The position numbers and the translations under genes are program-made. From the NCBI RefSeq assembly GCF_006715635.1, contig NZ_VFNP01000001.1:3720001-3784000 (forward strand): 64,000 bases of DNA, given 5' to 3'. The stretch is from Streptomyces sp. SLBN-118 (GTDB lineage Bacteria; Actinomycetota; Actinomycetes; Streptomycetales; Streptomycetaceae). Every line of letters begins with the position of its first letter. The first letter of the stretch is position 1. Shown piece by piece: positions 1 to 64,000 of the stretch. The notes beneath the pieces were generated by a model. It was not told the origin of the DNA, searched no databases, and was given only the letters and a program-made list of their open reading frames with translations.

Positions 1-1
1 G

Positions 2-205
2 CCGGTGCCGCGCCTGGACCCGTACCGCACTCCCCTGCGTGGGGTGTACCTGTGCTCGGCATCGACGCCGCCCGGCCCCAGCGTGCACGGCATGTCCGGT
101 TACTTGGCGGCTCTTTCGGCTCTCCGCCGTGAGTTCGGCGTCCCTCGGGCGCCGGGCCTTGCCCTGTCCCCCGCGCCGCTTGCTCCCCCCAGAGCGACGC
201 GGTGA
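2..205 (+). CDS. FAD-dependent oxidoreductase, phytoene desaturase-like (C-terminal end only)
   Basis: The reading frame enters from before the window and stops at 203-205. The visible 67 residues contain [19 protein letters not shown] followed by [12 protein letters not shown]. This resembles the conserved C-terminal FAD-contact segment of phytoene dehydrogenase/CrtI-type amine-oxidase-fold proteins, where a [17 protein letters not shown] pattern closes the FAD domain. The protein would be a flavin oxidoreductase, but its substrate cannot be told from this fragment. The stop overlaps the GTG start of the next gene by four bases, so the two are probably translationally coupled. Confidence 0.7.
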
Positions 206-444
206 GCTCCTCGCAGGAGGGAACCACACAGATCGTTCTGGTCCGGCAGCAGGCAGCCGCCGCCCCGGGCGCGATCGCTGCCGTCCGGCTGCTCGGCGTG
301 CTGCCGCCGGACTGGGCCTGCACCTGGGACGTCGCGGACGACCTGATCACACTGCGCGTCCGCATACCGGGTGGCGGAGGCGGGAAGGCGGCGGCCTCCG
401 TCGTGGCGGACCGCGCGCCCGCGGGCTGGTCCGCACCCCGGTGA
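202..444 (+). CDS. hypothetical 80-residue protein coupled to the oxidoreductase
   Basis: The GTG start at 202 overlaps the preceding stop (GTGA), which is the main reason to accept this small gene. An AGGAGG-like stretch lies just inside the coding region, so initiation probably relies on coupling. The product has a hydrophobic, alanine-rich first half, a central [20 protein letters not shown] segment and a polyglycine stretch. No family is recognised. It could be a degraded remnant, because the C-terminus is low-complexity. Confidence 0.4.
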
Positions 445-481
445 ACCGGGGGCGGCCCGCCCGACAACACATCCGCGCCGA

Positions 482-1477
482 TCAGATCCAGCCGCGTTCG
501 CGGGCCACGAGGGCGGCGTGCGGGCGGCTCGATGCGCCGAGAAGCCTCAGCAGTTCGGCGACATGCCGCCGATAGGTCCGTATCGAGATTCCCAGGGCCC
601 GTGCACCGATCTCGTCCTTGTGGCCCTGGCACATCCACTGCAGCACACGCCGTTCGATGTCTCCGGGACCGGGCCCGTCGTCGGCGCCGGCCTGGCCGTC
701 GACGCTGCCGGAAAGGTCCTCGGCCTGGTCCCAGATCTTCTCGAAGAGGGCCACGATGCTGGCGACCAGGCCTTCCTCATGGGCCAGCAGGGCGCCTCTG
801 GTGGTGTCGGCGGGGTCCCTGGGCACCAGGGCTGCACGCCGGTCGTAGACAAGGATGCGCTCCGAGACATCCTCCGCCACCCGTATCACGGCGCCCTGCG
901 CCGCCAACTCGCGCAGATAGTCCAGGGTCGGCGGGTGTTCGAGCGCCTCCTTGCGGACAACGCTGCGCATGCGCACGCCACGGCGCAGACAGCGCTGGTC
1001 GAGCCGGCGGGCGCGGGAGATGTTCTCGGGCGTGAGGGCCGTGTGGGGCTCGACGGAGAGGATCTCCTCCCGCGCGAAGAACGCCAGGTCGTCGATCCTG
1101 TTACGGATCTGCGGCAGGCTCTGCAGCCGCTCCACTCCATGCGGTGCGACGGCCTTCGGCCCCTGCTCGGTGCGGAGTTCGGAGACCAGGTGACGGGACC
1201 GGATGACGTGTTCGAACTCCTTGTGCAGCTCGCGCAGGCGCAGTTCGGTGAGGCGATCGACCGCGGTCTCGGGACTCACGGCCGACAGCAGATTGGATTC
1301 GGTACGGCTCAGTACTCCGACCGCGCACAGCCGGTTGACCGACTCGCGGGCCTGGTGCGGGGATATCTCCAGAAGCAGGTGGATGTCGTCGTCGGAGGTT
1401 CCCGGATTCCGCAAGAAGTGTCGATAAATCGCCTCTTCCGTTTGTGACAGCCCAAAAACAGCCATGCTTGTGCTCAC
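482..1477 (-). CDS. LuxR-family transcriptional regulator with N-terminal TrmB-like winged helix
   Basis: This 331-residue protein starts at GTG 1477, preceded by GGGGGA at good spacing. The longer frame up to 1753 would overlap the divergent DUF72 gene. Residues about 5-75 (FGLSQTEEAIYRHFL onward) form a winged-helix, TrmB-like region. The last 60 residues (GDIERRVLQWMCQGHKDEIGARALGISIRTYRRHVAELL) form a LuxR-type helix-turn-helix. The middle third resembles the ligand/phospholipase-D-like segment of many Streptomyces orphan LuxR regulators. It probably acts as a cytoplasmic DNA-binding regulator. The target is unknown, and the divergent DUF72 gene is one candidate. Confidence 0.8.
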   Translation of the reverse strand: MSTSMAVFGLSQTEEAIYRHFLRNPGTSDDDIHLLLEISPHQARESVNRLCAVGVLSRTESNLLSAVSPETAVDRLTELRLRELHKEFEHVIRSRHLVSELRTEQGPKAVAPHGVERLQSLPQIRNRIDDLAFFAREEILSVEPHTALTPENISRARRLDQRCLRRGVRMRSVVRKEALEHPPTLDYLRELAAQGAVIRVAEDVSERILVYDRRAALVPRDPADTTRGALLAHEEGLVASIVALFEKIWDQAEDLSGSVDGQAGADDGPGPGDIERRVLQWMCQGHKDEIGARALGISIRTYRRHVAELLRLLGASSRPHAALVARERGWI

Positions 1478-1616
1478 TGAGTCTTCCCCCTGGAACAATG
1501 TGGCGGCTCGCTCGCCGTGCTCGCTGGTCAGGCGGGCGCGGCCCGCTGCGGGTCGCTGTTCGATCCGCGAGTCTAATCGCGCACGGGGCACGTGCAGGCA
1601 CAGCATGAGGTAAATC

Positions 1617-2399
1617 ATGATCATGCCCCTGCTCGTCGGAACCTCGGGATGGCAGTACAAGGACTGGCGCGGCGTTCTGTATCCCTCCAAGCAACCCCAG
1701 CGGCTGTGGCTGGAGGAGTACGCCGGACAGTTCGCCACCGTGGAGAACAACAACGCCTTCTACCGGCTTCCCACGACGGACAACTTCGCCTCCTGGCGGG
1801 AACGGACGCCCGAAGGGTTCGTCATGGCGGTCAAGGCCAGCCGCTATCTGACCCATCTGAAGCGGCTGCACGACCCCGAGGAGCCCGTACGCCGGCTCAT
1901 GGACCGCGCCGAGGGCCTCGGCGACCGGCTCGGGCCCGTCCTGCTTCAACTGCCCCCCAACTTCCGGGAGGACATCGCGGCTCTGGACGCCTGCCTCGGC
2001 TGCTTCCCCGGCACGGTCCGGACGGCCGTCGAATTCCGCCATCCCTCTTGGTGGGAGGTGGAGCGGGAGCTCCGGGCGGTACTGGAACGGCATGGCAGCG
2101 CCCTGTGCTGGGCGGACCGGGCATCCCGCCCGGTGACGCCCCTGTGGCGTACCGCGTCGTGGGGGTACGTGCGGTTTCACGGCGGCATCGCCGAGCCGCC
2201 GCCGCGCTACGGCCGCCGGGCCCTGAAGTCCTGGGCCGGCCGGATCGCCGACGCCTGGCCGGACGACGACGACGTGTACGTGTATTTCAACAACGACGTC
2301 GGCGGTGCGGCCGTGGTGGACGCCGCGCTGTTCGCCCGGGCGGCGGCCGCGCTGGGCCGGACGGTGAGCCGTACGCCTTCTCTCCCGCCCGGGCCGTGA
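1617..2399 (+). CDS. DUF72 (YecE-like) family protein
   Basis: This 260-residue protein has the family N-terminus LLVGTSGWQYKDWRGVLYP, the internal LGPVLLQLPPNF segment, VEFRHPSWW, and a C-terminal region with YVRFHGG and VYVYFNND. These match DUF72, a TIM-barrel family of unknown biochemical role that is widespread in bacteria. The ATG at 1617 follows GAGGTAA at suitable spacing; a second ATG lies at 1623. It is transcribed away from the LuxR regulator across a 139-base gap and converges on the small HTH gene. The length is usual for the family. Function remains unknown. Confidence 0.9.
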   Translation: MIMPLLVGTSGWQYKDWRGVLYPSKQPQRLWLEEYAGQFATVENNNAFYRLPTTDNFASWRERTPEGFVMAVKASRYLTHLKRLHDPEEPVRRLMDRAEGLGDRLGPVLLQLPPNFREDIAALDACLGCFPGTVRTAVEFRHPSWWEVERELRAVLERHGSALCWADRASRPVTPLWRTASWGYVRFHGGIAEPPPRYGRRALKSWAGRIADAWPDDDDVYVYFNNDVGGAAVVDAALFARAAAALGRTVSRTPSLPPGP

Positions 2400-2452
2400 C
2401 CGGCGTGATGTCTCAGCCCCGTCCAAGGGCCCGGCCCGGCCCGCCTCGCAGG

Positions 2453-2668
2453 TCAGTTGCCGATGCGGCACGAGCGCCAGCTGCGGCCGCTGCGGCTGAT
2501 CAGCCCGGCCTGTTCCAGTCGGCGGAGCTGATAGGCCACCGAAGAGGTGCTCGACAGGCCGACGTTCTCACCGATCTCCCGGATCGTCGGGGCCTCGCCG
2601 TGTTCGGCGATCCACTCCGTGATGCACCGCAGAATGCTCTCCTGCCGCACGCTCAGGCGATCGACCAC
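2453..2668 (-). CDS. LexA-type winged-helix mini-regulator lacking a peptidase domain
   Basis: The GTG at 2668 is preceded by AGGGGGAG at four bases, so it was chosen over a longer in-frame start. The 71-residue product is almost entirely a LexA N-terminal winged helix: LSVRQESILRCITEWIAEHG, then APTIREIGENVGL, then SSVAYQLRRLEQAGLISR. The S24 autopeptidase half of LexA is absent, so it cannot self-cleave and is not the SOS repressor. Its start lies 16 bases inside the end of the upstream 83-residue gene, implying coupled translation. A DNA-binding role is inferred from the fold; targets are unknown. Confidence 0.75.
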   Translation of the reverse strand: MVDRLSVRQESILRCITEWIAEHGEAPTIREIGENVGLSSTSSVAYQLRRLEQAGLISRSGRSWRSCRIGN

Positions 2669-2904
2669 CGGTCTCCCCCTTCCTTCTCCTGAGCGCGCAC
2701 CTGGCGGCGCAGCTCCACCCGGGCCGCCGGAGACCGGCCCTGCTCCGTGGCCCAGAACGGGTGCCGGACAAGTCGGAGGGACAGCTCCAGCAGGCGGCGC
2801 CGCAGGGCCGTGGTGTGGAGCTGGTGCTCGGCGAGCAGTGCGTATGTCCGGTTCCAGTCGCGCTGGGCCTGCACGAGGTCGGGCGGGAAAGCAGCGTGGG
2901 GCAT
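2653..2904 (-). CDS. hypothetical 83-residue protein upstream of the LexA-like regulator
   Basis: The product begins MPHAAFPPDLVQAQRDWNRT and is mostly predicted alpha-helical, rich in Arg, Leu and Gln (ALRRRLLELSLRLV). No known domain is recognised by eye. The stop overlaps the LexA-like gene by 16 bases on the same strand, so the two probably form a two-gene operon. The upstream gap is divergent from the PP2C gene and contains an AT-richer patch at about 2910-2950 that could hold the promoter. A partner role with the regulator is inference only. Confidence 0.65.
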   Translation of the reverse strand: MPHAAFPPDLVQAQRDWNRTYALLAEHQLHTTALRRRLLELSLRLVRHPFWATEQGRSPAARVELRRQVRAQEKEGGDRWSIA

Positions 2905-3053
2905 GGCCGAAATTCAATCACGTGTTCGATTTCTGGCGCACGTCTTACACTCCGCGCATCTCGCGGGGGACGGCGTCGGGCCACGGCCCGCCCCCAGCGT
3001 CACAATGGTGGTGAGAAGCACGCGCCTGCCCAGCCCGAGAGGCGGGATCTTCA

Positions 3054-3794
3054 GTGCCGTACATAGCCGTGACCGCCCTGAGCCACGTCGGGCTGATCCG
3101 CGAGCACAACGAGGACAGCCTCGTCGTCGGGCCGTGGACGCTGTGTGGCACCGTGACCGAGAACCCTCAGACCCTGGTGTTCCCGCTCGGCACGCCGCTT
3201 GTGGTCGCGGTCGCCGACGGGCTCGGCGGGCAGCCCGCCGGGGAGGTGGCCAGCGCGCTCGCCGCCCGCCAACTCGCCTCGTTCGGCCCTTCTCTGGACG
3301 GCGAGGCGACGCTGCGTGAGGCGCTGGACGTATGCAACCAGTCGGTGTACGCGGCCGCCGGCGGCCGGCCCGAACTGGCCACTATGGGAACGACGGTCGC
3401 CGGAGCCGTCGTGCTCGCGGATTCGCTGCTGACGTTCAACGTCGGGGACAGCAAGGTGTACGAGGCGGGCGGGGACGGGCTGCGCCAGGTGAGCGTGGAC
3501 GACAGCCCGCAACCGGCACCGGGGCGGCGCATCACCTCGGCCGTCACGCAGACGCTCGGCGGCCGACTCGAATTCGAGGCCGTCACGGCCCATGTGTCGG
3601 CCTCCGCGCTGTCCGCGGGCGATCGATACCTGATCTGCACGGACGGGCTGACCGACCCGTTGCCGGACGAGGTGATCGACGAACTGCTGCGGGTGCACGA
3701 CGACGGCAGGGCGGCGTTCGAGCTCTGGAAAGCGGCGATCGAGGCGGGCGGTCCGGACAACATCACGCTGGCGCTCGTGCGGATCGACGAATAG
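3054..3794 (+). CDS. PP2C-family serine/threonine protein phosphatase
   Basis: This 246-residue protein shows the PP2C metal-binding motifs in order: REHNEDS (about 16-22), VADGLGG (about 53), GTTVAG (about 112), GDSKVY (about 130), CTDGLTD (about 199) and GGPDNITLALV near the end. It should be a soluble Mn/Mg-dependent phosphatase removing phosphate from Ser/Thr, opposing Hanks-type kinases. No kinase gene is adjacent. The GTG at 3054 follows a GGCGGGA-like site. The length suits a minimal bacterial PP2C without accessory domains. Confidence 0.9.
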   Translation: MPYIAVTALSHVGLIREHNEDSLVVGPWTLCGTVTENPQTLVFPLGTPLVVAVADGLGGQPAGEVASALAARQLASFGPSLDGEATLREALDVCNQSVYAAAGGRPELATMGTTVAGAVVLADSLLTFNVGDSKVYEAGGDGLRQVSVDDSPQPAPGRRITSAVTQTLGGRLEFEAVTAHVSASALSAGDRYLICTDGLTDPLPDEVIDELLRVHDDGRAAFELWKAAIEAGGPDNITLALVRIDE

Positions 3795-3831
3795 GGCCGT
3801 CCCGGGGGTCACATGTCCTCAAACGCCGAAC

Positions 3832-3866
3832 GGGCTGGATGTGCGGCCGGGCCGCACATCCAGCCC
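3832..3866. terminator. bidirectional hairpin terminator
   Basis: A perfect 16-base-pair stem with a three-base loop lies between the convergent PP2C gene and the small secreted-protein gene. There is no U tract, which is common in Streptomyces. Just upstream, at about 3818-3835, the TCAAACGCCGAACGGGCT sequence resembles a repeated intergenic motif common in Streptomyces genomes. Confidence 0.7.
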
Positions 3867-3874
3867 CGCGGGCG

Positions 3875-4213
3875 TCAGGGCGACTTCACGCAGGTGCCGA
3901 CCACATAGCCGGTCACGCCGTGCTTGGTGACCTTGGCCCAGCGCTTACTGGTGATCCCGCACTTCGTGTACGACCCGCCGTAGTACATCTGGCAGGGCGA
4001 AGAGGCGACCTCGCCCTTGTTGAGCTGGGCAAGTGCCGTGCCGCTGAGGCTCGTTCGGTCGCGTATCACCACCGTTTCGAGGGCCGTCGCCGTGCACCTC
4101 GAAGCGGACGTGGCGGCGCCCGTCTGGGCCGCGGCAGACCCGCCGGCGATCAGTGTGGTCCCGAGCAGGGCGGCGGTCATCACGGACGCTCCGAGGATTC
4201 TGCGTGCGCGCAT
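3875..4213 (-). CDS. small secreted protein, SH3-like
   Basis: The 112-residue start at ATG 4213 gives a clean signal peptide, MRARRILGASVMTAALLG through GGSAAAQ. A longer in-frame start at 4264 would spoil it. The mature part has four or more cysteines (RCTATA, SSPCQMYYGG, YTKCGIT, VGTCVKS) and a pattern of short beta strands ending GVTGYVVGTC. This resembles bacterial SH3-type wall-binding domains seen in many exported Streptomyces proteins. It is probably exported by Sec; the ligand is unknown. It converges with the PP2C gene across a strong hairpin. Confidence 0.75.
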   Translation of the reverse strand: MRARRILGASVMTAALLGTTLIAGGSAAAQTGAATSASRCTATALETVVIRDRTSLSGTALAQLNKGEVASSPCQMYYGGSYTKCGITSKRWAKVTKHGVTGYVVGTCVKSP

Positions 4214-4494
4214 CTCGGTTGTTCCCCTTCCCGTTGACGCGGGCATGTCCGCCCGCGTGGTCACCGGAAGCCTAGATCCACAGGGCCCGGCCCACCGATC
4301 GGTCGTTCGGGGCCGGTCGGCGCGCCCTTACCCCAGGACGTCTGATTCCTCGTCATGCTCCGGGCTGACACCACCTCCTCCACCGGTCTCCCCCTCGCCA
4401 CACCTCCGGGATGATCCCTCGCATCCACAGGCAACTCACGGCTCACTCCTGCCCTCTTCCGGCTCGGAATCCGACCCCCAGGAAGGGACGCATC

Positions 4495-6408
4495 GTGAGT
4501 ACGAGCCATGCGAGACGCGCCGCACTGGCCATCACCGTGATCGGGGCCGTACTGGCGCCCGTGTCACCGGCGTTCGCCGTCGAGCCACCGCCACAGGTGG
4601 ACCTGCGGGCGGATGTGAACCGGGACGGCCTGGTGGATGTCCGCGGCGTCACGGACACCGACGGCGAGGACAGCTGGGCCCCCGGGAGGGGCGCGGTCTT
4701 CCTGCCCAATATCGACGACGACAGCAAGCGGTGTGCCGTGAAGGGTCCCGGCGGCAAGCCGTTGCCGGACGCCAAGCTCGCCGCCTGCAACGACGCTTCC
4801 GACGCCAAGGTGAACGGCGCCGACGACGCGGCCGACCTGGCGCGGGTGCGTTCCGTGCCGATGGCGAAGGCGCCCGCCACCGCGACGGGCGCGCTGCGGG
4901 TCGTCAACGGCGGCAAGTACACCCGGGTCTTCCTCAAGCGCACCACTGGCTGGACCCTTGTCACCGCCAAGACCCGGCTGTCGGCCGCCGAGCTGCGCTC
5001 CGGCGTGGAGCTCGGGGTCGAGAGCACCGACGTCATACGTGACAGCAAGGTCTGGGACGGCCGTGCCGTGATCCGGCTGACCGTGACCTCCGGCGGGAAG
5101 AGCACGTCGGACGACGTCACGCTGCGCGTCGCCCCGCTGCTCACCCACCATCACCTGCAGAACGCACAGCAGTTGACGGTCACCAGGGTTCCGGGGAAGG
5201 ACGATTACGCGCGCAGGCAGCAGGCCTTCGTCAAGGGCCTCGCCGCCGAGGTCAAGTCGGCCGGCATCTCCAAGCCGCTGGTCACCTTCGAGAAGTACGG
5301 GGACATCTGGGCGCAGGACTTCGTCGAGCCCGGTTATGTGAGCATGGCCGGTCCCGGCGGACGCCAGCACGTCATGCGCGTGATGCTGCGCTCCGCGCAG
5401 GCGGACCGCGAGGCGGGCCGGGAACTGTTCGAGAAGCTGCGCGGCAACGGCGTGGGCGTGGTGCAGGTGTCCGGGGTCCGTGACTCGGAGGAATGGACCC
5501 TCAACTCGATGGGGAACCTGGAAACCATCCCTCCCTACAACAACGGCGGCCGGTTCTTCCCCGCCGGACGCATCATCATGGGCGAACGCAAGGACAGCGG
5601 CTCGAAGCCCGCACAGGCCATGCGGACGCTGCTGAAGTCCCAGGGCTTCCAGGACCCGCTGCTCCTGGACACCTCCTGGCTGGACGTGGGCCACGTGGAC
5701 GAGTTCGTCCAGTTCCTCCCGGCGGACACCCCGCGTGGCTGGAAGATCGCGATCGCCGACCCCGATGCCGGGCTGCGGCTTCTGCGCGAGGCGAAGGCGG
5801 CAGGGCACGGCAAAACGCGGATGTTCTCGGTGCCGGGCAGCAAGGACCTGCCCGCCCCCAAGGAGACCATCGACCAGGCGCTCGCCTCGAAGTGGCTGGT
5901 GGCCGACAACACCATGGCCGCGAAGCGGATCGCCGCGAATCTCGCGGTGCTCATGCGCGAGACGGGTGTCACCGGCGCCGAGGTCGTACGGGTGCCCGCC
6001 CTGTACACGCGGGGTTCGGGCGAGCAGCGCGGTGACAGCATGCCGCGGCTGACGCGGATGGGCGCGGGCCAGACACCGGACGCGGTCCGCGAGTACGGGC
6101 AGCAGAAGGAACTCGCACGGCACCGCGAGGGCGGCGCCGCCGCGGGAGGTGTCATGACCAGCGCCTACGTTCCGGGGGCGGTCAACGGGATCGTGCTCGG
6201 CAGGAACCGCTACCTGGCTCCGCGGCAGTGGGGACCGGTCATCGGCGGCAAGGACATCTTCACCGCCGCCGTGACCGCCGCGTACACGGGCGCGGGCATG
6301 AAGGTGTCCTACCTCGACGACTGGTACACGTATCACGTCGGCATGGGCGAGGTGCACTGCGGAACGAACACGCTGCGCGATGCCTCCGCCGCCTGGTGGA
6401 AGCCGTAG
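4495..6408 (+). CDS. secreted protein-arginine deiminase (PAD_M + PAD_C)
   Basis: The 637-residue product starts at GTG 4495 after GGAAGGGA and has a Sec signal peptide ending near residue 29 (SPAFA). Residues about 35-75 (DLRADVNRDGLVDVRG, then GAVFLPNIDDD) match the calcium-binding middle domain of animal PADs. The C-terminal half carries the deiminase fold. Candidate catalytic residues are Asp275 (WAQDFVEPGY), His400 and Asp402 (DVGHVDEFVQF) and Cys622 (GEVHCGTN), in the same order as Asp350, His471, Asp473 and Cys645 of human PAD4. The animal PAD_N domain is missing. It should hydrolyse peptidyl-arginine to citrulline outside the cell, probably calcium-dependently. It appears monocistronic. 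Confidence 0.92.
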   Translation: MSTSHARRAALAITVIGAVLAPVSPAFAVEPPPQVDLRADVNRDGLVDVRGVTDTDGEDSWAPGRGAVFLPNIDDDSKRCAVKGPGGKPLPDAKLAACNDASDAKVNGADDAADLARVRSVPMAKAPATATGALRVVNGGKYTRVFLKRTTGWTLVTAKTRLSAAELRSGVELGVESTDVIRDSKVWDGRAVIRLTVTSGGKSTSDDVTLRVAPLLTHHHLQNAQQLTVTRVPGKDDYARRQQAFVKGLAAEVKSAGISKPLVTFEKYGDIWAQDFVEPGYVSMAGPGGRQHVMRVMLRSAQADREAGRELFEKLRGNGVGVVQVSGVRDSEEWTLNSMGNLETIPPYNNGGRFFPAGRIIMGERKDSGSKPAQAMRTLLKSQGFQDPLLLDTSWLDVGHVDEFVQFLPADTPRGWKIAIADPDAGLRLLREAKAAGHGKTRMFSVPGSKDLPAPKETIDQALASKWLVADNTMAAKRIAANLAVLMRETGVTGAEVVRVPALYTRGSGEQRGDSMPRLTRMGAGQTPDAVREYGQQKELARHREGGAAAGGVMTSAYVPGAVNGIVLGRNRYLAPRQWGPVIGGKDIFTAAVTAAYTGAGMKVSYLDDWYTYHVGMGEVHCGTNTLRDASAAWWKP

Positions 6409-6443
6409 CCCTTCACACGGCAGGGGTGCGCGCGTCCGTCACC

Positions 6444-6500
6444 GCGGGCGTGCGCACCGCAGGCGTGACCGCAGGCGTGCGCACCGCAGGCGTGCGCACC
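6444..6500. repeat. tandem 15-base repeat between convergent genes
   Basis: Four near-identical units of GCAGGCGTGCGCACC (the first has a G for A, one lacks three bases) lie between the deiminase gene and the convergent SpoIIE-type gene. Related units continue degenerately back to about 6420. No coding function is evident. Confidence 0.8.
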
Positions 6501-6510
6501 ACCCCTCCCG

Positions 6511-8919
6511 TCAGGCCTCGCGCGGCCCCAGGGCGACGTCGGCCCACACCTGCTTGCCGCCGCTGAGCGGCACGGAGCCGTACGACGCCGACATCGCCTC
6601 GACGAGGAGGATGCCCCGGCCGCCGGTCGCCTCCCAGTTCACGTTCGCGGGTTTGACGGGCGCGCGCGGAGAGGTGTCGCTCACCGCGACCCGCACGCGC
6701 TCCCCCGCGAGGGTGAAGTCGACGCGGACCTGGCCCTCGGTGTGGACCAGGGCGTTGGTGACCAGCTCGGAGACGATCAGCAGGATGGTGTCGGCCTCCT
6801 CCTTCACCTTCCAGGAGCGCAGGGTGCGGGCCGTGAAGCGACGCGCGTGGGCGACGGCGTCGGGCAGCCTCCACACGGTCCAGCTCACCCGCAGCGGCCG
6901 CACCCCGATCCCGTCGTAGCGCAGGAGCAGCAGGGCCACATCGTCGTCGCGCCGGTTGGCGCCGCCGAGCAGTTCGTCGGCCATCCGCCCGGTGTCGGAC
7001 GGGTCCGCGGCGGACAGGGCCTCGCACACGCGGCGCATGCCGTCCTCGAGATGCAGGCTCGACGACTCGACCAGGCCGTCCGTCAGCAGGGCGAGCACCG
7101 CGCCCGGGGTCAGGGCGACCGCGGTCATCGGGTACTCCGCCGTCGCGAGCACGCCCAGCGGGGGCCCGCCCTCGACCGGCACCTCCCGGGCTTCGCCGTC
7201 CGCCGTACGCAGCAGAGGCGGCAGATGTCCGGCACGTACGCACCAGGCGTCGCCCTCCTCCATGTCGATGGCGACATAGCAGCAGGTGGCGAAGAGGTCG
7301 GTCTCCATGCCGACGAGCAGGTGATTGGCGCGGGAGACGACGACGTCGGGAGGGTGGCCCTCCACCGCGTAGGCCCTGATGGCCGTACGCATCTGGCCCA
7401 TGATCGTCGCGGCGCCCGCGTTGTGTCCCTGGACGTCCCCGACGACCAGCGCCACCTGGTTCTCGGCGAGCGGGATCACGTCGTACCAGTCCCCGCCCAC
7501 GGCAAGGCCCACCGTCGCGGGCAGGTAGCGGGCGACGGCGACGGCGCCCGACAGCCGGGGAAGCTTGCGGGGCAGCAGGCTGCGCTGGAGCATCGTTGCG
7601 AGCTCGTGCTCGGCGTCGAGCGCACGTGCGCGCATCAGCGCCTGTCCCACCAGGCCCGCGGTCGCGGTGAGCAAGGACCGCTCCTCGGGACCGAAGGTGT
7701 GCGGCTCGTCCCATCCGACCAGGCACGCGCCGACCACCCGGCCCTCGGCGGGGAGCGGCAGCACGGCGAGGCCGCCGGGGCCGACACCCGCGAGGTTCGG
7801 CTCCAGGGTGGATCCCGCCGTCCACAGGCTCATCCGGCCCTCGCGCAGCGCGGCCTCCAGCGTGGGCAGGGCGCGCGCGGGTGCGTCGGGCCACTCGGAC
7901 CGCCATTCCGAACGCCACAGTTCCGGCCAGGCACCGGGTTCGGGCGGGTCGAGGACCGACACCACCAGCCGGTCGCCCTCCAGTTCGGCGAGCGCCACCC
8001 GGTCGGCTTCCAGCGGTTCGCGCAGCGCGGCCACCACCGCACGGCTGACATCCCGGACGGTCATCGCACCGGCCAGGGCGACGGACAGCCGCTGCACCCG
8101 GGAGACCTCGTCCGCGCTGGGCCGCAGGTGCGCGGCGTCGGCGACGACGCCGAGCACCCGCTCGGGCCTGCCGTCGCGCTCCGCGAGCCGCCGGACACGC
8201 AGGCGCAGCCAGCGCAGCTCACCCGTGGGGCGACGGATGCGGAATTCCAGTTCCCGGCCGGCGGAGGTCATATGGCCCGGATCGACGATGGCCATGAGCG
8301 CGGGCAGATCGTCGGGGACGGTGTGTTCGAGCAGCGTCTCGACCCGGCCGTCGAAGTCTTCCCTGGGGATGTCGACCAGATCGAGCACCCGGTCGTCCGC
8401 GTCGATCTGCCCGGTGCTCAGTACGAGGGTGAAGGAGCCGACGCCGAAACGGTCCAGGGCGGGCCCGAGGACCGGGCGGCGGCCCGTACGGCCGATGGCG
8501 TGAATGCTCGGTTCACTGCCCGCTTCGAGCCATGCGGCGACCTGGTCGGCGTAGAGCTCCAGGAAGTTGCGCCGTTCGGTGTCGAAACCGTCCGCGACCT
8601 CGTCGACGACGACCAGGCAGCCGAGCGGGCTGCCGTTCGCTCCGAGCGGCAGCGCGCCGAGCGAGACATCGGCTGGCAGGCTCTCGGAGGTGCCCTCCCG
8701 GTACGAGGCGAGTCCCGTCGCGTTGAGCCACAGCGGGCGGCCGGTGCGAAAGGCTTCCACGACGGGAGCACGGCCGGACAGGGAGTAGCTGGGCGACAGC
8801 CCGTACAGGGCACCGGAGCCTCCGGCCGATTCCGCCAGCTGGAGGGTGTCGTGCCTCTTGTCCAGCACATAGACGGCGGCCAGCGCCGCCCCGCCGAAAA
8901 CCCGGGTCCGCTCTGTCAC
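6511..8919 (-). CDS. GAF-PAS-GAF-SpoIIE phosphatase-HATPase signalling protein
   Basis: In this 802-residue protein, residues about 10-130 are a GAF domain. About 150-265 is a PAS-like domain (LRWLRLRVRRLAERDGRPERVLGVVAD). About 275-430 is a second GAF. About 440-650 is a PP2C-type SpoIIE/RsbU phosphatase (GGDWYDVIPL, VVGDVQGHNA, LLTDGLVE, RRDDDVALLLL). About 670-800 is an RsbW-like ATPase (IVSELVTNALVH, GRGILLVEAMS). Such proteins sense a signal, dephosphorylate anti-anti-sigma factors and may also act as anti-sigma kinases. No sigma gene is adjacent. The GTG at 8919 sits very close to the first GAF, so the true start may be a non-canonical codon slightly upstream. Confidence 0.88.
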   Translation of the reverse strand: MTERTRVFGGAALAAVYVLDKRHDTLQLAESAGGSGALYGLSPSYSLSGRAPVVEAFRTGRPLWLNATGLASYREGTSESLPADVSLGALPLGANGSPLGCLVVVDEVADGFDTERRNFLELYADQVAAWLEAGSEPSIHAIGRTGRRPVLGPALDRFGVGSFTLVLSTGQIDADDRVLDLVDIPREDFDGRVETLLEHTVPDDLPALMAIVDPGHMTSAGRELEFRIRRPTGELRWLRLRVRRLAERDGRPERVLGVVADAAHLRPSADEVSRVQRLSVALAGAMTVRDVSRAVVAALREPLEADRVALAELEGDRLVVSVLDPPEPGAWPELWRSEWRSEWPDAPARALPTLEAALREGRMSLWTAGSTLEPNLAGVGPGGLAVLPLPAEGRVVGACLVGWDEPHTFGPEERSLLTATAGLVGQALMRARALDAEHELATMLQRSLLPRKLPRLSGAVAVARYLPATVGLAVGGDWYDVIPLAENQVALVVGDVQGHNAGAATIMGQMRTAIRAYAVEGHPPDVVVSRANHLLVGMETDLFATCCYVAIDMEEGDAWCVRAGHLPPLLRTADGEAREVPVEGGPPLGVLATAEYPMTAVALTPGAVLALLTDGLVESSSLHLEDGMRRVCEALSAADPSDTGRMADELLGGANRRDDDVALLLLRYDGIGVRPLRVSWTVWRLPDAVAHARRFTARTLRSWKVKEEADTILLIVSELVTNALVHTEGQVRVDFTLAGERVRVAVSDTSPRAPVKPANVNWEATGGRGILLVEAMSASYGSVPLSGGKQVWADVALGPREA

Positions 8920-9150
8920 GGTCCGCAGCGCCCCCGTGCTCGCGCTGTCGTCGGACGTTTCATCATCCCTCGCCTCCGACCGGGCCCTGTCGGCCGCGCC
9001 GCGCTCAGAGGCGGCCCACCCACCTCGTCACACGTCCTGGACCGGTCGGTTCCAGCCTAGGGAAGGCGGGCGACGTGTGCGGGGTTTGGCGAGTGTTCAT
9101 CAGTTCCTGACTTCCCGCTACCCCCCGGGCGCCACCCGCCCGCCCGGTCC

Positions 9151-10384
9151 TCAGTTCTTTACGCTGTCCATGACATCGCCCAGGTCCACGAACTTGAACC
9201 CGGTGGCCTCCCTCTCGCCCTCTTCCGGTGTGTCGTGGCCGTCCTGGACCACGAGCAGACCGTGCGGGTACTTCCTGCCCAGCGGCGCATTCAGGACGGC
9301 GGCGCCGTCGCACGCCTCGGAGCCGTCGAGGGTCCCCGGGGCCGCGGCGACACGGAAGCCGCCCTCGTACTCGTTGTCGTCCTCCCGCTCGCGGTCATAC
9401 AGCGCGAAGGTGTTGTCGCCCTGGCTGGAGGCCAGGAGATAGCCGTCACCGTCGCGCTCGGTGAGCAGCGTCAGCCCCTCGACGTCGGCCGCGAGATGCT
9501 TGCCGCCGAAGCCGGGGTCGGCGCCCGCCGTGCACTCCTCGGTTTCCGCGTCGTAGACGCCCGGGACGCCGAACTCGCGTACCTCGTCGACGAGTTGGGG
9601 ACGGCCGGTCAGATCGGCGGGCATGCGCCAGATGCCGACGTCCTCCTGCCCGGCGTAGAGCGTGCCGTCGGCCTGGTCGACGACCATGCCCTCGACCTGG
9701 GGCAGCTCACCGGGTTCGGCGCACGGGGTCCAGGAGGAGCCGTCGGGCAGCCGGAAGGTGGAGGGCAGGTCCAGGGTGCGCAGCTTGCGGTAGCCGACGG
9801 TGCCGCCGGGCCGGGCGGTCAGTTCCAACAGCGCGACGGCGGTTTGATTGCGGCGGCTCACCAGGGCGTACGAGCGGCCGCTGATCTTGTCCGTCCAGGT
9901 GGCCAGTCCGTAGGCGGTCTGCTGGTCGTTGATCTGGTCCTGGCCGGCGGAGAACACCGGTGCGGCGGCGGGGTCGGTGACATCGGTGAGCGGTCCGCCG
10001 GGGCGGTCGCGGTCGATGCGGTAGACGCGCAGCCGGTCGTTGCCGCGATCGCTGGTCACGGCGATGTCGGCCTTCCCCGAGGTCAGCCGCAGCCCCTGGA
10101 CGAGGTCGACGTTGTTGAACCGGCCCGGGGCATCGCCGGGCCGGGGCCCGGCGGGCGCGGGGATCGCCTGCACCTGACGGGCGTCGAGGTCGTAGACGCG
10201 CAGTCCGCCTGGCGTTGCCGCCCGCCTCGTCGTCGTACAGCGTGGGCGTCTCTGTCCGGGGTGTGACGGCGGGCAGTGAACCGGAGGCAGGTGTACGAGC
10301 CTCGGCGGGCACGGCCGCGGCGAATACCGCGAGAGACGTGACCAGCACGAGGGCGGCCGGCCGGACGGAACGGGGCCTGCTCAC
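9151..10384 (-). pseudogene. beta-propeller (3-)phytase, internal deletion with frameshift
   Basis: The GTG at 10384 has an excellent GAGGAG site seven bases upstream and starts a signal peptide (VSRPRSVRPAALVLVTSLAV). The frame reads through TPTLYDDEAGGNA and then goes out of frame near 10225. The body resumes in another frame as GLRVYDLDARQVQAIPAP and continues intact to the stop (FNNVDLV, GRSYALVSRRNQ, PQVEGMVVDQADG, DVEGLTLL, YPHGLLVVQDG). These are hallmarks of Bacillus-type beta-propeller phytase. The segment expected between, with the conserved NADDPAIWV metal-binding strand and about 25 residues, is missing. As written, no functional enzyme can be made. Confidence 0.85.
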
Positions 10385-10526
10385 GAATGTGCTCCTCAGT
10401 GTCGGGAACATGACGATCAGTCACGTGAGCGTGTAGCCGGGGGGTGGCGTCCGGGCGTCGGGCACGGGATGCCCGCGTGTGCGGGCCGTGAATTCGCCGC
10501 GTCGGAGCGGCAGCCCGCGAGTGCAC

Positions 10527-10561
10527 AGCAGCCCCGGGCCCGACGCCGGCCCGGGGCTGCT
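10527..10561. terminator. hairpin terminator
   Basis: A perfect 14-base-pair GC-rich stem with a short loop lies downstream of the leftward VOC gene and upstream of the phytase remnant. It most likely ends VOC transcription. The 336-base gap holding it contains no gene. Confidence 0.6.
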
Positions 10562-10601
10562 CCGCGAGCGGTCGGACGCGCATATGCGGTAGGGGAAGCG
10601 G

Positions 10602-10657
10602 CCTTCCCTGTACGCGGTCAGGGAAGGGTCGGATGTACGCGGTCAGGAAGGGGTCTG
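10602..10657. repeat. hairpin plus two tandem 24-base units
   Basis: CCTTCCCTG and CAGGGAAGG form a nine-base-pair stem at 10602-10628. The right arm belongs to the first of two near-identical tandem units beginning TGTACGCGGTCAGG (10609-10633 and 10634-10657). It lies in the non-coding gap before the VOC gene. Function is unknown; it may be a second terminator or a replication-slippage product. Confidence 0.6.
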
Positions 10658-10747
10658 AGCGACGGACACACGCGGAATCAGCGCGCGCCCCTCAAGCGCC
10701 TCCCGCGCGCCCTATCGGGAGCGGCGAGCGGGAGGCATCACGAGCAC

Positions 10748-11551
10748 TCAGGTCACGTCCGACATCTTCGGCATCTCGCCGGTCGTGGTCATGTCGATCA
10801 CCGAGAACGCCGCGCCCTGCGGATCACTCAGCGCCGCGAACCGGCCGAACGGGCTGTCCATCGGCCCGAACCGCAGTACCGCGCCGCGTTCCGTCGCCTT
10901 GGCCACCGCCGCGTCGCAGTCCTCGACGGTGAAGTACACGTTGACGTACGCGGGCACCTCGGGCGGGAACTCCTCTCCCATCTTCATCCGTCCCAGGACC
11001 GTGTCCCCGCCGAGGTTGTAGATGTTGAAGTCCATCCCCTTCATCTCGGGGTCTTCGACGCGCTGCACCTTGTACGGGAAGACGGCGGGGAAGAAGGCGT
11101 CCGACTTCTCGGGCTCGCGCGTGAAGACCTCGGCCCAGGCGTACGCGCCCGGTACCGCCTTCGCCTCGAAACCCTCGTGGACACCCGCCTGCCACACCCC
11201 GAACACGGCACCGCCCGGGTCGCGGGCCAGCAGCATCGAACCGAAGTCGCCGACCTGCATCGGCTCCATCAGCACCTCGCCCCCGTTGTCACGGATCTTC
11301 GCGGCCGTGGCGGCGGCGTCCGGCGACGCGAGATACAGACACCACGCCGACTGGCCCTCCGCGCCGGGCATCGGCGGGACGACAGCGGCCACCGCCTTGC
11401 CGTTGGCGTAGGCCTGTGTGTAGTTGCCGTACTCCGACTGCGCCTCCCCGAATGTCCAGCCCAGCACATCTCCGTAGAAGCTCTTCGCACCCTCGAGATC
11501 GCTGAACATCGCGTCAGCCCAGCACGGCGTGCCCTCAGGTTGTGCGGCCAT
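10748..11551 (-). CDS. two-domain VOC (glyoxalase-fold) protein, Rv0577/TB27.3-like
   Basis: This 267-residue protein contains two vicinal-oxygen-chelate modules. The first spans about 7-125 (PCWADAMFSDLEGAKSFYGD, through DPGGAVFGVWQ). The second spans about 135-255 (YAWAEVFTREPEKSDAFF, through DPQGAAFSVID). The layout and length match the actinobacterial 27-kDa antigen/hydroxylase family represented by Rv0577. Several positions that normally bind metal are not obviously conserved, so catalysis is unproven. The ATG at 11551 is preceded by GCAGGAGAG. Neighbours on both sides are decayed genes, yet this one is intact. Confidence 0.85.
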   Translation of the reverse strand: MAAQPEGTPCWADAMFSDLEGAKSFYGDVLGWTFGEAQSEYGNYTQAYANGKAVAAVVPPMPGAEGQSAWCLYLASPDAAATAAKIRDNGGEVLMEPMQVGDFGSMLLARDPGGAVFGVWQAGVHEGFEAKAVPGAYAWAEVFTREPEKSDAFFPAVFPYKVQRVEDPEMKGMDFNIYNLGGDTVLGRMKMGEEFPPEVPAYVNVYFTVEDCDAAVAKATERGAVLRFGPMDSPFGRFAALSDPQGAAFSVIDMTTTGEMPKMSDVT

Positions 11552-11655
11552 GGCTGTGACCCTCTCCTGCTCGACGGTTTGTCCCCGCTTGTCACGCTAG
11601 CCAGTCCGGGACCAACCCGCGCGGCGAACTCCGCAAGCTCCCGGCCCGGTGGGAA

Positions 11656-12130
11656 TCAGGTCCGCCCGCCCCGAAGGCCAGGGGCACCCCACACCGGGAA
11701 CCAGCGGGCCAGGTCCGTCGACGCGCAGGTCGTCGGCGAGCAGGGCCCTTGTCTGGAGTTCCAGGGCGTTGTCCCCGCTTCTCGACCGCGCCGGGCAGCG
11801 GAGCGAAGGGGTAGAAGGTTTCGTTGACCAGTGAGGCCGTGTCGCCGGCGGGCTGACGGGCGAGGAGCCAGGTGTAGCCGTACGCGTCCTGGCTGAACTC
11901 GACCGGGACGCCACCGCGTTCGGTGTCGGCGTCCAGCAACTTCCGTACATCCTTCTGGAGTTGCGCGAAGCGCCGCCCTCCACGCCGGCGAAGCACACCG
12001 ACCCGACACCGGTCGGGGTGAAACCGGCGCCCGCCTGGAGGGTGATCGCGGCGGCGGGCAGGCCGAAGAGCTGGTCGAGATCGGGGCGTACGGGCCTGCT
12101 GCGGCCGAGGACGGTGTCGAGGAGTCCCAC
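11656..12130 (-). pseudogene. pspAB: PspA-associated protein PspAB homologue, multiply disrupted
   Basis: The ATG at 12130 starts MGLLDTVLGRSRPVRPDLDQ, the family N-terminus. The frame holds to FAGVEGGA and then loses one base near 11972. The next frame carries FAQLQKDVRKLLDADTERGG and QDAYGYTWLLARQPAGD. It then jumps in frame from ASLVNE to TFYPFAPLPGAVEKR, so about 45 residues of the usual protein (LHAVNT through YLYKRG) are missing. An extra G near 11773 and another indel near 11715 shift it twice more before FPVWGAPGL. Three frameshifts plus one internal deletion make a functional product very unlikely. The intact htpX beside it matches the known htpX-pspAB pairing. Confidence 0.82.
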
Positions 12131-12166
12131 CAGGCGCCTCTGTTCGTCGGCAGTCCGATGGATCGC

Positions 12167-13087
12167 TTACGGGCGGGCCAGCTGCGCCGAGATCCTGGCC
12201 AGCTGGTCCAGGCGCTGCTCCAGCGTCGGGTGCGAGTTGAACAGGCGGCTCAGGCTCTCCTTCGAGGAGAACGCCGGCGCGAACCAGAAGGCGTTGTAGG
12301 GCTCCGCCTTGCGCAGGTCCTCCGTCGGGATCCGGGCCATCTCGCCCGTCACCTTGGTGAGGGCGGACGCGAGCGCCGAAGGGCGGCCGGTGAGCAGCGC
12401 GGCAGCGCGGTCGGCGGACAGTTCGCGGTAGCGGGAGAGCACGCGGGTCAGCAGGAAGCTGATCACGTAGACGACGGCGCTGACCACCGGCACAAGGATC
12501 ATGGCGATGGCGACGTTGGGGTCACGGCTGTTGCCCGCCCGGCCGAAGCCGCCCCAGAGAGCGACACGGGTCATCACGCCCGCCAGCACGCCCAGGAACG
12601 AGGCGATGGTCATCACCGCGACATCGCGATGGGCGACATGCGACAGCTCGTGCGCGAGGACCCCTTCCAGTTCCTCCGGCTCCAGGCGGCGCAGCAGGCC
12701 GGTCGTCGCGCAGACCAGGGCGGTCCTCTCGTTACGGCCGATGGCGAACGCGTTGGGCACGTCGCTTTCTGCGATGGCGACGCGTGGCTTGGGCATGTCG
12801 GCGAGCGCGCAGATACGGTCGACGACGCCGTGCAGCTCGGGCGCCTGCTCGGGGGTGACCTCGCGCGCGCCCATGCTGAAGGCCGCGATCCGGTCGCTGA
12901 ACCAGAACTGCGCGACGAACACCGCTCCCGCGATCAGCAGGATGATCGGCCAGGAGCCTCGCAGGATCACCAGCAGGGCACCCACGAAGACGACGTAGAG
13001 CAGCCCGATCAGGAACATCGTCGTCACCATCCGGGTGGTGAGTCCGTGATCCGGGGCGTAGCGCGACAGATTCCGGTTCGCTGGCAT
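12167..13087 (-). CDS. htpX: HtpX-like zinc metalloprotease
   Basis: This 306-residue membrane protein has two N-terminal transmembrane segments (about 22-60), the M48 zinc motif HELSH (about 146), and a further hydrophobic pair (about 158-215) preceding the third zinc ligand in YRELSADRAAALL. HtpX degrades misfolded or damaged membrane proteins with the active site on the cytoplasmic face. It normally sits next to pspAB, whose copy here is broken. The ATG at 13087 follows AGAGGGTGATC. It is probably the first gene of a former two-gene unit. Confidence 0.92.
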   Translation of the reverse strand: MPANRNLSRYAPDHGLTTRMVTTMFLIGLLYVVFVGALLVILRGSWPIILLIAGAVFVAQFWFSDRIAAFSMGAREVTPEQAPELHGVVDRICALADMPKPRVAIAESDVPNAFAIGRNERTALVCATTGLLRRLEPEELEGVLAHELSHVAHRDVAVMTIASFLGVLAGVMTRVALWGGFGRAGNSRDPNVAIAMILVPVVSAVVYVISFLLTRVLSRYRELSADRAAALLTGRPSALASALTKVTGEMARIPTEDLRKAEPYNAFWFAPAFSSKESLSRLFNSHPTLEQRLDQLARISAQLARP

Positions 13088-13230
13088 CTGATCACCCTCT
13101 GGATGGAGCCGTGTCTCGTCCCCCTGAATAGATTGTGCTCCTTTCTCAACTATTTCCGGCTTACGTTCGTTCCGCTTCCGGCATACGTTCGTTCCGCCGA
13201 AAAACCGGCATCCGGGGCCGCCGACACTGG

Positions 13231-13262
13231 TTCGACATGTGTCAACATAGATATATGTCGAA
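13231..13262. promoter_or_regulatory. candidate ArsR operator overlapping the regulator start
   Basis: Perfect inverted eight-base arms, TTCGACAT and ATGTCGAA, flank the ATG of the ArsR-type gene, with AT-rich sequence between them. AT-rich imperfect palindromes at the start are typical ArsR/SmtB autorepression sites. Confidence 0.55.
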
Positions 13263-13614
13263 CGCGAAGGTGCTGCCCCTACTGGAGCCCGACGTCGTGG
13301 CGTGCTGCCCGCCGCTGACCGAACGCCCGCTCACAGCAGAAGAGGCGGTGCGCACCGCCGCCATGTTCAAGGCCCTCGGCGACCCGGTCCGGCTGCGGCT
13401 CTTCTCGGCGGTCGCCTCGCACCCGGGCGGCGAGGCGTGCGTCTGCGACATCTCCGACGTCGGCGTCTCCCAGCCGACCGTCAGCCACCACCTGAAGAAG
13501 CTCAAGGAAGCGGGCCTGCTCAGCTCGGAGCGGCGCGGCACCTGGGTCTACTACCGGGTCGAGCCGCCGGTGCTGGCCGCGATGGGCCACATCCTGGGCG
13601 GGTACGCCGCCTGA
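13255..13614 (+). CDS. ArsR/SmtB-family metalloregulator
   Basis: The 119-residue protein starts at ATG 13255. It has the ArsR winged helix: TAAMFKALGDPVRLRLFSAV, then DVGVSQPTVSHHLKKLKEAGLLSSE, then GTWVYYRVEP. The segment EACVCDISD holds the two-cysteine alpha-3 metal-thiol motif (compare ELCVCDL in ArsR/CadC), and an N-terminal CCPPL pair could add ligands. It probably represses when metal-free and releases DNA on binding As(III) or a similar soft metal. No arsenical pump or reductase is adjacent: upstream is htpX and downstream an unrelated glycosidase. Its targets therefore lie elsewhere or are lost. Confidence 0.88.
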   Translation: MSNAKVLPLLEPDVVACCPPLTERPLTAEEAVRTAAMFKALGDPVRLRLFSAVASHPGGEACVCDISDVGVSQPTVSHHLKKLKEAGLLSSERRGTWVYYRVEPPVLAAMGHILGGYAA

Positions 13615-13754
13615 GCAGGAGGCGGCGGCGCCCGCCCGGCACCCGGCGCACCCCGCCCCATCTCTTGACATGTTCCTGCCTCGGCGCTGAGATGTGGTGA
13701 CTTTCGTTCGACCCCGTTTGTTTGTGCGCCATTAACCCCCCTCTGGAGCCGCAC

Positions 13755-15464
13755 ATGCACACCGAACGACACACCGCACACACCCTCAGAGAGCGCCTGG
13801 CAGCCGTCACCGCCGCCTTCGCCCTCCTCACCGGCGGGGCCGCGGCCACAACACTCACCGCCGTCACCGCACAGGCCGCCGCCGCGCCCCCGGCAGCGGC
13901 AGCGGCCGTCGACAACGGCCTTGCCCGCACACCCCAGATGGGCTTCAACAACTGGAACTCCACCCACTGCCGGGCCGAGTTCAACGAGGCGATGGTCAAG
14001 GGAATCGCCGACACCTTCGTCTCGCAGGGGCTCAAGGCCGCCGGGTACACCTACGTCAACATCGACGACTGCTGGGCCCTGCCGCAGCGCGACGCGAACG
14101 GCAACCTCGTCCCCGACCCCGTGCGCTTCCCCGGCGGAATCAAGGCAGTTGCCGACTACGTGCACTCCAAGGGCCTCAAGTTCGGGCTCTACTCCAGCGC
14201 CGGGACCAAGACGTGCGACGTCCAGGGATTCCCCGGCGGGCTCGGGCACGAGCAGCAGGACGCCAACCTGTGGGCGTCCTGGGGAGTGGACTACCTGAAG
14301 TACGACAACTGCAACAACACCGGCGCCGACGCCCGGCAGCGCTACAAGGCGATGGGCGACGCGCTGAGGGCCACCGGGCGGCCGATCCTCTACAGCGTCT
14401 GTGAGTGGGGCGAGAACCAGCCCTGGAACTGGGCTGCGGGCGTCGGCAATTCATGGCGTACGACCGGGGACATCAGCGACTCCTGGTCCAGCATGATCGG
14501 CATCGCCCACCAGAACCAGGGACTCGCCCCGTATGCGGGGCCGGGGGCCTGGAACGACCCGGACATGCTCGAAGTCGGAAACGGCGGGATGACCGACACC
14601 GAATACCGCACCCACTTCAGCCTCTGGGCACAGATGGCGGCGCCCCTGCTGATCGGCAGCGATCTGCGCAGCGCATCCGCCGCGACCCTCGCGATCCTGA
14701 AGAACACCGACGTGATCGCGGTCGACCAGGACACTCTGGGCAGGCAGGGCACCGTCGTGTCCGGTTCCGGCGGCCTGGTGGTGATGTCCAAACCCCTCGC
14801 GGACGGCGGCCGTTCGGTGACCCTGACGAACGAGACGGCCTCGGCGAGAACGATCTCGACGACCGTCGACGCGATCGGGATCGGCGGTGCTTCCTCGTAT
14901 GCGCTGAAGGACCTCTGGTCCAAACAGACCGGCACCACCACGGGCGCGATCAGCGCTTCGGTGCCCGCACACGGCACCGTGATGTACCGAGTGACGCCGG
15001 GTGCTCCGATCCCCCCGCCGGCCGGGGTCCACCAACTCAGCGACCTGCCGTGGACATCGGCGGTGAACGGCTGGGGACCGGTCGAGCGCGACCGCAGCAA
15101 CGGCGAACAGGCCGCGGGCGACGGCAGGACCCTCACCGTGAACGGCACGCCCTACGCCAAGGGCCTCGGCACGCACGCAGCTTCCACGGTCACGTACTAC
15201 CTCGGCGGCGGCTGCTCGGCCCTCGCCACCGGCGTCGGCATCGATGACGAGGCGGGCGGTACGAACGGCTCGGCGGTCTTCCGGATCTACCGGGACGACG
15301 CGCTGGTCGCCGACAGCGGCCGCGTCACCGGGGCCGACGCGACCCGGCGGCTGACCGCGGATCTCACCGGCGGTCTGGAGGTCAGGCTGGTCGTCACGGA
15401 CAGTGGCGACGGCGTCGACTACGACCACGCGGACTGGGTGGTACCGACGCTGAGCTGCGGCTGA
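13755..15464 (+). CDS. secreted GH27 alpha-galactosidase with NPCBM domain
   Basis: The ATG at 13755 has GGAG eight bases upstream and gives a long signal peptide ending near AQAAAAPPA. Residues about 55-320 form the GH27 barrel starting ARTPQMGFNNWNS. The nucleophile is Asp184 in LKYDNCNN, and the acid/base is an aspartate in WNDPDMLEVG (268-270). About 325-415 is the beta-sandwich. About 425-569 is an NPCBM-type carbohydrate-binding domain (KGLGTHAASTVTYYLGG, VDYDHADWVVP). It should release terminal alpha-galactose from plant galactosides or galactomannan outside the cell. It stands alone, without an adjacent sugar transporter. Confidence 0.93.
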   Translation: MHTERHTAHTLRERLAAVTAAFALLTGGAAATTLTAVTAQAAAAPPAAAAAVDNGLARTPQMGFNNWNSTHCRAEFNEAMVKGIADTFVSQGLKAAGYTYVNIDDCWALPQRDANGNLVPDPVRFPGGIKAVADYVHSKGLKFGLYSSAGTKTCDVQGFPGGLGHEQQDANLWASWGVDYLKYDNCNNTGADARQRYKAMGDALRATGRPILYSVCEWGENQPWNWAAGVGNSWRTTGDISDSWSSMIGIAHQNQGLAPYAGPGAWNDPDMLEVGNGGMTDTEYRTHFSLWAQMAAPLLIGSDLRSASAATLAILKNTDVIAVDQDTLGRQGTVVSGSGGLVVMSKPLADGGRSVTLTNETASARTISTTVDAIGIGGASSYALKDLWSKQTGTTTGAISASVPAHGTVMYRVTPGAPIPPPAGVHQLSDLPWTSAVNGWGPVERDRSNGEQAAGDGRTLTVNGTPYAKGLGTHAASTVTYYLGGGCSALATGVGIDDEAGGTNGSAVFRIYRDDALVADSGRVTGADATRRLTADLTGGLEVRLVVTDSGDGVDYDHADWVVPTLSCG

Positions 15465-15540
15465 CCCGGAGTGAGCGGCGGCACTCCTGCGGCGGCGCGC
15501 CCGATGGCACACTGGGACGATTGTCCGAAGGAGCCCAGCT

Positions 15541-16644
15541 GTGCCGATGATCCGCCGTCTCCGCCGAGCGGTGCGCCGCGCCTACCGCAGGACGGTGGAC
15601 CTGAGCCACCCGTCCCGCTCACCCCTGGGCAGCGCTGTCGTCAACTGCGTGGTCTACGAGGACGGCGTACGGCAGCCCGACACCGCCCCGGTGGACGAGG
15701 CACTGCGGCGGGTCCGCAGGACGGGCCGCGGCTTCGTGTGGATCGGGCTGCACGAGCCCTCACAGGCGGAGATCGCGGGTATCGCCGAGCTGTTCGGCCT
15801 GCATCCGCTCGCCGTCGAGGACGCGGTGCAGGCACATCAGCGGCCCAAGGTGGAGCGGTACGAGGACTCGCTCTTCGCCGTCTTCAAGACCTGCCGCTAT
15901 GTCGAGCACGAGGAGCTCACCGCCACCAGCGAGGTGGTGGACACGGGCGAGCTCATGATATTCACCGGCTCCGACTTCGTGATCACAGTCCGGCACGGCG
16001 GGCACGGTTCGCTCGGCCCGCTGAGGGAGGCTCTGGAGGCCGCGCCGGACCAGCTGGCCAAGGGCCCCTCCGCCGTACTGCACGCGATCGCCGACCATGT
16101 GGTGGACGACTACCTCACCGTGGCGGACGCCGTGCAGAACGACATCGACGCCGTCGAGACCGCGGTCTTCAGTGAACACGCGGGCCGCGGCGCCACCAGC
16201 CGCGCCGATGCGGGCCACATCTACCAGCTCAAGCGCGAACTGCTGGAGCTCAGGCGCGCCGTGGCACCGCTGGAGCGCCCGCTCCAGATCCTGGCCACCG
16301 AGTCGCTGCCTCCGGTCGGCGAGGACCTCCAGCCGTACTTCCGTGACGTCGTCGACCACCTCAACCGCGTCACCGAGCAGATCACGTCGTTCGACGCCCT
16401 GCTCGACTCGATCCTCCAGGCCCACCTCGCGCAGGTGACGGTCGCCCAGAACGAGGACATGCGCAAGATCACGGCATGGGCGGCGATCGTCGCCGTACCC
16501 ACGATGGTGTGCGGCATCTACGGCATGAACTTCGAGCACATGCCGGAGCTGCACTGGACGTACGGATACCCGCTGATCCTCGGGGTCATGGCGGTGGCCT
16601 GCTTCGTCCTGCACCGCAGCTTCCGGCGCAACGGCTGGCTCTGA
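15541..16644 (+). CDS. corA: CorA-family magnesium/divalent cation channel
   Basis: This 367-residue protein starts at GTG 15541 with GAAGGAG seven bases upstream. It has a long N-terminal cytoplasmic alpha/beta domain, a helical stalk (about 195-300), and two C-terminal transmembrane helices. The first ends in the selectivity motif YGMNFEHMPEL and the second is GYPLILGVMAVACFVL. The GMN signature is diagnostic of CorA Mg2+ channels. The length is usual. It is probably monocistronic, and the next gene converges on it. Confidence 0.93.
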   Translation: MPMIRRLRRAVRRAYRRTVDLSHPSRSPLGSAVVNCVVYEDGVRQPDTAPVDEALRRVRRTGRGFVWIGLHEPSQAEIAGIAELFGLHPLAVEDAVQAHQRPKVERYEDSLFAVFKTCRYVEHEELTATSEVVDTGELMIFTGSDFVITVRHGGHGSLGPLREALEAAPDQLAKGPSAVLHAIADHVVDDYLTVADAVQNDIDAVETAVFSEHAGRGATSRADAGHIYQLKRELLELRRAVAPLERPLQILATESLPPVGEDLQPYFRDVVDHLNRVTEQITSFDALLDSILQAHLAQVTVAQNEDMRKITAWAAIVAVPTMVCGIYGMNFEHMPELHWTYGYPLILGVMAVACFVLHRSFRRNGWL

Positions 16645-16676
16645 GCGCCACGTCGGCCCGCCCGTCGGCCCGCCCT

Positions 16677-17093
16677 TCAGCCGGCGGCCCAGCCGGACCA
16701 GCGCGTCACCCGGATCAGGACGGCCGGCCCCTCGGGGCAACGCTCCCGGTACTGGACGTACTTGGCACGCAGCAGCTCCAGGACACGGCCCAGCCGCTCC
16801 CCCTCGTCGACCACCTCGGCATGCCCGTCGGCCCGCACCCACCAGAGCCGGGACCAGTCGTCCGCGTAGTCGTCGACGAGTACCGACACCTGGTCGTTGG
16901 CGCGGATATTGCGCAGCCGCCGCAGATCCCGTGTGCTCTTGGGCTTGTGGTCGACCGCGAAGCACACGAGGTCGCCGTCCACCGCGAAGGTGACCGGCAC
17001 CAGATGCGGCGTGCCCGAGCTCCCGACCGTGGCCAGGCGGGCGACCGGTGCCGCCGCGAACCGCGCTCGCGCATCGTCGGGAAGCAGTCTCAT
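16677..17093 (-). CDS. PPOX-class F420/FMN-binding protein (TIGR03668-like)
   Basis: This 138-residue split-barrel protein begins MRLLPDDARARFAAAPVARL and contains GTPHLVPVTFAVDGD, KSTRDLRRLRNI and DDWSRLWWVRADG. These match the Rv0121-type pyridoxamine-oxidase-fold family, members of which bind coenzyme F420 or flavin. The exact reaction is unknown. The start ATG overlaps the stop of the upstream HAD gene by four bases (ATGA), so the two form a coupled operon. Confidence 0.85.
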   Translation of the reverse strand: MRLLPDDARARFAAAPVARLATVGSSGTPHLVPVTFAVDGDLVCFAVDHKPKSTRDLRRLRNIRANDQVSVLVDDYADDWSRLWWVRADGHAEVVDEGERLGRVLELLRAKYVQYRERCPEGPAVLIRVTRWSGWAAG

Positions 17094-17884
17094 CGGCCCG
17101 CCCGTTCCAGCAGCGCGGGCAGGTCCGCGAAGGAGTCGAGGACATGGTCCGGGGTGCCCGGCGCCGACGCATGGGTTTGTGGGAGGTACTTGCCCGTCTT
17201 GACCAGGACGCCGGTGATGCCGCAGCGCTGCGCCGCGAGGACGTCCGACTCGATGTCGTCGCCCACCATCAGGGCCTCTGACGCGCTGACGCCGAGATGT
17301 GCCAGCGCCGTCGCGAAGAATGCCTCCGCGGGCTTGCCGGTGACGGTCGCCTCGACGCGTGCTGCCCGTTCCAGGCCGAGCAGGAAGGCTCCGGTGTCGA
17401 GGTCGAGGCCCCCTGACGTGCGCCAGTAGAGATTGCGGTGCATGGCGATCAGCGGGACGCCGCGCTGGAGTTCGCGGAAGGCGCGGTTGAGACCGGCGTA
17501 TGTGAACTCCTCGCCCGCGCCGCCGAAGACGACCACGTCGGGGGCGGTGTCGTCGGCCTCGGAGGCGAGTCTCACACCGTCGAGATCGTCCCTGACGTCG
17601 CCACTGTTGAGGAACAGGCAGCGGGCGTCCGGGTGGTGCTCACGGAGGTACGCGGCCGTGACGGCGGGGGCGGTGAGGATGTCGTCGGCCGTGACCGGGT
17701 AGCCCGCCGAGGAAAGTTTCGCGGCGATCGTGGCACGGGTGCGTGAGGTGTTGTTGGTGACCAGCGCCAGCGGGAGGCCGGCGGCGCGCAGCCGTTCCAT
17801 GGCCTGAACGGTTCCGGGCAGTGGCTCGAAGGACACGGTGAGTACGCCGTCGATGTCGATCAGAGCGGCTCCGATGCGTTCCAT
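17090..17884 (-). CDS. HAD-IIA family hydrolase (HDHD2/LHPP-like)
   Basis: Starting at ATG 17884 gives 264 residues with HAD motif I DIDGVL (about 10-15), motif II NNTSRT (about 45), a C2-type cap, and motif III/IV LMVGDDIESDVLAAQRCG (about 213). MHRNLYWRTSGGLDLDTGAFL is typical of the HDHD2/LHPP subgroup. It is a Mg-dependent phosphatase whose substrate cannot be inferred. The next gene (PPOX) is translationally coupled. A longer frame to 18124 would run into the divergent fusion gene and was not chosen. Confidence 0.88.
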   Translation of the reverse strand: MERIGAALIDIDGVLTVSFEPLPGTVQAMERLRAAGLPLALVTNNTSRTRATIAAKLSSAGYPVTADDILTAPAVTAAYLREHHPDARCLFLNSGDVRDDLDGVRLASEADDTAPDVVVFGGAGEEFTYAGLNRAFRELQRGVPLIAMHRNLYWRTSGGLDLDTGAFLLGLERAARVEATVTGKPAEAFFATALAHLGVSASEALMVGDDIESDVLAAQRCGITGVLVKTGKYLPQTHASAPGTPDHVLDSFADLPALLERAGR

Positions 17885-17957
17885 ACGGAGGACCGTATCG
17901 CCGCCTAGTAAAATAGCCACAAAGGGGGGCAATACGGGGGAGTGGAAGTGACCCACC

Positions 17958-19253
17958 GTGCTTTTCACCGACCGCATCGACGCAGGACGACAGCTTGCCG
18001 AAGCGCTACGGCGCATGCAGGGAGAGGCGCCCGTTGTGCTGGGCCTGCCCCGGGGCGGGGTGCCAGTGGCCTTCGAAGTGGCGCGGGCGCTCGGGGCGCC
18101 GCTCGATGTGATCGTGGTCCGCAAGCTCGGGGTTCCTTACCACCGGGAGCTGGGGTTCGGCGCCATCGGCGAGGGCGGGGTACGGGTCATCAGTGACAAC
18201 ATCGTCCGTCTCAGCCGGGCCGGCCAGGACGAGCTCGCGTCGGTCGAGCGGGCGGAGGAGGCGGAGCTCGGGCGCCAGGCGAGGCGCTTCAGGGCGGACC
18301 GGCCGCGGCTCTCCCTCACCGGCCGGACCGTGATCATCGTTGACGACGGGATCGCGACCGGTGCCACGGCCGCGGCGGCCTGCCAGGTCGTACGGGCGCA
18401 GGGCGCGGGCCGCGTGGTGCTGGCCGTACCGGTCGCGCCGCCCGACGCCGTCGAGTGGCTGCGGGCAGAGGCGGACGAGGTGGTGTGCCTGTCCACGCCG
18501 CGCTCCTTCCGCGCCGTCGGCGAGTGGTACGAGGACTTCTCGCAGACTTCCGACGAGGAGGTCACCTCACTGCTCGCGCAGGCGTCGGTGCCGGGCGGGT
18601 CGACGGGCTCCGAGGCCGAGGTGGATGTGGACGCGGGAGGGGTGGGGCTCGCCGGGGACCTCACCCTGCCGGCGGGTGCCGCGGCGGTCGTGATGTTCGC
18701 CCATGGCTCTGGCAGCAGCCGCCTCAGCCCCCGCAACCGCTTTGTGGCGAGCGCCCTGAACCGGGCGGGTCTGGGGACCCTGCTCTTCGATCTGCTCACT
18801 CCCGCCGAGGAGTCGGACCGGGCCAACGTCTTCGACATCGAGACCCTGGCCCGGCGGCTGGCCGACGCCACCGGCTGGCTGCGGGACCGCGAATCCCTCC
18901 CGATCGGCTACTTCGGGGCGAGCACCGGAGCCGCGGCGGCGCTGCGGGCAGCCGCCATCACGGACTCCGGCAGGGACATCGGGGCCGTTGTCTCCCGCGG
19001 CGGCCGCCCCGATCTGGCCGGGCCGTCCCTCGGCGACGTACGCGCTCCCACGCTTCTCATCGTCGGCGGCCACGACACCCTCGTCCTCGATCTCAACCGC
19101 CAGGCCCAGAGGCAACTGCACTGCGAGAACCGGCTGGAGATCGTGCCGGGCGCCACGCACCTCTTCGAAGAGCCGGGGGCCCTGGACCAGGTCGCCGAGC
19201 TCGCCCGGGACTGGTTCACCTCGCACCTGGCGGCGCAGAGCGTGGCCGGCTGA
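17958..19253 (+). CDS. phosphoribosyltransferase - dienelactone hydrolase-like fusion
   Basis: This 431-residue protein has two domains. Residues about 1-215 form a type I phosphoribosyltransferase: VVLGLPRGGVPVAFEVA, VVRKLGVPYHRELGFGAIGE, and the PRPP loop VIIVDDGIATGATAAAA. Residues about 225-425 form an alpha/beta hydrolase: VVMFAHGSGSSRLSPRN, nucleophile elbow GYFGASTGAAAAL, an Asp in VGGHDTLVL and a His in PGATHLFEE. PRTase-hydrolase fusions of this sort occur in actinobacteria and proteobacteria but are not biochemically defined. The GTG at 17958 lies 73 bases from the divergent HAD gene. Both active sites look intact. Confidence 0.85.
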   Translation: MLFTDRIDAGRQLAEALRRMQGEAPVVLGLPRGGVPVAFEVARALGAPLDVIVVRKLGVPYHRELGFGAIGEGGVRVISDNIVRLSRAGQDELASVERAEEAELGRQARRFRADRPRLSLTGRTVIIVDDGIATGATAAAACQVVRAQGAGRVVLAVPVAPPDAVEWLRAEADEVVCLSTPRSFRAVGEWYEDFSQTSDEEVTSLLAQASVPGGSTGSEAEVDVDAGGVGLAGDLTLPAGAAAVVMFAHGSGSSRLSPRNRFVASALNRAGLGTLLFDLLTPAEESDRANVFDIETLARRLADATGWLRDRESLPIGYFGASTGAAAALRAAAITDSGRDIGAVVSRGGRPDLAGPSLGDVRAPTLLIVGGHDTLVLDLNRQAQRQLHCENRLEIVPGATHLFEEPGALDQVAELARDWFTSHLAAQSVAG

Positions 19254-19266
19254 GCGGGGCACCGCG

Positions 19267-19953
19267 TCAGCGTGCCGCCGCTGGCCCGGGAACCTGGGCT
19301 ATGAGCGCGTACCGCTCGTCCGTCACCGGGCGCCCCCACAACTGCGGGTCGTCGCTGAGCGGTTCGATGCGCAGCGTGCCGACGAGCGGGCGCACCGCGG
19401 ACGCCAGTGCCTGTGCGCCGATGCCGCCGTGCCACGGCAGGGCCTCGGCTCCGACCACATAGGGCGCACGTCTCTGGCCGGCCTCGCGCCAGCGGCCCTC
19501 GACCAGAACCAGCAGACCGCCCGGGCGCAGGCGCCCGACCCATGCGCGCAGGGCGGCTTCGGGGTCGGGCAGGGTCCACAGCAGATGCCGCGAGAGCACG
19601 ACGTCATACCGCTCGTCACCCGTCGGCGGCAGCGCCGCGTCGCCGACCAGAAAACGGGCCGCGACACCAGCCGCGCCCAGCTTCGCGCGAGCCTCGCCGA
19701 CCATGCGTGGCGCCAGGTCGACCCCGGTGACCCGGTGGCCCGACTCGGCCAGCAGCAGGGACAGGGACCCCGTGCCGCAGCCGACGTCGAGCACGTCGAG
19801 CGCCTCTCCCGGGCCGGACAGAACCCAGGAGCGCAGGCGCCGTGCCCATGCGGCGCGCGTCCGGCCGGCACGCAGCCCGTGGTCCGGCTCGTCGTCGAAG
19901 TCGGGCGCGGCGGCATCCCAGTAATCGGTGATCGAAGCAGTCGTGTCGGTCAT
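19267..19953 (-). CDS. class I SAM-dependent methyltransferase
   Basis: This 228-residue protein begins MTDTTASITDYWDAAAPDFD. It has the SAM-binding motif I LDVLDVGCGTGSLSLLLAE (about 53-71), motif II VTGVDLAPRMV, and DVVLSRHLLWTLPDP. The substrate is unknown. The ATG at 19953 was chosen because the longer in-frame extension has no domain content. It converges with the fusion gene across a 13-base gap and is followed upstream on the same strand by a tiny membrane-protein gene. Confidence 0.88.
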   Translation of the reverse strand: MTDTTASITDYWDAAAPDFDDEPDHGLRAGRTRAAWARRLRSWVLSGPGEALDVLDVGCGTGSLSLLLAESGHRVTGVDLAPRMVGEARAKLGAAGVAARFLVGDAALPPTGDERYDVVLSRHLLWTLPDPEAALRAWVGRLRPGGLLVLVEGRWREAGQRRAPYVVGAEALPWHGGIGAQALASAVRPLVGTLRIEPLSDDPQLWGRPVTDERYALIAQVPGPAAAR

Positions 19954-19997
19954 GCCAATGATGGTGGCAGCCGGGACTGACAATGCCCGTTGACCTG

Positions 19998-20180
19998 CTA
20001 CGCCGCCGCGATGAACAGGGCCAGCGTCAGCACGGCGACCCCGCAGCCGTACAGCGCGAGCGTCACCGAGCGCGCCTCGGCGGACGGGTCGGTACCACCG
20101 GCGCGGGAGAGACCGCGCGCGGAGGTCGCGATGAGAGCGAGGGCTGCCGCGAGGAACACGGCGAACATGGAATCGGTCAC
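19998..20180 (-). CDS. small membrane protein (60 residues)
   Basis: The product is almost entirely two hydrophobic helices, FAVFLAAALALIATSA and VTLALYGCGVAVLTLALFIA, joined by a polar loop (GLSRAGGTDPSAEARS). The GTG at 20180 is the likely start, with an internal ATG four codons later. No family is recognised. It may be expressed with the methyltransferase, whose start lies about 45 bases further on. Confidence 0.6.
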   Translation of the reverse strand: MTDSMFAVFLAAALALIATSARGLSRAGGTDPSAEARSVTLALYGCGVAVLTLALFIAAA

Positions 20181-20258
20181 CTGGCGACCGTCTCACGGGT
20201 CGTCAGATCCCGCATGCCGAGATACTCCTTCCGCCTGCGGACGGGGGTCGGCGAAACG

Positions 20259-20798
20259 TCAGGCTCCCGAGCGGAACCCCTCCAGCGCCTCCATGAGCCA
20301 CTTCGTCCAGAACGTCTCCAGCTCGATCCCGCCCCGCAGCACCACATGCCGCAGCCGGTCCTGCTCCGTCGCCGGCCGGTCCCGCGGGAAGTCGCGTTCC
20401 TCGATCGCCAGATATTCCGCCAACTGGCGTCGATGCAGCGCCAGATGGCGCTCCAGCTCCGCCTCCAGGCCGGCGCTGCCCACCACGCCCGCCGCGCGCA
20501 GCCGCAGCAGCAGCGGGTCGCGCGCCGGCCTCGGGTCCTCCGACCTCGCGACCCAGGCCGTCAGCTCCTGGCGGCCCGCGGGCAGAACCTCGTACTCCTT
20601 CTTCTGCCCGCGGGTGGGCTGCGCCGACGGCAGGGCCCGGATGTGGCCCGCCTGCTCCAGTTTCCCCAGCTCGCGGTAGATCTGCTGGTGCGTCGCCGAC
20701 CAGAAGTAGCCGATCGACCTGTCGAAGCGGCGGGTCAGCTCAATGCCCGAGGAGGGCTTTTCGAGCAGGGCCGTGAGGATCGCGTGCGGGAGGGACAT
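20259..20798 (-). CDS. PadR-family transcriptional regulator
   Basis: This 179-residue protein has the PadR winged helix at the N-terminus (SLPHAILTALLEKPSSGIEL, FWSATHQQIYRELGKLEQAG, and a wing ending KKEYEVLPAGRQEL) and a C-terminal helical dimerisation domain (LEAELERHLALHRRQLAEYL). It lies 23 bases downstream of the dienoyl-CoA reductase gene on the same strand, so it is probably co-transcribed and may control that gene. The ligand is unknown. Confidence 0.9.
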   Translation of the reverse strand: MSLPHAILTALLEKPSSGIELTRRFDRSIGYFWSATHQQIYRELGKLEQAGHIRALPSAQPTRGQKKEYEVLPAGRQELTAWVARSEDPRPARDPLLLRLRAAGVVGSAGLEAELERHLALHRRQLAEYLAIEERDFPRDRPATEQDRLRHVVLRGGIELETFWTKWLMEALEGFRSGA

Positions 20799-20821
20799 GG
20801 CCCGATCCTAGGGACGGGACT

Positions 20822-22981
<2,160 letters not shown>

Positions 22982-23039
22982 TCAGTCGTACGGGTGATGG
23001 TGGCCCCCCGGTCCCGGCGCGCGCCCGTAGCGTGCGGCT

Positions 23040-23561
23040 GTGGCGGGATGGAAGCAGCTGTGCGCACTGGGGATCGTGACAATGCTGGGCTTACCGGGGT
23101 GCGGCATCGCCTTGTGCGTGGACATCGGGCCGCTGAAGGTGCACATCGGGAACTGCACGCCGGCACCGAGACCGGCACCTGCTCCCACGCCCCCGCCGAC
23201 CGTGCCCTCGACGCCGCCCGGCACTCCGGCGCCCAGCACACCACCGTCGGCGTCCGCGCCTGCGCCCGAGCCACCCGCTCCTGCGTCGCCGCGGCCCGTC
23301 CCGGCCGAGCCGCCCCCGCGGGAGATCCCCGCGCCCGCTCCCTCCACGGCACCTGCCGCGACGCCCGCACCGCCCGCCCCGGGCCCGCACAGGCAGCCGG
23401 TCCACGTCGTACGCGACTACCGCCCGGCGAACGGCGATCCCGCACCGTCCGGGACCCCGCTCACGGTCCTGATGCTGGTGACGACCACCCCGGCAGTCCT
23501 GGCCGCCGCTTGCCTGCGGCCCCGCTCACGGTCCGCCGCCTCCGGGCGCGGCCGCTCCTGA
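23040..23561 (+). CDS. proline-rich exported hypothetical protein
   Basis: The 173-residue product starts at GTG 23040. It has a hydrophobic N-terminus ending GLPGC, which is lipobox-like but with Pro at -2. A short cysteine-containing segment (GIALCVDIGPLKVHIGNC) follows. Residues about 40-120 are almost wholly Pro/Ala/Ser. A C-terminal hydrophobic helix (LTVLMLVTTTPAVLAAACL) and a basic tail close the protein. This looks like a surface protein spanning the wall with a proline-rich stalk. No family is recognised. The ribosome site is weak. It may be co-transcribed with the DUF4239 gene 45 bases downstream. Confidence 0.6.
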   Translation: MAGWKQLCALGIVTMLGLPGCGIALCVDIGPLKVHIGNCTPAPRPAPAPTPPPTVPSTPPGTPAPSTPPSASAPAPEPPAPASPRPVPAEPPPREIPAPAPSTAPAATPAPPAPGPHRQPVHVVRDYRPANGDPAPSGTPLTVLMLVTTTPAVLAAACLRPRSRSAASGRGRS

Positions 23562-23606
23562 ACCACCGCCCTCCCCGGCTCCCCACACCCCGATCGGAGA
23601 ACTGTC

Positions 23607-24389
23607 ATGTCGGAATGGCTGGTCCTGGTCCTCGCGATGGCTGCCGCGTGCGCCTTCGTCCTCGTCATCGTGTTGTTCAGGCAGTACAGACTGAGCAGGG
23701 CGGGGGTGGCGGAGGAGGACGGCAGCGAGACTCCCGACGTCCTCGAGTACATGACGATGATGGTCGGCGTCGTGTACGCCATCGTGCTCGGTCTGGCCAT
23801 CGCGGGCGTGTGGGAGGCGCGGAGCGCCGCGCAGGACGACGTACGGCGCGAGGCGCAGGCACTGCACGAGCTGTCCCAGCGGGCCCAGGTCTACCCGGCC
23901 GACGTCCGCGAAAAGCTGCACACCGACATCAACCGTTACGTCTCCCATGTCGTCCAGGTGGAATGGCCGAGGATGGTCGACCACAGCGAACTGCCCGAAC
24001 GGGGCGCGGAGTTGCTCGCGACTGTTCGCACCGACATCGCGGAGAGACCGCCCGCGGGCGAACTGGAGGCGCAGGCCTACCAGCCGCTGCTCGACCAGGT
24101 CGCGATCGCGGACGACGCACGCAACGCCCGCGCGGAGAACGCGGGGGCGACGCTGCCGGGGGTGGTGTGGTTCGGCCTGATCACCGGGGCGCTGGTGACG
24201 GTCGGCTTGATCTTCACGCTGCAGATCGGCCGCACACCCAGGGAACTGCTGCTGGCCGGTCTCTTCAGCGCGCTGATCGCGTTCCTGCTGTTCCTGGTCT
24301 GGGACTTCGACGCGCCGTTCGGCCGCTCGGGCTCGGACTCGGCGGACGCGTTCCGCGAACTGTTCGCCACGGCGGCGGGACGGGGCTGA
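23607..24389 (+). CDS. DUF4239 (bestrophin-like) membrane protein
   Basis: This 260-residue protein has an N-terminal transmembrane helix (LVLVLAMAAACAFVLVIVLF), a second at about 52-70 (MVGVVYAIVLGLAIAGV), a polar helical middle, and two C-terminal helices (VVWFGLITGALVTVGLIF; LLLAGLFSALIAFLLFLVW). VGVVYAIVLGLAIAGVWE and the overall topology match DUF4239, a family distantly related to bestrophin anion channels. The transport role is inferred from the family only. Confidence 0.85.
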   Translation: MSEWLVLVLAMAAACAFVLVIVLFRQYRLSRAGVAEEDGSETPDVLEYMTMMVGVVYAIVLGLAIAGVWEARSAAQDDVRREAQALHELSQRAQVYPADVREKLHTDINRYVSHVVQVEWPRMVDHSELPERGAELLATVRTDIAERPPAGELEAQAYQPLLDQVAIADDARNARAENAGATLPGVVWFGLITGALVTVGLIFTLQIGRTPRELLLAGLFSALIAFLLFLVWDFDAPFGRSGSDSADAFRELFATAAGRG

Positions 24390-24461
24390 GCGCGGCGGTC
24401 CGGGGCGCCGGACGGGCCGAGTGGGCGTGCCCCGGGGCAGCGTCGCGCGCGGTGGGGCCTG

Positions 24462-24590
24462 CTACTTCTGCGCGTGCTCCCCCACGTAGAACAACAGGTA
24501 CACGAACCCGGCGAACAGGTGCGTCGCGAAGATGTACACGAAGACCCGAAGCGCAACACCCCGCTCCTTCCAGCTCTCGCTCTCACTCAC
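24462..24590 (-). CDS. DUF6126-like 42-residue membrane protein
   Basis: The GTG at 24590 has GAGGAG six bases upstream. The product is VSESESWKERGVALRVFVYI followed by a hydrophobic helix (FATHLFAGFVYLLFYVG) and EHAQK. The WKERG-VALR...HLFAGF...LLFYVG pattern is that of the Streptomyces DUF6126 family of tiny single-helix proteins. It lies between the convergent DUF4239 gene and the MerR-PP2C gene. Function is unknown. It is easily missed because of its size. Confidence 0.8.
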   Translation of the reverse strand: MSESESWKERGVALRVFVYIFATHLFAGFVYLLFYVGEHAQK

Positions 24591-24651
24591 CCGTCGCTCC
24601 TCGCGTCACCGTTCTGTCCGTCCCTCCGCCGCTCCAGAGTACGGGCTCCGG

Positions 24652-25728
24652 TCAGAGCGCCACGACGTCGGCGACGACGCACGCGATGTTGTCCGGACCG
24701 CCCGCGCGATGGGCGAGCGCGACCAGTTCGTGTACGGCCTCGCCCGGGTCGGTGAGAGCGGCGACGGCCCGGCGTTTCTCCTCCTGCGGCACCGTCGCGG
24801 ACAGGCCGTCGGAGCACAGCAGATAACGGTCGCCCGCCCGCGCCTCGTGCAGCCGCAGGTCGGGCCCGGCGAGGCCGGCGCTCCCGTCGAGTGCCCTCAG
24901 CAGCATCGCCCGCTGGGGGTGCGACGCCGCCTCCTCCGGGCTGAGGTCGCCCTCGTCGATCATCGCCTGCACCACGGTGTGGTCGTGGGTGATCTGGAAG
25001 AAGTCCCCGTCGCGCAGCAGATGGGCGCGGGTGTCGCCGATATGGACCAGGGCCAGCTGCGAGCCGGTCCACATCATGGCGGTCAGTGTCGTACCGGAGC
25101 CGGCGAAGCCGTTGACCGTGGCATTGGCCCGGTGGACCGCGTCCTCAAGGGCGTTGAGCAGATCCCCGACCCGGGTGGAACCGGGCCCCTCCGCCTCCAG
25201 GTGCTTCAGCGCGTCGATCACCGCCGTGCTCGCGGGCGCGCCCTCACCCCCGAAGCCGTCGGCGACGGCGAGCAGCCGCGACCCGGCGTACGCGGCGTCC
25301 TGGTTGGTCTCCCGGACGAGGCCGCGGTCCGAGCGTGCGGCATAGCGGAACCCAAGGGGCGTGGTGAGCTGAGACATCGTGTCGGTGTCCTTCCCTGACA
25401 GCTGGTCGACGAGGAAAGCGGCAAGATCACGCCGGGCGGAGGTCTCCGCCTCGACCTGCGACCAGTACGCCCGGATGTCCCTGGCGGCCGCGGCCGTGTC
25501 CGTCGCACACAGGTCGCAGATGTCCCGGATACGGGCCAGCGGCATCCCGATCCGCCGCAGCCACGCCACCAGCCGGGCCCGCTCCAGCTGCGTCTCGTCG
25601 TAGTACCGGTAGCCGGTGAACAAGTCGACGCGGGCCGGAGGCAGCAGCCCCAGCTCGTCATAGCGGCGCAGCGCCTTGGCGGACAGCCGGGATGCGCGGG
25701 CGAACGCACCGATCGTGAGCAAACCCAT
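24652..25728 (-). CDS. MerR-type HTH fused to PP2C phosphatase
   Basis: The ATG at 25728 follows GAGGAGGAAAGC. Residues about 3-72 are a MerR winged helix (LLTIGAFARASRLSAKALRR, TGYRYYDETQLERARLVAWL), followed by a short helical linker (to about 120). Residues about 125-358 are a full PP2C domain: SDRGLVRETNQDA, VADGFGG, GSGTTLTAM, VHIGDTRAHLLRDG, LCSDGLS and GGPDNIACVVADV. The metal-binding aspartates are present. This joins a DNA-binding module to a Ser/Thr phosphatase in one soluble protein. Known MerR regulators instead use a small-molecule-binding C-terminus. The target promoter is unknown. Confidence 0.9.
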   Translation of the reverse strand: MGLLTIGAFARASRLSAKALRRYDELGLLPPARVDLFTGYRYYDETQLERARLVAWLRRIGMPLARIRDICDLCATDTAAAARDIRAYWSQVEAETSARRDLAAFLVDQLSGKDTDTMSQLTTPLGFRYAARSDRGLVRETNQDAAYAGSRLLAVADGFGGEGAPASTAVIDALKHLEAEGPGSTRVGDLLNALEDAVHRANATVNGFAGSGTTLTAMMWTGSQLALVHIGDTRAHLLRDGDFFQITHDHTVVQAMIDEGDLSPEEAASHPQRAMLLRALDGSAGLAGPDLRLHEARAGDRYLLCSDGLSATVPQEEKRRAVAALTDPGEAVHELVALAHRAGGPDNIACVVADVVAL

Positions 25729-25905
25729 GCTTTCCTCCTCGCACCGGGCACTTCGCCCGGCCCCACCGATGCTGGGGTTTCCCCCAGGGGAAAGGTCAAG
25801 GTACTGACGGGCCCATGCGGGTCGGGAGAGCGGCGCGCGGCCGCCGGATCGGATCCGGTGGCCGCGCGGGGGATGAAGAATCGCGGGGTCGGCGCCCCGC
25901 AAGTC

Positions 25906-26283
25906 CTAGGGCTCTCTCATGTAGAAAAGGTAGAAGGACACGGCGAGCATCACCGCGCCGAAGATGGCCCCGATCCCGGCAGAACTCAGCACGCTCGCGT
26001 CGGTCAGGCTGTACAGGAAGCCCATGGCCACGCCGCACAGCACCCCGTACGCCCCGGCGCGCAGCTCACGCGGCAGCAGATTCTGGGTCCGGCCGAGAAC
26101 GAGCGCCAGCGCCGCGAGAATCACGCCTGCGACGATGGCGTAGAGGACGTCGCCCCAGGTCACGTCACCCCAGGCATGGCGGATGAACAGCACCCAGGTG
26201 CCGTAGACAAGGCCCAGGCCGACGGGCATCGCCCAGCCGAGAGAACCATGGTGCCGTGCGGGCACCGCTGCGTGTGCGGCCAT
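25906..26283 (-). CDS. four-helix membrane protein
   Basis: The ATG at 26283 has AGGAG nine bases upstream. The 125-residue product has four hydrophobic helices (about 15-32, 42-62, 75-95, 100-120; for example VLYAIVAGVILAALALVLG and AIFGAVMLAVSFYLFYM) separated by short loops. No catalytic motif is visible and no family is confidently recognised. The 252-base gap upstream, before the rightward membrane-protein gene, holds no further gene. Confidence 0.7.
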   Translation of the reverse strand: MAAHAAVPARHHGSLGWAMPVGLGLVYGTWVLFIRHAWGDVTWGDVLYAIVAGVILAALALVLGRTQNLLPRELRAGAYGVLCGVAMGFLYSLTDASVLSSAGIGAIFGAVMLAVSFYLFYMREP

Positions 26284-26536
26284 GGCAGAGAGCTCCTTCC
26301 CTCTCATTCCCCCGCGTCCTCCTTTCAGAGCACACCCGCGCCCACCGCCTGGCAAGTCAGGCGACCGACCCGGATGACGGAGCTCGGGCGGCATCGGATG
26401 ACACCCGTGCACACGAGGAACCCGGATCCGACTGCCCCTGCGGCGGCTGACGCCCAGTCACCCCCCTGCGCCGCGGGCCCGCCCGGTCGGCGGCGCACCG
26501 CTCGCGCGCGGCCCGCGGCCCGCGTTCCCTTGAGCT

Positions 26537-27445
26537 GTGCGGAGCTTTCTCTCGGCGGCGTCGACGGTGCTGCTCGTCCTGGTGGCCCTCCTGACGCCTC
26601 TGAGCGTGCTCGCCGTCTGGGCCGACCGGGAGATCGGCGACACCGACAGCTATGTCGCCACGATGGCGCCGCTCGCCTCCGACCCCGCCGTACAGAACGC
26701 AGTCGCCGACCGCATCACCGAGGAGGCGATGGCCAAGTTCGACGCGGGTCCCTTCCAGGAAGGTGTGCGGAACCTGCTGCACGAGGCCGTGCTCTCCTTC
26801 TCCGGCACCGACGCCTGCAAGGCCGCCTGGAACACGGTCAACCGCGCGGCCCACACCGCCGTCGAACGGGCGCTGACCAGCGACAACGGCAACATCGGCG
26901 ACACCCGCAACGACGTGAGCATGGACCTGGGGCCCGTCATCGAACAGGTCAGGCAGCAGCTCAGCGACGAAGGAGTGCCGTTCGCGGACCAGATCCCCGT
27001 CGGGCGCACCCGGATCACGATCCTGGAGTCCGACAAGCTCGGCGTGGCGCGCGAGATCTTCGACTGGCTGCGGATCGCGGGGGTGTGGCTGCCGGTGGCG
27101 ACGCTGCTGCTCGCGGTGGCGGCGGTGCTGCTCGCCGTGCGCAGGGTCCGCGCCCTGATCGCCCGCCTCGGTCTCGCCATCGCGGCGGGCGGCGCCCTGC
27201 TGCACCTTGCGGTCACGGTCGGCCCCGGCCTCGCCCTGGACGACCTCCCCCCGGACCTGGACCGCCCGGCCGCACGGGCGGTGTACGACGCCCTGACACA
27301 GACGCTGCGGACGGCGTCGTGGTGGGTGATGGGGGCGGGCGTGGGGATTGCGGTGGGGGCGTGGGCGGTGGCGCGCCGGCGCCGGGGCGCCCGTCAAGCA
27401 CGTCCGGCGTTCGAGAACCGAGGTCTGGGGCGGAGCCCCGGTTGA
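26537..27445 (+). CDS. hypothetical integral membrane protein with extracytoplasmic domain
   Basis: This 302-residue protein starts at GTG 26537. It has one N-terminal transmembrane helix (FLSAASTVLLVLVALLTPLS) and a polar domain of about 150 residues (DSYVATMAPLASDPAVQNAV; ITEEAMAKFD). Three C-terminal hydrophobic segments follow (VWLPVATLLLAVAAVLLAV; LGLAIAAGGALLHLAV; WWVMGAGVGIAVGAWAVA). The topology suggests a membrane-anchored external domain. Similar unnamed proteins are common in Streptomyces. The C-terminal tail runs into a GC-rich sequence resembling a dispersed intergenic repeat (27400-27442), so the stop may have been altered. Confidence 0.75.
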   Translation: MRSFLSAASTVLLVLVALLTPLSVLAVWADREIGDTDSYVATMAPLASDPAVQNAVADRITEEAMAKFDAGPFQEGVRNLLHEAVLSFSGTDACKAAWNTVNRAAHTAVERALTSDNGNIGDTRNDVSMDLGPVIEQVRQQLSDEGVPFADQIPVGRTRITILESDKLGVAREIFDWLRIAGVWLPVATLLLAVAAVLLAVRRVRALIARLGLAIAAGGALLHLAVTVGPGLALDDLPPDLDRPAARAVYDALTQTLRTASWWVMGAGVGIAVGAWAVARRRRGARQARPAFENRGLGRSPG

Positions 27446-27530
27446 GGGGCGGGGGCACCTCCCACAGCGGGCCGCGAGTGGCAGGCGGGGCGGGGGACCG
27501 AGCAGCGGCCCACCCCAACCCGCTCACCCG

Positions 27531-28340
27531 TCACCTCACGCGGCCGAAACTCTTCGTGCTCAGCGACGCGAACTCCTGCGCGTCGTGCGACGAGAAGATC
27601 CGGATCAGCCTCGGGTCAGCCCTGCGCAGGTCCCTCAGTCGTTCCAGCTGCGTAAGACGCTGACCGTGGTTCTCCGCCACCAGCCGCTGGTGCAGCGTCA
27701 GCGCGCGTGGGCAGCGCGGCCTGCGCAGGTCCATCTCGCCGTGGAAGAAGTACGCGTCGCCCGCGTGCAGCAGCCAGCGGTCCGGCTGCTGGACCGCCAC
27801 CGCGCAGTGGCCCCGCGTGTGCCCCGGCAGCGGGACCATCAGGATGTCCGGGAAGCGCAGGACCCGGGAGGCCGCGAAGCCGTGCCAGTTGGAGTCCGCC
27901 GTGTCGTGGACGGTCCAGCGCGGACCGTGGATCCACTGCGCGGTGACGTACCTCCCTGCGTCGAGGCGCGTGTCGCGGCGCATCGCCGCGCGGTACTCGT
28001 CGGCCATCACATGCACCCGCGCGTCGGGGAAGTCCGCCAGACCGCCCGCATGGTCGAGGTCGAGATGCGTGAGCACGATGTCCTGCACGTCGCGCGGGTC
28101 GTATCCGAGCGCTTGTATCTGGTGGTACGCCGTGTGCTGCACAGCCAGTTCGGGCCGCATGGTCAGCCGGAAGAACGTGCCGAGCCGCCGCGGGTCGGCC
28201 ACGTCCGCGGAGCCCAGGCCCGTGTCGACGAGGACGAGGCCGCTGCCTGTCTCCACCAGCAGGCAGTGGGCGACCAGCGGGGAGCCGCCGACCGGATGCA
28301 TCGGGGCGCAGTCGAGGTGGTGGACGGTGGGCACCGTCAT
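27531..28340 (-). CDS. metallo-beta-lactamase-fold hydrolase, AHL-lactonase-like
   Basis: The ATG at 28340 gives 269 residues with the MBL zinc motif THLDLDHAGGL (HxDxDH form), PGHTRGHCAV, the bridging Asp in LHAGDAYF, and a late His in SSHDAQEF. Spacing and the N-terminal CLLVETGSGLVLVDTGLG match the quorum-quenching lactonase-like subgroup. The real substrate may be any lactone or ester. It is co-oriented with the SnoaL-like remnant just upstream, and both are divergent from a TetR gene with two operators. Confidence 0.88.
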   Translation of the reverse strand: MTVPTVHHLDCAPMHPVGGSPLVAHCLLVETGSGLVLVDTGLGSADVADPRRLGTFFRLTMRPELAVQHTAYHQIQALGYDPRDVQDIVLTHLDLDHAGGLADFPDARVHVMADEYRAAMRRDTRLDAGRYVTAQWIHGPRWTVHDTADSNWHGFAASRVLRFPDILMVPLPGHTRGHCAVAVQQPDRWLLHAGDAYFFHGEMDLRRPRCPRALTLHQRLVAENHGQRLTQLERLRDLRRADPRLIRIFSSHDAQEFASLSTKSFGRVR

Positions 28341-28354
28341 ATGTGCGCCTCCGG

Positions 28355-28609
28355 CTACGCGGGGAGAGGGAGGGACGGCGCGAGGCCGAGCCGGGCGAGG
28401 AGGGCCGTGCGGGCAGCCTCGCGGGAGCCGTCGGCTTCCGCAGGCCCGTCGTCGACGACCCGGCCCGTGCCGACGCTCTCGTGCCGGGGGCGGCCGGAGG
28501 TCTTGGGGGTCCCGTCGAACGCAGGCCGGTTCTCGCTCGCCACGTGCGCGAGGACGAGTGTCTCGCGCGCTTCCTTGCTCATCTTCCGGGCCCTCCAGGC
28601 CTGTTCCAT
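28355..28609 (-). pseudogene. SnoaL-like/NTF2-fold gene remnant
   Basis: The open frame from ATG 28609 encodes 84 residues. The first part, MSKEARETLVLAHVASENRP, then AFDGT, GRPRHESVGTGRVVDD and GPAEAD, resembles the opening of NTF2-fold polyketide-cyclase-like proteins, where one expects about 140-150 residues. The rest (GSREAARTALLARLGLAPS) does not follow the fold and the protein ends early. I read it as a truncated relic of a TetR-controlled operon. It could alternatively be an unrecognised small gene. Confidence 0.45.
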
Positions 28610-28615
28610 GTCCGT

Positions 28616-28661
28616 ACTTACGCCGTAAGTCCGCGACTGAGGGAAGCACTTACGCTGTAAG
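28616..28661. promoter_or_regulatory. two TetR-type operator palindromes
   Basis: ACTTACGCCGTAAGT at 28616-28630 is a perfect palindrome around a three-base centre. CTTACGCTGTAAG at 28649-28661 is a second copy with the same arms. Their centres are about 32 bases apart, roughly three helical turns, between the leftward SnoaL/MBL unit and the rightward TetR gene. Confidence 0.78.
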
Positions 28662-28711
28662 CCGTCAAGGAGTAGGGCAAGAGTCCGCGAAACCCACCCA
28701 GGAGCCCCCCG

Positions 28712-29419
28712 ATGCCTGACGGAAGATCCCGTCAACACCCCACGGAACGCGGCACATCCGCCCCCGGCGCCGAGCGGGAACCCCGTGAGCCGCTGTCACG
28801 TGAGCGGATCGTCGAGGCCGCGCTGAAGATCATCGACGACGAGGGTGTGGAAGCGCTCTCCATGCGCCGGATCGCCACCACCCTCGGTGTCCAGGCGATG
28901 TCGCTCTACAACCATGTCGGCGGCAAGGCGGACGTCCTCGACGGAGTCACCGAGTTCATCACCAGGGACATGCAGCTGTCCCGCAGCGTCGGCGGCGGCT
29001 GGGAGGACGGCATCCGTTCGGTCGCGCACGCATTCAGGCGGGCGTCGCTGCGCCACCCGCGCGCCTGCGAGCTCGTCCTCACCCGCCAGCTCTCCTCCCC
29101 CGGCGCACTCCCCACCATCAACTGCTCCCTCGCCGTGCTGCTCGACCACGGCTTCGAGGAGGCCGCCGCCGTGCACGCCCTGCGGCTCCTCATCGCCTTC
29201 CAGGTCGGCTCCCTGCTGCGGGAGTTCCATTCGCCTTCCGTCAAGGGAGAGGACGAGTCGGCGGTACGTGAGCGCACGGAGCATCTCGTGAATTCGGGCT
29301 TCCCGGCGGTGGCGAAACTCGCGCCGAAGCTCGCGGTGATCGATCACGATGCGGAGTTCACGTTCGGGGTGGAGCTGCTGATCGATGCCCTCCGCCCGTA
29401 TGCTCCCAAACAGGACTGA
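28712..29419 (+). CDS. TetR-family transcriptional regulator
   Basis: This 235-residue protein has a short charged N-terminal extension. A TetR helix-turn-helix follows at about 28-85 (SRERIVEAALKIIDDEGVEA, LSMRRIATTLGVQAMSLYNH), then a TetR_C-type ligand domain (ACELVLTRQLSSPGALPTIN; ALRLLIAFQVGSLLREF). The ATG at 28712 follows AGGAG. It almost certainly binds the two palindromes just upstream and represses itself and the divergent hydrolase unit. The inducer is unknown. Confidence 0.92.
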   Translation: MPDGRSRQHPTERGTSAPGAEREPREPLSRERIVEAALKIIDDEGVEALSMRRIATTLGVQAMSLYNHVGGKADVLDGVTEFITRDMQLSRSVGGGWEDGIRSVAHAFRRASLRHPRACELVLTRQLSSPGALPTINCSLAVLLDHGFEEAAAVHALRLLIAFQVGSLLREFHSPSVKGEDESAVRERTEHLVNSGFPAVAKLAPKLAVIDHDAEFTFGVELLIDALRPYAPKQD

Positions 29420-29445
29420 CCATCCCGCGGGCTCGGAGGCCGGTT

Positions 29446-30462
29446 GTGAACAGCGCCTTCTCGACGGCGGCGCCGGACGCGGCGGACGCTTCCTTGCGCC
29501 CCTCGGAAGGACGCCACGCCGCTGCCTGGCTCGCGGGCCTGCTGCTCCTCGCTCCCACCGTGGCCGTCGGCTGCCGCGCCGCGGACACCGACGCGATCAC
29601 GCCCGTCCCCCAGCTGCTCGCCTTCCTGCCCTGGCTGCTGCTGCCCGCCGGAGCCGGTCTGCTGCTCGCCCTGATCGGGCGGTGGCGCACCGGCATGATC
29701 TGGGCCGCTGCCGTACTCGCCGTCACGGGGTGGTTCGTCAGGCCGTACGACACGGGGCTGACCGACGATCCGCCGGGCCGGGTCGTCGCCCGTGTCACCG
29801 TGCTCACCTCGAACATCGAGTTCGGGAACGCCACCGATGCTCTGCTCACCGCCATCCGCCATGAACAGCCCGACCTGGTCTTCATCGAGGAATGCGACCG
29901 CACCTGCTCGGACGCGCTGGCGGCCAGGGTCTCCCGCTCCGACTACCCGTACCGCAATGTCGTCGCGGGCGACTCGGCTTCCGGCTCGGCGATCCTCAGC
30001 AAGCTTCCGCTGCGTGCGGCACCGGGGATCAACAGCGAGCTCGCGATGCCCGGCTCGGTCGCGGACGTCGCCGGCCATCCGGTGAATGTGCAGCTCGCGC
30101 ACCCCCTGCCACCCAGGCCCGGTGGCATCGGCGACTGGCGCCGTGATCTCGGCCGGGTGCGTGCGTACGCAAGCGGGGTGAAGGACGAGGCGACCCTGGT
30201 GGCGGGCGACTTCAACGCCACCCAGGACCACGCCGCCTTCCGCCGTATCCTCGACTCCGGCTCGCTGCGCGACAGCGCCACCCTCGTGGGCGCGGACCGC
30301 ACCCCGTCCTGGCCGGCCACGGTCCGCCGCCCGCTGGGCGCGCAGATCGACCATGTGCTGGTCAGCGAGGACTTCTCGGTCCGTTCGGCACGCTTCCTGG
30401 ACCTTGCGGACACCGACCACCGCGCGCTGCTCGTCGGGCTCGAACTGTACGACGTGCGCTGA
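29446..30462 (+). CDS. membrane-anchored endonuclease/exonuclease/phosphatase (EEP) family protein
   Basis: This 338-residue protein starts at GTG 29446 with GGAGG upstream. It has three N-terminal transmembrane helices (AAWLAGLLLLAPTVAVGC; LLAFLPWLLLPAGAGLLLAL; MIWAAAVLAVTGWFV) and a C-terminal EEP domain: VLTSNIEFGN, DLVFIEECD, LVAGDFNATQDH, and a terminal QIDHVL...DTDHRALL. The Glu, Asp/Asn and two His metal and catalytic positions are visible. The catalytic domain probably faces outside, as in other Streptomyces members. The substrate (nucleic acid, phosphodiester or phospholipid) is not determinable. Confidence 0.88.
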   Translation: MNSAFSTAAPDAADASLRPSEGRHAAAWLAGLLLLAPTVAVGCRAADTDAITPVPQLLAFLPWLLLPAGAGLLLALIGRWRTGMIWAAAVLAVTGWFVRPYDTGLTDDPPGRVVARVTVLTSNIEFGNATDALLTAIRHEQPDLVFIEECDRTCSDALAARVSRSDYPYRNVVAGDSASGSAILSKLPLRAAPGINSELAMPGSVADVAGHPVNVQLAHPLPPRPGGIGDWRRDLGRVRAYASGVKDEATLVAGDFNATQDHAAFRRILDSGSLRDSATLVGADRTPSWPATVRRPLGAQIDHVLVSEDFSVRSARFLDLADTDHRALLVGLELYDVR

Positions 30463-30525
30463 GTGCCCGCCCGCGCAAGAGTGGGGTCGTGGGACGGGGG
30501 GGCCGTCCGTCAGGAGGCGTTCTCG

Positions 30526-30930
30526 ATGCGCGCTGTCGCGGTCAGGGTGTTCAAGGCCGAGCCCGAGCTGATCCAGCCGTCCGCGGTACGGGACGCCTGC
30601 CCGGACGGCGTCGACGCACTGGTCGACCTGGTGTCGGCCGACGCGTCCTCATTCACGGCGAAGGCCTCCCTCGTGCACGCCGGCGGGCGTGCCCTCACCA
30701 CCCGCGGCGTGGCGGGCGAGGCCCGGCTCCCGGCCGGCGTCGAGGGCATCGACGTCCAGCAGCACCCCTCCGCCGCCCTGCTGGACGTCCTGGCCGCGGC
30801 CGCGGCGGACGGCTCCGTGACGGTGCCCGTGGACGCCGAACTACCGCTGGACAAGGCGCCGGACGCGCTCGCGCAGTCCCGCGCGGGCGGGGCACGCGGC
30901 AGGACGGTTCGTACTCTGAGAGCAGGAGCC
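30526..30930 (+). pseudogene. zinc-binding (MDR) dehydrogenase remnant with large internal deletion
   Basis: An AGGAGG site eight bases upstream and ATG 30526 start MRAVAVRVFKAEPELIQ, the typical first strand of NADPH-dependent quinone oxidoreductase-like MDR proteins. It then jumps directly to the C-terminal half: CPDGVDALVDLVSAD, LVHAGGRALTTRGVAG, DGSVTVPVDAELPLDKAPDA and GARGRTVRTL. About 180 residues, including the nucleotide-binding core, are absent. The usual stop is also gone, so the frame reads on into the DUF2630 gene. The remaining protein cannot be an active reductase. Confidence 0.75.
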
Positions 30931-31176
30931 ATGGACAACGACCAGATACTCGGCAGCATCAGCGATCTCGTCGACGAGGAACGCGCCCTGCGGGCGCGCT
31001 CGTCCGACGAGCACGGCCTCGACCCCGACCAGCGGGCGCGGCTGCGCGACCTCGAGGTCCAGCTGGACCAGTGCTGGGACCTGCTGCGCCGGCGACGTGC
31101 CAAGGCGGAGTTCGGTGAGGACCCGGACACGGCGAGGGTGCAGCCCGCCGACGAGGTGGAGGGCTACCTGAGCTGA
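30931..31176 (+). CDS. DUF2630 family protein
   Basis: The ATG at 30931 with AGGAGCC immediately upstream starts the 81-residue MDNDQILGSISDLVDEERAL, continuing with RLRDLEVQLDQCWDLLRRRR and FGEDPDTARV. This is the full length and pattern of actinobacterial DUF2630, a small acidic helical protein of unknown role. The frame is open upstream only because the dehydrogenase remnant lost its stop. Independent initiation here is therefore preferred over a fusion. Confidence 0.88.
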   Translation: MDNDQILGSISDLVDEERALRARSSDEHGLDPDQRARLRDLEVQLDQCWDLLRRRRAKAEFGEDPDTARVQPADEVEGYLS

Positions 31177-31233
31177 CAGGGCGACTGCTTCGCCGGGGGT
31201 TCGGGGACCTCAGCGGCCGGGCCGCGGCCCCAC

Positions 31234-31632
31234 TCAGCGGGCCGGGCCGCCGCCCCCATGCAAGCGTTCCATCTCGCGGCGGTCCCTCTTCGTCGGGCGT
31301 CCCGCCCCCCGGTCCCGGATCGCCACCGGGGCCACAAACTCCCTCGGCGGGGGCGGCGGGCTGTTGTCCACGTAGCACTGGGCCGCCACCGGTGGGCCCA
31401 CCCTCTTGCGGACGGTCTTCGAGACGACCACCCGCCGTTCCCGGCCCGCGTGGAAGACCCGCACCTCGTCCCCCGAACGCACCGCATGCGCGGGTTTGAC
31501 CCGGTCGCCGTTCACCCGGACATGCCCGGCCCGGCAGGCCGAGGCCGCCTGGGAGCGGGTTTTTGTGAGGCGGACCGACCAGATCCAGGTGTCGACCCGT
31601 ACCGTTCCCTCGTCCGAAACGTCTGCAGCCAT
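31234..31632 (-). CDS. S4-domain RNA-binding protein, Hsp15 (HslR)-like
   Basis: This 132-residue protein has an S4 domain at about 10-60 (VRVDTWIWSVRLTKTRSQAA, SACRAGHVRVNGDRVKPAHA, VRSGDEVRV). A basic tail follows, ending GRPTKRDRREMERLHG, as in heat-shock protein 15 homologues that bind stalled 50S-tRNA complexes. The ATG at 31632 is the only sensible start. It is divergent from the APC permease gene. Confidence 0.9.
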   Translation of the reverse strand: MAADVSDEGTVRVDTWIWSVRLTKTRSQAASACRAGHVRVNGDRVKPAHAVRSGDEVRVFHAGRERRVVVSKTVRKRVGPPVAAQCYVDNSPPPPPREFVAPVAIRDRGAGRPTKRDRREMERLHGGGGPAR

Positions 31633-31814
31633 GTACCGACTCTACGAGTCCGCCCCTGCCGCCCGCACCGGCAATACCTTCAGCGCCCGCCATCCGGGGA
31701 CCGGCGTCGCCGTGAGCAGCGGCGGCACCACCCCCTCACCCCAGCGCACACATCCGACTACGATGCGCACGGCCTCCCTTCACCGAGACATCACCAGGGC
31801 ATTCGGAGAGTCCC

Positions 31815-33290
31815 ATGCGCACCGACTCCGGCAGAGGGCTTCAGCCCAATGTCCTCGGCACTTTCGACACGATCGTGATGGCCGTCGCGGGCAGTGCCCC
31901 CGCCTATTCGATCGCGGCCACCACCGCCGTACTCGTCGCCTCCGTCGGTCTCGCGGGACCCGCCGCCCTCCTCTACTGCGCGATACCCATGCTCGGCATC
32001 GTCCTGGCCTTCAGCAGACTCGGCAGGATCGATGTCAACGCGGGCGCCAGTTACTCCTGGGTGGGCCGAACTCTCCACCCGTTCCTCGGCTTTCTGTCCG
32101 GCTGGGCCCTCGTGATCTCCACGACGATCTTCATGGTGGCCGGATCGCTGCCGGCCGGTGCGATGACCCTCGCGCTCTTCGACCCGGACCTCGCCGAGAA
32201 CACCGCACTGGCGACGGCCACCGGTGCCGCCTGGTTCGTGGCGATGCTGCTCGTCGTGGTCGGCGGGGCGCGGCTGACCGTGCGCGCCCAGCTGCTGATG
32301 TCCGGAGTGGAGCTGGCGGTCCTGCTGTTCTTCGTCGGCGCCGCGCTGCTGCACACCGGCTACGCCGCCGCCTTCGACTGGTCCTGGCTGGGCTTCTCGC
32401 ACTTCGACGGGCCGGCGGGCTTCGCCTCCGGCGCGCTGGTCGCCGCCTTCTACTACTGGGGCTGGGACGTCACCAGCAATCTCAGCGAGGAGACCCGCGA
32501 CAGCCGCCGCACGGCGGGACTCGCCTCGCTCGTGGGTGTCGGCGTCGTCTTCCTTCTCTTCGAGGCCTTCACCATCGCCGTGAACATGGTCCTTGACCGC
32601 GAGGCCGTCCGGGCGGGCGGCGCCAATGTTCTGGGCGCGCTCGGGGACGCGATCTGGCCGGGCGTCGGCGGGAAACTGCTCGTCGTGGCGGTGCTGCTGT
32701 CCACGGTCGCCACCCTGGAGACGACTCTCATCCAGGTGACGCGCTCGCTGTTCGCGATGGGCCGCGACCGTACGATGCCCGCCGCGTTCGGGACCGTGCA
32801 CCGCCGCTGGAACACCCCCTGGGTGGCGGTCGCCGTCGTCGGCGCGGTGGCGCTGGCGATGTTCGTCGCCTCCACCGCGCTCGGCTCGGTCGGCGACGTG
32901 CTCTCCGCCGCGGTGTCCGCGATCGGCCTGCAGATCGCCTTCTACTACGGGCTCGCGGGCATCGCCGCCGTCGTCGCGTACCGCAAGACCCTGCTCACCT
33001 CCGTACGGAACTTCGTCCTCGGCGGACTGTGGCCACTGCTCGGGGCGCTGTTCATGCTCTGGATCCTCGTCGAGGCGCTGAGCGAGCTGAGCGCGGCCTC
33101 GATCGCGATCGGTATCGGCGGCCTCGGCGCCGGTCTGGTGCCGATGATCCATTACTGGCGGCGGGGGAGCTCGTACTACCGTCCCGCCCGACTGGACGCG
33201 ACCCGGGCCATCGCCGCCGAGGAGCGGTACGCCAACTCCGCATCGCGGCACACCGACTACGCCGACCGCGCGCTGTCGACGGATTTCTGA
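31815..33290 (+). CDS. APC-superfamily amino acid permease
   Basis: This 491-residue protein has 12 predicted transmembrane segments. The first (FDTIVMAVAGSAPAYSIAAT) carries the unwound SAPAYS/G motif of the APC fold. INVGASYSW-like VNAGASYSWVGRTL and YYWGWDVTSNLSEETRDSRR are typical of amino-acid/polyamine transporters. The ATG at 31815 follows GGAGAG. The gene downstream starts 14 bases later and may be co-transcribed. The substrate is unknown. Confidence 0.88.
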   Translation: MRTDSGRGLQPNVLGTFDTIVMAVAGSAPAYSIAATTAVLVASVGLAGPAALLYCAIPMLGIVLAFSRLGRIDVNAGASYSWVGRTLHPFLGFLSGWALVISTTIFMVAGSLPAGAMTLALFDPDLAENTALATATGAAWFVAMLLVVVGGARLTVRAQLLMSGVELAVLLFFVGAALLHTGYAAAFDWSWLGFSHFDGPAGFASGALVAAFYYWGWDVTSNLSEETRDSRRTAGLASLVGVGVVFLLFEAFTIAVNMVLDREAVRAGGANVLGALGDAIWPGVGGKLLVVAVLLSTVATLETTLIQVTRSLFAMGRDRTMPAAFGTVHRRWNTPWVAVAVVGAVALAMFVASTALGSVGDVLSAAVSAIGLQIAFYYGLAGIAAVVAYRKTLLTSVRNFVLGGLWPLLGALFMLWILVEALSELSAASIAIGIGGLGAGLVPMIHYWRRGSSYYRPARLDATRAIAAEERYANSASRHTDYADRALSTDF

Positions 33291-33304
33291 GGGATGTGCC
33301 GAAG

Positions 33305-34276
33305 ATGGCCGCGCGCCGCCGACGTGGGGGTTTCGTCCCGGACTTCGATCCCGCTTTCGGCGACCGGCCGCTCGCCCACGCCGTGCACGACATCGTGATC
33401 GGCCGCTGGCAGGGTGTACGGGACCTGCTGCGTGCCACCGGATCAAACTGGCCGCTGCGCACCCACCGGCTGCGGCTGCTCGCGCACGCGGCCGCCGGCT
33501 CATCGGCTGTGGAGGCGTGGCGGGCGGCGGAGCCCGAAAGCCCGGACGCGGAGGTGCTGAGGGCGGCGACCGAGGTCGTACGCGTCTTCAACCAGGCGAT
33601 CGAGGCGGGCCGCAGGGCGGCACTCGACCAGGCACGGCTCGATGCGACGGTGCTTGTCTGCCTGCGCGCGGCCGACGCCGAGCCGGCCGATCCGATGCCG
33701 TGGGTGTCGCTGCTGACGGTGGCCCGGCTGTACCCGACGGGCGTGCCGCGGCGCGAACTGCGCGGCTGGTGGGACGAGTTGCGGCGGCGCGACCCGCACA
33801 ACATCGAGGGCCATGTGCAGCTGCTGCGCTACCACTCGGCGCGCTGGCACGGCAGCCACGGCCGGATGTACGACTTCGCCCGCGACGCTGCGGGAGCCGC
33901 GCCGCCCGGCTCGCCGCTGCCGGTCCTGGTGCAGATCGCCCGGGTGGAGGAGTACCGCCATGTCGCCGAGGGCGCGACGGGCCCGGCACCGGTACGCGAC
34001 TTCGGCCGGCACTGGCACCACGAGCTGGCGGTCACCGAGGTAAGGCGCACCTGGGACCGCTGGATCGGCGGCCGCGGCGAGGGCCCAGCGGCCCCGGAGG
34101 AGACCGGCGAGCTCAACTATCTGACGCACGCGGCCTGTTACGCGGGCCTGGGCGACGAGGCCCGGCGGCTGTTCGGGCTGCTCGGGCGGCATGCGGCACG
34201 GGTCCCGTGGTCGTACACGGGACCCTCGGCGGAGGAGTTCACGAGGTGGCGCGCACAGGTGCGCGCCACCTCATGA
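33305..34276 (+). CDS. hypothetical 323-residue protein
   Basis: The ATG at 33305 follows GAGGGA at ten bases; a GTG at 33296 is an alternative start. The sequence begins MAARRRRGGFVPDFDPAFGD. It is Arg- and Trp-rich and mostly helical, with repeated hairpin-like segments (DRPLAHAVHDIVIGRWQGVR, GWWDELRRRDPHNIEGHVQL, YLTHAACYAGLGDEARRLFG) that resemble TPR-like solenoids. No signal peptide or membrane helix is present. Unnamed proteins of this type are widespread in Streptomyces. It is 14 bases from the permease stop and converges on phoX. Confidence 0.7.
   Translation: MAARRRRGGFVPDFDPAFGDRPLAHAVHDIVIGRWQGVRDLLRATGSNWPLRTHRLRLLAHAAAGSSAVEAWRAAEPESPDAEVLRAATEVVRVFNQAIEAGRRAALDQARLDATVLVCLRAADAEPADPMPWVSLLTVARLYPTGVPRRELRGWWDELRRRDPHNIEGHVQLLRYHSARWHGSHGRMYDFARDAAGAAPPGSPLPVLVQIARVEEYRHVAEGATGPAPVRDFGRHWHHELAVTEVRRTWDRWIGGRGEGPAAPEETGELNYLTHAACYAGLGDEARRLFGLLGRHAARVPWSYTGPSAEEFTRWRAQVRATS
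34243..34272. terminator. hairpin at the convergent gene ends
   Basis: A 12-base-pair GC stem with a six-base loop lies within the last codons of the rightward hypothetical gene, seven bases before the convergent phoX stop. It could terminate transcription from either side. Confidence 0.5.
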
Positions 34277-34282
34277 CGGGCG

Positions 34283-36361
34283 TCAGACGCCGATGTCGCA
34301 GCCGTCGTTGCGCCACACGGACACGACCGCCGGGCGGACGATCTTGCCCGGTCCGTCGGGCCAGATGCTCGCGGGCTTCTCGACGGACGCACCGTCGATC
34401 TCACCCGGGTGCTGGACCGCGACGAGCACGCGGCGGTCCTGGACCAGCGGGCCACAGGTCTCGGCACCGGCCGGAACCGTCAGGAACTGCTTGAGTTCAC
34501 CGCGCCGCTCGCCCCTGGTCGCCACGCCGAACAGACCGTCGTGCGAGCCGAGCTGGTTGCCGTCCGTCGAGATCCACAGGTTGCCGTGCGGGTCGAAGGC
34601 GACGTTGTCCGGGCAGGAGATGGGGCTGACCTTGTCCTTCGGGAAGCCCGCGAAGTACGTGGACGGGTCGTTCGGGTCGCCCGCGACCAGGAAGAGACGC
34701 CAGGCGAAGCCGTCGGACGTCGGGTCGTCCCAGTGCTCGGCGAGCTCCAGGATCTGGCCGTGCTTGTTGAGGTTGCGCGGGTTGGCCTCGTCCGCCCCGG
34801 CCTTGCCGGCCTTGCCGCGGTCGGTGTTGTTCGTCAGGACGACGTAGACGCGGCCGGTGCGCGGGCTCGGCTCGATGTCCTCGGGGCGGTCCATCTTGGT
34901 GGCGCCCACCTTGTCGCCGGCGAGGCGGGTGAAGACGAACACCTCCTCGGCGCTCATGCCCGCGACGTGCGAGACATTGCCGTCGGGGCCCGCCGTGGCC
35001 AGCGGGATCCACTGCCCGGAACCGTCGAACTCGCCGTCGCTCGGCAGCTTGCCGGTGCCGTCGATCTCGGCCGCCGGGGAGTCACCGGTCAGCTTGGCGA
35101 CGTACAGCGTGCCCTCGTCGAGAAGCGTCAGGTTGTGCTCACGGGCGGCACGCGTGCTGCCCTTCTTCATCCGCTTGCTCGACACGAACTTGTAGAAGTA
35201 GTCGAAGCGCTCGTCGTCGCCCATGTAGACCACCGGGCGGCCGTCGGCGGTCAGCCGCGGCTGCGCACCCTCGTGCTTGAAGCGGCCGAGCGCGGTGTGC
35301 TTGCGGGGCGTCGAGTCGGGGTTGTAGGGGTCGAGCTCGACGACCCAGCCGAAGCGGTGCGGCTCGTTGGGCTCCTGCGCCACGTCGAAGCGCTTGTCGA
35401 AACGCTCCCACTTGCGCTCGGTGGCGGCGGTGCCGATGCCGTAACGCTTGTCGGTGGCGCTGGAACCGTTGGCGAAGTACTGGTTGAAGTTCTCCTCGCC
35501 GTGGAGCGTGGTGCCCCACGGGGTGGTGCCGCCCGAGCAGTTGTTGAGCGTGCCGAGCACCTTGGTGCCGGTGGGGTCGGCGGACGTCTTCACCAGAGCG
35601 CTGCCCGCGACGGGACCGGTCAGCTTGAACTCGCTCGTCGCCGTCAGACGGCGGTTGAGCTGGTGGCGGGTCACGGCGGTGAGCTTGCCGGTCCGGCGCT
35701 CCCCCTGGACCACGACGACGCCGAGGCCGTGCGCGGCCCAGGCGATCTCGACCTGCTCGCGGGTGGGGTTGGCCGGGTCGTAACCCTTGAACATCAGGAC
35801 TTCGTCCGTGTACTCGTGGTTGGCCACGAGCACCTGGCGGCCGCGCTCACCGGGGAGAGGGAGCAGCGAGAGGAAGTCGTTGTTGTAACCGAACTGGCCG
35901 GCCTGGGCGGCGGCGGTCTGCTTGTCGGCGTCGAAGGCGGGCGCACCCCGGAGGATCGGCTCACCCCAGCGGATGACCACGTTCTGGGAGTAGCCGGCGG
36001 GAACGGTGACCTTGTCGTCCTTGTTGGGCGCGACGGCGGCGAAGCGGAGTCCGCGGGCGCCGGTCCTGCCCAGCGCGTCACCTTGGCGGTCGGCGGCAGG
36101 GAGCTCCGCGGCGGAGGCCTGCTCGCCGCCGGAGCCGACGACGGTCGCGGTGCCGGCGGCAGCGGCGACGGTCACCACGGCGGCGGCGCGCATCATCGAA
36201 CGCCGCGACAGGGCGTCGGCTATGACATCGCCGACGTACTCGTTGTCACTGGTGTTCGGCACCTCGTGGAAACAGGCGTCCCCACAGCGGAAACGGCAGG
36301 TGAGAGCGGAACGTCCGCCCCCGTGGGAATTCGTGTTCAACAGCGGCAGCAGCTTGCGCAC
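34283..36361 (-). CDS. phoX: PhoX-type alkaline phosphatase (DUF839), Tat-exported
   Basis: The GTG at 36361 has GAGGAGG upstream, so a far longer open frame reaching 38140 was rejected. The 692-residue protein has a twin-arginine region SRRSMMRAAAVVTVAAAAG (about 53-71) marking Tat export of a folded metalloenzyme. The PhoX/DUF839 beta-propeller follows: VPAGYSQNVVIRWGEP, FGYNNDFLSLLPLP, VLVANHEYTDEVLMF, GTLNNCSGGTTPWGT, GWVVELDP and CPDNVAFDPHGNLWISTDGN. PhoX enzymes use Ca2+ and Fe3+ to release phosphate from organic esters outside the cell. A PHO box lies about 90 bases upstream of the start. Confidence 0.92.
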   Translation of the reverse strand: MRKLLPLLNTNSHGGGRSALTCRFRCGDACFHEVPNTSDNEYVGDVIADALSRRSMMRAAAVVTVAAAAGTATVVGSGGEQASAAELPAADRQGDALGRTGARGLRFAAVAPNKDDKVTVPAGYSQNVVIRWGEPILRGAPAFDADKQTAAAQAGQFGYNNDFLSLLPLPGERGRQVLVANHEYTDEVLMFKGYDPANPTREQVEIAWAAHGLGVVVVQGERRTGKLTAVTRHQLNRRLTATSEFKLTGPVAGSALVKTSADPTGTKVLGTLNNCSGGTTPWGTTLHGEENFNQYFANGSSATDKRYGIGTAATERKWERFDKRFDVAQEPNEPHRFGWVVELDPYNPDSTPRKHTALGRFKHEGAQPRLTADGRPVVYMGDDERFDYFYKFVSSKRMKKGSTRAAREHNLTLLDEGTLYVAKLTGDSPAAEIDGTGKLPSDGEFDGSGQWIPLATAGPDGNVSHVAGMSAEEVFVFTRLAGDKVGATKMDRPEDIEPSPRTGRVYVVLTNNTDRGKAGKAGADEANPRNLNKHGQILELAEHWDDPTSDGFAWRLFLVAGDPNDPSTYFAGFPKDKVSPISCPDNVAFDPHGNLWISTDGNQLGSHDGLFGVATRGERRGELKQFLTVPAGAETCGPLVQDRRVLVAVQHPGEIDGASVEKPASIWPDGPGKIVRPAVVSVWRNDGCDIGV

Positions 36362-36450
36362 TTCGTCCTCCTCCGGCGCACCCGCGCCGACATGGTGTCG
36401 GAATATGTTCCGCCGCGACGTTAGGGGTGTACGTGTGCAATGCGGCAGCC

Positions 36451-36472
36451 GGGAAGTGAACGCCGAATGAAC
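36451..36472 (-). promoter_or_regulatory. PHO box (PhoP-binding direct repeat)
   Basis: On the minus strand two adjacent 11-base units read GTTCATTCGGC and GTTCACTTCCC, matching the Streptomyces PHO-box layout of GTTCA-type direct repeats with 11-base periodicity. The site lies upstream of phoX in the 279-base gap shared with the divergent VWA gene. Confidence 0.8.
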
Positions 36473-36640
36473 ACGCCCCGGACGAGGCGGGGTTGACATG
36501 TGCGGCAGCTTGGGGGCCGCCCCTGCCGGAGATCGCCACGGGCGGCGGCTAACCTTACGTGTCCGCCGTGGCCAGGATGCGGAGCGTTCCGGCCACATGC
36601 GGACATTCTCCGCACTTAACTCATGCGAAAGGCCTCGCCC

Positions 36641-38212
36641 ATGGGCATTCGGAGCTTGCTGCGCAAGGTGTTCGGACGCGAGCGTTCGGAGCGAGACGAG
36701 TCGACGGCAGCCTCCGTCCCGCCCCAGACCGAGCGCACGGAACCGTCGACCGCGACGGTCCCGTCGCAGTCCCCGGCGGAACGGGCGGCGGCGGACCTGG
36801 TCTCGGCCGCGTTCGACAACCCGAACCCGAAGGTCCCGGCCCAGGCATCCCCGGACCCGGTCACGCCCCGGCCCGTGCCCGCGGCGCGGGTTGAGGAACC
36901 GGTGACCACGGACGCGGAGGCGGTGCCCGCGGAGCCCGAGGCCGCTCCGGCGGAGCCGGTCGCCGAGGCTCAGGACGCTCCGGCCGAAGCTGAGCCGGTC
37001 GCCGAGCCGGAGGCCGCTCCGGCGGAGCCGGTTGCGGCGACCGGGCAGCAGGCCGACGCCGAAGACGTCACCCCTGCCGAGGAGGAAGAGTCCGTCCCCG
37101 CCCCTGCGGCCGAGACCGCTCCGGCGGAGCCCGAGGTCGAAGCCGCTCCGGCGGAGCCGGTTGCGATCAGCGAGCCGGTCGATGCGGCCGATGGGGCCAC
37201 CGAGCCCGAGGCGGACGCCGAGCCCGAGGCGGACGCCGAGCCCGAGCCGGTCGCCGAGCCCGAGCCGGTCGCTGCGACGGCTGTGGCCGACGCCGAGGTC
37301 GCTCCTGCCGAGCCGGTTGCGGATACCCAGCCTCAGGCCGACGCCGAGGTCGCGGCCTCGGCCTCGGGCGAGAGCGACGAGCCCGTCGCCGTCGACGCGA
37401 CCGAGTTCGCCCCGGCGGAGCAGGACGTTGAAGCCGCCCCGGCGGAGCCGGTTGCCCTCACGGAGCCCGTCGCCGCGACCGAAAAGGCCACCGAGCCCGA
37501 GCCGGTCGCCGCGACCGAACCAGCGGCCGAGCCCGCCACCCCGTCGGCCGCCAAGGCCTCCGCGCACACCCTCGCCCAGGTCAGGGCCCGTGCACCTCAT
37601 CTCGTCGACCACTACAAGGCCGCCGGCGCCGCCCTCAAGAAGCAGCAGCTCACCGGGGTTCGCGCACGGGTGTACCTCGTGCTCGACCGGTCGGGGTCCA
37701 TGCGGCCGTTCTACAAGGACGGTTCCGCCCAGCACCTCGGCGAGCAGGCCCTCGCCCTCGCCGCGCATCTCGACGAGAGCGCGTCCGTCAACGTCGTCTT
37801 CTTCTCCACCGAGATCGACGGCACCGGCGAGCTGACCCTCGCCGAGCACCAGGGCCGCGTGGACGAGCTCCACAACTCCCTCGGCCGGATGGGTCGTACG
37901 AACTACCACCTTGCCGTCGAGGAGGTCCTCGCCCTGCACGCCAAGTCGGGCTCGGCACTGCCCGCGCTGGTGATCTTCCAGACCGACGGCGCGCCGGAGT
38001 CGAAGACCGCGGCCACGGCCGCGCTGTCGGAGGCTGCCGACAAGCCCGTCTTCTGGCAGTTCGTCGCGTTCGGCGAGCACGACGCGAAGGCCTTCGACTA
38101 CCTCCGCAAGCTGACGGCCGACAACGCCGGGTTCTTCCACGCAGGGCCGGCGCCCCGCGAACTCGCGGATGCGGACCTGTTCAGCGGCGTTCTGGAGGCC
38201 TGGCGCCCCTAG
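36641..38212 (+). CDS. VWA-domain protein with acidic Ala-Pro-Glu repeat region
   Basis: The ATG at 36641 gives 523 residues beginning [20 protein letters not shown]. Residues about 20-305 are a low-complexity A/P/E/V region with repeated AAPAEPVA and [10 protein letters not shown] units. The C-terminal 215 residues form a von Willebrand A domain: [11 protein letters not shown] gives the MIDAS DxSxS, followed by [12 protein letters not shown] and [11 protein letters not shown]. The same VWA type occurs in tellurite-resistance (TerY-like) and other actinobacterial proteins. No signal peptide is seen, so it is probably cytoplasmic and binds a partner through its metal site. It is divergent from phoX. 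Confidence 0.85.
36925..37545 (+). repeat. in-frame repeats in the VWA gene linker
   Basis: GCGGAGCCGGTTGC-type units and a tandem GAGGCGGACGCCGAGCCC pair at about 37208-37240 recur in frame. They encode AAPAEPVA and EPEADA motifs. The repeats could expand or contract by slippage without breaking the frame. Confidence 0.75.
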
Positions 38213-39033
38213 CGGACGCCACCGGCAGAGCCACGGTGACGGCGAGCCCGCCGGCAGGGCCGGGTTCCGCCGTCACCGCGCCGCCGTGGGCCTCGGCGAT
38301 CGAGCGGACGATCGACAGGCCGACCCCCGCCCCCTGCCCCATCCGGTCCCGCCCCTTGCCCCGCCTGAAGGGCTCGAACAACGCCGGGATGTCCGCCGCC
38401 TCCACCACCGGCCCCGTGTTCGTCACCGTCAGCAGCCCCGACTCGACTCCGATGTCGACCGTCCCGTCCGGCACGTTGTACGCCACCGCGTTGGCCACCA
38501 GGTTCCCGACCAGCTGAGCCAGCAGCAGCCGGTTTCCGCGCACCATGCCGCCGGACCCGGTCACCGCCGCCTTCACCTCGTGGCGCGCCGCCTCCTCCGC
38601 CACGACCTCTCCCAGGTCGACGTCCTCCCGCTCGGCCAGCCCCCGCTCGCTCCGGGCGAGGACGAGCAGACCCTGGATGAGCCGCTCGCTGCGCCGGTTG
38701 GTGTCGAGCAACACCCGCTTCACAGCGGCCAGTTCGTCCGGCGAACAGTCCGCGTCCAGCCCCACCTGGATCGCCGTACGCTGCGTCGCCAGCGGCGTAC
38801 GCAACTCGTGCGAGGCGTTCGCTATGAACCGCCGCTGGCTGTCGAAGGCCTTCTCAAGCCGCGCCAGCAGCGCGTCCAGCGTGTCGCCGAGCTCCTTCAG
38901 CTCGTCGTCGGGACCGCTCGCCGCGATCCTCTCGTGCAGCGTCCGCTCCGACAGCCGTCGTGCCTTCGCCGTCATGGCGTGTACGGGTCGCAGCACCCGC
39001 CCCGCCGTCCACCAGCCCACCGCGACCGCGCAT
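38181..39033 (-). pseudogene. sensor histidine kinase, N-terminus lost by deletion
   Basis: The surviving frame starts inside the protein with VGWWTAGRVLRPVHAMTAKA (end of TM2 plus HAMP). It continues with HisKA SQRRFIANASHELRTPLATQ (phospho-acceptor His), N box LLLAQLVGNLVANAVAYN, and G boxes including GVGLSIVRSIAEAHGG. The extracytoplasmic sensor, both membrane helices' upstream parts and the start codon are absent. At its 5' end the sequence fuses directly to the truncated response regulator. The 3' end overlaps the convergent VWA gene by 32 bases. Kinase core motifs are intact, but no normal translation start remains. Confidence 0.82.
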
Positions 39034-39558
39034 CCGTGTGCGCGTCCCAGGCCCGCTCCAGCAGCTCCTCGGCCGAGACCGTCGCCCCGTCCGCCTCCAG
39101 CAGCAGTTGCAGGACGGATTGCGCCCGTCCCGCTCGGCCGTCCGCCGCACCGTGTCGACCCGCACCCCGTGCCGCTCCAGCAGCGGCGGCACCGGCCTGG
39201 CGCTGCGCCGCCGCAGCGCCCGTACCCGGGAGACCAGCTCGGGGAACTCGAAGGGCTTGCCCAGATAGTCGTCCGCGCCCAGATCGAGGCCCTCGACCCG
39301 GTCCTGAATGGACGAGGAGGCGGTCAGCATCAGGATCCGGGTGCGGGACGCGGAGGCGACCAGCCGGCGCGCCACCTCGTCGCCGTGGACGCGCGGCAGA
39401 TCGCGGTCGAGGACGACGACGTCGTAGTCGTGCAGCCCGAGGCAATCGAGCGCCGCGTTCCCGCTGTGGACGGTGTCGACGGCGAATCCGGCCCGCCGCA
39501 GCCCGGTGGCCACCAGCCCGGCCAGGACTTCCTCGTCCTCGGCGACCAGTACCCGCAT
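39034..39558 (-). pseudogene. OmpR-type response regulator, effector domain broken
   Basis: The ATG at 39558 starts an intact receiver (MRVLVAEDEEVLAGLVATGL, VVLDRDLPRVHGDEVA with the phospho-acceptor Asp, MLTASSS, GADDYLGKPFEF). After VDTVRRTAERDGR the frame is lost near 39123, where about eight codons are missing. The winged-helix fragment VLQLLLEADGATVSAEELLE then AWDAHTDA continues in another frame and stops abruptly at the kinase junction near 39030. A normal regulator would have about 60 more residues. The receiver could still be made as a truncated protein of about 120 residues plus a nonsense tail. Confidence 0.82.
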
Positions 39559-39731
39559 CGTGTCGTCCCCCAGCTCCCCCGGATCCTCTGGCTCCCCCGG
39601 CTCCCCTTGCACTCTGTGCACCGCCCCCGTCGCAGGATGCGCCCCTTCCTAGAGGAGAGGATGTTTCGCAGACCTCTCCGCGCCGATTATCGAGGTGAGT
39701 GGACCTTCTGCGGGCCGTTAGGATTTCGACC

Positions 39732-41348
39732 ATGGCGGCCACTGGATCCGAGAAGCAGGGGGCGAAGGCGTATTACGTCTCGACCCCCATCTACTACGTC
39801 AACGACGCTCCTCACCTGGGCCACGCCTACACGACCGTCGCAGGCGACGTGCTCACACGCTGGCACCGTCAGCGTGGCGAGAAGGTGTGGTACCTCACCG
39901 GCACGGACGAGCACGGTCAGAAGATCATGCGCACTGCCGAAGCGAACAACGTCACGCCCCAGGAGTGGTGCGACAAGCTCGTCGAGGAGGCGTGGAAGCC
40001 CCTCTGGGAGCATCTGAACATCGCGAACGACGACTTCATCCGTACGACGGAGAAGCGGCACACGGACCGTGTGCAGGAGTTCGTGCAGGACCTGTACGAC
40101 AAGGGCGAAATCTACAAGGGCGGGTACGAAGGCCCGTACTGCGTGGGCTGCGAGGAGTACAAACTCCCCGGTGACCTGCTGGACGGCGAGGGTGAGTTCG
40201 CCGGGCAGAAGCTCTGCCCGATCCACAAGAAGCCGGTGGAGATCCTCAAGGAGGAGAACTACTTCTTCAAGCTCAGCGAGTACGGGCCGAAGCTGCTGGA
40301 GTTCTACGAGGCCAACCCCGGCTTCATCCAGCCCGAGTCCGCCCGCAACGAGGTCGTGAACTTCGTCAAGCAGGGCCTGCAGGACCTGTCGATCTCGCGC
40401 TCGACCTTCGACTGGGGCGTCCCGGTGCCGTGGGACGAGAAGCATGTGATCTACGTGTGGATCGACGCGCTGCTGAACTACGCGACGGCCGTCGGCTACA
40501 ACGAGAACCCGGCGAAGTTCGCGGAGACCTTCCCGGCCGACGTCCACCTGGTCGGCAAGGACATCCTGCGCTTCCACGCCATCATCTGGCCCGCGATGCT
40601 GATGGCGAACGGCCTGCCGGTGCCCGGCAAGGTGGCGGCCAACGGCTGGCTGATGGTCGGCGGCGAGAAGATGTCGAAGTCCAACCTCACGGGCATCAAG
40701 CCGCAGGACCTGACCTCGCACTTCGGCGTCGACGCGTACCGCTGGTACTTCCTGCGCGCGATCGCGTTCGGCCAGGACGGCTCGTTCTCCTGGGAGGACT
40801 TCTCCGCCCGGTACACCAGCGAGCTCGCCAACGACTACGGCAACCTCGCCTCCCGTGTCGCGGCGATGGTCGGCAAGTACTTCGGCGGCGCGCTGCCGGA
40901 GTCGACAGCGCCCGGCGAGGCGGAGAAGACGGTCCAGGAGGGCCTGGCCAGGACGGTCGCCGAGGCCGACCGGAAGATCGGCGAGGAGCTGGACTTCCAG
41001 GGCGGCATCCTCGCGGTCTTCGACTTCGTGAAGCAGGTCAACGGCTACATCACGGAGCAGGAGCCGTGGAAGGTCGCCAAGGACGAGTCGCCGGAGGGCC
41101 GGGCCCGTCTCGCGACGATCCTGTACACGGCGGCGGAGTCCCTGCGGGCCGTCGCGGTGCTGCTCAACCCGGTCATGCCCGAGACCTCGCAGGCCCTGTG
41201 GGACTCGCTGGGCGCCGAGCACTCGCTGGGTGCCCTCGCGCAGCAGCGGGTCCAGCACGCGGGCGAGTGGGGCAGGCTCCCGGCCGGCGCCACGGTGACC
41301 AAGGGCGCGGTTCTGTTCCCGCGCCTGGAGGACCCGAAGAAGGACTAG
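39732..41348 (+). CDS. metG: methionyl-tRNA synthetase
   Basis: This 538-residue cytoplasmic class I synthetase starts at ATG 39732. It has the HIGH-like motif NDAPHLGHAYTT (about 20-31), a connective peptide with CVGCEEYKLPGDLL and KLCPIHKKP, and the KMSKS loop GGEKMSKSNLTG (about 311-322), then the helical anticodon domain. It charges tRNA-Met and is essential. The stop TAG lies in CTAG, which is the duplicated target of the IS481 element, so the coding sequence is complete. Its probable terminator is now about 2.4 kb away, beyond the insertion. Confidence 0.96.
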   Translation: MAATGSEKQGAKAYYVSTPIYYVNDAPHLGHAYTTVAGDVLTRWHRQRGEKVWYLTGTDEHGQKIMRTAEANNVTPQEWCDKLVEEAWKPLWEHLNIANDDFIRTTEKRHTDRVQEFVQDLYDKGEIYKGGYEGPYCVGCEEYKLPGDLLDGEGEFAGQKLCPIHKKPVEILKEENYFFKLSEYGPKLLEFYEANPGFIQPESARNEVVNFVKQGLQDLSISRSTFDWGVPVPWDEKHVIYVWIDALLNYATAVGYNENPAKFAETFPADVHLVGKDILRFHAIIWPAMLMANGLPVPGKVAANGWLMVGGEKMSKSNLTGIKPQDLTSHFGVDAYRWYFLRAIAFGQDGSFSWEDFSARYTSELANDYGNLASRVAAMVGKYFGGALPESTAPGEAEKTVQEGLARTVAEADRKIGEELDFQGGILAVFDFVKQVNGYITEQEPWKVAKDESPEGRARLATILYTAAESLRAVAVLLNPVMPETSQALWDSLGAEHSLGALAQQRVQHAGEWGRLPAGATVTKGAVLFPRLEDPKKD

Positions 41349-42290
41349 GTGTACTGACCCGTGAGGTTGGGGACGCGGCTGGCGGGTGGCTGGCCCTTGA
41401 GCGCGGTGTGTCCGCGGTGGTGATTGTAGGTGTGCAGCCAGACGGGGTATGCCTCGCGTCGCTCGGTCTCGGTCCGGTAGGGCTGTGCGTAGGCCCACTC
41501 GTCCAGGAGGGTGCGGTTGAACCTCTCCACCTTCCCGTTGGTCTGGGGCCGGTAGGGGCGGGTCCGCTTGTGTGAAATGCCTTGCTGTGCAAGGGAGTTG
41601 CGCCACAGGTGTGACTTGTAGCAGGAGCCGTTGTCGGTCAGGACCGCTGGACGGTGATACCGCATGACGTGAAGTAGGCGTGCGCGCGCTGCCAGAACCC
41701 CACGGCGGTTTCCTTCTTCTCGTCGGCGAGGATTTCGCTGTAGGCGAGGCGGGAGTGGTCGTCGACGGCGTTGTGGAGGTAGCTGTAGCCGGCGCCGGAG
41801 CGGGTCTTGCGGCCTGCCTGGCGTCCGAGGGTCTTGTGGCCGCCGCCGTCGGGGATGTTGCCGAGCTTCTTGATGTCGACATGCACCAGCTCGCCGGGCC
41901 GGTCGCGTTCGTAGCGGCGTATCGCCCGCCCGGTGGCACGGTCCAGGTGGGTCAGGCGGGCGAGGCGGTAGCGGGTCAGGACCCGGTGGACGGTCGCCGG
42001 GTTCAGTCCGAGGAGGTAGGTGATGCGGGCCGGTCCCCACCGGCGCAGGAGGCGGACCTTGATGATCCTGCGTTCGGTGCGGGTCGGTGTCCGGCGTGGG
42101 CTGTGGTGCGGGCGTGAGGACCGGTCGGCCATCCCTGCCTCACCGAGCTCGCGGTAACGGCCGGCCCACCGCTGCGCTGTCGTCGGCGAGACCTGGAAGC
42201 GTTCGGCGGCCCTGCGCAGGGTCCAGCCGTCATCGACCACACAGAGGGCCAGACGCAGCCGGCCGGTCTCGGATGCTCCTATGGTTGTCA
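41345..42290 (-). pseudogene. IS481-family transposase, split by IS110 and frameshifted
   Basis: The main part begins in the IS110 junction at about residue 10 (GASETGRLRLALCVVDDGWT) and runs through a helix-turn-helix and the rve-type DDE domain (ELVHVDIKKLGNIPDGGGHK, YLHNAVDDHSRLAYSEIL). A one-base deletion near 41638-41650 shifts the frame before VLTDNGSCYKSHLWR and RPYRPQTNGKVERFNRTLLD. The first codons (MPHRNAPLT) lie at 43598-43624, beyond the IS110 insertion. The C-terminal VPNLTGQYT is followed by a TAG supplied by the duplicated CTAG target. It is doubly inactivated. Confidence 0.88.
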
Positions 42291-43373
42291 AGCCGCAGGA
42301 GCGAGGTCGGTTTGAGCGATTCGTTCCGTTGGTGTGCTGGTCAGTGCGCGGTAGACCTCTCGGGCAACGAATCGCTTGAGGCAGCGCATGATGTCCTTCT
42401 TGTTCAGCCCTTCCTTGGTGCGGCGTGCGACGTAGGCGCGGGTGCGTTCGTCGAACCGCATGCGGGTGAGCACGATGGTGTGCAGGGCGTTGTTCGCGGC
42501 CCGGTCGCCGCCGCGGTTGAGGCGGTGGCGGTGGGTGCGGCCGGAGGAGGCCGGGATCGGCGCGACGCCGGCCAGGTGCGCGAACGCGCCCTCGGACCGC
42601 ATCCGTTCTGGGTTGTCCCCGGCCGTGGCCAGCAGTTGGCCGGCGGTCTCGGGACCGACGCCGAACAGCTCCAGCAGCGCGGGGGCGGCCTGCTTGACCA
42701 GTGGACCAATCTCCGCGTCCAGCTCAGTGATCTCCTCGTCCAGGGCCTGGTGACGGCGGGCGAGCCGCCGCAGCGCGGCTCGGGTCGCCGCCAGCGGGCG
42801 GGACAGGTCATCGCCGGGCCGCAGCCGGGCCAAAGTCCGTATCAGCGCGGCCCGGTCCAAGCCCGCGACCTGCTCGCGCAGCATCGCGGGTGCCGAGACC
42901 AGCAGGCCGCGGATCTGGTTCATCGCCTGCGTGCGGGCCTTGACAGCGCTGCGGCGGGCGATCCGCAGCACCCGCACCGCCTCGACCACCCCGTCCCGGC
43001 TCTTGGGGGTGCCGGTGGCCCTGCCGGAGAGCACCGCCGTCGCGGCGGCATAGGCGTCGATCGGATCGGACTTGCCTTTCAACCGACGCGTCTTGCGGTC
43101 CGGTCGGTCCACGTCGACGACGGTGACACTCGCCGCGGTGAGTACCCGGGCGAGCTCGGCGCCGTAGGCACCGGTCCCCTCCACCCCCACTGCGGTCAGC
43201 GTGCCGTGCGAGCGCATCCAGTGCAACAGGTCCCTGTAGCCGGGAATGGTCGCCTGGAACTCCCGGTCGGCCAGGTGCCGGCCGATGGAATCGATCACGG
43301 CGGCGTGGTGGGTCAGGCCGTGGGTGTCGACTCCGCCGGTGATCTGCGGCGCGTCATGCGTCATGCTGGTCAT
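42288..43373 (-). CDS. IS110-family DEDD recombinase
   Basis: This 361-residue protein has the RuvC-like N-terminal DEDD domain (ITGGVDTHGLTHHAAVID; VGVEGTGAYGAELARVL; RLKGKSDPIDAYAAATAVL) and the C-terminal Transposase_20 region (LLELFGVGPETAGQLLATAG; FAHLAGVAPIPASSGRTHRH; RGGDRAANNALHTIV) with its catalytic Ser region. It appears intact. The ATG at 43373 was chosen; an in-frame extension to 43520 would enter the non-coding leader. IS110 recombinases work with a structured bridge RNA and leave little or no target duplication. Confidence 0.9.
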   Translation of the reverse strand: MTSMTHDAPQITGGVDTHGLTHHAAVIDSIGRHLADREFQATIPGYRDLLHWMRSHGTLTAVGVEGTGAYGAELARVLTAASVTVVDVDRPDRKTRRLKGKSDPIDAYAAATAVLSGRATGTPKSRDGVVEAVRVLRIARRSAVKARTQAMNQIRGLLVSAPAMLREQVAGLDRAALIRTLARLRPGDDLSRPLAATRAALRRLARRHQALDEEITELDAEIGPLVKQAAPALLELFGVGPETAGQLLATAGDNPERMRSEGAFAHLAGVAPIPASSGRTHRHRLNRGGDRAANNALHTIVLTRMRFDERTRAYVARRTKEGLNKKDIMRCLKRFVAREVYRALTSTPTERIAQTDLAPAA

Positions 43374-43602
43374 GCCCGTCCTTGTGAGTCCGTTCCAGGG
43401 GCGGCACGCGCCGGTCGGACGGGTGGACAAGACAGTGACGGGGCTTCTGGACCAAGCTCCTATGAAGTCACAAACGCCCGTCCGGCCGCGTGCGTGGCAA
43501 CACCCCAGGCGGGCCGACAAATCCGAAGCAGGACAGTCGAGACGTCAGTCAGGGGTCGGGTCAGACCCACCAGCGGCGTCACCGCGAACATCATCACTGT
43601 CA
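42291..43602 (-). mobile_element. IS110-family element nested inside the IS481 transposase gene
   Basis: The IS481 reading frame is continuous if this segment is removed: MPHRNAPLT (43598-43624) joins ACC ATA GGA GCA (42274-42285). TGTCA occurs at both edges (42286-42290 and 43598-43602), so the exact boundary can slide within five bases. The element is about 1.31 kb with a roughly 225-base leader before the recombinase and almost no sequence after its stop. Confidence 0.8.
43374..43602 (-). ncRNA. candidate IS110 bridge RNA leader
   Basis: The non-coding leader between the element edge and the recombinase start occupies the position where IS110/IS621 bridge RNAs are encoded. ACCCCTGAC (reverse complement of 43548-43556) equals the left target flank at 43599-43607. 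GTCACTGTC (minus strand, 43431-43439) is complementary over eight bases to the element's left end GACAGTGA. CATAGGAGC (minus, 43456-43464) equals the right target flank at 42275-42283. Boundaries and folding are not established. Confidence 0.5.
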
Positions 43603-43624
43603 GGGGTGCATTACGGTGGGGCAT
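43598..43624 (-). pseudogene. first codons of the IS481 transposase, cut off by IS110
   Basis: ATG 43624 encodes MPHRNAPLT, the standard start of this Streptomyces IS481 transposase group, and is interrupted by the IS110 edge. Inverted arms TGAGGGCCTTC (43624-43634) and GAAGGCCCTCA (43674-43684) place the start region in a potential hairpin of the leader transcript. Confidence 0.8.
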
Positions 43625-43767
43625 GAGGGCCTTCTGATCGTTCGTGTAGATGTCGCAATCCACACCGAACCCGGAAGGCCCTCACTCGTTCAAGATCACC
43701 CAGCCGTGATCGCCGTCACCAACCTCCGTGGACAGAACACCTAGCGCTGGACTGGCGCGCTGCGTGG

Positions 43768-43802
43768 AAGGGCCCGGGACCTGGACAGGGTCCCGGGCCC
43801 TT
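43768..43802. terminator. metG: strong hairpin, probably the original metG terminator
   Basis: A perfect 14-base-pair stem with a seven-base loop lies 24 bases after the end of the IS481 target duplication. Its position fits a terminator immediately after metG before the insertion, and it also serves the convergent L,D-transpeptidase gene. Confidence 0.75.
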
Positions 43803-43828
43803 CGGCTTGCGTACCGGGCGGCTCGGCC

Positions 43829-44599
43829 TCAGCGCCTCAGCGCCGCCGCGTCCCCCATCACGACCACCGGCTGCTTCGCCGGGTCCAGCCACACCAGCAG
43901 CTCCTTCATCCGCTCCAGCTTCAGCGCCACGCAGCCCTGTGTCGGCCCGCCGTGGTCGACGTGGATCCAGATCCCGCCGCCCTTCTCGTCACCGAGCGGC
44001 CGCGTCCAGTCCAGCGGGGTGGTGCCGGGCTCACGGTTGTAGTTGATGGCCACCACATGGTCGAAGGAGCCTTTGAGCGGCTCGCCCTCGAAGCCGGTGC
44101 CGGGCGCGTCGAATGCCGCTTCCTGGTCGTACGGGAGCCTCGTACCCGGGTCGGGCAGCTTGCCGCCCGCGTCGGTGAGGCCGAAGACCCCGATCGGCGT
44201 GCGGTGGTCGGCGGTCTCGTGGTCGTAGGTCCAGCCGCGCAGGCCGTTGTGGGCGGGCCAGGGTTCGGACACGGCCTTCCAGCCCAGGCCGGGGATTCGC
44301 TCGTAGAGCGTGGCGGTGGACCGGTTGGAGTCGGGCCCTTCGCCGACCACCACGACCGCCTGCTGGGTCGCCCTGCTGATCTTGGCGCGGGTCTGCGGCC
44401 CCAGGAAGGGGATCTCCTGCGCCCGGACGGTCTGCCCCCCGGGACCGAAGCGGCCGACGGCACTCGGCCCGCCGGCGGCACCCGCGGATCTCTGCGCGGC
44501 CACGGGCGCCGCCTCCCCGCCGGCCCCCGCGCAGCCTGTGAGCAGCAGACCTGCGACAGCCAGCGCGACCGCCGGGAACGGTCCTTTGCGGAGGTACAT
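43829..44599 (-). CDS. L,D-transpeptidase (YkuD-like) lipoprotein
   Basis: The ATG at 44599 gives 256 residues with a lipoprotein signal (AVALAVAGLLLTGC, lipobox LTGC). The catalytic domain ends GGGIWIHVDHGGPTQGCVAL, where the His and Cys of the YkuD active site are visible in an H...GC arrangement. It probably acts at the outer face of the membrane on peptidoglycan stem peptides or a related substrate. YkuD-fold members of this L,D-TPase subtype are common in Streptomyces. It converges on the metG terminator. Confidence 0.85.
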   Translation of the reverse strand: MYLRKGPFPAVALAVAGLLLTGCAGAGGEAAPVAAQRSAGAAGGPSAVGRFGPGGQTVRAQEIPFLGPQTRAKISRATQQAVVVVGEGPDSNRSTATLYERIPGLGWKAVSEPWPAHNGLRGWTYDHETADHRTPIGVFGLTDAGGKLPDPGTRLPYDQEAAFDAPGTGFEGEPLKGSFDHVVAINYNREPGTTPLDWTRPLGDEKGGGIWIHVDHGGPTQGCVALKLERMKELLVWLDPAKQPVVVMGDAAALRR

Positions 44600-44964
44600 G
44601 TGCGGGCCTTTCGGTTCGAGATCCTCTTGTCTGCTGCTTCTGCATCGGGGTGGGGCGACGTCGGTCCCGGCGACATCAAATCGGATGTATGCGATCATTC
44701 GCGGCATTTCAGAAGCAGGGCGCGCGAGGCGTCGCCGCAGACGCGGAGACTCTCGAGATCACGGTGCCCGGCGCGACCACGCCGCTGTCAGGCACGGCGG
44801 ACACACGTTTCCCGTACTCAGCGTGACCAGCCGACTGCCGAGCCGCAACTTGCAGTCGTTATAGAACATCGGCAATTGAACAGAAGAAGCGTTAAACGCA
44901 TCAATAAACGGACATTGACTTCAAGTTGGGCGTATCCAAGCAATTTTTTCATCGTTGGGAGGGC
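44600..44964. promoter_or_regulatory. non-coding gap with an unusually AT-rich stretch
   Basis: No gene is supported in these 365 bases. From about 44855 to 44960 the sequence is far more AT-rich than the rest of the window (for example CGTTAAACGCATCAATAAAC and CAATTTTTTCATCG). That is typical of strong or developmentally controlled Streptomyces promoters. It would drive the DUF2637 pair to the right. No specific operator is recognised. Confidence 0.4.
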
Positions 44965-45156
44965 ATGGCGACGATGAGCCCGCAGCACACAGCGGTGGCA
45001 GAGTTTTACGAGGAGCGGGATCCGGGCTTCCCGCGCGTGTCGGGATACGCTGACTGTTCCGATCTGCTCGACGACCTCTTTGGCGCCCTGGAACAGATCC
45101 AGGCGGATTTCACCCGGCGTTTCGGCGCCGCCCCGGTGCCGACGAGGCGGGCATGA
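44965..45156 (+). CDS. hypothetical 63-residue protein coupled to DUF2637 gene
   Basis: The ATG at 44965 has GGGAGGG four bases upstream. The product MATMSPQHTAVAEFYEERDP continues with SGYADCSDLLDDLFGALEQI and ends PTRRA. It is acidic and helical with no known domain. Its TGA overlaps the next ATG (ATGA), so the two proteins are probably made together. This small-gene plus DUF2637 arrangement upstream of aspS and next to metG looks like conserved Streptomyces core synteny. Confidence 0.75.
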   Translation: MATMSPQHTAVAEFYEERDPGFPRVSGYADCSDLLDDLFGALEQIQADFTRRFGAAPVPTRRA

Positions 45157-45887
45157 GCGGATATTGGCCCCGTCCCGACGACGGGTTGGGCTCGGCTCCG
45201 TATCACTATCAGTTCCCGCCGGACGCCCTCGGCGCGGATGTGCTCGACCCCACCATCCCCGAAGGCCTGGGCGCACATCCGGACACCCACTGGGACTTCG
45301 AGAGCGATCTCACCCAGCTCCTCAAGGCCGCGGCTCCCGACCCCGTCGCACCCACCGTCCCGTCCGTCACACCCCTTCCGCGCAGGCGCGGCGCCCGTCG
45401 GCGTCCGAGCTGGGTGGTGCGGTGCGTACGCCGGATCCGGGCGCCCCGGGTAAAGGTGCTGAGCTTGATCATCGCGGCGCTGACCGCAGCCATCGTCGGC
45501 ATGCTGAGCGTGCTCAGCGGGCTGATCGCCTACGATCCGCTGCGCCGCATGGCATCTCCCGAAGCCCACGGGCTGGCGGGGTGGTGGCCGCTGCTGGTCT
45601 ACGGGCCGTGGCTGGTGGCGTCGTTGTCGATCCTGCGGGCCGCGCTGCACGACCGCCGCGCCGCACACTCCTGGGCCGTGGTCGTGCTCTTCTCGGCCGT
45701 TGCGATGTGTCTGTGCGTCGCCCACGCACCCCGGTCGCCGCTCCCTATGGCGGTGGCCGCGCTGCCGCCGGTGACCGCGCTGCTCTCCTTCCAGCAGCTG
45801 GTCCACCAGATCCTGCTCACCAGCCCGTGCCGACGTGCCTCGCGCCAGCGGCACGGGGGCCACGCCGCCGCCTGCTGCGCGGACTGA
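45153..45887 (+). CDS. DUF2637 membrane protein
   Basis: This 244-residue protein has an N-terminal cytoplasmic part rich in Pro/Asp and a basic stretch (RRRGARRRPSWVVRCVRRIR). Four transmembrane helices follow (VLSLIIAALTAAIVGMLSVL, through PMAVAALPPVTALLSF). The helical core matches DUF2637, a family found in Streptomyces chromosomes and related to plasmid-transfer SpdB-like proteins. Its role is unknown. It is coupled to the 63-residue gene and converges on aspS across a strong hairpin. Confidence 0.85.
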   Translation: MSGYWPRPDDGLGSAPYHYQFPPDALGADVLDPTIPEGLGAHPDTHWDFESDLTQLLKAAAPDPVAPTVPSVTPLPRRRGARRRPSWVVRCVRRIRAPRVKVLSLIIAALTAAIVGMLSVLSGLIAYDPLRRMASPEAHGLAGWWPLLVYGPWLVASLSILRAALHDRRAAHSWAVVVLFSAVAMCLCVAHAPRSPLPMAVAALPPVTALLSFQQLVHQILLTSPCRRASRQRHGGHAAACCAD

Positions 45888-45967
45888 AGCCCCCGGCCTT
45901 CCGGTGGGACGGGAGGCAGGGGCCGCACCCGCCCGGCCATGGGGGCGAGCTGTGGATTGCTGTGTAC

Positions 45968-46007
45968 GCGCAGGTGCCCCGAACCTTCCGGTCCGGGGCA
46001 CCTGCGC
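45968..46007. terminator. bidirectional hairpin terminator
   Basis: An 18-base-pair stem with one mismatch and a four-base loop lies between the convergent DUF2637 gene and aspS, eight bases from the aspS stop. Confidence 0.75.
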
Positions 46008-46015
46008 GTTCGTGC

Positions 46016-47788
46016 TTACTTGTCCTTGTCGGCGACGGGCTTGCGCAGCGCGATGTTCAGCTCGCGCAGCCGCGCCTCGTCCAGCTCGGTGGGCGCGCCC
46101 ATCATCAGGTCCTGCGCGTTGCCGTTGAGCGGGAAGGCGATCGTCTCGCGGATGTTCGGCTCGTCGGCCAGCAGCATCACGATCCGGTCGACGCCCGGGG
46201 CGATGCCGCCGTGCGGCGGGGCGCCGAACTGGAAGGCGCGGAGCATGCCGGAGAACTCGTGCTCGACGGTCTCCTTGGAGTAGCCCGCGATCTCGAAGGC
46301 CTTGAACATGATCTCGGGCTCGTGGTTCCGGATCGCACCGGAGGACAGCTCGACGCCGTTGCAGACGATGTCGTACTGCCAGCCGAGGATGTCCAGCGGG
46401 TCCTGGGTCTGCAGGGCCTCGAGGCCGCCCTGCGGCATCGAGAAGGGGTTGTGCGAGAAGTCGATCCTGCCGGTCTCCTCGTCCTTCTCGTACATCGGGA
46501 AGTCGACGATCCAGCAGAACCGGAAGACGCCCTCCTCGAAGTGACCCGCGCGCTTGGCCGCCTCGACCCGGACCGCGCCCATGATCTTGGAGACCTCGTC
46601 GAAGTCGCCGGCGCCGAAGAAGATCGCGTGGCCCGGCGCGAGCGAGAGGCGCTCGGTGAGGACCTTGACGTTCTCCTCGGTGAGGAACTTGGCGATGGGT
46701 CCGCTCAGCGAACCGTCCTCGCCGACGCGCACCCAGGCCAGGCCCTTCGCCCCGTGCTCGACGGCGAAGTCGCCGAGGCCGTCGAAGAACTTCCGCGGCT
46801 GCGAGGCGGTGTCCGGCACCGGCAGCGCGCGCACGTGCTTGCCCGCGAAGGCCTTGAACTCCGAGCCCTCGAAGACGTCGGTGATGTCCACGAGTTCCAG
46901 CTGGGCGCGCAGGTCCGGCTTGTCGTTGCCGTACTTGAGCATGGACTCGCGGAAGGGGATCCGCGGGAACGGAGAGGTGACGTGGCGGCCGTTGCCGAAC
47001 TCCTCGAAGAGCTCGGTCATCAGCGTCTCGATCGGCTGGAAGACGTCCTCCTGCTCGACGAAGCTCATCTCGACGTCGAGCTGGTAGAACTCGCCGGGCG
47101 AGCGGTCGGCGCGTGCGTCCTCGTCGCGGAAGCAGGGCGCGATCTGGAAGTAGCGGTCGAAGCCCGAGATCATCAGCAGCTGCTTGAACTGCTGCGGGGC
47201 CTGCGGCAGCGCGTAGAACTTGCCGGGGTTCAACCGGGAGGGCACCACGAAGTCGCGCGCGCCCTCGGGGGACGTCGCGGTCAGGATCGGGGTGGCCATC
47301 TCGTTGAACCCGAGCGCCGTCATCTTGTGCCGGATCGCGGAGATGACGGCCGTGCGCAGCATGATGTTGCGGTGCATGCGCTCGCGGCGCAGGTCGAGGA
47401 AGCGGTACTCCAGGCGGCGCTCCTCACCCACTCCGTCGTCGGTGTTGATCTGGAACGGCAGCTGCTGCGAGGCGCCCAGCAGCTCGACCTCACAGACCTC
47501 GACCTCGATCTCGCCGGTGGGCAGCTCGGGGTTGATGTTCTCGGCGCCGCGCGAGACGACCTGTCCGTCGACGCGGACGACCGACTCCTTGTTGACCTTG
47601 TCGAGGGCCTCGTAGGCGGCGGTGCCGGGGCGGGCGACGAGCTGCGTGATGCCGTGGTGATCGCGCAGATCGATGAAGAGGATGCCGCCCAGGTCTCGGC
47701 GATTGTGCAGCCAGCCGCTCAGCCGGACGTCGGCGGAGACGTCAGAGGCGCGGAGCTCGCCGCAGGTGTGGGACCTGTACCGATGCAT
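46016..47788 (-). CDS. aspS: aspartyl-tRNA synthetase (bacterial type)
   Basis: This 590-residue class II synthetase has an OB-fold anticodon domain (about 15-100; [20 protein letters not shown]), class II motif 2 ([20 protein letters not shown]), the bacterial GAD insertion (about 300-420), and motif 3 ([19 protein letters not shown]). It charges tRNA-Asp; actinobacterial enzymes may be non-discriminating toward tRNA-Asn. The length is typical. The ATG at 47788 begins [12 protein letters not shown], the usual N-terminus. Confidence 0.96.
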
Positions 47789-47917
47789 CGTCGTTCATCC
47801 AGTCTTAGCGATTTGAGAGGGAGTGGGCCCGTCAAGGTTACCGCCCGGCCCCAGTCCCCCTCATTGGCATAAACATGCCACCAGTCGCGCCCGGTCCCGC
47901 GGCTCGCCGCGCGAGCT

Positions 47918-49078
47918 CTACGCGTCGGCCGCGCCGGAGCCCGAACCCTCGCCGGGGCGCGAACCCTCGCCGGGGCGCGCGCCGTCGGAGTAGCGGGTGC
48001 GCAGCTCGCCGATCACACCGAACGCGGCAGCGGTCAGCGGTACGGAGAGCAGCATCCCAAGAATCCCGGCGACGGACGCCCCCACGGTGATCGCCAGCAT
48101 CACCACGGCCGGGTGCATCTGGACCATACGGCTCTGGATCAGGGGCTGGAGGACATGTCCCTCCAGCAGCTGAACGGCGAGCACCACCCCCAGCGCCCAC
48201 AGCGCGATCACGAACCCGCGGTCGGCGAGCGCGACCAGCACGGCGACCGCACCGGAGATGAAGGCGCCGAGGTAGGGGATGTACGCCGCGACGAAGACGA
48301 GCGCACCCAGACCAACCGCTCCGGGGACGCGCAGGATCAGCAGCCCGACGGTGATGCAGACCGCGTCGATGAGCGCGATGAGGGTCGTCCCGCGCATAAA
48401 GCCCTCGACGGCCTCGAAGGCCCGCCGCCCCATGGCCTCGACGGCGTCGCCCGTCGAGCGCGGGGCGAGGGACCGCAGCAGACCGGCCGCCTTGTGGGAG
48501 TCCCGGAGAAAGAAGAACATGAGCAGCAGCGCGAGCACAGAGGCGGCGATCACCTCTCCCACCACACTCAGCCCGCTGATCACCCCGGACGCGGCCGTCC
48601 CGCCGAACCGGCCGAGCAGCTCCTTCGAGTTCTTCGCGACATCGTCGAGTGAGGTCCCGGCGGCCCCGAAGCGCCTGGCGAGATCCTGGGCGGCGTGCCG
48701 CAACGAGGTGACGATCTGGTCGCCGGTGTCGATCAGCGCGTGGACGACGATGAACGTGGCCCCACCGATGACGACGACGACCGCGACACAGGTCAGCCCC
48801 GCGGCGACGGACCGGTTCACCTTCACCCTCACCAGCCGCCGGTGCAGGGGCCCGAGGAGCGCGGTCCCGAGCAGAGCGAGCAGCACGGGCGTGACGGCGG
48901 TCTTGAGCTCCACGACCAGCCAGACGCCGACCGCGGCGACCCCGGCCACAAGGAGCGCGACCACGCACCAGGCGGCAAGCCGCCGCACGGGCTCGGGAAG
49001 AATGCTGTGCACGCTCCCACGTGACCACAGCGCGCACACACCGTCCCGCCCACCGCCGCCACGCGGGTGACGCACCAT
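47918..49078 (-). CDS. AI-2E-family transporter (PerM-like permease)
   Basis: This 386-residue membrane protein has about seven or eight hydrophobic segments. The conserved core is GLGALVFVAAYIPYLGAFIS and the C-terminal LLEGHVLQPLIQSRMVQMHP, followed by VVMLAITVGASVAGILGMLL. These define the AI-2E/PerM family. The C-terminal tail has a short tandem GEGSRPGEGS repeat. The start is uncertain: ATG 49078 adds 22 low-complexity residues, while GTG 49012 (VHSILPEPVRRLAAW) gives a cleaner N-terminus. The transported substrate is unknown. Confidence 0.88.
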   Translation of the reverse strand: MVRHPRGGGGRDGVCALWSRGSVHSILPEPVRRLAAWCVVALLVAGVAAVGVWLVVELKTAVTPVLLALLGTALLGPLHRRLVRVKVNRSVAAGLTCVAVVVVIGGATFIVVHALIDTGDQIVTSLRHAAQDLARRFGAAGTSLDDVAKNSKELLGRFGGTAASGVISGLSVVGEVIAASVLALLLMFFFLRDSHKAAGLLRSLAPRSTGDAVEAMGRRAFEAVEGFMRGTTLIALIDAVCITVGLLILRVPGAVGLGALVFVAAYIPYLGAFISGAVAVLVALADRGFVIALWALGVVLAVQLLEGHVLQPLIQSRMVQMHPAVVMLAITVGASVAGILGMLLSVPLTAAAFGVIGELRTRYSDGARPGEGSRPGEGSGSGAADA

Positions 49079-49120
49079 CAGATGCCGCGGCCGGTCGGCC
49101 GCCGCGTCGACTGGCGGCCG

Positions 49121-50131
49121 TCAGCCCTCGGCCCCGGACCCGTCAGCCTGGGTCTCTCCCACGCCCGGCTCTCCCAGGCCGTGCACGGCGGGGATCGTGC
49201 CGAGGCGTCCGGCCTGGAAGTCCTCGATCGCCTGCCTCAGCTCCGCCTGGCTGTTCATGACGAACGGACCGTAGTGCGCCATCGGCTCCCGGATCGGGCG
49301 CCCGCCGAGCAGTACGACCTCCAGGTCGCCGGTGTGCGAGCCGTTCTGGGTGTCGTCCGCCCACACCGTGAGCGAGTCGCCCTCGCCGAACACCGCCGTC
49401 TGCCCCATCCGTACCGGCCGCCGCTCGGTACCGACCGCGCCGCGCCCGGCCAGGACGTACGCGAGGCCGTTGAAGTCCTTGCGCCACGGCAGGTCGATCT
49501 GCGCGCCGGGCCGCAGAGTCGCGTGGATCATCGTGATCGGAGTGTGGGTGATGCCCGGGCCCAGGTGACCGTTCAGCTCACCGGCGATGACCCTCAGCAG
49601 CGCACCGCCGTCCGGCGAGGTCAGCAGCTGCACCTCACCCCCGCGGATGTCCTGGTAGCGGGGGTCCATCATCTTGTCGCTCGCCGGGAGGTTCACCCAC
49701 AGCTGGAGCCCGTGGAAGAGGCCGCCCGACATGACCAGCGACTCCGGCGGCGCCTCGATGTGCAGCAGGCCGGAGCCCGCCGTCATCCACTGGGTGTCGC
49801 CGTTGCGGATGGTTCCGCCGCCGCCGTTGCTGTCCTGGTGGACGAACGTTCCGTCAATCAGGTACGTGACGGTCTCGAAGCCGCGGTGCGGGTGCCAGGG
49901 CGTTCCCTTGGGCTCGCCCGGCGCATAGTCCACCTCACCCATCTGGTCCATCATGATGAACGGGTCGAGGTACTGGTAGTTGATCCCCGCGAACGCACGC
50001 CGCACCGGGAAGCCCTCTCCCTCGAACCCGGTGGGCGCCGTGGTCACGGCGAGCACGGGGCGCGACAGAGCGTCGGCGGGCGCGGCTACGCGCGGCAGGG
50101 TGAGCGGGTTCTCGACAGTCACTGCAGGCAT
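49121..50131 (-). CDS. pirin family protein
   Basis: This 336-residue bicupin has the pirin signature GTPWHPHRGFETVTYLIDGT with the metal-binding histidines, then SGLLHIEAPPE and the C-terminal cupin ending PMAHYGPFVMNSQAELRQAI. Some pirins have quercetin 2,3-dioxygenase activity and others are redox-linked regulators; which applies here cannot be told. The ATG at 50131 follows AAGGAGGCC. Confidence 0.92.
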   Translation of the reverse strand: MPAVTVENPLTLPRVAAPADALSRPVLAVTTAPTGFEGEGFPVRRAFAGINYQYLDPFIMMDQMGEVDYAPGEPKGTPWHPHRGFETVTYLIDGTFVHQDSNGGGGTIRNGDTQWMTAGSGLLHIEAPPESLVMSGGLFHGLQLWVNLPASDKMMDPRYQDIRGGEVQLLTSPDGGALLRVIAGELNGHLGPGITHTPITMIHATLRPGAQIDLPWRKDFNGLAYVLAGRGAVGTERRPVRMGQTAVFGEGDSLTVWADDTQNGSHTGDLEVVLLGGRPIREPMAHYGPFVMNSQAELRQAIEDFQAGRLGTIPAVHGLGEPGVGETQADGSGAEG

Positions 50132-50194
50132 GACATGGCCTCCTTGTGCGTCCAGTTTAGTTGAAGAGTGAACTTCTTGCCAGCTGGAACGCGA

Positions 50195-50224
50195 GGCGCC
50201 CGGGAGGAATTCCTCCCGGGCGCC
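50195..50224. terminator. perfect 30-base palindrome, terminator of the SseB-like gene
   Basis: A 15-base-pair uninterrupted inverted repeat centred on AATT lies 20 bases downstream of the leftward SseB-like gene. Whether it forms a loopless stem or a short-loop hairpin, it should end transcription. Confidence 0.7.
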
Positions 50225-50244
50225 CTGGCGGTCAGGCCCGCCGC

Positions 50245-50694
50245 TCAGCCATACATCCGCCGCATCGCGAAGTCGACCATCTGCTCCACGGCCTTCGCGT
50301 CGAAGACCATGCGGTGATCGCCCTCCATGTCCAGGACGAAGCCGTACCCGGTCGGCAGCAGGTCGATCACCTCGGCGCCCGTGATCACGAAGTACTTGGA
50401 CTCCTTGCCCGCGTACCGGCGCAGTTCCTTCAGCGAGGTGAACATCGGGATGACCGGCTGCTGGGTGTTGTGGAGCGCCAGGAACCCGGGATTGTCACCG
50501 CGCGGGCAGTACACCTTCGAGGTCGCGAAGATCTGCTGAAAGTCCTCCGCGGACAGCGACGCCGTGGTGAAGGCCCGCACCGCGTCGGCGAGCGAGGGGG
50601 GCGACGGCTCGGGGTAGAGCGGCTGCTCCCCGTAGGAGGGCTGCTGCGGCACGTACTGCTGCTGGGCGCCCGGGGTCTGGTCGTAGCCGTACAT
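50245..50694 (-). CDS. SseB family protein
   Basis: This 149-residue protein has a Gln/Pro/Tyr-rich N-terminal tail (YGYDQTPGAQQQYVPQQPSY) and a C-terminal SseB-like domain (NTQQPVIPMFTSLKELRRYA, VITGAEVIDLLPTGYGFVLD). The family includes enhanced-serine-sensitivity proteins and type III-associated relatives in enterobacteria; in Streptomyces the role is unknown. It is divergent from the acyl-CoA dehydrogenase gene. Confidence 0.85.
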   Translation of the reverse strand: MYGYDQTPGAQQQYVPQQPSYGEQPLYPEPSPPSLADAVRAFTTASLSAEDFQQIFATSKVYCPRGDNPGFLALHNTQQPVIPMFTSLKELRRYAGKESKYFVITGAEVIDLLPTGYGFVLDMEGDHRMVFDAKAVEQMVDFAMRRMYG

Positions 50695-50742
50695 GCACGC
50701 AAGAGTACTGAGTCACAGTTGCCCCGTTGGGGTTGCGTCTTA

Positions 50743-50781
50743 TTACCGACGGGTAGCATCATCGTAGCTACTTGCTGGTAA
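50743..50781. promoter_or_regulatory. paired operator-like palindromes upstream of the acyl-CoA dehydrogenase
   Basis: TTACCGACGGGTAG (50743-50756) and, on the opposite strand, TTACCAGCAAGTAG (50768-50781) share the pattern TTACC-N4-[AG]GTAG. They sit face to face about 25 bases apart, 96 bases before the start. TetR-type fatty-acid regulators bind such sites. Confidence 0.6.
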
Positions 50782-50876
50782 GTGGATAAGAATCCTCCCT
50801 CCCGCCACCCGACCGCCACCCCTCAACGAGGCGCTTCGCGCCGCACCTGTTGATCGATCCTTACGGAGCCGTCGCC

Positions 50877-52703
50877 ATGGGGCACTACAAGTCGAATCTC
50901 CGCGACATCGAGTTCAACCTCTTCGAGGTCCTCGGGCGCGACAAGCTGTACGGCACCGGCCCGTTCGCGGAGATGGATGTCGACACCGCGAAGAGCATCC
51001 TCGAAGAGATCGCGCGTCTCGCCGAGAACGAGCTCGCCGAATCCTTCGCCGACGCCGACCGCAACCCCCCTGTTTTCGACCCCGAGACCAACACCGCGCC
51101 CGTCCCGGCGTCCTTCAAGAAGAGCTACCAGGCCTTCATGGACTCCGAGTACTGGCGCCTGGGCCTGCCCGAGGAGATCGGCGGCACCACCTCGCCCCGC
51201 TCTCTGATCTGGTCGTACGCGGAGCTGCTCCTCGGCTCGAACCCGGCAATCTGGATGTACTCCTCGGGCCCCGCCTTCGCCGGGATCCTCTTCGAGGAGG
51301 GCAACGAGGCGCAGAAGAAGGTCGCCCAGATAGCCGTCGAGAAGCGCTGGGGCTCCACCATGGTGCTCACCGAGCCGGACGCCGGCTCGGACGTCGGCGC
51401 CGGCCGCACCAAGGCCATCCAGCAGGAAGACGGATCCTGGCACATCGAGGGCGTGAAGCGCTTCATCACCTCCGGTGAGCACGACATGGAGGAGAACATC
51501 CTCCACTACGTGCTGGCCCGCCCCGAGGGCCACGGCCCCGGCACCAAGGGCCTGTCGCTCTTCCTCGTGCCGAAGTTCCACTTCGACTGGGAGACCGGCG
51601 AGCTGGGCGAGCGCAACGGTGTGTACGCCACGAACGTCGAGCACAAGATGGGCCTCAAGGCCTCCAACACCTGCGAGATGACGTTCGGCGACCAGCACCC
51701 CGCCAAGGGGTGGCTGATCGGCGACAAGCACGACGGCATCCGCCAGATGTTCATGATCATCGAGTTCGCCCGGATGATGGTCGGCACGAAGGCCATCGCG
51801 ACCCTGTCCACCGGCTACCTGAACGCGCTGGAGTACGCCAAGGAGCGCGTCCAGGGCCAGGACCTGGTCAACTTCGCGGACAAGTCCGCGCCCAAGGTCA
51901 CCATCACGCACCACCCGGACGTCCGCCGCGCGCTGATGACGCAGAAGGCGTACGCCGAGGGCATGCGCGCCCTCGTCCTGTACACAGCATCCGTCCAGGA
52001 CGAGATCGCCCTCAAGGAGGCCGCGGGCGAGGACGCCAAGCCGCTCGTCGCACTGAACGACCTGCTGCTGCCGATCGTCAAGGGCTACGGCTCGGAGAAG
52101 TCGTACGAGCAGCTGGCCCAGTCGCTGCAGACCTTCGGCGGTTCCGGCTACCTGCAGGAGTACCCGGTCGAGCAGTACATCCGGGACGCCAAGATCGACA
52201 CCCTGTACGAGGGAACCACGGCCATCCAGGGCCAGGACTACTTCTTCCGGAAGATCGTCCGCGACCAGGGCCAGGCGCTGAACACCCTCTCCGAGGAGAT
52301 CAAGAAGTTCCTGGCGGTCGGCACCGGCGGCGAGGAGCTGGCCCCGGCCCGCGACGCACTCGCCAAGGCCGCGGTGGACCTGGAGGCGATCGTCGGCACG
52401 ATGACGAACGACCTCATCGCCACCGGCGAGGACGTCAAGAACATCTACAAGGTGGGCCTGAACACCACCCGCCTGCTGATGGTCTCCGGCGACGTGGTCG
52501 TCGGATACTTGCTGCTGCGCGGCGCGGCCGTCGCGGCGGAGAAGCTCCAGACGGCCTCCGCGAAGGACGTGCCGTTCTACCAGGGCAAGATCGCGGCCGC
52601 GAAGTTCTTCGCCGCGAACGTCCTGCCGGGCGTCTCGGCCGAGCGCGCGCTCGCGGAGACGGTCGACAGCTCGCTGATGGACTTGGACGAGGCCGCGTTC
52701 TAG
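50877..52703 (+). CDS. acyl-CoA dehydrogenase (large, about 600-residue type)
   Basis: This 608-residue flavoenzyme starts at ATG 50877 with GGAG eight bases upstream. FAD/substrate-binding motifs include [20 protein letters not shown] and KRFITSGEH. The C-terminal domain carries [20 protein letters not shown] and [15 protein letters not shown], where the Glu of YEGT is the usual catalytic base. An extra C-terminal helical domain gives the longer length of the AidB/FadE5-like class. It would carry out the first step of fatty-acyl-CoA beta-oxidation. Paired palindromes upstream suggest regulation by fatty-acyl-CoA or a related ligand. Confidence 0.93.
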
Positions 52704-52954
52704 GTCCTGTCCGGTCGATCCGGCCGGATCAGTGAGCGACCCGCCGCGTAGCGGCTGATGTCACCGCGGTGCGTGCAGCTGCAAGCCGGAGGATGGCTCT
52801 CCCCCGCCGAAGTCGGGGCGAGAGTCCACGCGGAGCGTAGGCGACTGACGCAAACGCAGCGTGGGCGCACCTCCCGTGCCCGAAGGGCTACGGGGGGCTC
52901 GCGTGCCATGGCACGCGAGCCCGGCAAGATCGGCCGGGCAGGACCTTGGTAACG
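52704..52954. other. structured GC-rich gap between acyl-CoA dehydrogenase and IS1182
   Basis: No coding region is supported here. The gap contains a hairpin near 52798-52825 (CTCTCCCCCG pairing with CGGGGCGAGAG) and a perfect 28-base palindrome at 52895-52922 centred on CCATGG. The palindrome could terminate the dehydrogenase transcript. The intervening GGAGGATGGCTC and ACGCAAACGCAGCGTGG stretches look like part of a dispersed Streptomyces intergenic repeat, but this cannot be tested here. Confidence 0.45.
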
Positions 52955-53013
52955 CCGGTCATGGCTGTGGCCCGCCCCCGGCTCGGGACGCTGTTGGCGA
53001 ATTGCGGGCCGTT

Positions 53014-53048
53014 ACTGCGCCCCACCGGGTCATCCGGTGGGGCGCAGT
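53014..53048. terminator. hairpin at the transposase 3' end
   Basis: A perfect 15-base-pair stem (ACTGCGCCCCACCGG and its complement) with a five-base loop overlaps the transposase stop codon. It would end tnp transcription inside the element and block outward or inward read-through. Confidence 0.7.
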
Positions 53049-54694
53049 GCTGCCAGGGGGCTGATGCGGGTGGGGGCGTGCGGTTTCCCGGTGAGGTGTG
53101 CGTCGATGCGGGCGATGTTGATCGCTGCCGCGGTGAGTTGGTGCTGGAGGCTGGCTTTGGCCAGGCCGCGGTAGCGGGATCTGCGCAGGCCGTGGGCGGT
53201 GACACCTTGAGAGATGGTTCCTTCGACACCGGCGCGGATCTTGTAGCGGTCCTTCCACCCGTCTGTCTGCTGGAGAGCGCGTGCCTGCTGGAGGGTCTCG
53301 TGTTCAGCGCGTGGCCGCAGAGTGAGCTCGCGGCGCGCGAGCCGACGGCTTCCGGGCTTGGCGCTGATGCACTCCGGCTGCCGGGGACACGGTTTGCAGT
53401 CGCGGGGCGAGAACTGGATACGGATGACCGGTGCGCCGTGCTGGCTACGTGCCTCGCGCCAGACGCTGCTGACGTGCCCGCTCGGGCAGCCTGCCTGCTG
53501 CTGGTCCCAGTCGATGGTGAACGCCTCTTGTCCGAAGGCGGCTGCGCCCTTGGACTGGGCGGACGTGACGGATTTGAGCGGGCCGTGCAGGGCGACGCCG
53601 TGATTTTGGTGGGCCGCGGTCAGGGCGGCAGCGTTGGCATAGCCAGCGTCGACCCAGTGCTCCTCGGGCAGTAAGTCCCGTGCGGCAAGGCCGGTGTGGA
53701 CCGCGGCGGCCATGCGGTCGTCGCTGACCGCACCGTTGGTGGTGATCACGTTGGTGATCAGGTGGGCAGTGTCCGGCTCGCACGTCTCTGTGAGGTGGAC
53801 CTTGTAGCCGTCCCAGCGGGTCTCTCCCTTCACTCCGTTGCGGGCCTGGATGTCATAGGGGCTGGCCAGGCGTGTGGCACCCGGCGGCCGGTCTTTTGGG
53901 CCCCGTCGCCTCACCTCGCCCTCGACGAGGTGAAAGTGCTGAACCCACGCCTGCCGCAGAGTCTCCGCCTCAGTCAGCTCCCGCAGTCCCTGCGGTGCGT
54001 CGGCTGCCCAGACCAGCCGCAGCAGATGCATGCCGTCGGTGCCGATCCGCTCGTAGAGCTGCGTGCGCTTCGTGCGGTCCTTGGGAAACCGTGTCTCGTC
54101 GGCGCGGGTGGCGTAGTGCCTGAACCAGTCCGGCACGGCCCGCGCCCGCAGCCAGTCCGGTTCCGCACGTGCCACCGCGTTGAGGGCTGAGCGCAGGCAT
54201 TCGGACACCAGCTCCAGCTGGTTCAACTCACGCACCGCCGACAGCACATGGGTCGAGTCGGTCCGTGCTCTCCCGCCGCCGGCCACCAGCCCCCGCTCCT
54301 GGGCCGCGGCCAGGACGCCGTCCAGGACCTCGCGCCCGCCCTCGGCACCGATCAGCCGGTCCCGGAACTCACAGAGCACTGAATGATCGAAGCCGGGGTC
54401 AGTCAGTTCCAGCCCGAGCGCGTATTTCCAGTCGATCCGGGCCCGCACCGCCTCGGCGGCTTGCCGGTCGGTGAGGTTCTCCACGAACTGCAACACCATC
54501 ACCAGGGCCAGCCGCCTCGGTGACCAGGCACGTTTGCCCCGCACCGGGAACAGAGCCGAGAACTGCTCGTCCGTGAACATCACGCCCAGCTCGTCGCGAA
54601 CCCTGATCGCCAGACTGCCCCTCGGGAACGCCGCCCGCGCCACCCGCACCGTCTCCGCCGGAACTTCTCCCGGCACCAGCGGCTTCATCGACAC
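53030..54694 (-). CDS. IS1182-family transposase
   Basis: This 554-residue protein starts at GTG 54694 (VSMKPLVPGEVPAETVRVAR). It has a helical N-terminal region (FSALFPVRGKRAWSPRRLAL, DRQAAEAVRARIDWKYALGL) and a DDE catalytic domain: GRARTDSTHVL, WVDAGYANAAAL, and a C-terminal Glu region RAGVEGTISQGV. A cysteine-rich DUF4372-like stretch (CKPCPRQPEC) lies before the end. These match IS1182 transposases. The frame is intact, so the element may still be active. Confidence 0.92.
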   Translation of the reverse strand: MSMKPLVPGEVPAETVRVARAAFPRGSLAIRVRDELGVMFTDEQFSALFPVRGKRAWSPRRLALVMVLQFVENLTDRQAAEAVRARIDWKYALGLELTDPGFDHSVLCEFRDRLIGAEGGREVLDGVLAAAQERGLVAGGGRARTDSTHVLSAVRELNQLELVSECLRSALNAVARAEPDWLRARAVPDWFRHYATRADETRFPKDRTKRTQLYERIGTDGMHLLRLVWAADAPQGLRELTEAETLRQAWVQHFHLVEGEVRRRGPKDRPPGATRLASPYDIQARNGVKGETRWDGYKVHLTETCEPDTAHLITNVITTNGAVSDDRMAAAVHTGLAARDLLPEEHWVDAGYANAAALTAAHQNHGVALHGPLKSVTSAQSKGAAAFGQEAFTIDWDQQQAGCPSGHVSSVWREARSQHGAPVIRIQFSPRDCKPCPRQPECISAKPGSRRLARRELTLRPRAEHETLQQARALQQTDGWKDRYKIRAGVEGTISQGVTAHGLRRSRYRGLAKASLQHQLTAAAINIARIDAHLTGKPHAPTRISPLAALRPTG

Positions 54695-54900
54695 CCGTAC
54701 CCCACCCCAAACACAAACGTCGGTCTCCAAGACCACAACCAGGTCTTGGAGACCAACGTCACGCACGAGCCCCGCAATTCGCCAACAGCGTCCCGGCTCG
54801 GGGGCGGGCCACAGCCATGACCGGCCCGGAGCGGACGCGCCGCCGACCGCGCGCCCCGAACGGCAAACGGGCGAGGGGCATCCCTCGTTAAGGTGACCCC

Positions 54901-56193
54901 ATGAGCGCGAGATCCGCCCGCTTCGACGGCGGCCACACCGACGACCTGATGTCCTTCCTGGCGGCGAGCCCGTCGCCGTACCACGCCGTCGCGAACGCGG
55001 CCGCGCGGCTGGAGAAGGCCGGATTCCGGCAGGTCCTCGAGACGGACGCCTGGGACGCCACGTCCGGCGGCAAGTACGTGCTGCGCGGCGGCGCGATCAT
55101 CGCCTGGTACGTGCCCGAGGGCGCCGAGCCGCGCACCCCGTTCCGGATCGTCGGCGCCCACACCGACTCACCCAACCTGCGGGTCAAGCCGCTGCCGGAC
55201 ACCGGCGCGTACGGCTGGCGGCAGATCGCCGTCGAGGTGTACGGGGGGACGCTGCTCAACACCTGGCTGGACCGGGACCTCGGTCTCGCCGGCCGGCTCA
55301 CCCTGCGCGACGGCAGCCACCGCCTGGTCAACATCGACCGTGCGCTGCTGCGCGTACCGCAGCTCGCCATCCACCTGGACCGCTCGGTCAACGACGGGCT
55401 GAAGCTGGACCGGCAGAAACACCTCCAGCCGATCTGGGGCCTCGGCGACGTCGAGGAAGGCGATCTGATCCGGTTCCTGGAGCAGGAGTCGGGCCTCGCC
55501 GAAGGCGACGTCGCCGGCTGGGATCTGATGGTGCACTCCATCGAGCCGCCGTCCTATCTGGGCCGCGACCGGGAACTGGTCGCCGGTCCGCGGATGGACA
55601 ACCTGCTCTCGGTCCACGCGGGCACGGCCGCGCTCGCCGCCGTCGCCGAGTCCGGGAACCTGCCCTGCGTCCCGGTCCTCGCCGCCTTCGACCACGAGGA
55701 GAACGGCTCCCAGGCCGACACCGGCGCCGACGGACCGCTGCTCGGCAATGTGCTGGAGCGTTCGGTGTTCGCGCGCGGCGGTACCTACGAGGACAAGGCG
55801 CGCGCCTTTGCCGGCACGGTGTGCCTGTCCTCCGACACGGGCCACGCCGTGCACCCCAACTACGCCGAACGGCACGACCCCACACACCACCCGCGGGCCA
55901 ACGGCGGCCCGATCCTCAAGGTGAACGTGAACCAGCGGTACGCCACCGACGGCAGCGGCCGCGCGGTGTTCGCCGAAGCCTGCGAGCGGGCGGGGGTGCC
56001 GTGGCAGACGTTCGTGTCGAACAACGCGATGCCGTGCGGCACCACCATCGGCCCGATCACCGCAGCCAGGCACGGCATCCAGACCGTCGACATCGGCGTC
56101 GCGATCCTGTCGATGCACAGCGCACGTGAACTGTGCGGCGCGCAGGACCCGTATCTGCTGGCGAACGCCCTCTCCGCATTCCTGGAGTCCTGA
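54901..56193 (+). CDS. M18 family aminopeptidase
   Basis: This 430-residue cytoplasmic zinc aminopeptidase shows DLMSFLAASPSPYHAVANAA at the start, metal ligands in RIVGAHTDSPNLRVKP, VAGPRMDNLLSVHAG, FDHEENGSQADTGADGP, and a terminal His in AILSMHSARELCG. These are the M18 (aspartyl-aminopeptidase/ApeB) motifs. It removes N-terminal, often acidic, residues from peptides. The ATG at 54901 is 77 bases from the IS1182 edge; the element may have displaced its native upstream region, because only a short leader remains. Confidence 0.93.
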   Translation: MSARSARFDGGHTDDLMSFLAASPSPYHAVANAAARLEKAGFRQVLETDAWDATSGGKYVLRGGAIIAWYVPEGAEPRTPFRIVGAHTDSPNLRVKPLPDTGAYGWRQIAVEVYGGTLLNTWLDRDLGLAGRLTLRDGSHRLVNIDRALLRVPQLAIHLDRSVNDGLKLDRQKHLQPIWGLGDVEEGDLIRFLEQESGLAEGDVAGWDLMVHSIEPPSYLGRDRELVAGPRMDNLLSVHAGTAALAAVAESGNLPCVPVLAAFDHEENGSQADTGADGPLLGNVLERSVFARGGTYEDKARAFAGTVCLSSDTGHAVHPNYAERHDPTHHPRANGGPILKVNVNQRYATDGSGRAVFAEACERAGVPWQTFVSNNAMPCGTTIGPITAARHGIQTVDIGVAILSMHSARELCGAQDPYLLANALSAFLES

Positions 56194-56267
56194 AATCCCC
56201 TGATCCGAGTGCCAGTTGGGGGTTTGCGAAACATCTGCGAAAGCAGCCGTACGCAACGGTGACCACC

Positions 56268-56639
56268 ATGGTTCTCATCGGTCATCACAAGGTGGTCACC
56301 CACCGGCCCGGCCCCTCGCGCCGCACCCTGTCCCTCACGCTCGCCTCGGCGGTCGCGGTCCTTGTCGCAGGGTGCTGGTTCGTCATCCAGCAGTACAACG
56401 AGCGGCCGCCGTGGGCCGAGGACATCTCATACGAAGCGGGGTACGTCCAGGGCAAACGGGTCCGGATGTACGACCCGACCGGCCAGGAGGTGAAAAAGCT
56501 CCTGGCCGGCGGATGCGCAAAGATCCGGTCCGCCGGCTGGGGCGGACGCAAGGCGACGTACGAACCCGGCCTGTGGGTGAACGGCTGCCTGGACGGTGCG
56601 GCGGGCCGCCAACCCCTGCGACAGGGGCTCTTCCACTAG
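56268..56639 (+). CDS. hypothetical membrane-anchored or lipoprotein-like protein
   Basis: This 123-residue protein starts at ATG 56268. It has a basic N-terminus, one hydrophobic helix (LSLTLASAVAVLVAGCWFVI), and a mature domain with two cysteines (LAGGCAKIRS and WVNGCLDGA). LVAGC could be a lipobox, but the helix continues past the Cys, so a transmembrane anchor is equally possible. No family is recognised. It is 12 bases from the convergent thioredoxin-NHL gene. Confidence 0.65.
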   Translation: MVLIGHHKVVTHRPGPSRRTLSLTLASAVAVLVAGCWFVIQQYNERPPWAEDISYEAGYVQGKRVRMYDPTGQEVKKLLAGGCAKIRSAGWGGRKATYEPGLWVNGCLDGAAGRQPLRQGLFH

Positions 56640-56650
56640 GTGCTGCCGCG

Positions 56651-58474
56651 CTACTCCTGGTCCATCCCGGCCAGTACGAGCGGCAGCCGCGTGACCCCGT
56701 CCCCGCTCACCCGCACCGGAACACCCCAGTCCTGCTGGTGCACATGGCAGGCCGGGTACTCGTTCGCGGGATCGTCGTCGCAGGACGCCGCCATCGCCGA
56801 GACATGCAGCACCCCCTCAAAGACCGCAGGATCGATCTCCAGGTCGCGCGCGAGGTCCGTGCCCACGCCCTCGCCGGAGATCAGCAGCTCCGGCGGGGTC
56901 GAGGAGACGAGCAGCCGGGTCGAGGGCCCGTACCGGGTGTCCAGCTTCTGGCCGGCCGGGGCCTGGAAGACCACGTCCAACCGCAGCTTGCCCGCGGCGA
57001 CTTCGGTCGCGGCACGCTGCGTGCGGTGGGCGACGGCCTCCACGCGCACCGCCTCCTCCGGCAGCCGCAACCGGGTCAGCCGGTGCCGCGCGGACTCGAC
57101 CACGACGATGTCCTCGCCCAGCAGCACGGCGTCGCTCGGCTCCCGCAGATCGGTGGCCAGGGTGGTCACCTCGCCGCTGTGCCCCTCCTGAAGAGGAGGT
57201 GTGTAGCGGCGCAGCGCGTGGTTGTAGGTGTCACTGACGGCCACCGAACCGTCCGGCAGCGCGGTCACGCCCAACGGGTGCTGGAGCAGAGCCTGTCCGG
57301 CCGCCCCGTCGCGGTGACCGAAGTCGAAGAGTCCGGTGCCGACGGCGGTGTGCACGGCGCCTTCGCGGTCGACGTACCGCAGCGCGCTGGTCTCCGAATC
57401 GGCGACCCACAGCCGCTCCTCGGTCGCCGCGAGACCGGACGGCTGGGCGAACCACGCCTCGGCGACCGGGCCGTCGACCAGGCCCTCGTTGGTGGTGCCC
57501 GCCGCGACGCGTACCGTGCCCTGCCCGGGGTCGTACGCCCACAGCTGGTGGACGCCCGCCATGGCGATCCACACCTCGCCCTGCCACCAGGCCACGTCCC
57601 ACGGCGAGGAGAGGTCCACGTCGAGGGCCGGACCGTTCGTCGGCGAGCCCTGCCACCACTGCTTGCCGGTCCCGGCGACGGTGCTGGTCTCGCCGCTCTC
57701 CAGGTCCAGAACGCGCAGGGCGTGGTTGACCGTGTCGGCGACGACGACGTGTCCCCCGGGCAGCAGGGCGAGACCCTGCGGCTCACTGAACCGTGCCCGC
57801 TCCGGGCCGCCGTCGACGAGCCCGCGCTCACCGTCTCCGTACCGCTGGAGGACCGTCTCGGCGTCGGCCGACAGCCGCACCAGCTGATGACGGGTGGTGT
57901 CGGAGACCAGAAAACCGCCGTCCGGCAGCACGAGCGCCTTGCCGGGGAAGCGCAGATGCGTGGCGACCGGCTCGGGCGCGACATACGGCCCGTCACCGCG
58001 CCGCAGCGTGCCCTTGGCCGCGTGCTCGGCCTCCAGCTCCTCGACGAGCTTCTCGATGGCGTGTGCATGCCCCTCGCCCGCGTGCTGGGCGACCACATAG
58101 CCCTCGGGATCGATGACGACGAGGGTGGGCCAGGCGCGTACGGCGTACTGCTTCCAGGTGGCGAGCTCGGGGTCGTCGAGCACGGGGTGATGCACCTGGT
58201 AGCGCTCGACGGCGTCGACGACGGCCTGGTGCTCGGCCTCGTGCACGAATTTCGGCGAGTGGACGCCGATGATCACCACGGTGTCGCGGTGCTTCTCCTC
58301 CAGCTCGCGCAGCTCGTCCAGGACATGCAGGCAGTTAATGCAGCAAAATGTCCAAAAATCGAGGATGACGATGCGTCCTCGCAGGTCAGCAAGGGTGTAC
58401 TGGGTGTCGCCGGTATTGAGCCAGCCGCCCTTGCCGATGAGCTCGGGGGCCCGAACGCGTGCACGTGTAGCCAT
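56651..58474 (-). CDS. thioredoxin-like / NHL-repeat protein (NHLRC2-like)
   Basis: The ATG at 58474 gives 607 residues. Residues about 10-150 form a TlpA-like thioredoxin domain with a CxxC motif in DFWTFCCINCLHVLDEL. Residues about 165-480 are an NHL beta-propeller (repeats such as GLALLPGGHVVVADTVNHAL and GVTALPDGSVAVSDTYNHAL), and about 490-607 is a C-terminal beta domain. The same architecture is found in eukaryotic NHLRC2. No signal peptide is seen, so it probably acts in the cytoplasm; the redox partner is unknown. Confidence 0.9.
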   Translation of the reverse strand: MATRARVRAPELIGKGGWLNTGDTQYTLADLRGRIVILDFWTFCCINCLHVLDELRELEEKHRDTVVIIGVHSPKFVHEAEHQAVVDAVERYQVHHPVLDDPELATWKQYAVRAWPTLVVIDPEGYVVAQHAGEGHAHAIEKLVEELEAEHAAKGTLRRGDGPYVAPEPVATHLRFPGKALVLPDGGFLVSDTTRHQLVRLSADAETVLQRYGDGERGLVDGGPERARFSEPQGLALLPGGHVVVADTVNHALRVLDLESGETSTVAGTGKQWWQGSPTNGPALDVDLSSPWDVAWWQGEVWIAMAGVHQLWAYDPGQGTVRVAAGTTNEGLVDGPVAEAWFAQPSGLAATEERLWVADSETSALRYVDREGAVHTAVGTGLFDFGHRDGAAGQALLQHPLGVTALPDGSVAVSDTYNHALRRYTPPLQEGHSGEVTTLATDLREPSDAVLLGEDIVVVESARHRLTRLRLPEEAVRVEAVAHRTQRAATEVAAGKLRLDVVFQAPAGQKLDTRYGPSTRLLVSSTPPELLISGEGVGTDLARDLEIDPAVFEGVLHVSAMAASCDDDPANEYPACHVHQQDWGVPVRVSGDGVTRLPLVLAGMDQE

Positions 58475-58515
58475 ACCCCCATCCAACCGCACGCGAGCGG
58501 GTACGCATTCCTGCC

Positions 58516-59016
58516 ATGAAATACCTCGTACGCGACAAGATCTTCGCGCTCGGTGACGACTACTGGATCGAGGACGAGCAGGGGCGCCAAGCCTTCCTCG
58601 TCGACGGCAAGGCGCTGCGGCTGCGCGACACGCTGGAGCTCAAGGACCCGAGCGGGCGGGTGTTGATCACGCTGCGCAAGAAGCTGCTGAGCCTGCGGGA
58701 CACGATGACCGTCGAACGGGGCGACACACCGCTCGCCACGATCCGCAGGAAACGGCTCTCGCTGCTGCGCAACCACTACCGGGTGACGCTCGCCGAGGGC
58801 ACCGAACTGGACGTCAGCGGCCGGATCCTGGACCGGGAGTTCGTGGTCGAGTACGAGGGCGAACTGCTGGCGCACATCTCGAAAAAGTGGTTCCGGGTAC
58901 GGGAGACATACGCGGTCGATGTCGTCCGGGAGGACGCGGACACGGCGCTGATGATCGCGGTGGCGGTCTGCGTGATCCGCATGGCGGAGAGGGAACGCGG
59001 GGGCGACGACGACTAG
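58516..59016 (+). CDS. LURP-one-related (LOR/Tubby-like) protein
   Basis: This 166-residue protein begins MKYLVRDKIFALGDDYWIED. It follows the LOR pattern of beta strands (GKALRLRDTLELKDPSGRVL, LRKKLLSLRDTMTVERG, HISKKWFRVRETYAVDVV) with a final hydrophobic helix (TALMIAVAVCVIRMAE). The family has a Tubby-like barrel and is of unknown function in bacteria. It is divergent from the thioredoxin-NHL gene across 41 bases. Confidence 0.9.
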   Translation: MKYLVRDKIFALGDDYWIEDEQGRQAFLVDGKALRLRDTLELKDPSGRVLITLRKKLLSLRDTMTVERGDTPLATIRRKRLSLLRNHYRVTLAEGTELDVSGRILDREFVVEYEGELLAHISKKWFRVRETYAVDVVREDADTALMIAVAVCVIRMAERERGGDDD

Positions 59017-59039
59017 TCTGTGGCGTCGCCCGCCGGAAG

Positions 59040-59837
59040 CTAGGTCCGGGGCGGCGCGTCCACGCCCAGCCGGCGGTCCTTCAGCGCCGGGAACTGCTCC
59101 CGCGTCGTCGTCACCTTCTCCGCCGTCAGCTCCACCCTCAGGACCTCCTCGCCCGGCCCCGCCTCCGCCAGGACCTCGCCCCACGGGTCGACCACCACGC
59201 TGTGGCCCGCCTGCTCGACCCCCGCGTGGGTCCCCGCGGTGCCGCAGGCCAGGACATAGGCCTGGTTCTCGACCGCGCGGGCGCGGGCCAGCAGGGTCCA
59301 GTGCTCGCGGCGGCGGGCGGGCCAGCCGGCCGGGACGACGAAGGCCTGGGCTCCGGCGTCCACTAGGCCGCGGAAGAGTTCGGGGAAGCGCAGGTCGTAG
59401 CAGGTCGCCAGGCCGACGGTGAGGCCGGGCAGCGGGACGGTGACGAGCTCGTCGCCCGCGCCCATCATCACCGCCTCCCCCTTGTCGAAGCCGAAGCGGT
59501 GGATCTTGCGGTAGGTGCCGGCCAGTTCACCGGCGGGGGAGAAGACGAGAGAGGTGTTGTAGAGGTTGCCGTCCGCGGCCTTCTCGACGACGGAGCCCGC
59601 GTGCAGCCACACGCCCGCGTCGCCGGCGGCCTTCGCCATCACCTCGTAGGTCGGCCCTGTGACCGTCTCCGCCTCATCGGCGAAGGACTCGTAGGCGAAC
59701 GCGCCGACGGGCCACAGTTCCGGCAGGACAACCAGATCGGCGTCCCGTTGTTCGCGTACCAGCGAAGCAACCCGCACTCTACGAGAATTGACCGATTCGT
59801 CCGGGTCTACTGCGATCTGGATGAGAGAGGCGCGCAC
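59040..59837 (-). CDS. nitrilase-superfamily amidohydrolase
   Basis: This 265-residue protein has the Glu-Lys-Cys triad: Glu in LVVLPELWPVG (about 41), Lys in AGTYRKIHRFGFD (about 111), and Cys in VGLATCYDLRFPEL (about 145). Closing strands include GHSVVVDPWGEVLAEAG. The layout is that of the carbon-nitrogen hydrolases that cleave amides such as deaminated glutathione or omega-amides. The exact substrate is unknown. The GTG at 59837 begins MRASLIQIAVDP. Confidence 0.9.
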   Translation of the reverse strand: MRASLIQIAVDPDESVNSRRVRVASLVREQRDADLVVLPELWPVGAFAYESFADEAETVTGPTYEVMAKAAGDAGVWLHAGSVVEKAADGNLYNTSLVFSPAGELAGTYRKIHRFGFDKGEAVMMGAGDELVTVPLPGLTVGLATCYDLRFPELFRGLVDAGAQAFVVPAGWPARRREHWTLLARARAVENQAYVLACGTAGTHAGVEQAGHSVVVDPWGEVLAEAGPGEEVLRVELTAEKVTTTREQFPALKDRRLGVDAPPRT

Positions 59838-60000
59838 ACTACCACCGTCCTGGCATTCGAGCCGTCAACGCGGGCCTACGATCGTCACACGAAAGCACTG
59901 CCGGGGTGCCGCCCGGCAGCGTAACTTAACTGCCGAGCTTCCCACGCAGCCCAGCAGTCAGCAGCCCAGCCCGCGTACCGCAGAACCGCCGAGGGGTCCC

Positions 60001-60825
60001 GTGACCGTCCATCCCAGCCTCCAGACCTACGCCGACGCCTGGACCCACTCCATCGAATCAATAGCCGAACTGGTGCAGCCACTCGTGGAAGGCGAGTGGA
60101 ACCGAGCGACGCCGTGTCCGTCCTGGTCGGTCCGCGATGTCGTCTCGCACGTCATCGGCATGGAGTGCGAGATGCTCGGCGACCCCCGGCCGATCCATAC
60201 GCTGCCACGTGATCTCTACCATGTGCAGAGCGAGTTCGCCCGCTACATGGAGATGCAGGTCGATGTGCGCCGGCACCACACGGCCCCGGAGATGACCTCG
60301 GAGCTGGAGTACACGATCATCCGGCGGGCCCGTCAGCTCCGCAATGAGACGCGCGCCCCCGACACGATGGTCCGTGCCCCGCTCGGCGCCGAGCAGACCC
60401 TTGAACTCGCCATGCGGATGCGTGCGTTCGACACGTGGGCGCACGAGCAGGATCTGCGGACGGCGCTCGGCAGGCCGGGCAACCTCGACTCCCCCGGCGC
60501 GTACGTCGCCCGGGACTGCCTGCTCGAAGCCCTTCCGAAGGTCGTGGCCAAGGACGCGGGTGCGCCCGCGAATTCGGCCGTCGTCTTCGATGTGCACGGT
60601 CCGGTGGAGTTCCTGCGGACGGTCCGGGTGGACGCGGACGGCCGCGGCACGGTCGACGGCGCGCCCTCGCTCGGGCCGGTGGTGACCCTCGCCATGGACT
60701 GGGAGACGTACGTCCGCCTGGCGTGCGGCCGGGTGCGGGCGGCCGCCGTGCAGGACCGGGTCAAGGTGGACGGTGACGCGGAGCTGGGCGCGGCGATTCT
60801 GCGGGAGTTCGCGGTCACGCCGTAG
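60001..60825 (+). CDS. maleylpyruvate isomerase-family (DinB-fold, mycothiol-linked) protein
   Basis: The GTG at 60001 follows GAGGGGTCCC. The 274-residue protein has the MDMPI N-terminal domain: WTHSIESIAELVQPL, WNRATPCPSWSVRDVVSHVI (the WSVxDVVxHV helix with metal His), and AFDTWAHEQDLRTALGRPGN. A C-terminal sterol-carrier-like domain follows (GPVVTLAMDWETYVRLACGR). Members depend on mycothiol and metal; the substrate is not fixed by sequence. Confidence 0.9.
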   Translation: MTVHPSLQTYADAWTHSIESIAELVQPLVEGEWNRATPCPSWSVRDVVSHVIGMECEMLGDPRPIHTLPRDLYHVQSEFARYMEMQVDVRRHHTAPEMTSELEYTIIRRARQLRNETRAPDTMVRAPLGAEQTLELAMRMRAFDTWAHEQDLRTALGRPGNLDSPGAYVARDCLLEALPKVVAKDAGAPANSAVVFDVHGPVEFLRTVRVDADGRGTVDGAPSLGPVVTLAMDWETYVRLACGRVRAAAVQDRVKVDGDAELGAAILREFAVTP

Positions 60826-60911
60826 CGCAGCGGCCGGGCGCTCGGCACCCGCCACGCGCGCAGGAGGGTCCGCGCCGGTCCGGTGACGCGGGACGCTCCA
60901 CGCCCGGCCCC

Positions 60912-62213
60912 TCACGCCGGTACGTGCACGACCTCCACCCGGCTCGCCACCAGCCGTTCCCGCTCCCGCCGCACCGTACGTGCCCGCAGCCGCAGGATCT
61001 GCCCGACCCCGACGGCCTCCAGCACGAACACCGACGAGAACGCGATCCGGTAGTTGCCGCCGGTCGCGTCCAGCAGCACCCCGACCGCCAGCAGTGTCGT
61101 CATGGAGGCCACGAAGCCGCCCATGTTGACGATGCCCGACGCTGTTCCCTGCCGCTCCGGGGGATTGGCGGGGCGGGCGAAGTCGAAGCCGATCATCGAT
61201 GCGGGCCCGCAGGTCCCGAGGACCGTGCACAGTGTGATCAGCAGCCACATCGGGGCATGGTCGCCGGGGTACCCGAGGGTGGTCGCCCACAGGAGTGCGG
61301 TCGTCCCTACCGTGCCGAGGGCGAGCGGGACCCGGGCCGCATGGTGACGCGCGATGATCTGCCCGTACACCAGGCCCACCACCATGTTGGAGAGCACCAG
61401 CAGGGTCAGCAGCTCCCCGGCCGTCTCCCGGGACAGATCTTGCGCCTCGACCAGGAAGGGCATTCCCCACAGCAGCAGGAACACCATCGCGGGGAACTGG
61501 GTGGTGAAGTGCACCCACAGGCCGAGCCTGGTGCCGGGCTCCTGCCAGGACCGGGCGATCTGCTTGCGTACGAAAGCCGGCCCCGCGTGCTGGACGGGTG
61601 GCGGCTCGTGGCCCTCGGGGTGGTCCTTGAGGAAGAGCACGAGCAGTACGAGGACGACCAGTCCGGCCGCCGCGCTTCCCGCGAAGGTGGCCGTCCAGCC
61701 GAGGCCGTGGAGCATCCGGGCGATGACGATGGTCGAGACGAGGTTGCCCGCCATCCCGAAGAGCGCGGCGACCTGCCCGATGAGGGGTCCGCGGCGCGCC
61801 GGGAACCAGCGGCTGCCCAGCCGCAGCACGCTGATGAAGGTCATCGCGTCACCGCAGCCGAGGAGCGCACGCGAGGCGAGTGCCATGCCGTACGAGGGGG
61901 AGAACGCGAAGCCCAGCTGTCCGGCGGTGAACATCACCACGCCGATCGTGAGGACTTTCTTGGTGCCGAGGCGGTCGACCAGCAGACCGACGGGTATCTG
62001 CATCCCCGCGTACACGAGCAGCTGGAGGATGGAGAAGGTGGACAGCGCGGAGGCGTTGACGTCGAAGCGGTCGGCGGCGTCGAGGCCGGCGACGCCCAGG
62101 GACGTGCGGAAGATGACCGCGACGAAGTAGACGGCGACGCCGATGCCCCAGACCGCGGCGGCCCGCCGTCCGCCGGGTGGATCGCCCGGCAGGGCGACGG
62201 CGGACGCGCTCAC
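60912..62213 (-). CDS. MFS transporter
   Basis: This 433-residue protein has 12 predicted transmembrane helices. The first loop shows LDAADRFDVNASALSTFSIL and the loop 2-3 motif GLLVDRLGTKKVLTIGVVMF, which carries the MFS motif A (G-x-x-x-D-R-x-G-x-K). The central loop is highly charged (FLKDHPEGHEPPPVQ). The GTG start overlaps the stop of the GntR gene by four bases, so they are translationally coupled and the transporter is probably controlled by that regulator. The substrate is probably an organic acid, by analogy with other FCD-linked MFS genes. Confidence 0.9.
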   Translation of the reverse strand: MSASAVALPGDPPGGRRAAAVWGIGVAVYFVAVIFRTSLGVAGLDAADRFDVNASALSTFSILQLLVYAGMQIPVGLLVDRLGTKKVLTIGVVMFTAGQLGFAFSPSYGMALASRALLGCGDAMTFISVLRLGSRWFPARRGPLIGQVAALFGMAGNLVSTIVIARMLHGLGWTATFAGSAAAGLVVLVLLVLFLKDHPEGHEPPPVQHAGPAFVRKQIARSWQEPGTRLGLWVHFTTQFPAMVFLLLWGMPFLVEAQDLSRETAGELLTLLVLSNMVVGLVYGQIIARHHAARVPLALGTVGTTALLWATTLGYPGDHAPMWLLITLCTVLGTCGPASMIGFDFARPANPPERQGTASGIVNMGGFVASMTTLLAVGVLLDATGGNYRIAFSSVFVLEAVGVGQILRLRARTVRRERERLVASRVEVVHVPA

Positions 62214-62857
62214 CGTACCTCGCCCCGCGCCAGGTTGCTGAACCAGCCGACGTGGCGGTGGACGAGGGCGGCCGCGGCGTCCGGGTCTCCGGCGCGCAGG
62301 GCCTCAAGAATTTCGCTGTGCTCGGCGACGTTCTTGGCGATCCGGTCGGGGTGGGAGTGCATGACCGCGACGCCCATCCTCAGCTGCCGGTCGCGGAGTT
62401 GGTCGTAGAGGCGGGAGAGGATCGCGTTGCCGCAGCTGCGCACGATCTCGGCGTGGAAACAGCGGTCGGTGACGGCGACGGCGGCCAGGTCGCCCTCCTC
62501 GCCCTGTCGCTTCTGCTGTTCGAGGAGCTCTTCAAGGCGGGCGATCAGCTGCGCAGAGGCCGGTACGGCCTTGCGGGCGGCGTGCTCCTCGACCAGCAGC
62601 CGGGTCTCCACCACGTCGGCGATCTCCTGTGCGGAGACGGCGAGGACCAGGGCGCCCTTCTTCGGGTAGAGCTTGATCAGCCCTTCGACCTCCAGCTTGA
62701 GGAGCGCTTCACGGACGGGGGTGCGCGATACGCCTACGGCGTCGGCCAGTTCGCCCTCGGTGAGGAGCGTTCCGCCTTCGTAGCTGCGGTCGAGGACGGC
62801 TTGCTTGATGTGGGTGTAGACGCGTTCGGCGGCTGGTGCTGCGGCGGGCATGCACAC
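62210..62857 (-). CDS. GntR-family regulator, FCD (FadR-type) subfamily
   Basis: This 215-residue protein starts at GTG 62857, or at ATG 62851 two codons in. It has the GntR winged helix (AERVYTHIKQAVLDRSYEGG, LTEGELADAVGVSRTPVREA, LLKLEVEGLIKLYPKKGALV) and an FCD ligand domain (VVETRLLVEEHAARKAV, RCFHAEIVRSCGNAIL, RIAKNVAEHSEILEALRAGD) with metal-type His residues. It forms a two-gene operon with the MFS transporter and probably senses the transported acid. Confidence 0.92.
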   Translation of the reverse strand: MCMPAAAPAAERVYTHIKQAVLDRSYEGGTLLTEGELADAVGVSRTPVREALLKLEVEGLIKLYPKKGALVLAVSAQEIADVVETRLLVEEHAARKAVPASAQLIARLEELLEQQKRQGEEGDLAAVAVTDRCFHAEIVRSCGNAILSRLYDQLRDRQLRMGVAVMHSHPDRIAKNVAEHSEILEALRAGDPDAAAALVHRHVGWFSNLARGEVR

Positions 62858-63014
62858 AGCTTAGATACAACACAGGTGCATCAGAAGTCCGGTCCACCAT
62901 GCAGGACGGGCAAGGGGTTTGAAGATCCGGGACGAGAAATACGCACCATCCGTACATCCATTCGCTCCGCTCGCGTGTCTCACCTCGGGACCCTGTTTTC
63001 CTGGGCCCCCAACC

Positions 63015-63027
63015 GACTTTGAAAGTC
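63015..63027. promoter_or_regulatory. short perfect palindrome before the carboxypeptidase gene
   Basis: GACTTTGAAAGTC is palindromic around a central G and lies about 50 bases upstream of the TTG start, with GGACTTTCGAC repeated partly at 63040-63050. It may be an operator. The rest of the 220-base gap (62858-63077) shows no gene. Confidence 0.35.
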
Positions 63028-63077
63028 ACGGTATTTAACGGACTTTCGACGCAAACGCGACTATCGGAGCGTTCCCT

Positions 63078-64000
63078 TTGATACTCAAAAGCAAGGGCCT
63101 GCGCAGAGCCGCCGGCGCCGCCCTCGCCGGCGGCCTGCTGATGGCGGCCTCGCCCCTGGCCACGACAGCCCAGGCGGCGGTGCCGATCCCGACCATCAGC
63201 GCCAAGGGCGGTTTTCTGCTCGACCAGGCGGACGGCAAGCCGATCTACGGCAAGGCCAACAACATCCGCCGCCAGATGGCGAGCACGACGAAGCTGGTGA
63301 CGGCCATCACGGTCCTCACCCAGCCGGGCGTGGACCTCAACAAGAAGGTCACCGTCAAGCAGGCGTACCGGGACTATGTCGTCCGGCAGGGCGCGAGCAC
63401 CGCGGACCTGCGCACCGGCGACAAGCTGACCGTCCGCCAGCTGCTGTCCGCGATGATGCTGCCGTCCGGCTGCGACGCCGCGTACGCCCTCGCCGACGCC
63501 TACGGCACCGGTACGACGACCGCCGCGCGCACCTCTTCGTTCATCGGCAAGATGAACGCGAAGGCCAAGCAGCTCGGCCTGGTGAACACGCACTTCGACT
63601 CGTTCGACGGCATCTCCGCGGCCGGCGCCAACTACACCACCCCGTGGGACCTGGCGAAGTTCGCACGCCACGCGATGAGCAGCGCGACCTTCCGCGATGT
63701 CGTCAAGGCCACGTCGTACAAGACCGTCGCGACGACGAGCACCGGCGCCACCCGCACGTACACCTGGTACAACACCAACACCCTGCTCGGCTCGTACAGC
63801 GGGGCCATCGGCGTGAAGACCGGCACCGGCACGGCTGCCGGCCCCTGCCTCGTCTTCGCCGCCACCCGCGGCACCAAGACGTACGTCGGCGTCGTCCTCG
63901 CCAGCTCCAGCGTCACCGAGCGCACCAAGGACGCGGCGAAGCTGCTGGACTTCGGTTTCGGCTCCACCACCGCCCGGACGATGACCGTGCGAACGCTTCC
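63078..64000 (+). CDS. D-alanyl-D-alanine carboxypeptidase (S11), runs off the window end
   Basis: The frame starts at TTG 63078, with GGAG eight bases upstream, and is open to the window end (307 codons). The product has a signal peptide (GAALAGGLLMAASPLATTAQ, cleavage near AQAA). The penicillin-binding motifs are SxxK in QMASTTKLVTAI, a second-motif variant SGCDAAYALAD in place of SxN, and KTG in IGVKTGTGTAAG. It trims the terminal D-Ala from peptidoglycan stem peptides outside the membrane. The C-terminus lies beyond the window. Confidence 0.9.
   Translation, partial: MILKSKGLRRAAGAALAGGLLMAASPLATTAQAAVPIPTISAKGGFLLDQADGKPIYGKANNIRRQMASTTKLVTAITVLTQPGVDLNKKVTVKQAYRDYVVRQGASTADLRTGDKLTVRQLLSAMMLPSGCDAAYALADAYGTGTTTAARTSSFIGKMNAKAKQLGLVNTHFDSFDGISAAGANYTTPWDLAKFARHAMSSATFRDVVKATSYKTVATTSTGATRTYTWYNTNTLLGSYSGAIGVKTGTGTAAGPCLVFAATRGTKTYVGVVLASSSVTERTKDAAKLLDFGFGSTTARTMTVRTL

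Follow-up and report, generated by a model that had tools for sequence, protein, structure and literature searches.

An IS110-family element nested in an IS481-family transposase gene of Streptomyces sp. SLBN-118 raises the question of whether the leader upstream of its recombinase gene encodes a bridge RNA, and whether that RNA accounts for the place at which the element inserted. The element lies on the minus strand of the window, by which we mean the whole 64,000-nucleotide stretch of DNA analysed. IS110-family bridge RNAs, their covariation with targets and their two-loop plan have already been published (PMC11208160), as has the insertion of the IS110-group element ISEc21 into IS3-family transposase genes (PMC11187229); the window element is therefore a new member of a published kind. 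On the evidence set out below, we hold it very likely that this is an IS110-group insertion sequence whose leader bridge RNA guides the choice of target by base pairing.

Element boundaries and guides in the leader

The same genome holds two IS481 copies without the insertion (L011 and L012), each carrying ATGCACCCCTGACCGAGACCGGCC, which give the empty site as CACCCCTGAC/CGAGACC. At the occupied site ACCCCTGAC is followed directly by AGTGATG at the left junction and CATAGGAGCATC directly by CGAGACC at the right junction; since the empty copies have ATGCACCCCTGACCGAGACCGGCC instead, CATAGGAGCATC must be element sequence. This comparison of empty and filled sites, together with the ends of relatives, defines an element of 1,327 bp (42272..43598, minus strand) with its left end at 43598 and its right end at 42272. 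The left target CCCCTGAC (43599..43606), found in the empty IS481 copies, and the right target CGAGACC (42265..42271) flank the left end AGTGA, or right donor (43594..43598), and the right end CATAGGAGCATC, which comprises the left donor plus core (42272..42283), all on the minus strand. One C is common to target and donor at both junctions, so that the insertion point is known to one base, where the preliminary description had put it within five. The element has 225 nt of non-coding sequence upstream of its gene and 16 nt after the stop codon. The host IS481 gene has its 3′ portion at 41345..42291 (minus strand) and its 5′ end beyond 43599; the 3′ portion consists of two overlapping frames with the integrase core divided between two ORFs, so the host gene is broken quite apart from the insertion.

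Between these ends lies an open frame for a DEDD/serine recombinase of 361 aa (42288..43373, minus strand, ATG at 43373), which matches the DEDD RuvC domain (PF01548, E 4.1e-23) and the C-terminal Transposase_20 domain (PF02371, E 6.6e-19) as well as the structures of IS621 (8wt6, E 1.1e-9) and ISCro4 (9t56, E 6.2e-11). Residues D16, E65, D103, D106 and S276-S277-G278 are invariant in 14 proteins, the relatives being 47–93% identical to the query, and we take them to be catalytic from the IS621 and SG-motif pattern.

All three words that the preliminary description had claimed in the minus-strand leader are present, namely ACCCCTGAC (43556..43548), CATAGGAGC (43464..43456) and GTCACTGTC (43439..43431), and when the 225 nt of the leader were shuffled 20,000 times with dinucleotides preserved, the same words arose 190, 1 and 53 times, respectively. 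The ACCCCTGAC match by itself is thus no more than a ∼1% event, and it is made secure by the relatives described below. The left target guide is CCCCUGAC (43548..43555, minus strand), with A43556 as a ninth matching base, and it covaries with the left target, as befits the role originally proposed for the ACCCCTGAC word.

The reading of CATAGGAGC has to be changed. It had been taken for the right target flank, in a sense that the IS621 model does not predict, whereas the two empty IS481 copies show the flanking copy to be the element's own right end. In IS621, the left target guide (LTG) and left donor guide (LDG) pair with the bottom strand and the right target guide (RTG) and right donor guide (RDG) with the top strand (PMC11208160). 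The leader copy of CATAGGAGC (43456..43464, minus strand) is thus the left donor guide, in the same sense as the right end that it equals, and the supposed departure from IS621 vanishes; this guide is nearly invariant among relatives. The word GTCACTGTC does contain a right donor guide, UCACUG (43433..43438), which pairs with the core C and the AGTGA of the left end, and the donor-loop handshake nucleotides UC (43431..43432), which complement target A8 and G7. Its partner GACAGTGA is not wholly element sequence, as had been supposed, GAC belonging to the target and AGTGA to the element, and the eight-base complement is a guide plus handshake across the left junction. Missed in the earlier reading was the right target guide UUCGG (43523..43527), which pairs with target CCGAG through three Watson-Crick pairs and one G-U pair; next to it stand the target-loop handshake nucleotides AU (43521..43522), which complement donor T8 and A7 and not target A8. 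A further candidate right target guide, GTCTCG at 43543..43538, was discarded: it sits in the stem-loop between the two target guides, and in relatives it is UUCGG that covaries at the corresponding place. All four guides follow the IS621 order, and the window leader is truly a bridge RNA gene of the IS110 group.

Covariation, core and fold among relatives

Relatives were sought by DNA in 392 genomes of the genus (that of the window included), 151 of which had matches with E no higher than 1e-20, and by protein in genome contigs, where the best 80 of 134 relative-encoding stretches supplied 79 loci. Left end and left guide could be parsed in 66 of the 109 loci of relatives (L015–L123), the other 43 being cut, broken or too diverged for the parsing patterns, and omission of L088, which is cut by a contig end, left 65 loci representing 58 distinct elements. 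The 8-nt left guide agrees with the left target at all eight positions in 49 of these elements and at seven in another seven; agreement is imperfect in nine altogether, the worst cases being L067 (6/8) and L035 (5/8). Agreement at the five variable positions is 4.86 of 5; reassigning the guides among the elements lowers it to 2.87, and none of 20,000 such shuffles did as well; with a single element per distinct guide (n = 26) the values are 4.77 and 2.26. On a protein tree of 61 relatives the left guide changed at least 32 times, guide and target positions changing about equally often. The covariation that the preliminary description had anticipated for the leader segment at 43548–43556 is thus borne out, and where it had named unrelated flanks beside an unchanged segment as a refutation, guide and target change together. 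That the leader is instead an attenuator or other regulatory RNA of the transposase, which its position upstream of the gene and its folding would suit, with flank matches arising by chance, is scarcely credible in the face of covariation over 26 distinct guides.

Another reading would make the CCCCTGAC match a terminal sequence owned by the element and not target at all, and all six copies in Streptomyces sp. I6, described below, do have CGGCTGAC beside the left end. Both empty IS481 copies, however, hold CACCCCTGAC without any element, which refutes this reading for the window copy, and for the relative L051, for whose insertion site an uninterrupted homologue was found, the TGA of the matching word serves as stop codon for a gene, and the homologue of this gene in another genome ends in CTGAC without an element; as a general account we regard it as extremely improbable. 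The window copy could also be a dead relic that no longer has a working bridge RNA, being the sole full-length copy in its genome, and the exact pattern ACCCCTGACAGTGA had eight matches in the 392 genomes, with the element only at the window and the other seven without a leader, so that it marks no such element in the 391 further genomes. We consider this unlikely, though worth bearing in mind, as against an open 361-aa frame with conserved catalytic residues, guides and ends that all fit, and the use of the same 8-nt guide CCCCTGAC by another element, L076, at another site.

The right guides covary as well, the target side more weakly than the donor side. The right target guide, located directly 5′ of GGA[T/A], forms 2.42 Watson-Crick pairs of 5 against 1.89 when shuffled (n = 38), or 3.0 against 1.94 with one element per guide (n = 17), values reached in none of 20,000 shuffles in either case; all five pairs form in L023, L026, L040, L055 and L079 and none in L078. 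The right donor guide is readable by pattern in 55 of the 58 elements, with CACTGTC accompanying AGTGA ends in 47 of 47 and CACAGTC accompanying TGTGA ends in 8 of 8; of the three others, L082 and L086 have CACTGTG with AGTGA and L025 has no recognisable donor guide. Right donor guide and right donor changed three times each on the tree.

Targets end in GAC and donors in [A/T]TC, with C in common at position 9 and A (target) against T (donor) at position 8, although the parsing patterns demanded GAC on the left and TC on the right, so that junction counts lean towards the claim of an unequal core; a relaxed look at ten unparsed loci gave two readable ones, L028 (CAC) and L034 (GAT), both with A at position 8. 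The core is accordingly AC in the target and TC in the donor, with a single shared base, and the identical core of IS621 was not found. In all 33 aligned leaders the target loop has A opposite position 8, a fit to donor T, and the donor loop has UC, whose U stands opposite the same position and fits target A; the donor-loop count is not free, since leaders were selected with a pattern that included the donor-loop word GTC. Three leaders outside that pattern (L082, L086 and L114) keep the U and have G as the next base (UG), which makes no pair with target G7. Donor position 7, A or T, goes with target-loop T or A in 38 of 38 cases, with one change on the tree and one exception, L027, which lies outside this set and lacks a right flank. 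Near-invariance of the left donor guide and the single tree change at position 7 leave each of these pairings without independent proof. The handshake looks like that of IS621, at positions 6-7 (PMC11208158), displaced by one base into the core. As IS621 itself tolerates other core sequences (PMC11208158), the unequal core is a variant trait of the window subfamily and does not exclude it from the IS110 group.

For the window leader the folding energy is −91.7 kcal/mol (z −1.98), a value that 8 of 200 shuffles equal, and this is weak evidence by itself. Of 37 leaders tried for alignment 35 were cut out and 33 aligned, L037 and L083 being omitted for their length. Their consensus fold comprises six helices with 40 pairs in total and shows both internal loops; 95.9% of cells are paired, against 90.6% when shuffled and 27–42% when the structure is slid along the alignment, a control that is flattered by the derivation of the structure from the same alignment. 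Two-sided changes occur at 18 pairs (9.3 shuffled) and the covariation score is 0.258 (0.152 shuffled), and none of 500 shuffles reached the observed pairing, two-sided changes or score. The leader thus has a conserved, computationally predicted fold with two internal loops, the absence of which the preliminary description had named as a refutation, and an Rfam search of the leader gave no family match up to E 1. From the single-sequence and consensus folds and pair covariation, the bridge RNA body is predicted at 43404..43583 (minus strand), with the target-binding loop at 43583..43496 and the donor-binding loop at 43493..43404 in the single-sequence fold. A predicted promoter would arise in the circular form from TTGACA near the right end (−35 element, 42286..42291) and GATGAT at the left end (−10 element, 43590..43595), both on the minus strand and 17 bp apart in the joined ends. 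The joined ends of relatives likewise have TTGACN, 17 or 18 bases and mostly GA[T/G]GAT. Of 34 distinct junctions 32, all but L083 and L084, score at least 9 of 12, a level that 0.76% of shuffles attain.

By extension from IS621 and ISEc21, the element would leave as a circle, whose joined ends would make the promoter TTGACA-17-GATGAT and transcribe the bridge RNA. The recombinase would then bind this RNA, whose loops would hold target and circle side by side; cleavage of the top strands behind the position-9 C and strand exchange would follow, placing the circle in the IS481 gene directly behind CACCCCTGAC. Opposite position 8, either loop carries the base that fits the incoming strand, so that strand swapping seems to extend one base deeper into the core than it does in IS621.

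It is also conceivable that only the target loop is used, a short seekRNA with two target guides being active and the donor loop dispensable. For ISEc21 a 58-nt RNA with target-matching regions is reported to be enough for transposition (PMC11187229), and relatives of the window element with a broken donor loop occur in several genomes. In the window subfamily, however, the donor-loop fold covaries and the right donor guide tracks the right donor, and the IS621 donor loop is reported to pair with the donor, target and donor loops also being functional in vitro when supplied as separate molecules (PMC11208158). We judge this short-RNA reading to be rather improbable and prefer a bridge RNA in which both loops serve.

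A second IS110 lineage within bridge RNA genes

In several relatives of the window element the leader is broken. All six copies of the window subfamily (element B) in Streptomyces sp. I6 carry, within the left donor guide at CATAG/GAGC, an element A that is itself an IS110 element of ∼1.28 kb (Pfam PF01548, E 6.5e-29), on the strand opposite to its host, with core CT and target GCTC[CT]ATGA. In its leader, read by eye, GTGCTCCT, CTCATAG, ACAGAGGC and CAAGTCAG match its own target and ends. Element A was found nowhere else in the I6 genome at high similarity, a leader search of that genome found no intact leader of the window subfamily, and a diverged relative there carries a scar of ∼24 bases of element A in the same place. 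In the six composites (L046, L048, L054, L058, L062 and L108) the left target matches the intact target-loop guide in every case, and the recombinase frame is open in five and frameshifted in L108. We had considered these composites as proof that a split bridge RNA works, and that argument is weakened by their variation: the six copies differ at 5 sites, one of them an indel, in ∼1,342 nt of B and at 0 in 1,280 nt of A, which by our own arithmetic has a chance of ∼0.035 under equal rates. The figures lean towards A having entered, or been gene-converted into, the B copies in place, as against joint movement.

With element A as DNA query, relatives came to light in 35 of the 392 genomes (E no higher than 1e-40), and by hand count, with the six I6 copies taken as one, 27 distinct loci have its left flank. 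In 21 of these 27 element A sits in an IS110 bridge RNA leader, a share that may be biased, as the query for these relatives was an A residing in such a leader. An IS110 gene starts ∼80–140 bases away on the other strand at 18 of the 27; L154, L176 and L183 are IS110 leaders by sequence, and L175, L178, L188, L190, L191 and L198 are not. At L181 and L186, with hosts of type C, there is a further IS110 gene ∼400 bases off on the other side.

The hosts are of at least four types (B, C, D and E). The segment hit by A is repeated at the host's right end in E (TATAGGAGC, L177), D (GATAGGAGC, L205) and the C host L208 (CATAGGGGCACC against TAGGGGCA). Among the other C hosts, only about five bases agree in L204 and L206 (CATAGAGGCACC and CATCGAGGCACA), and in L207 no right-end repeat of the segment was found. 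The guides of element A differ with the host, GCTCCT/ATAG going with AGGAGC, GCCCC/GATTAG with AGGGGC and ACCTC/GATGAG with AGAGGT; the left guide is GCTCC with hosts B, D and E, GCCCC with L185 and ACCTC with the AGAGGT hosts, and it is mismatched in L181 and L196. From these sequences the guides appear mostly to follow the host loop. A second IS110 lineage thus probably targets the left-donor-guide segment of other IS110 bridge RNA genes, its guides changing with the host, and this is a segment that the host can hardly change because it must match the host's own end. The window leader itself offers a vacant element A target site, GCTCCTATGA (43456..43465, plus strand). The literature searched, which left out preprints and most subscription journals, held no report of an element that targets the guide genes of its relatives. 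If the reading is true, this would be transposon-on-transposon parasitism written in guide RNA, by an element specialised on the guide genes of its relatives.

Remnants of element A, from ∼24 to more than 600 nt long, lie in the left donor guide of L049, L056, L075, L132, L133, L134 and L154. The recombinase beside them is full length and without stops in L049, L056 and L020 (the same place as L133), and in pieces or partial in L075 and L022 (the same place as L134). Such remnants could be used as natural donor-loop mutants, and broken donor loops offer natural tests of the need for a donor loop, which the bridge RNA and seekRNA papers weigh differently.

Three further observations concern single loci. 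In the leader of L037 a tandem repeat of ∼49 nt sets the left end AGTGAGG directly after the element's guide CCCTTGAC, a layout resembling the outcome of recombination between the element and its guide gene, which as DNA is identical to its target. L047, otherwise complete, lacks GGA in the left donor guide, reading TTATAGCTTGG where relatives have TTATAGGAGCTTGG or CATAGGAGCTTGG. The window genome also holds a partial relative of element A, 76% identical (L201, C1:200332-200723).

Comparison with known systems

Members of the IS1111 group have a DEDD recombinase and a guide RNA encoded downstream of its gene, together with long subterminal inverted repeats. The window element has the combination of DEDD recombinase and guide RNA in common with them and differs in that its guides lie upstream of the gene, the downstream end being 16 nt long.

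Compared with ISEc21 (PMC11187229), the window element likewise has an upstream non-coding region and no reported target duplication, and both elements target a transposase gene that belongs to a different IS family, IS3 there and IS481 here; the target itself is different, and in ISEc21 a target-only RNA suffices. The likeness to IS621 (PMC11208160, PMC11208158) extends to a leader-encoded RNA with two internal loops in the order LTG-RTG-LDG-RDG, to LTG and LDG that equal the top strand and RTG and RDG that are complementary to it, to a junction promoter, predicted here from sequence, and to a DEDD plus serine recombinase. Unlike IS621, the window element shows no large separate 5′ stem-loop in its predicted fold, has a target core AC and a donor core TC where IS621 has CT in both, places the handshake at positions 7-8 and not 6-7, and encodes a recombinase of 361 aa as opposed to 328 (PMC11208160, PMC11208158). 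With it these systems gain a bridge RNA clade from actinobacteria, whose 26 natural guides with their targets, shared core of one base and clean ends are ready material for testing which core and handshake bases matter.
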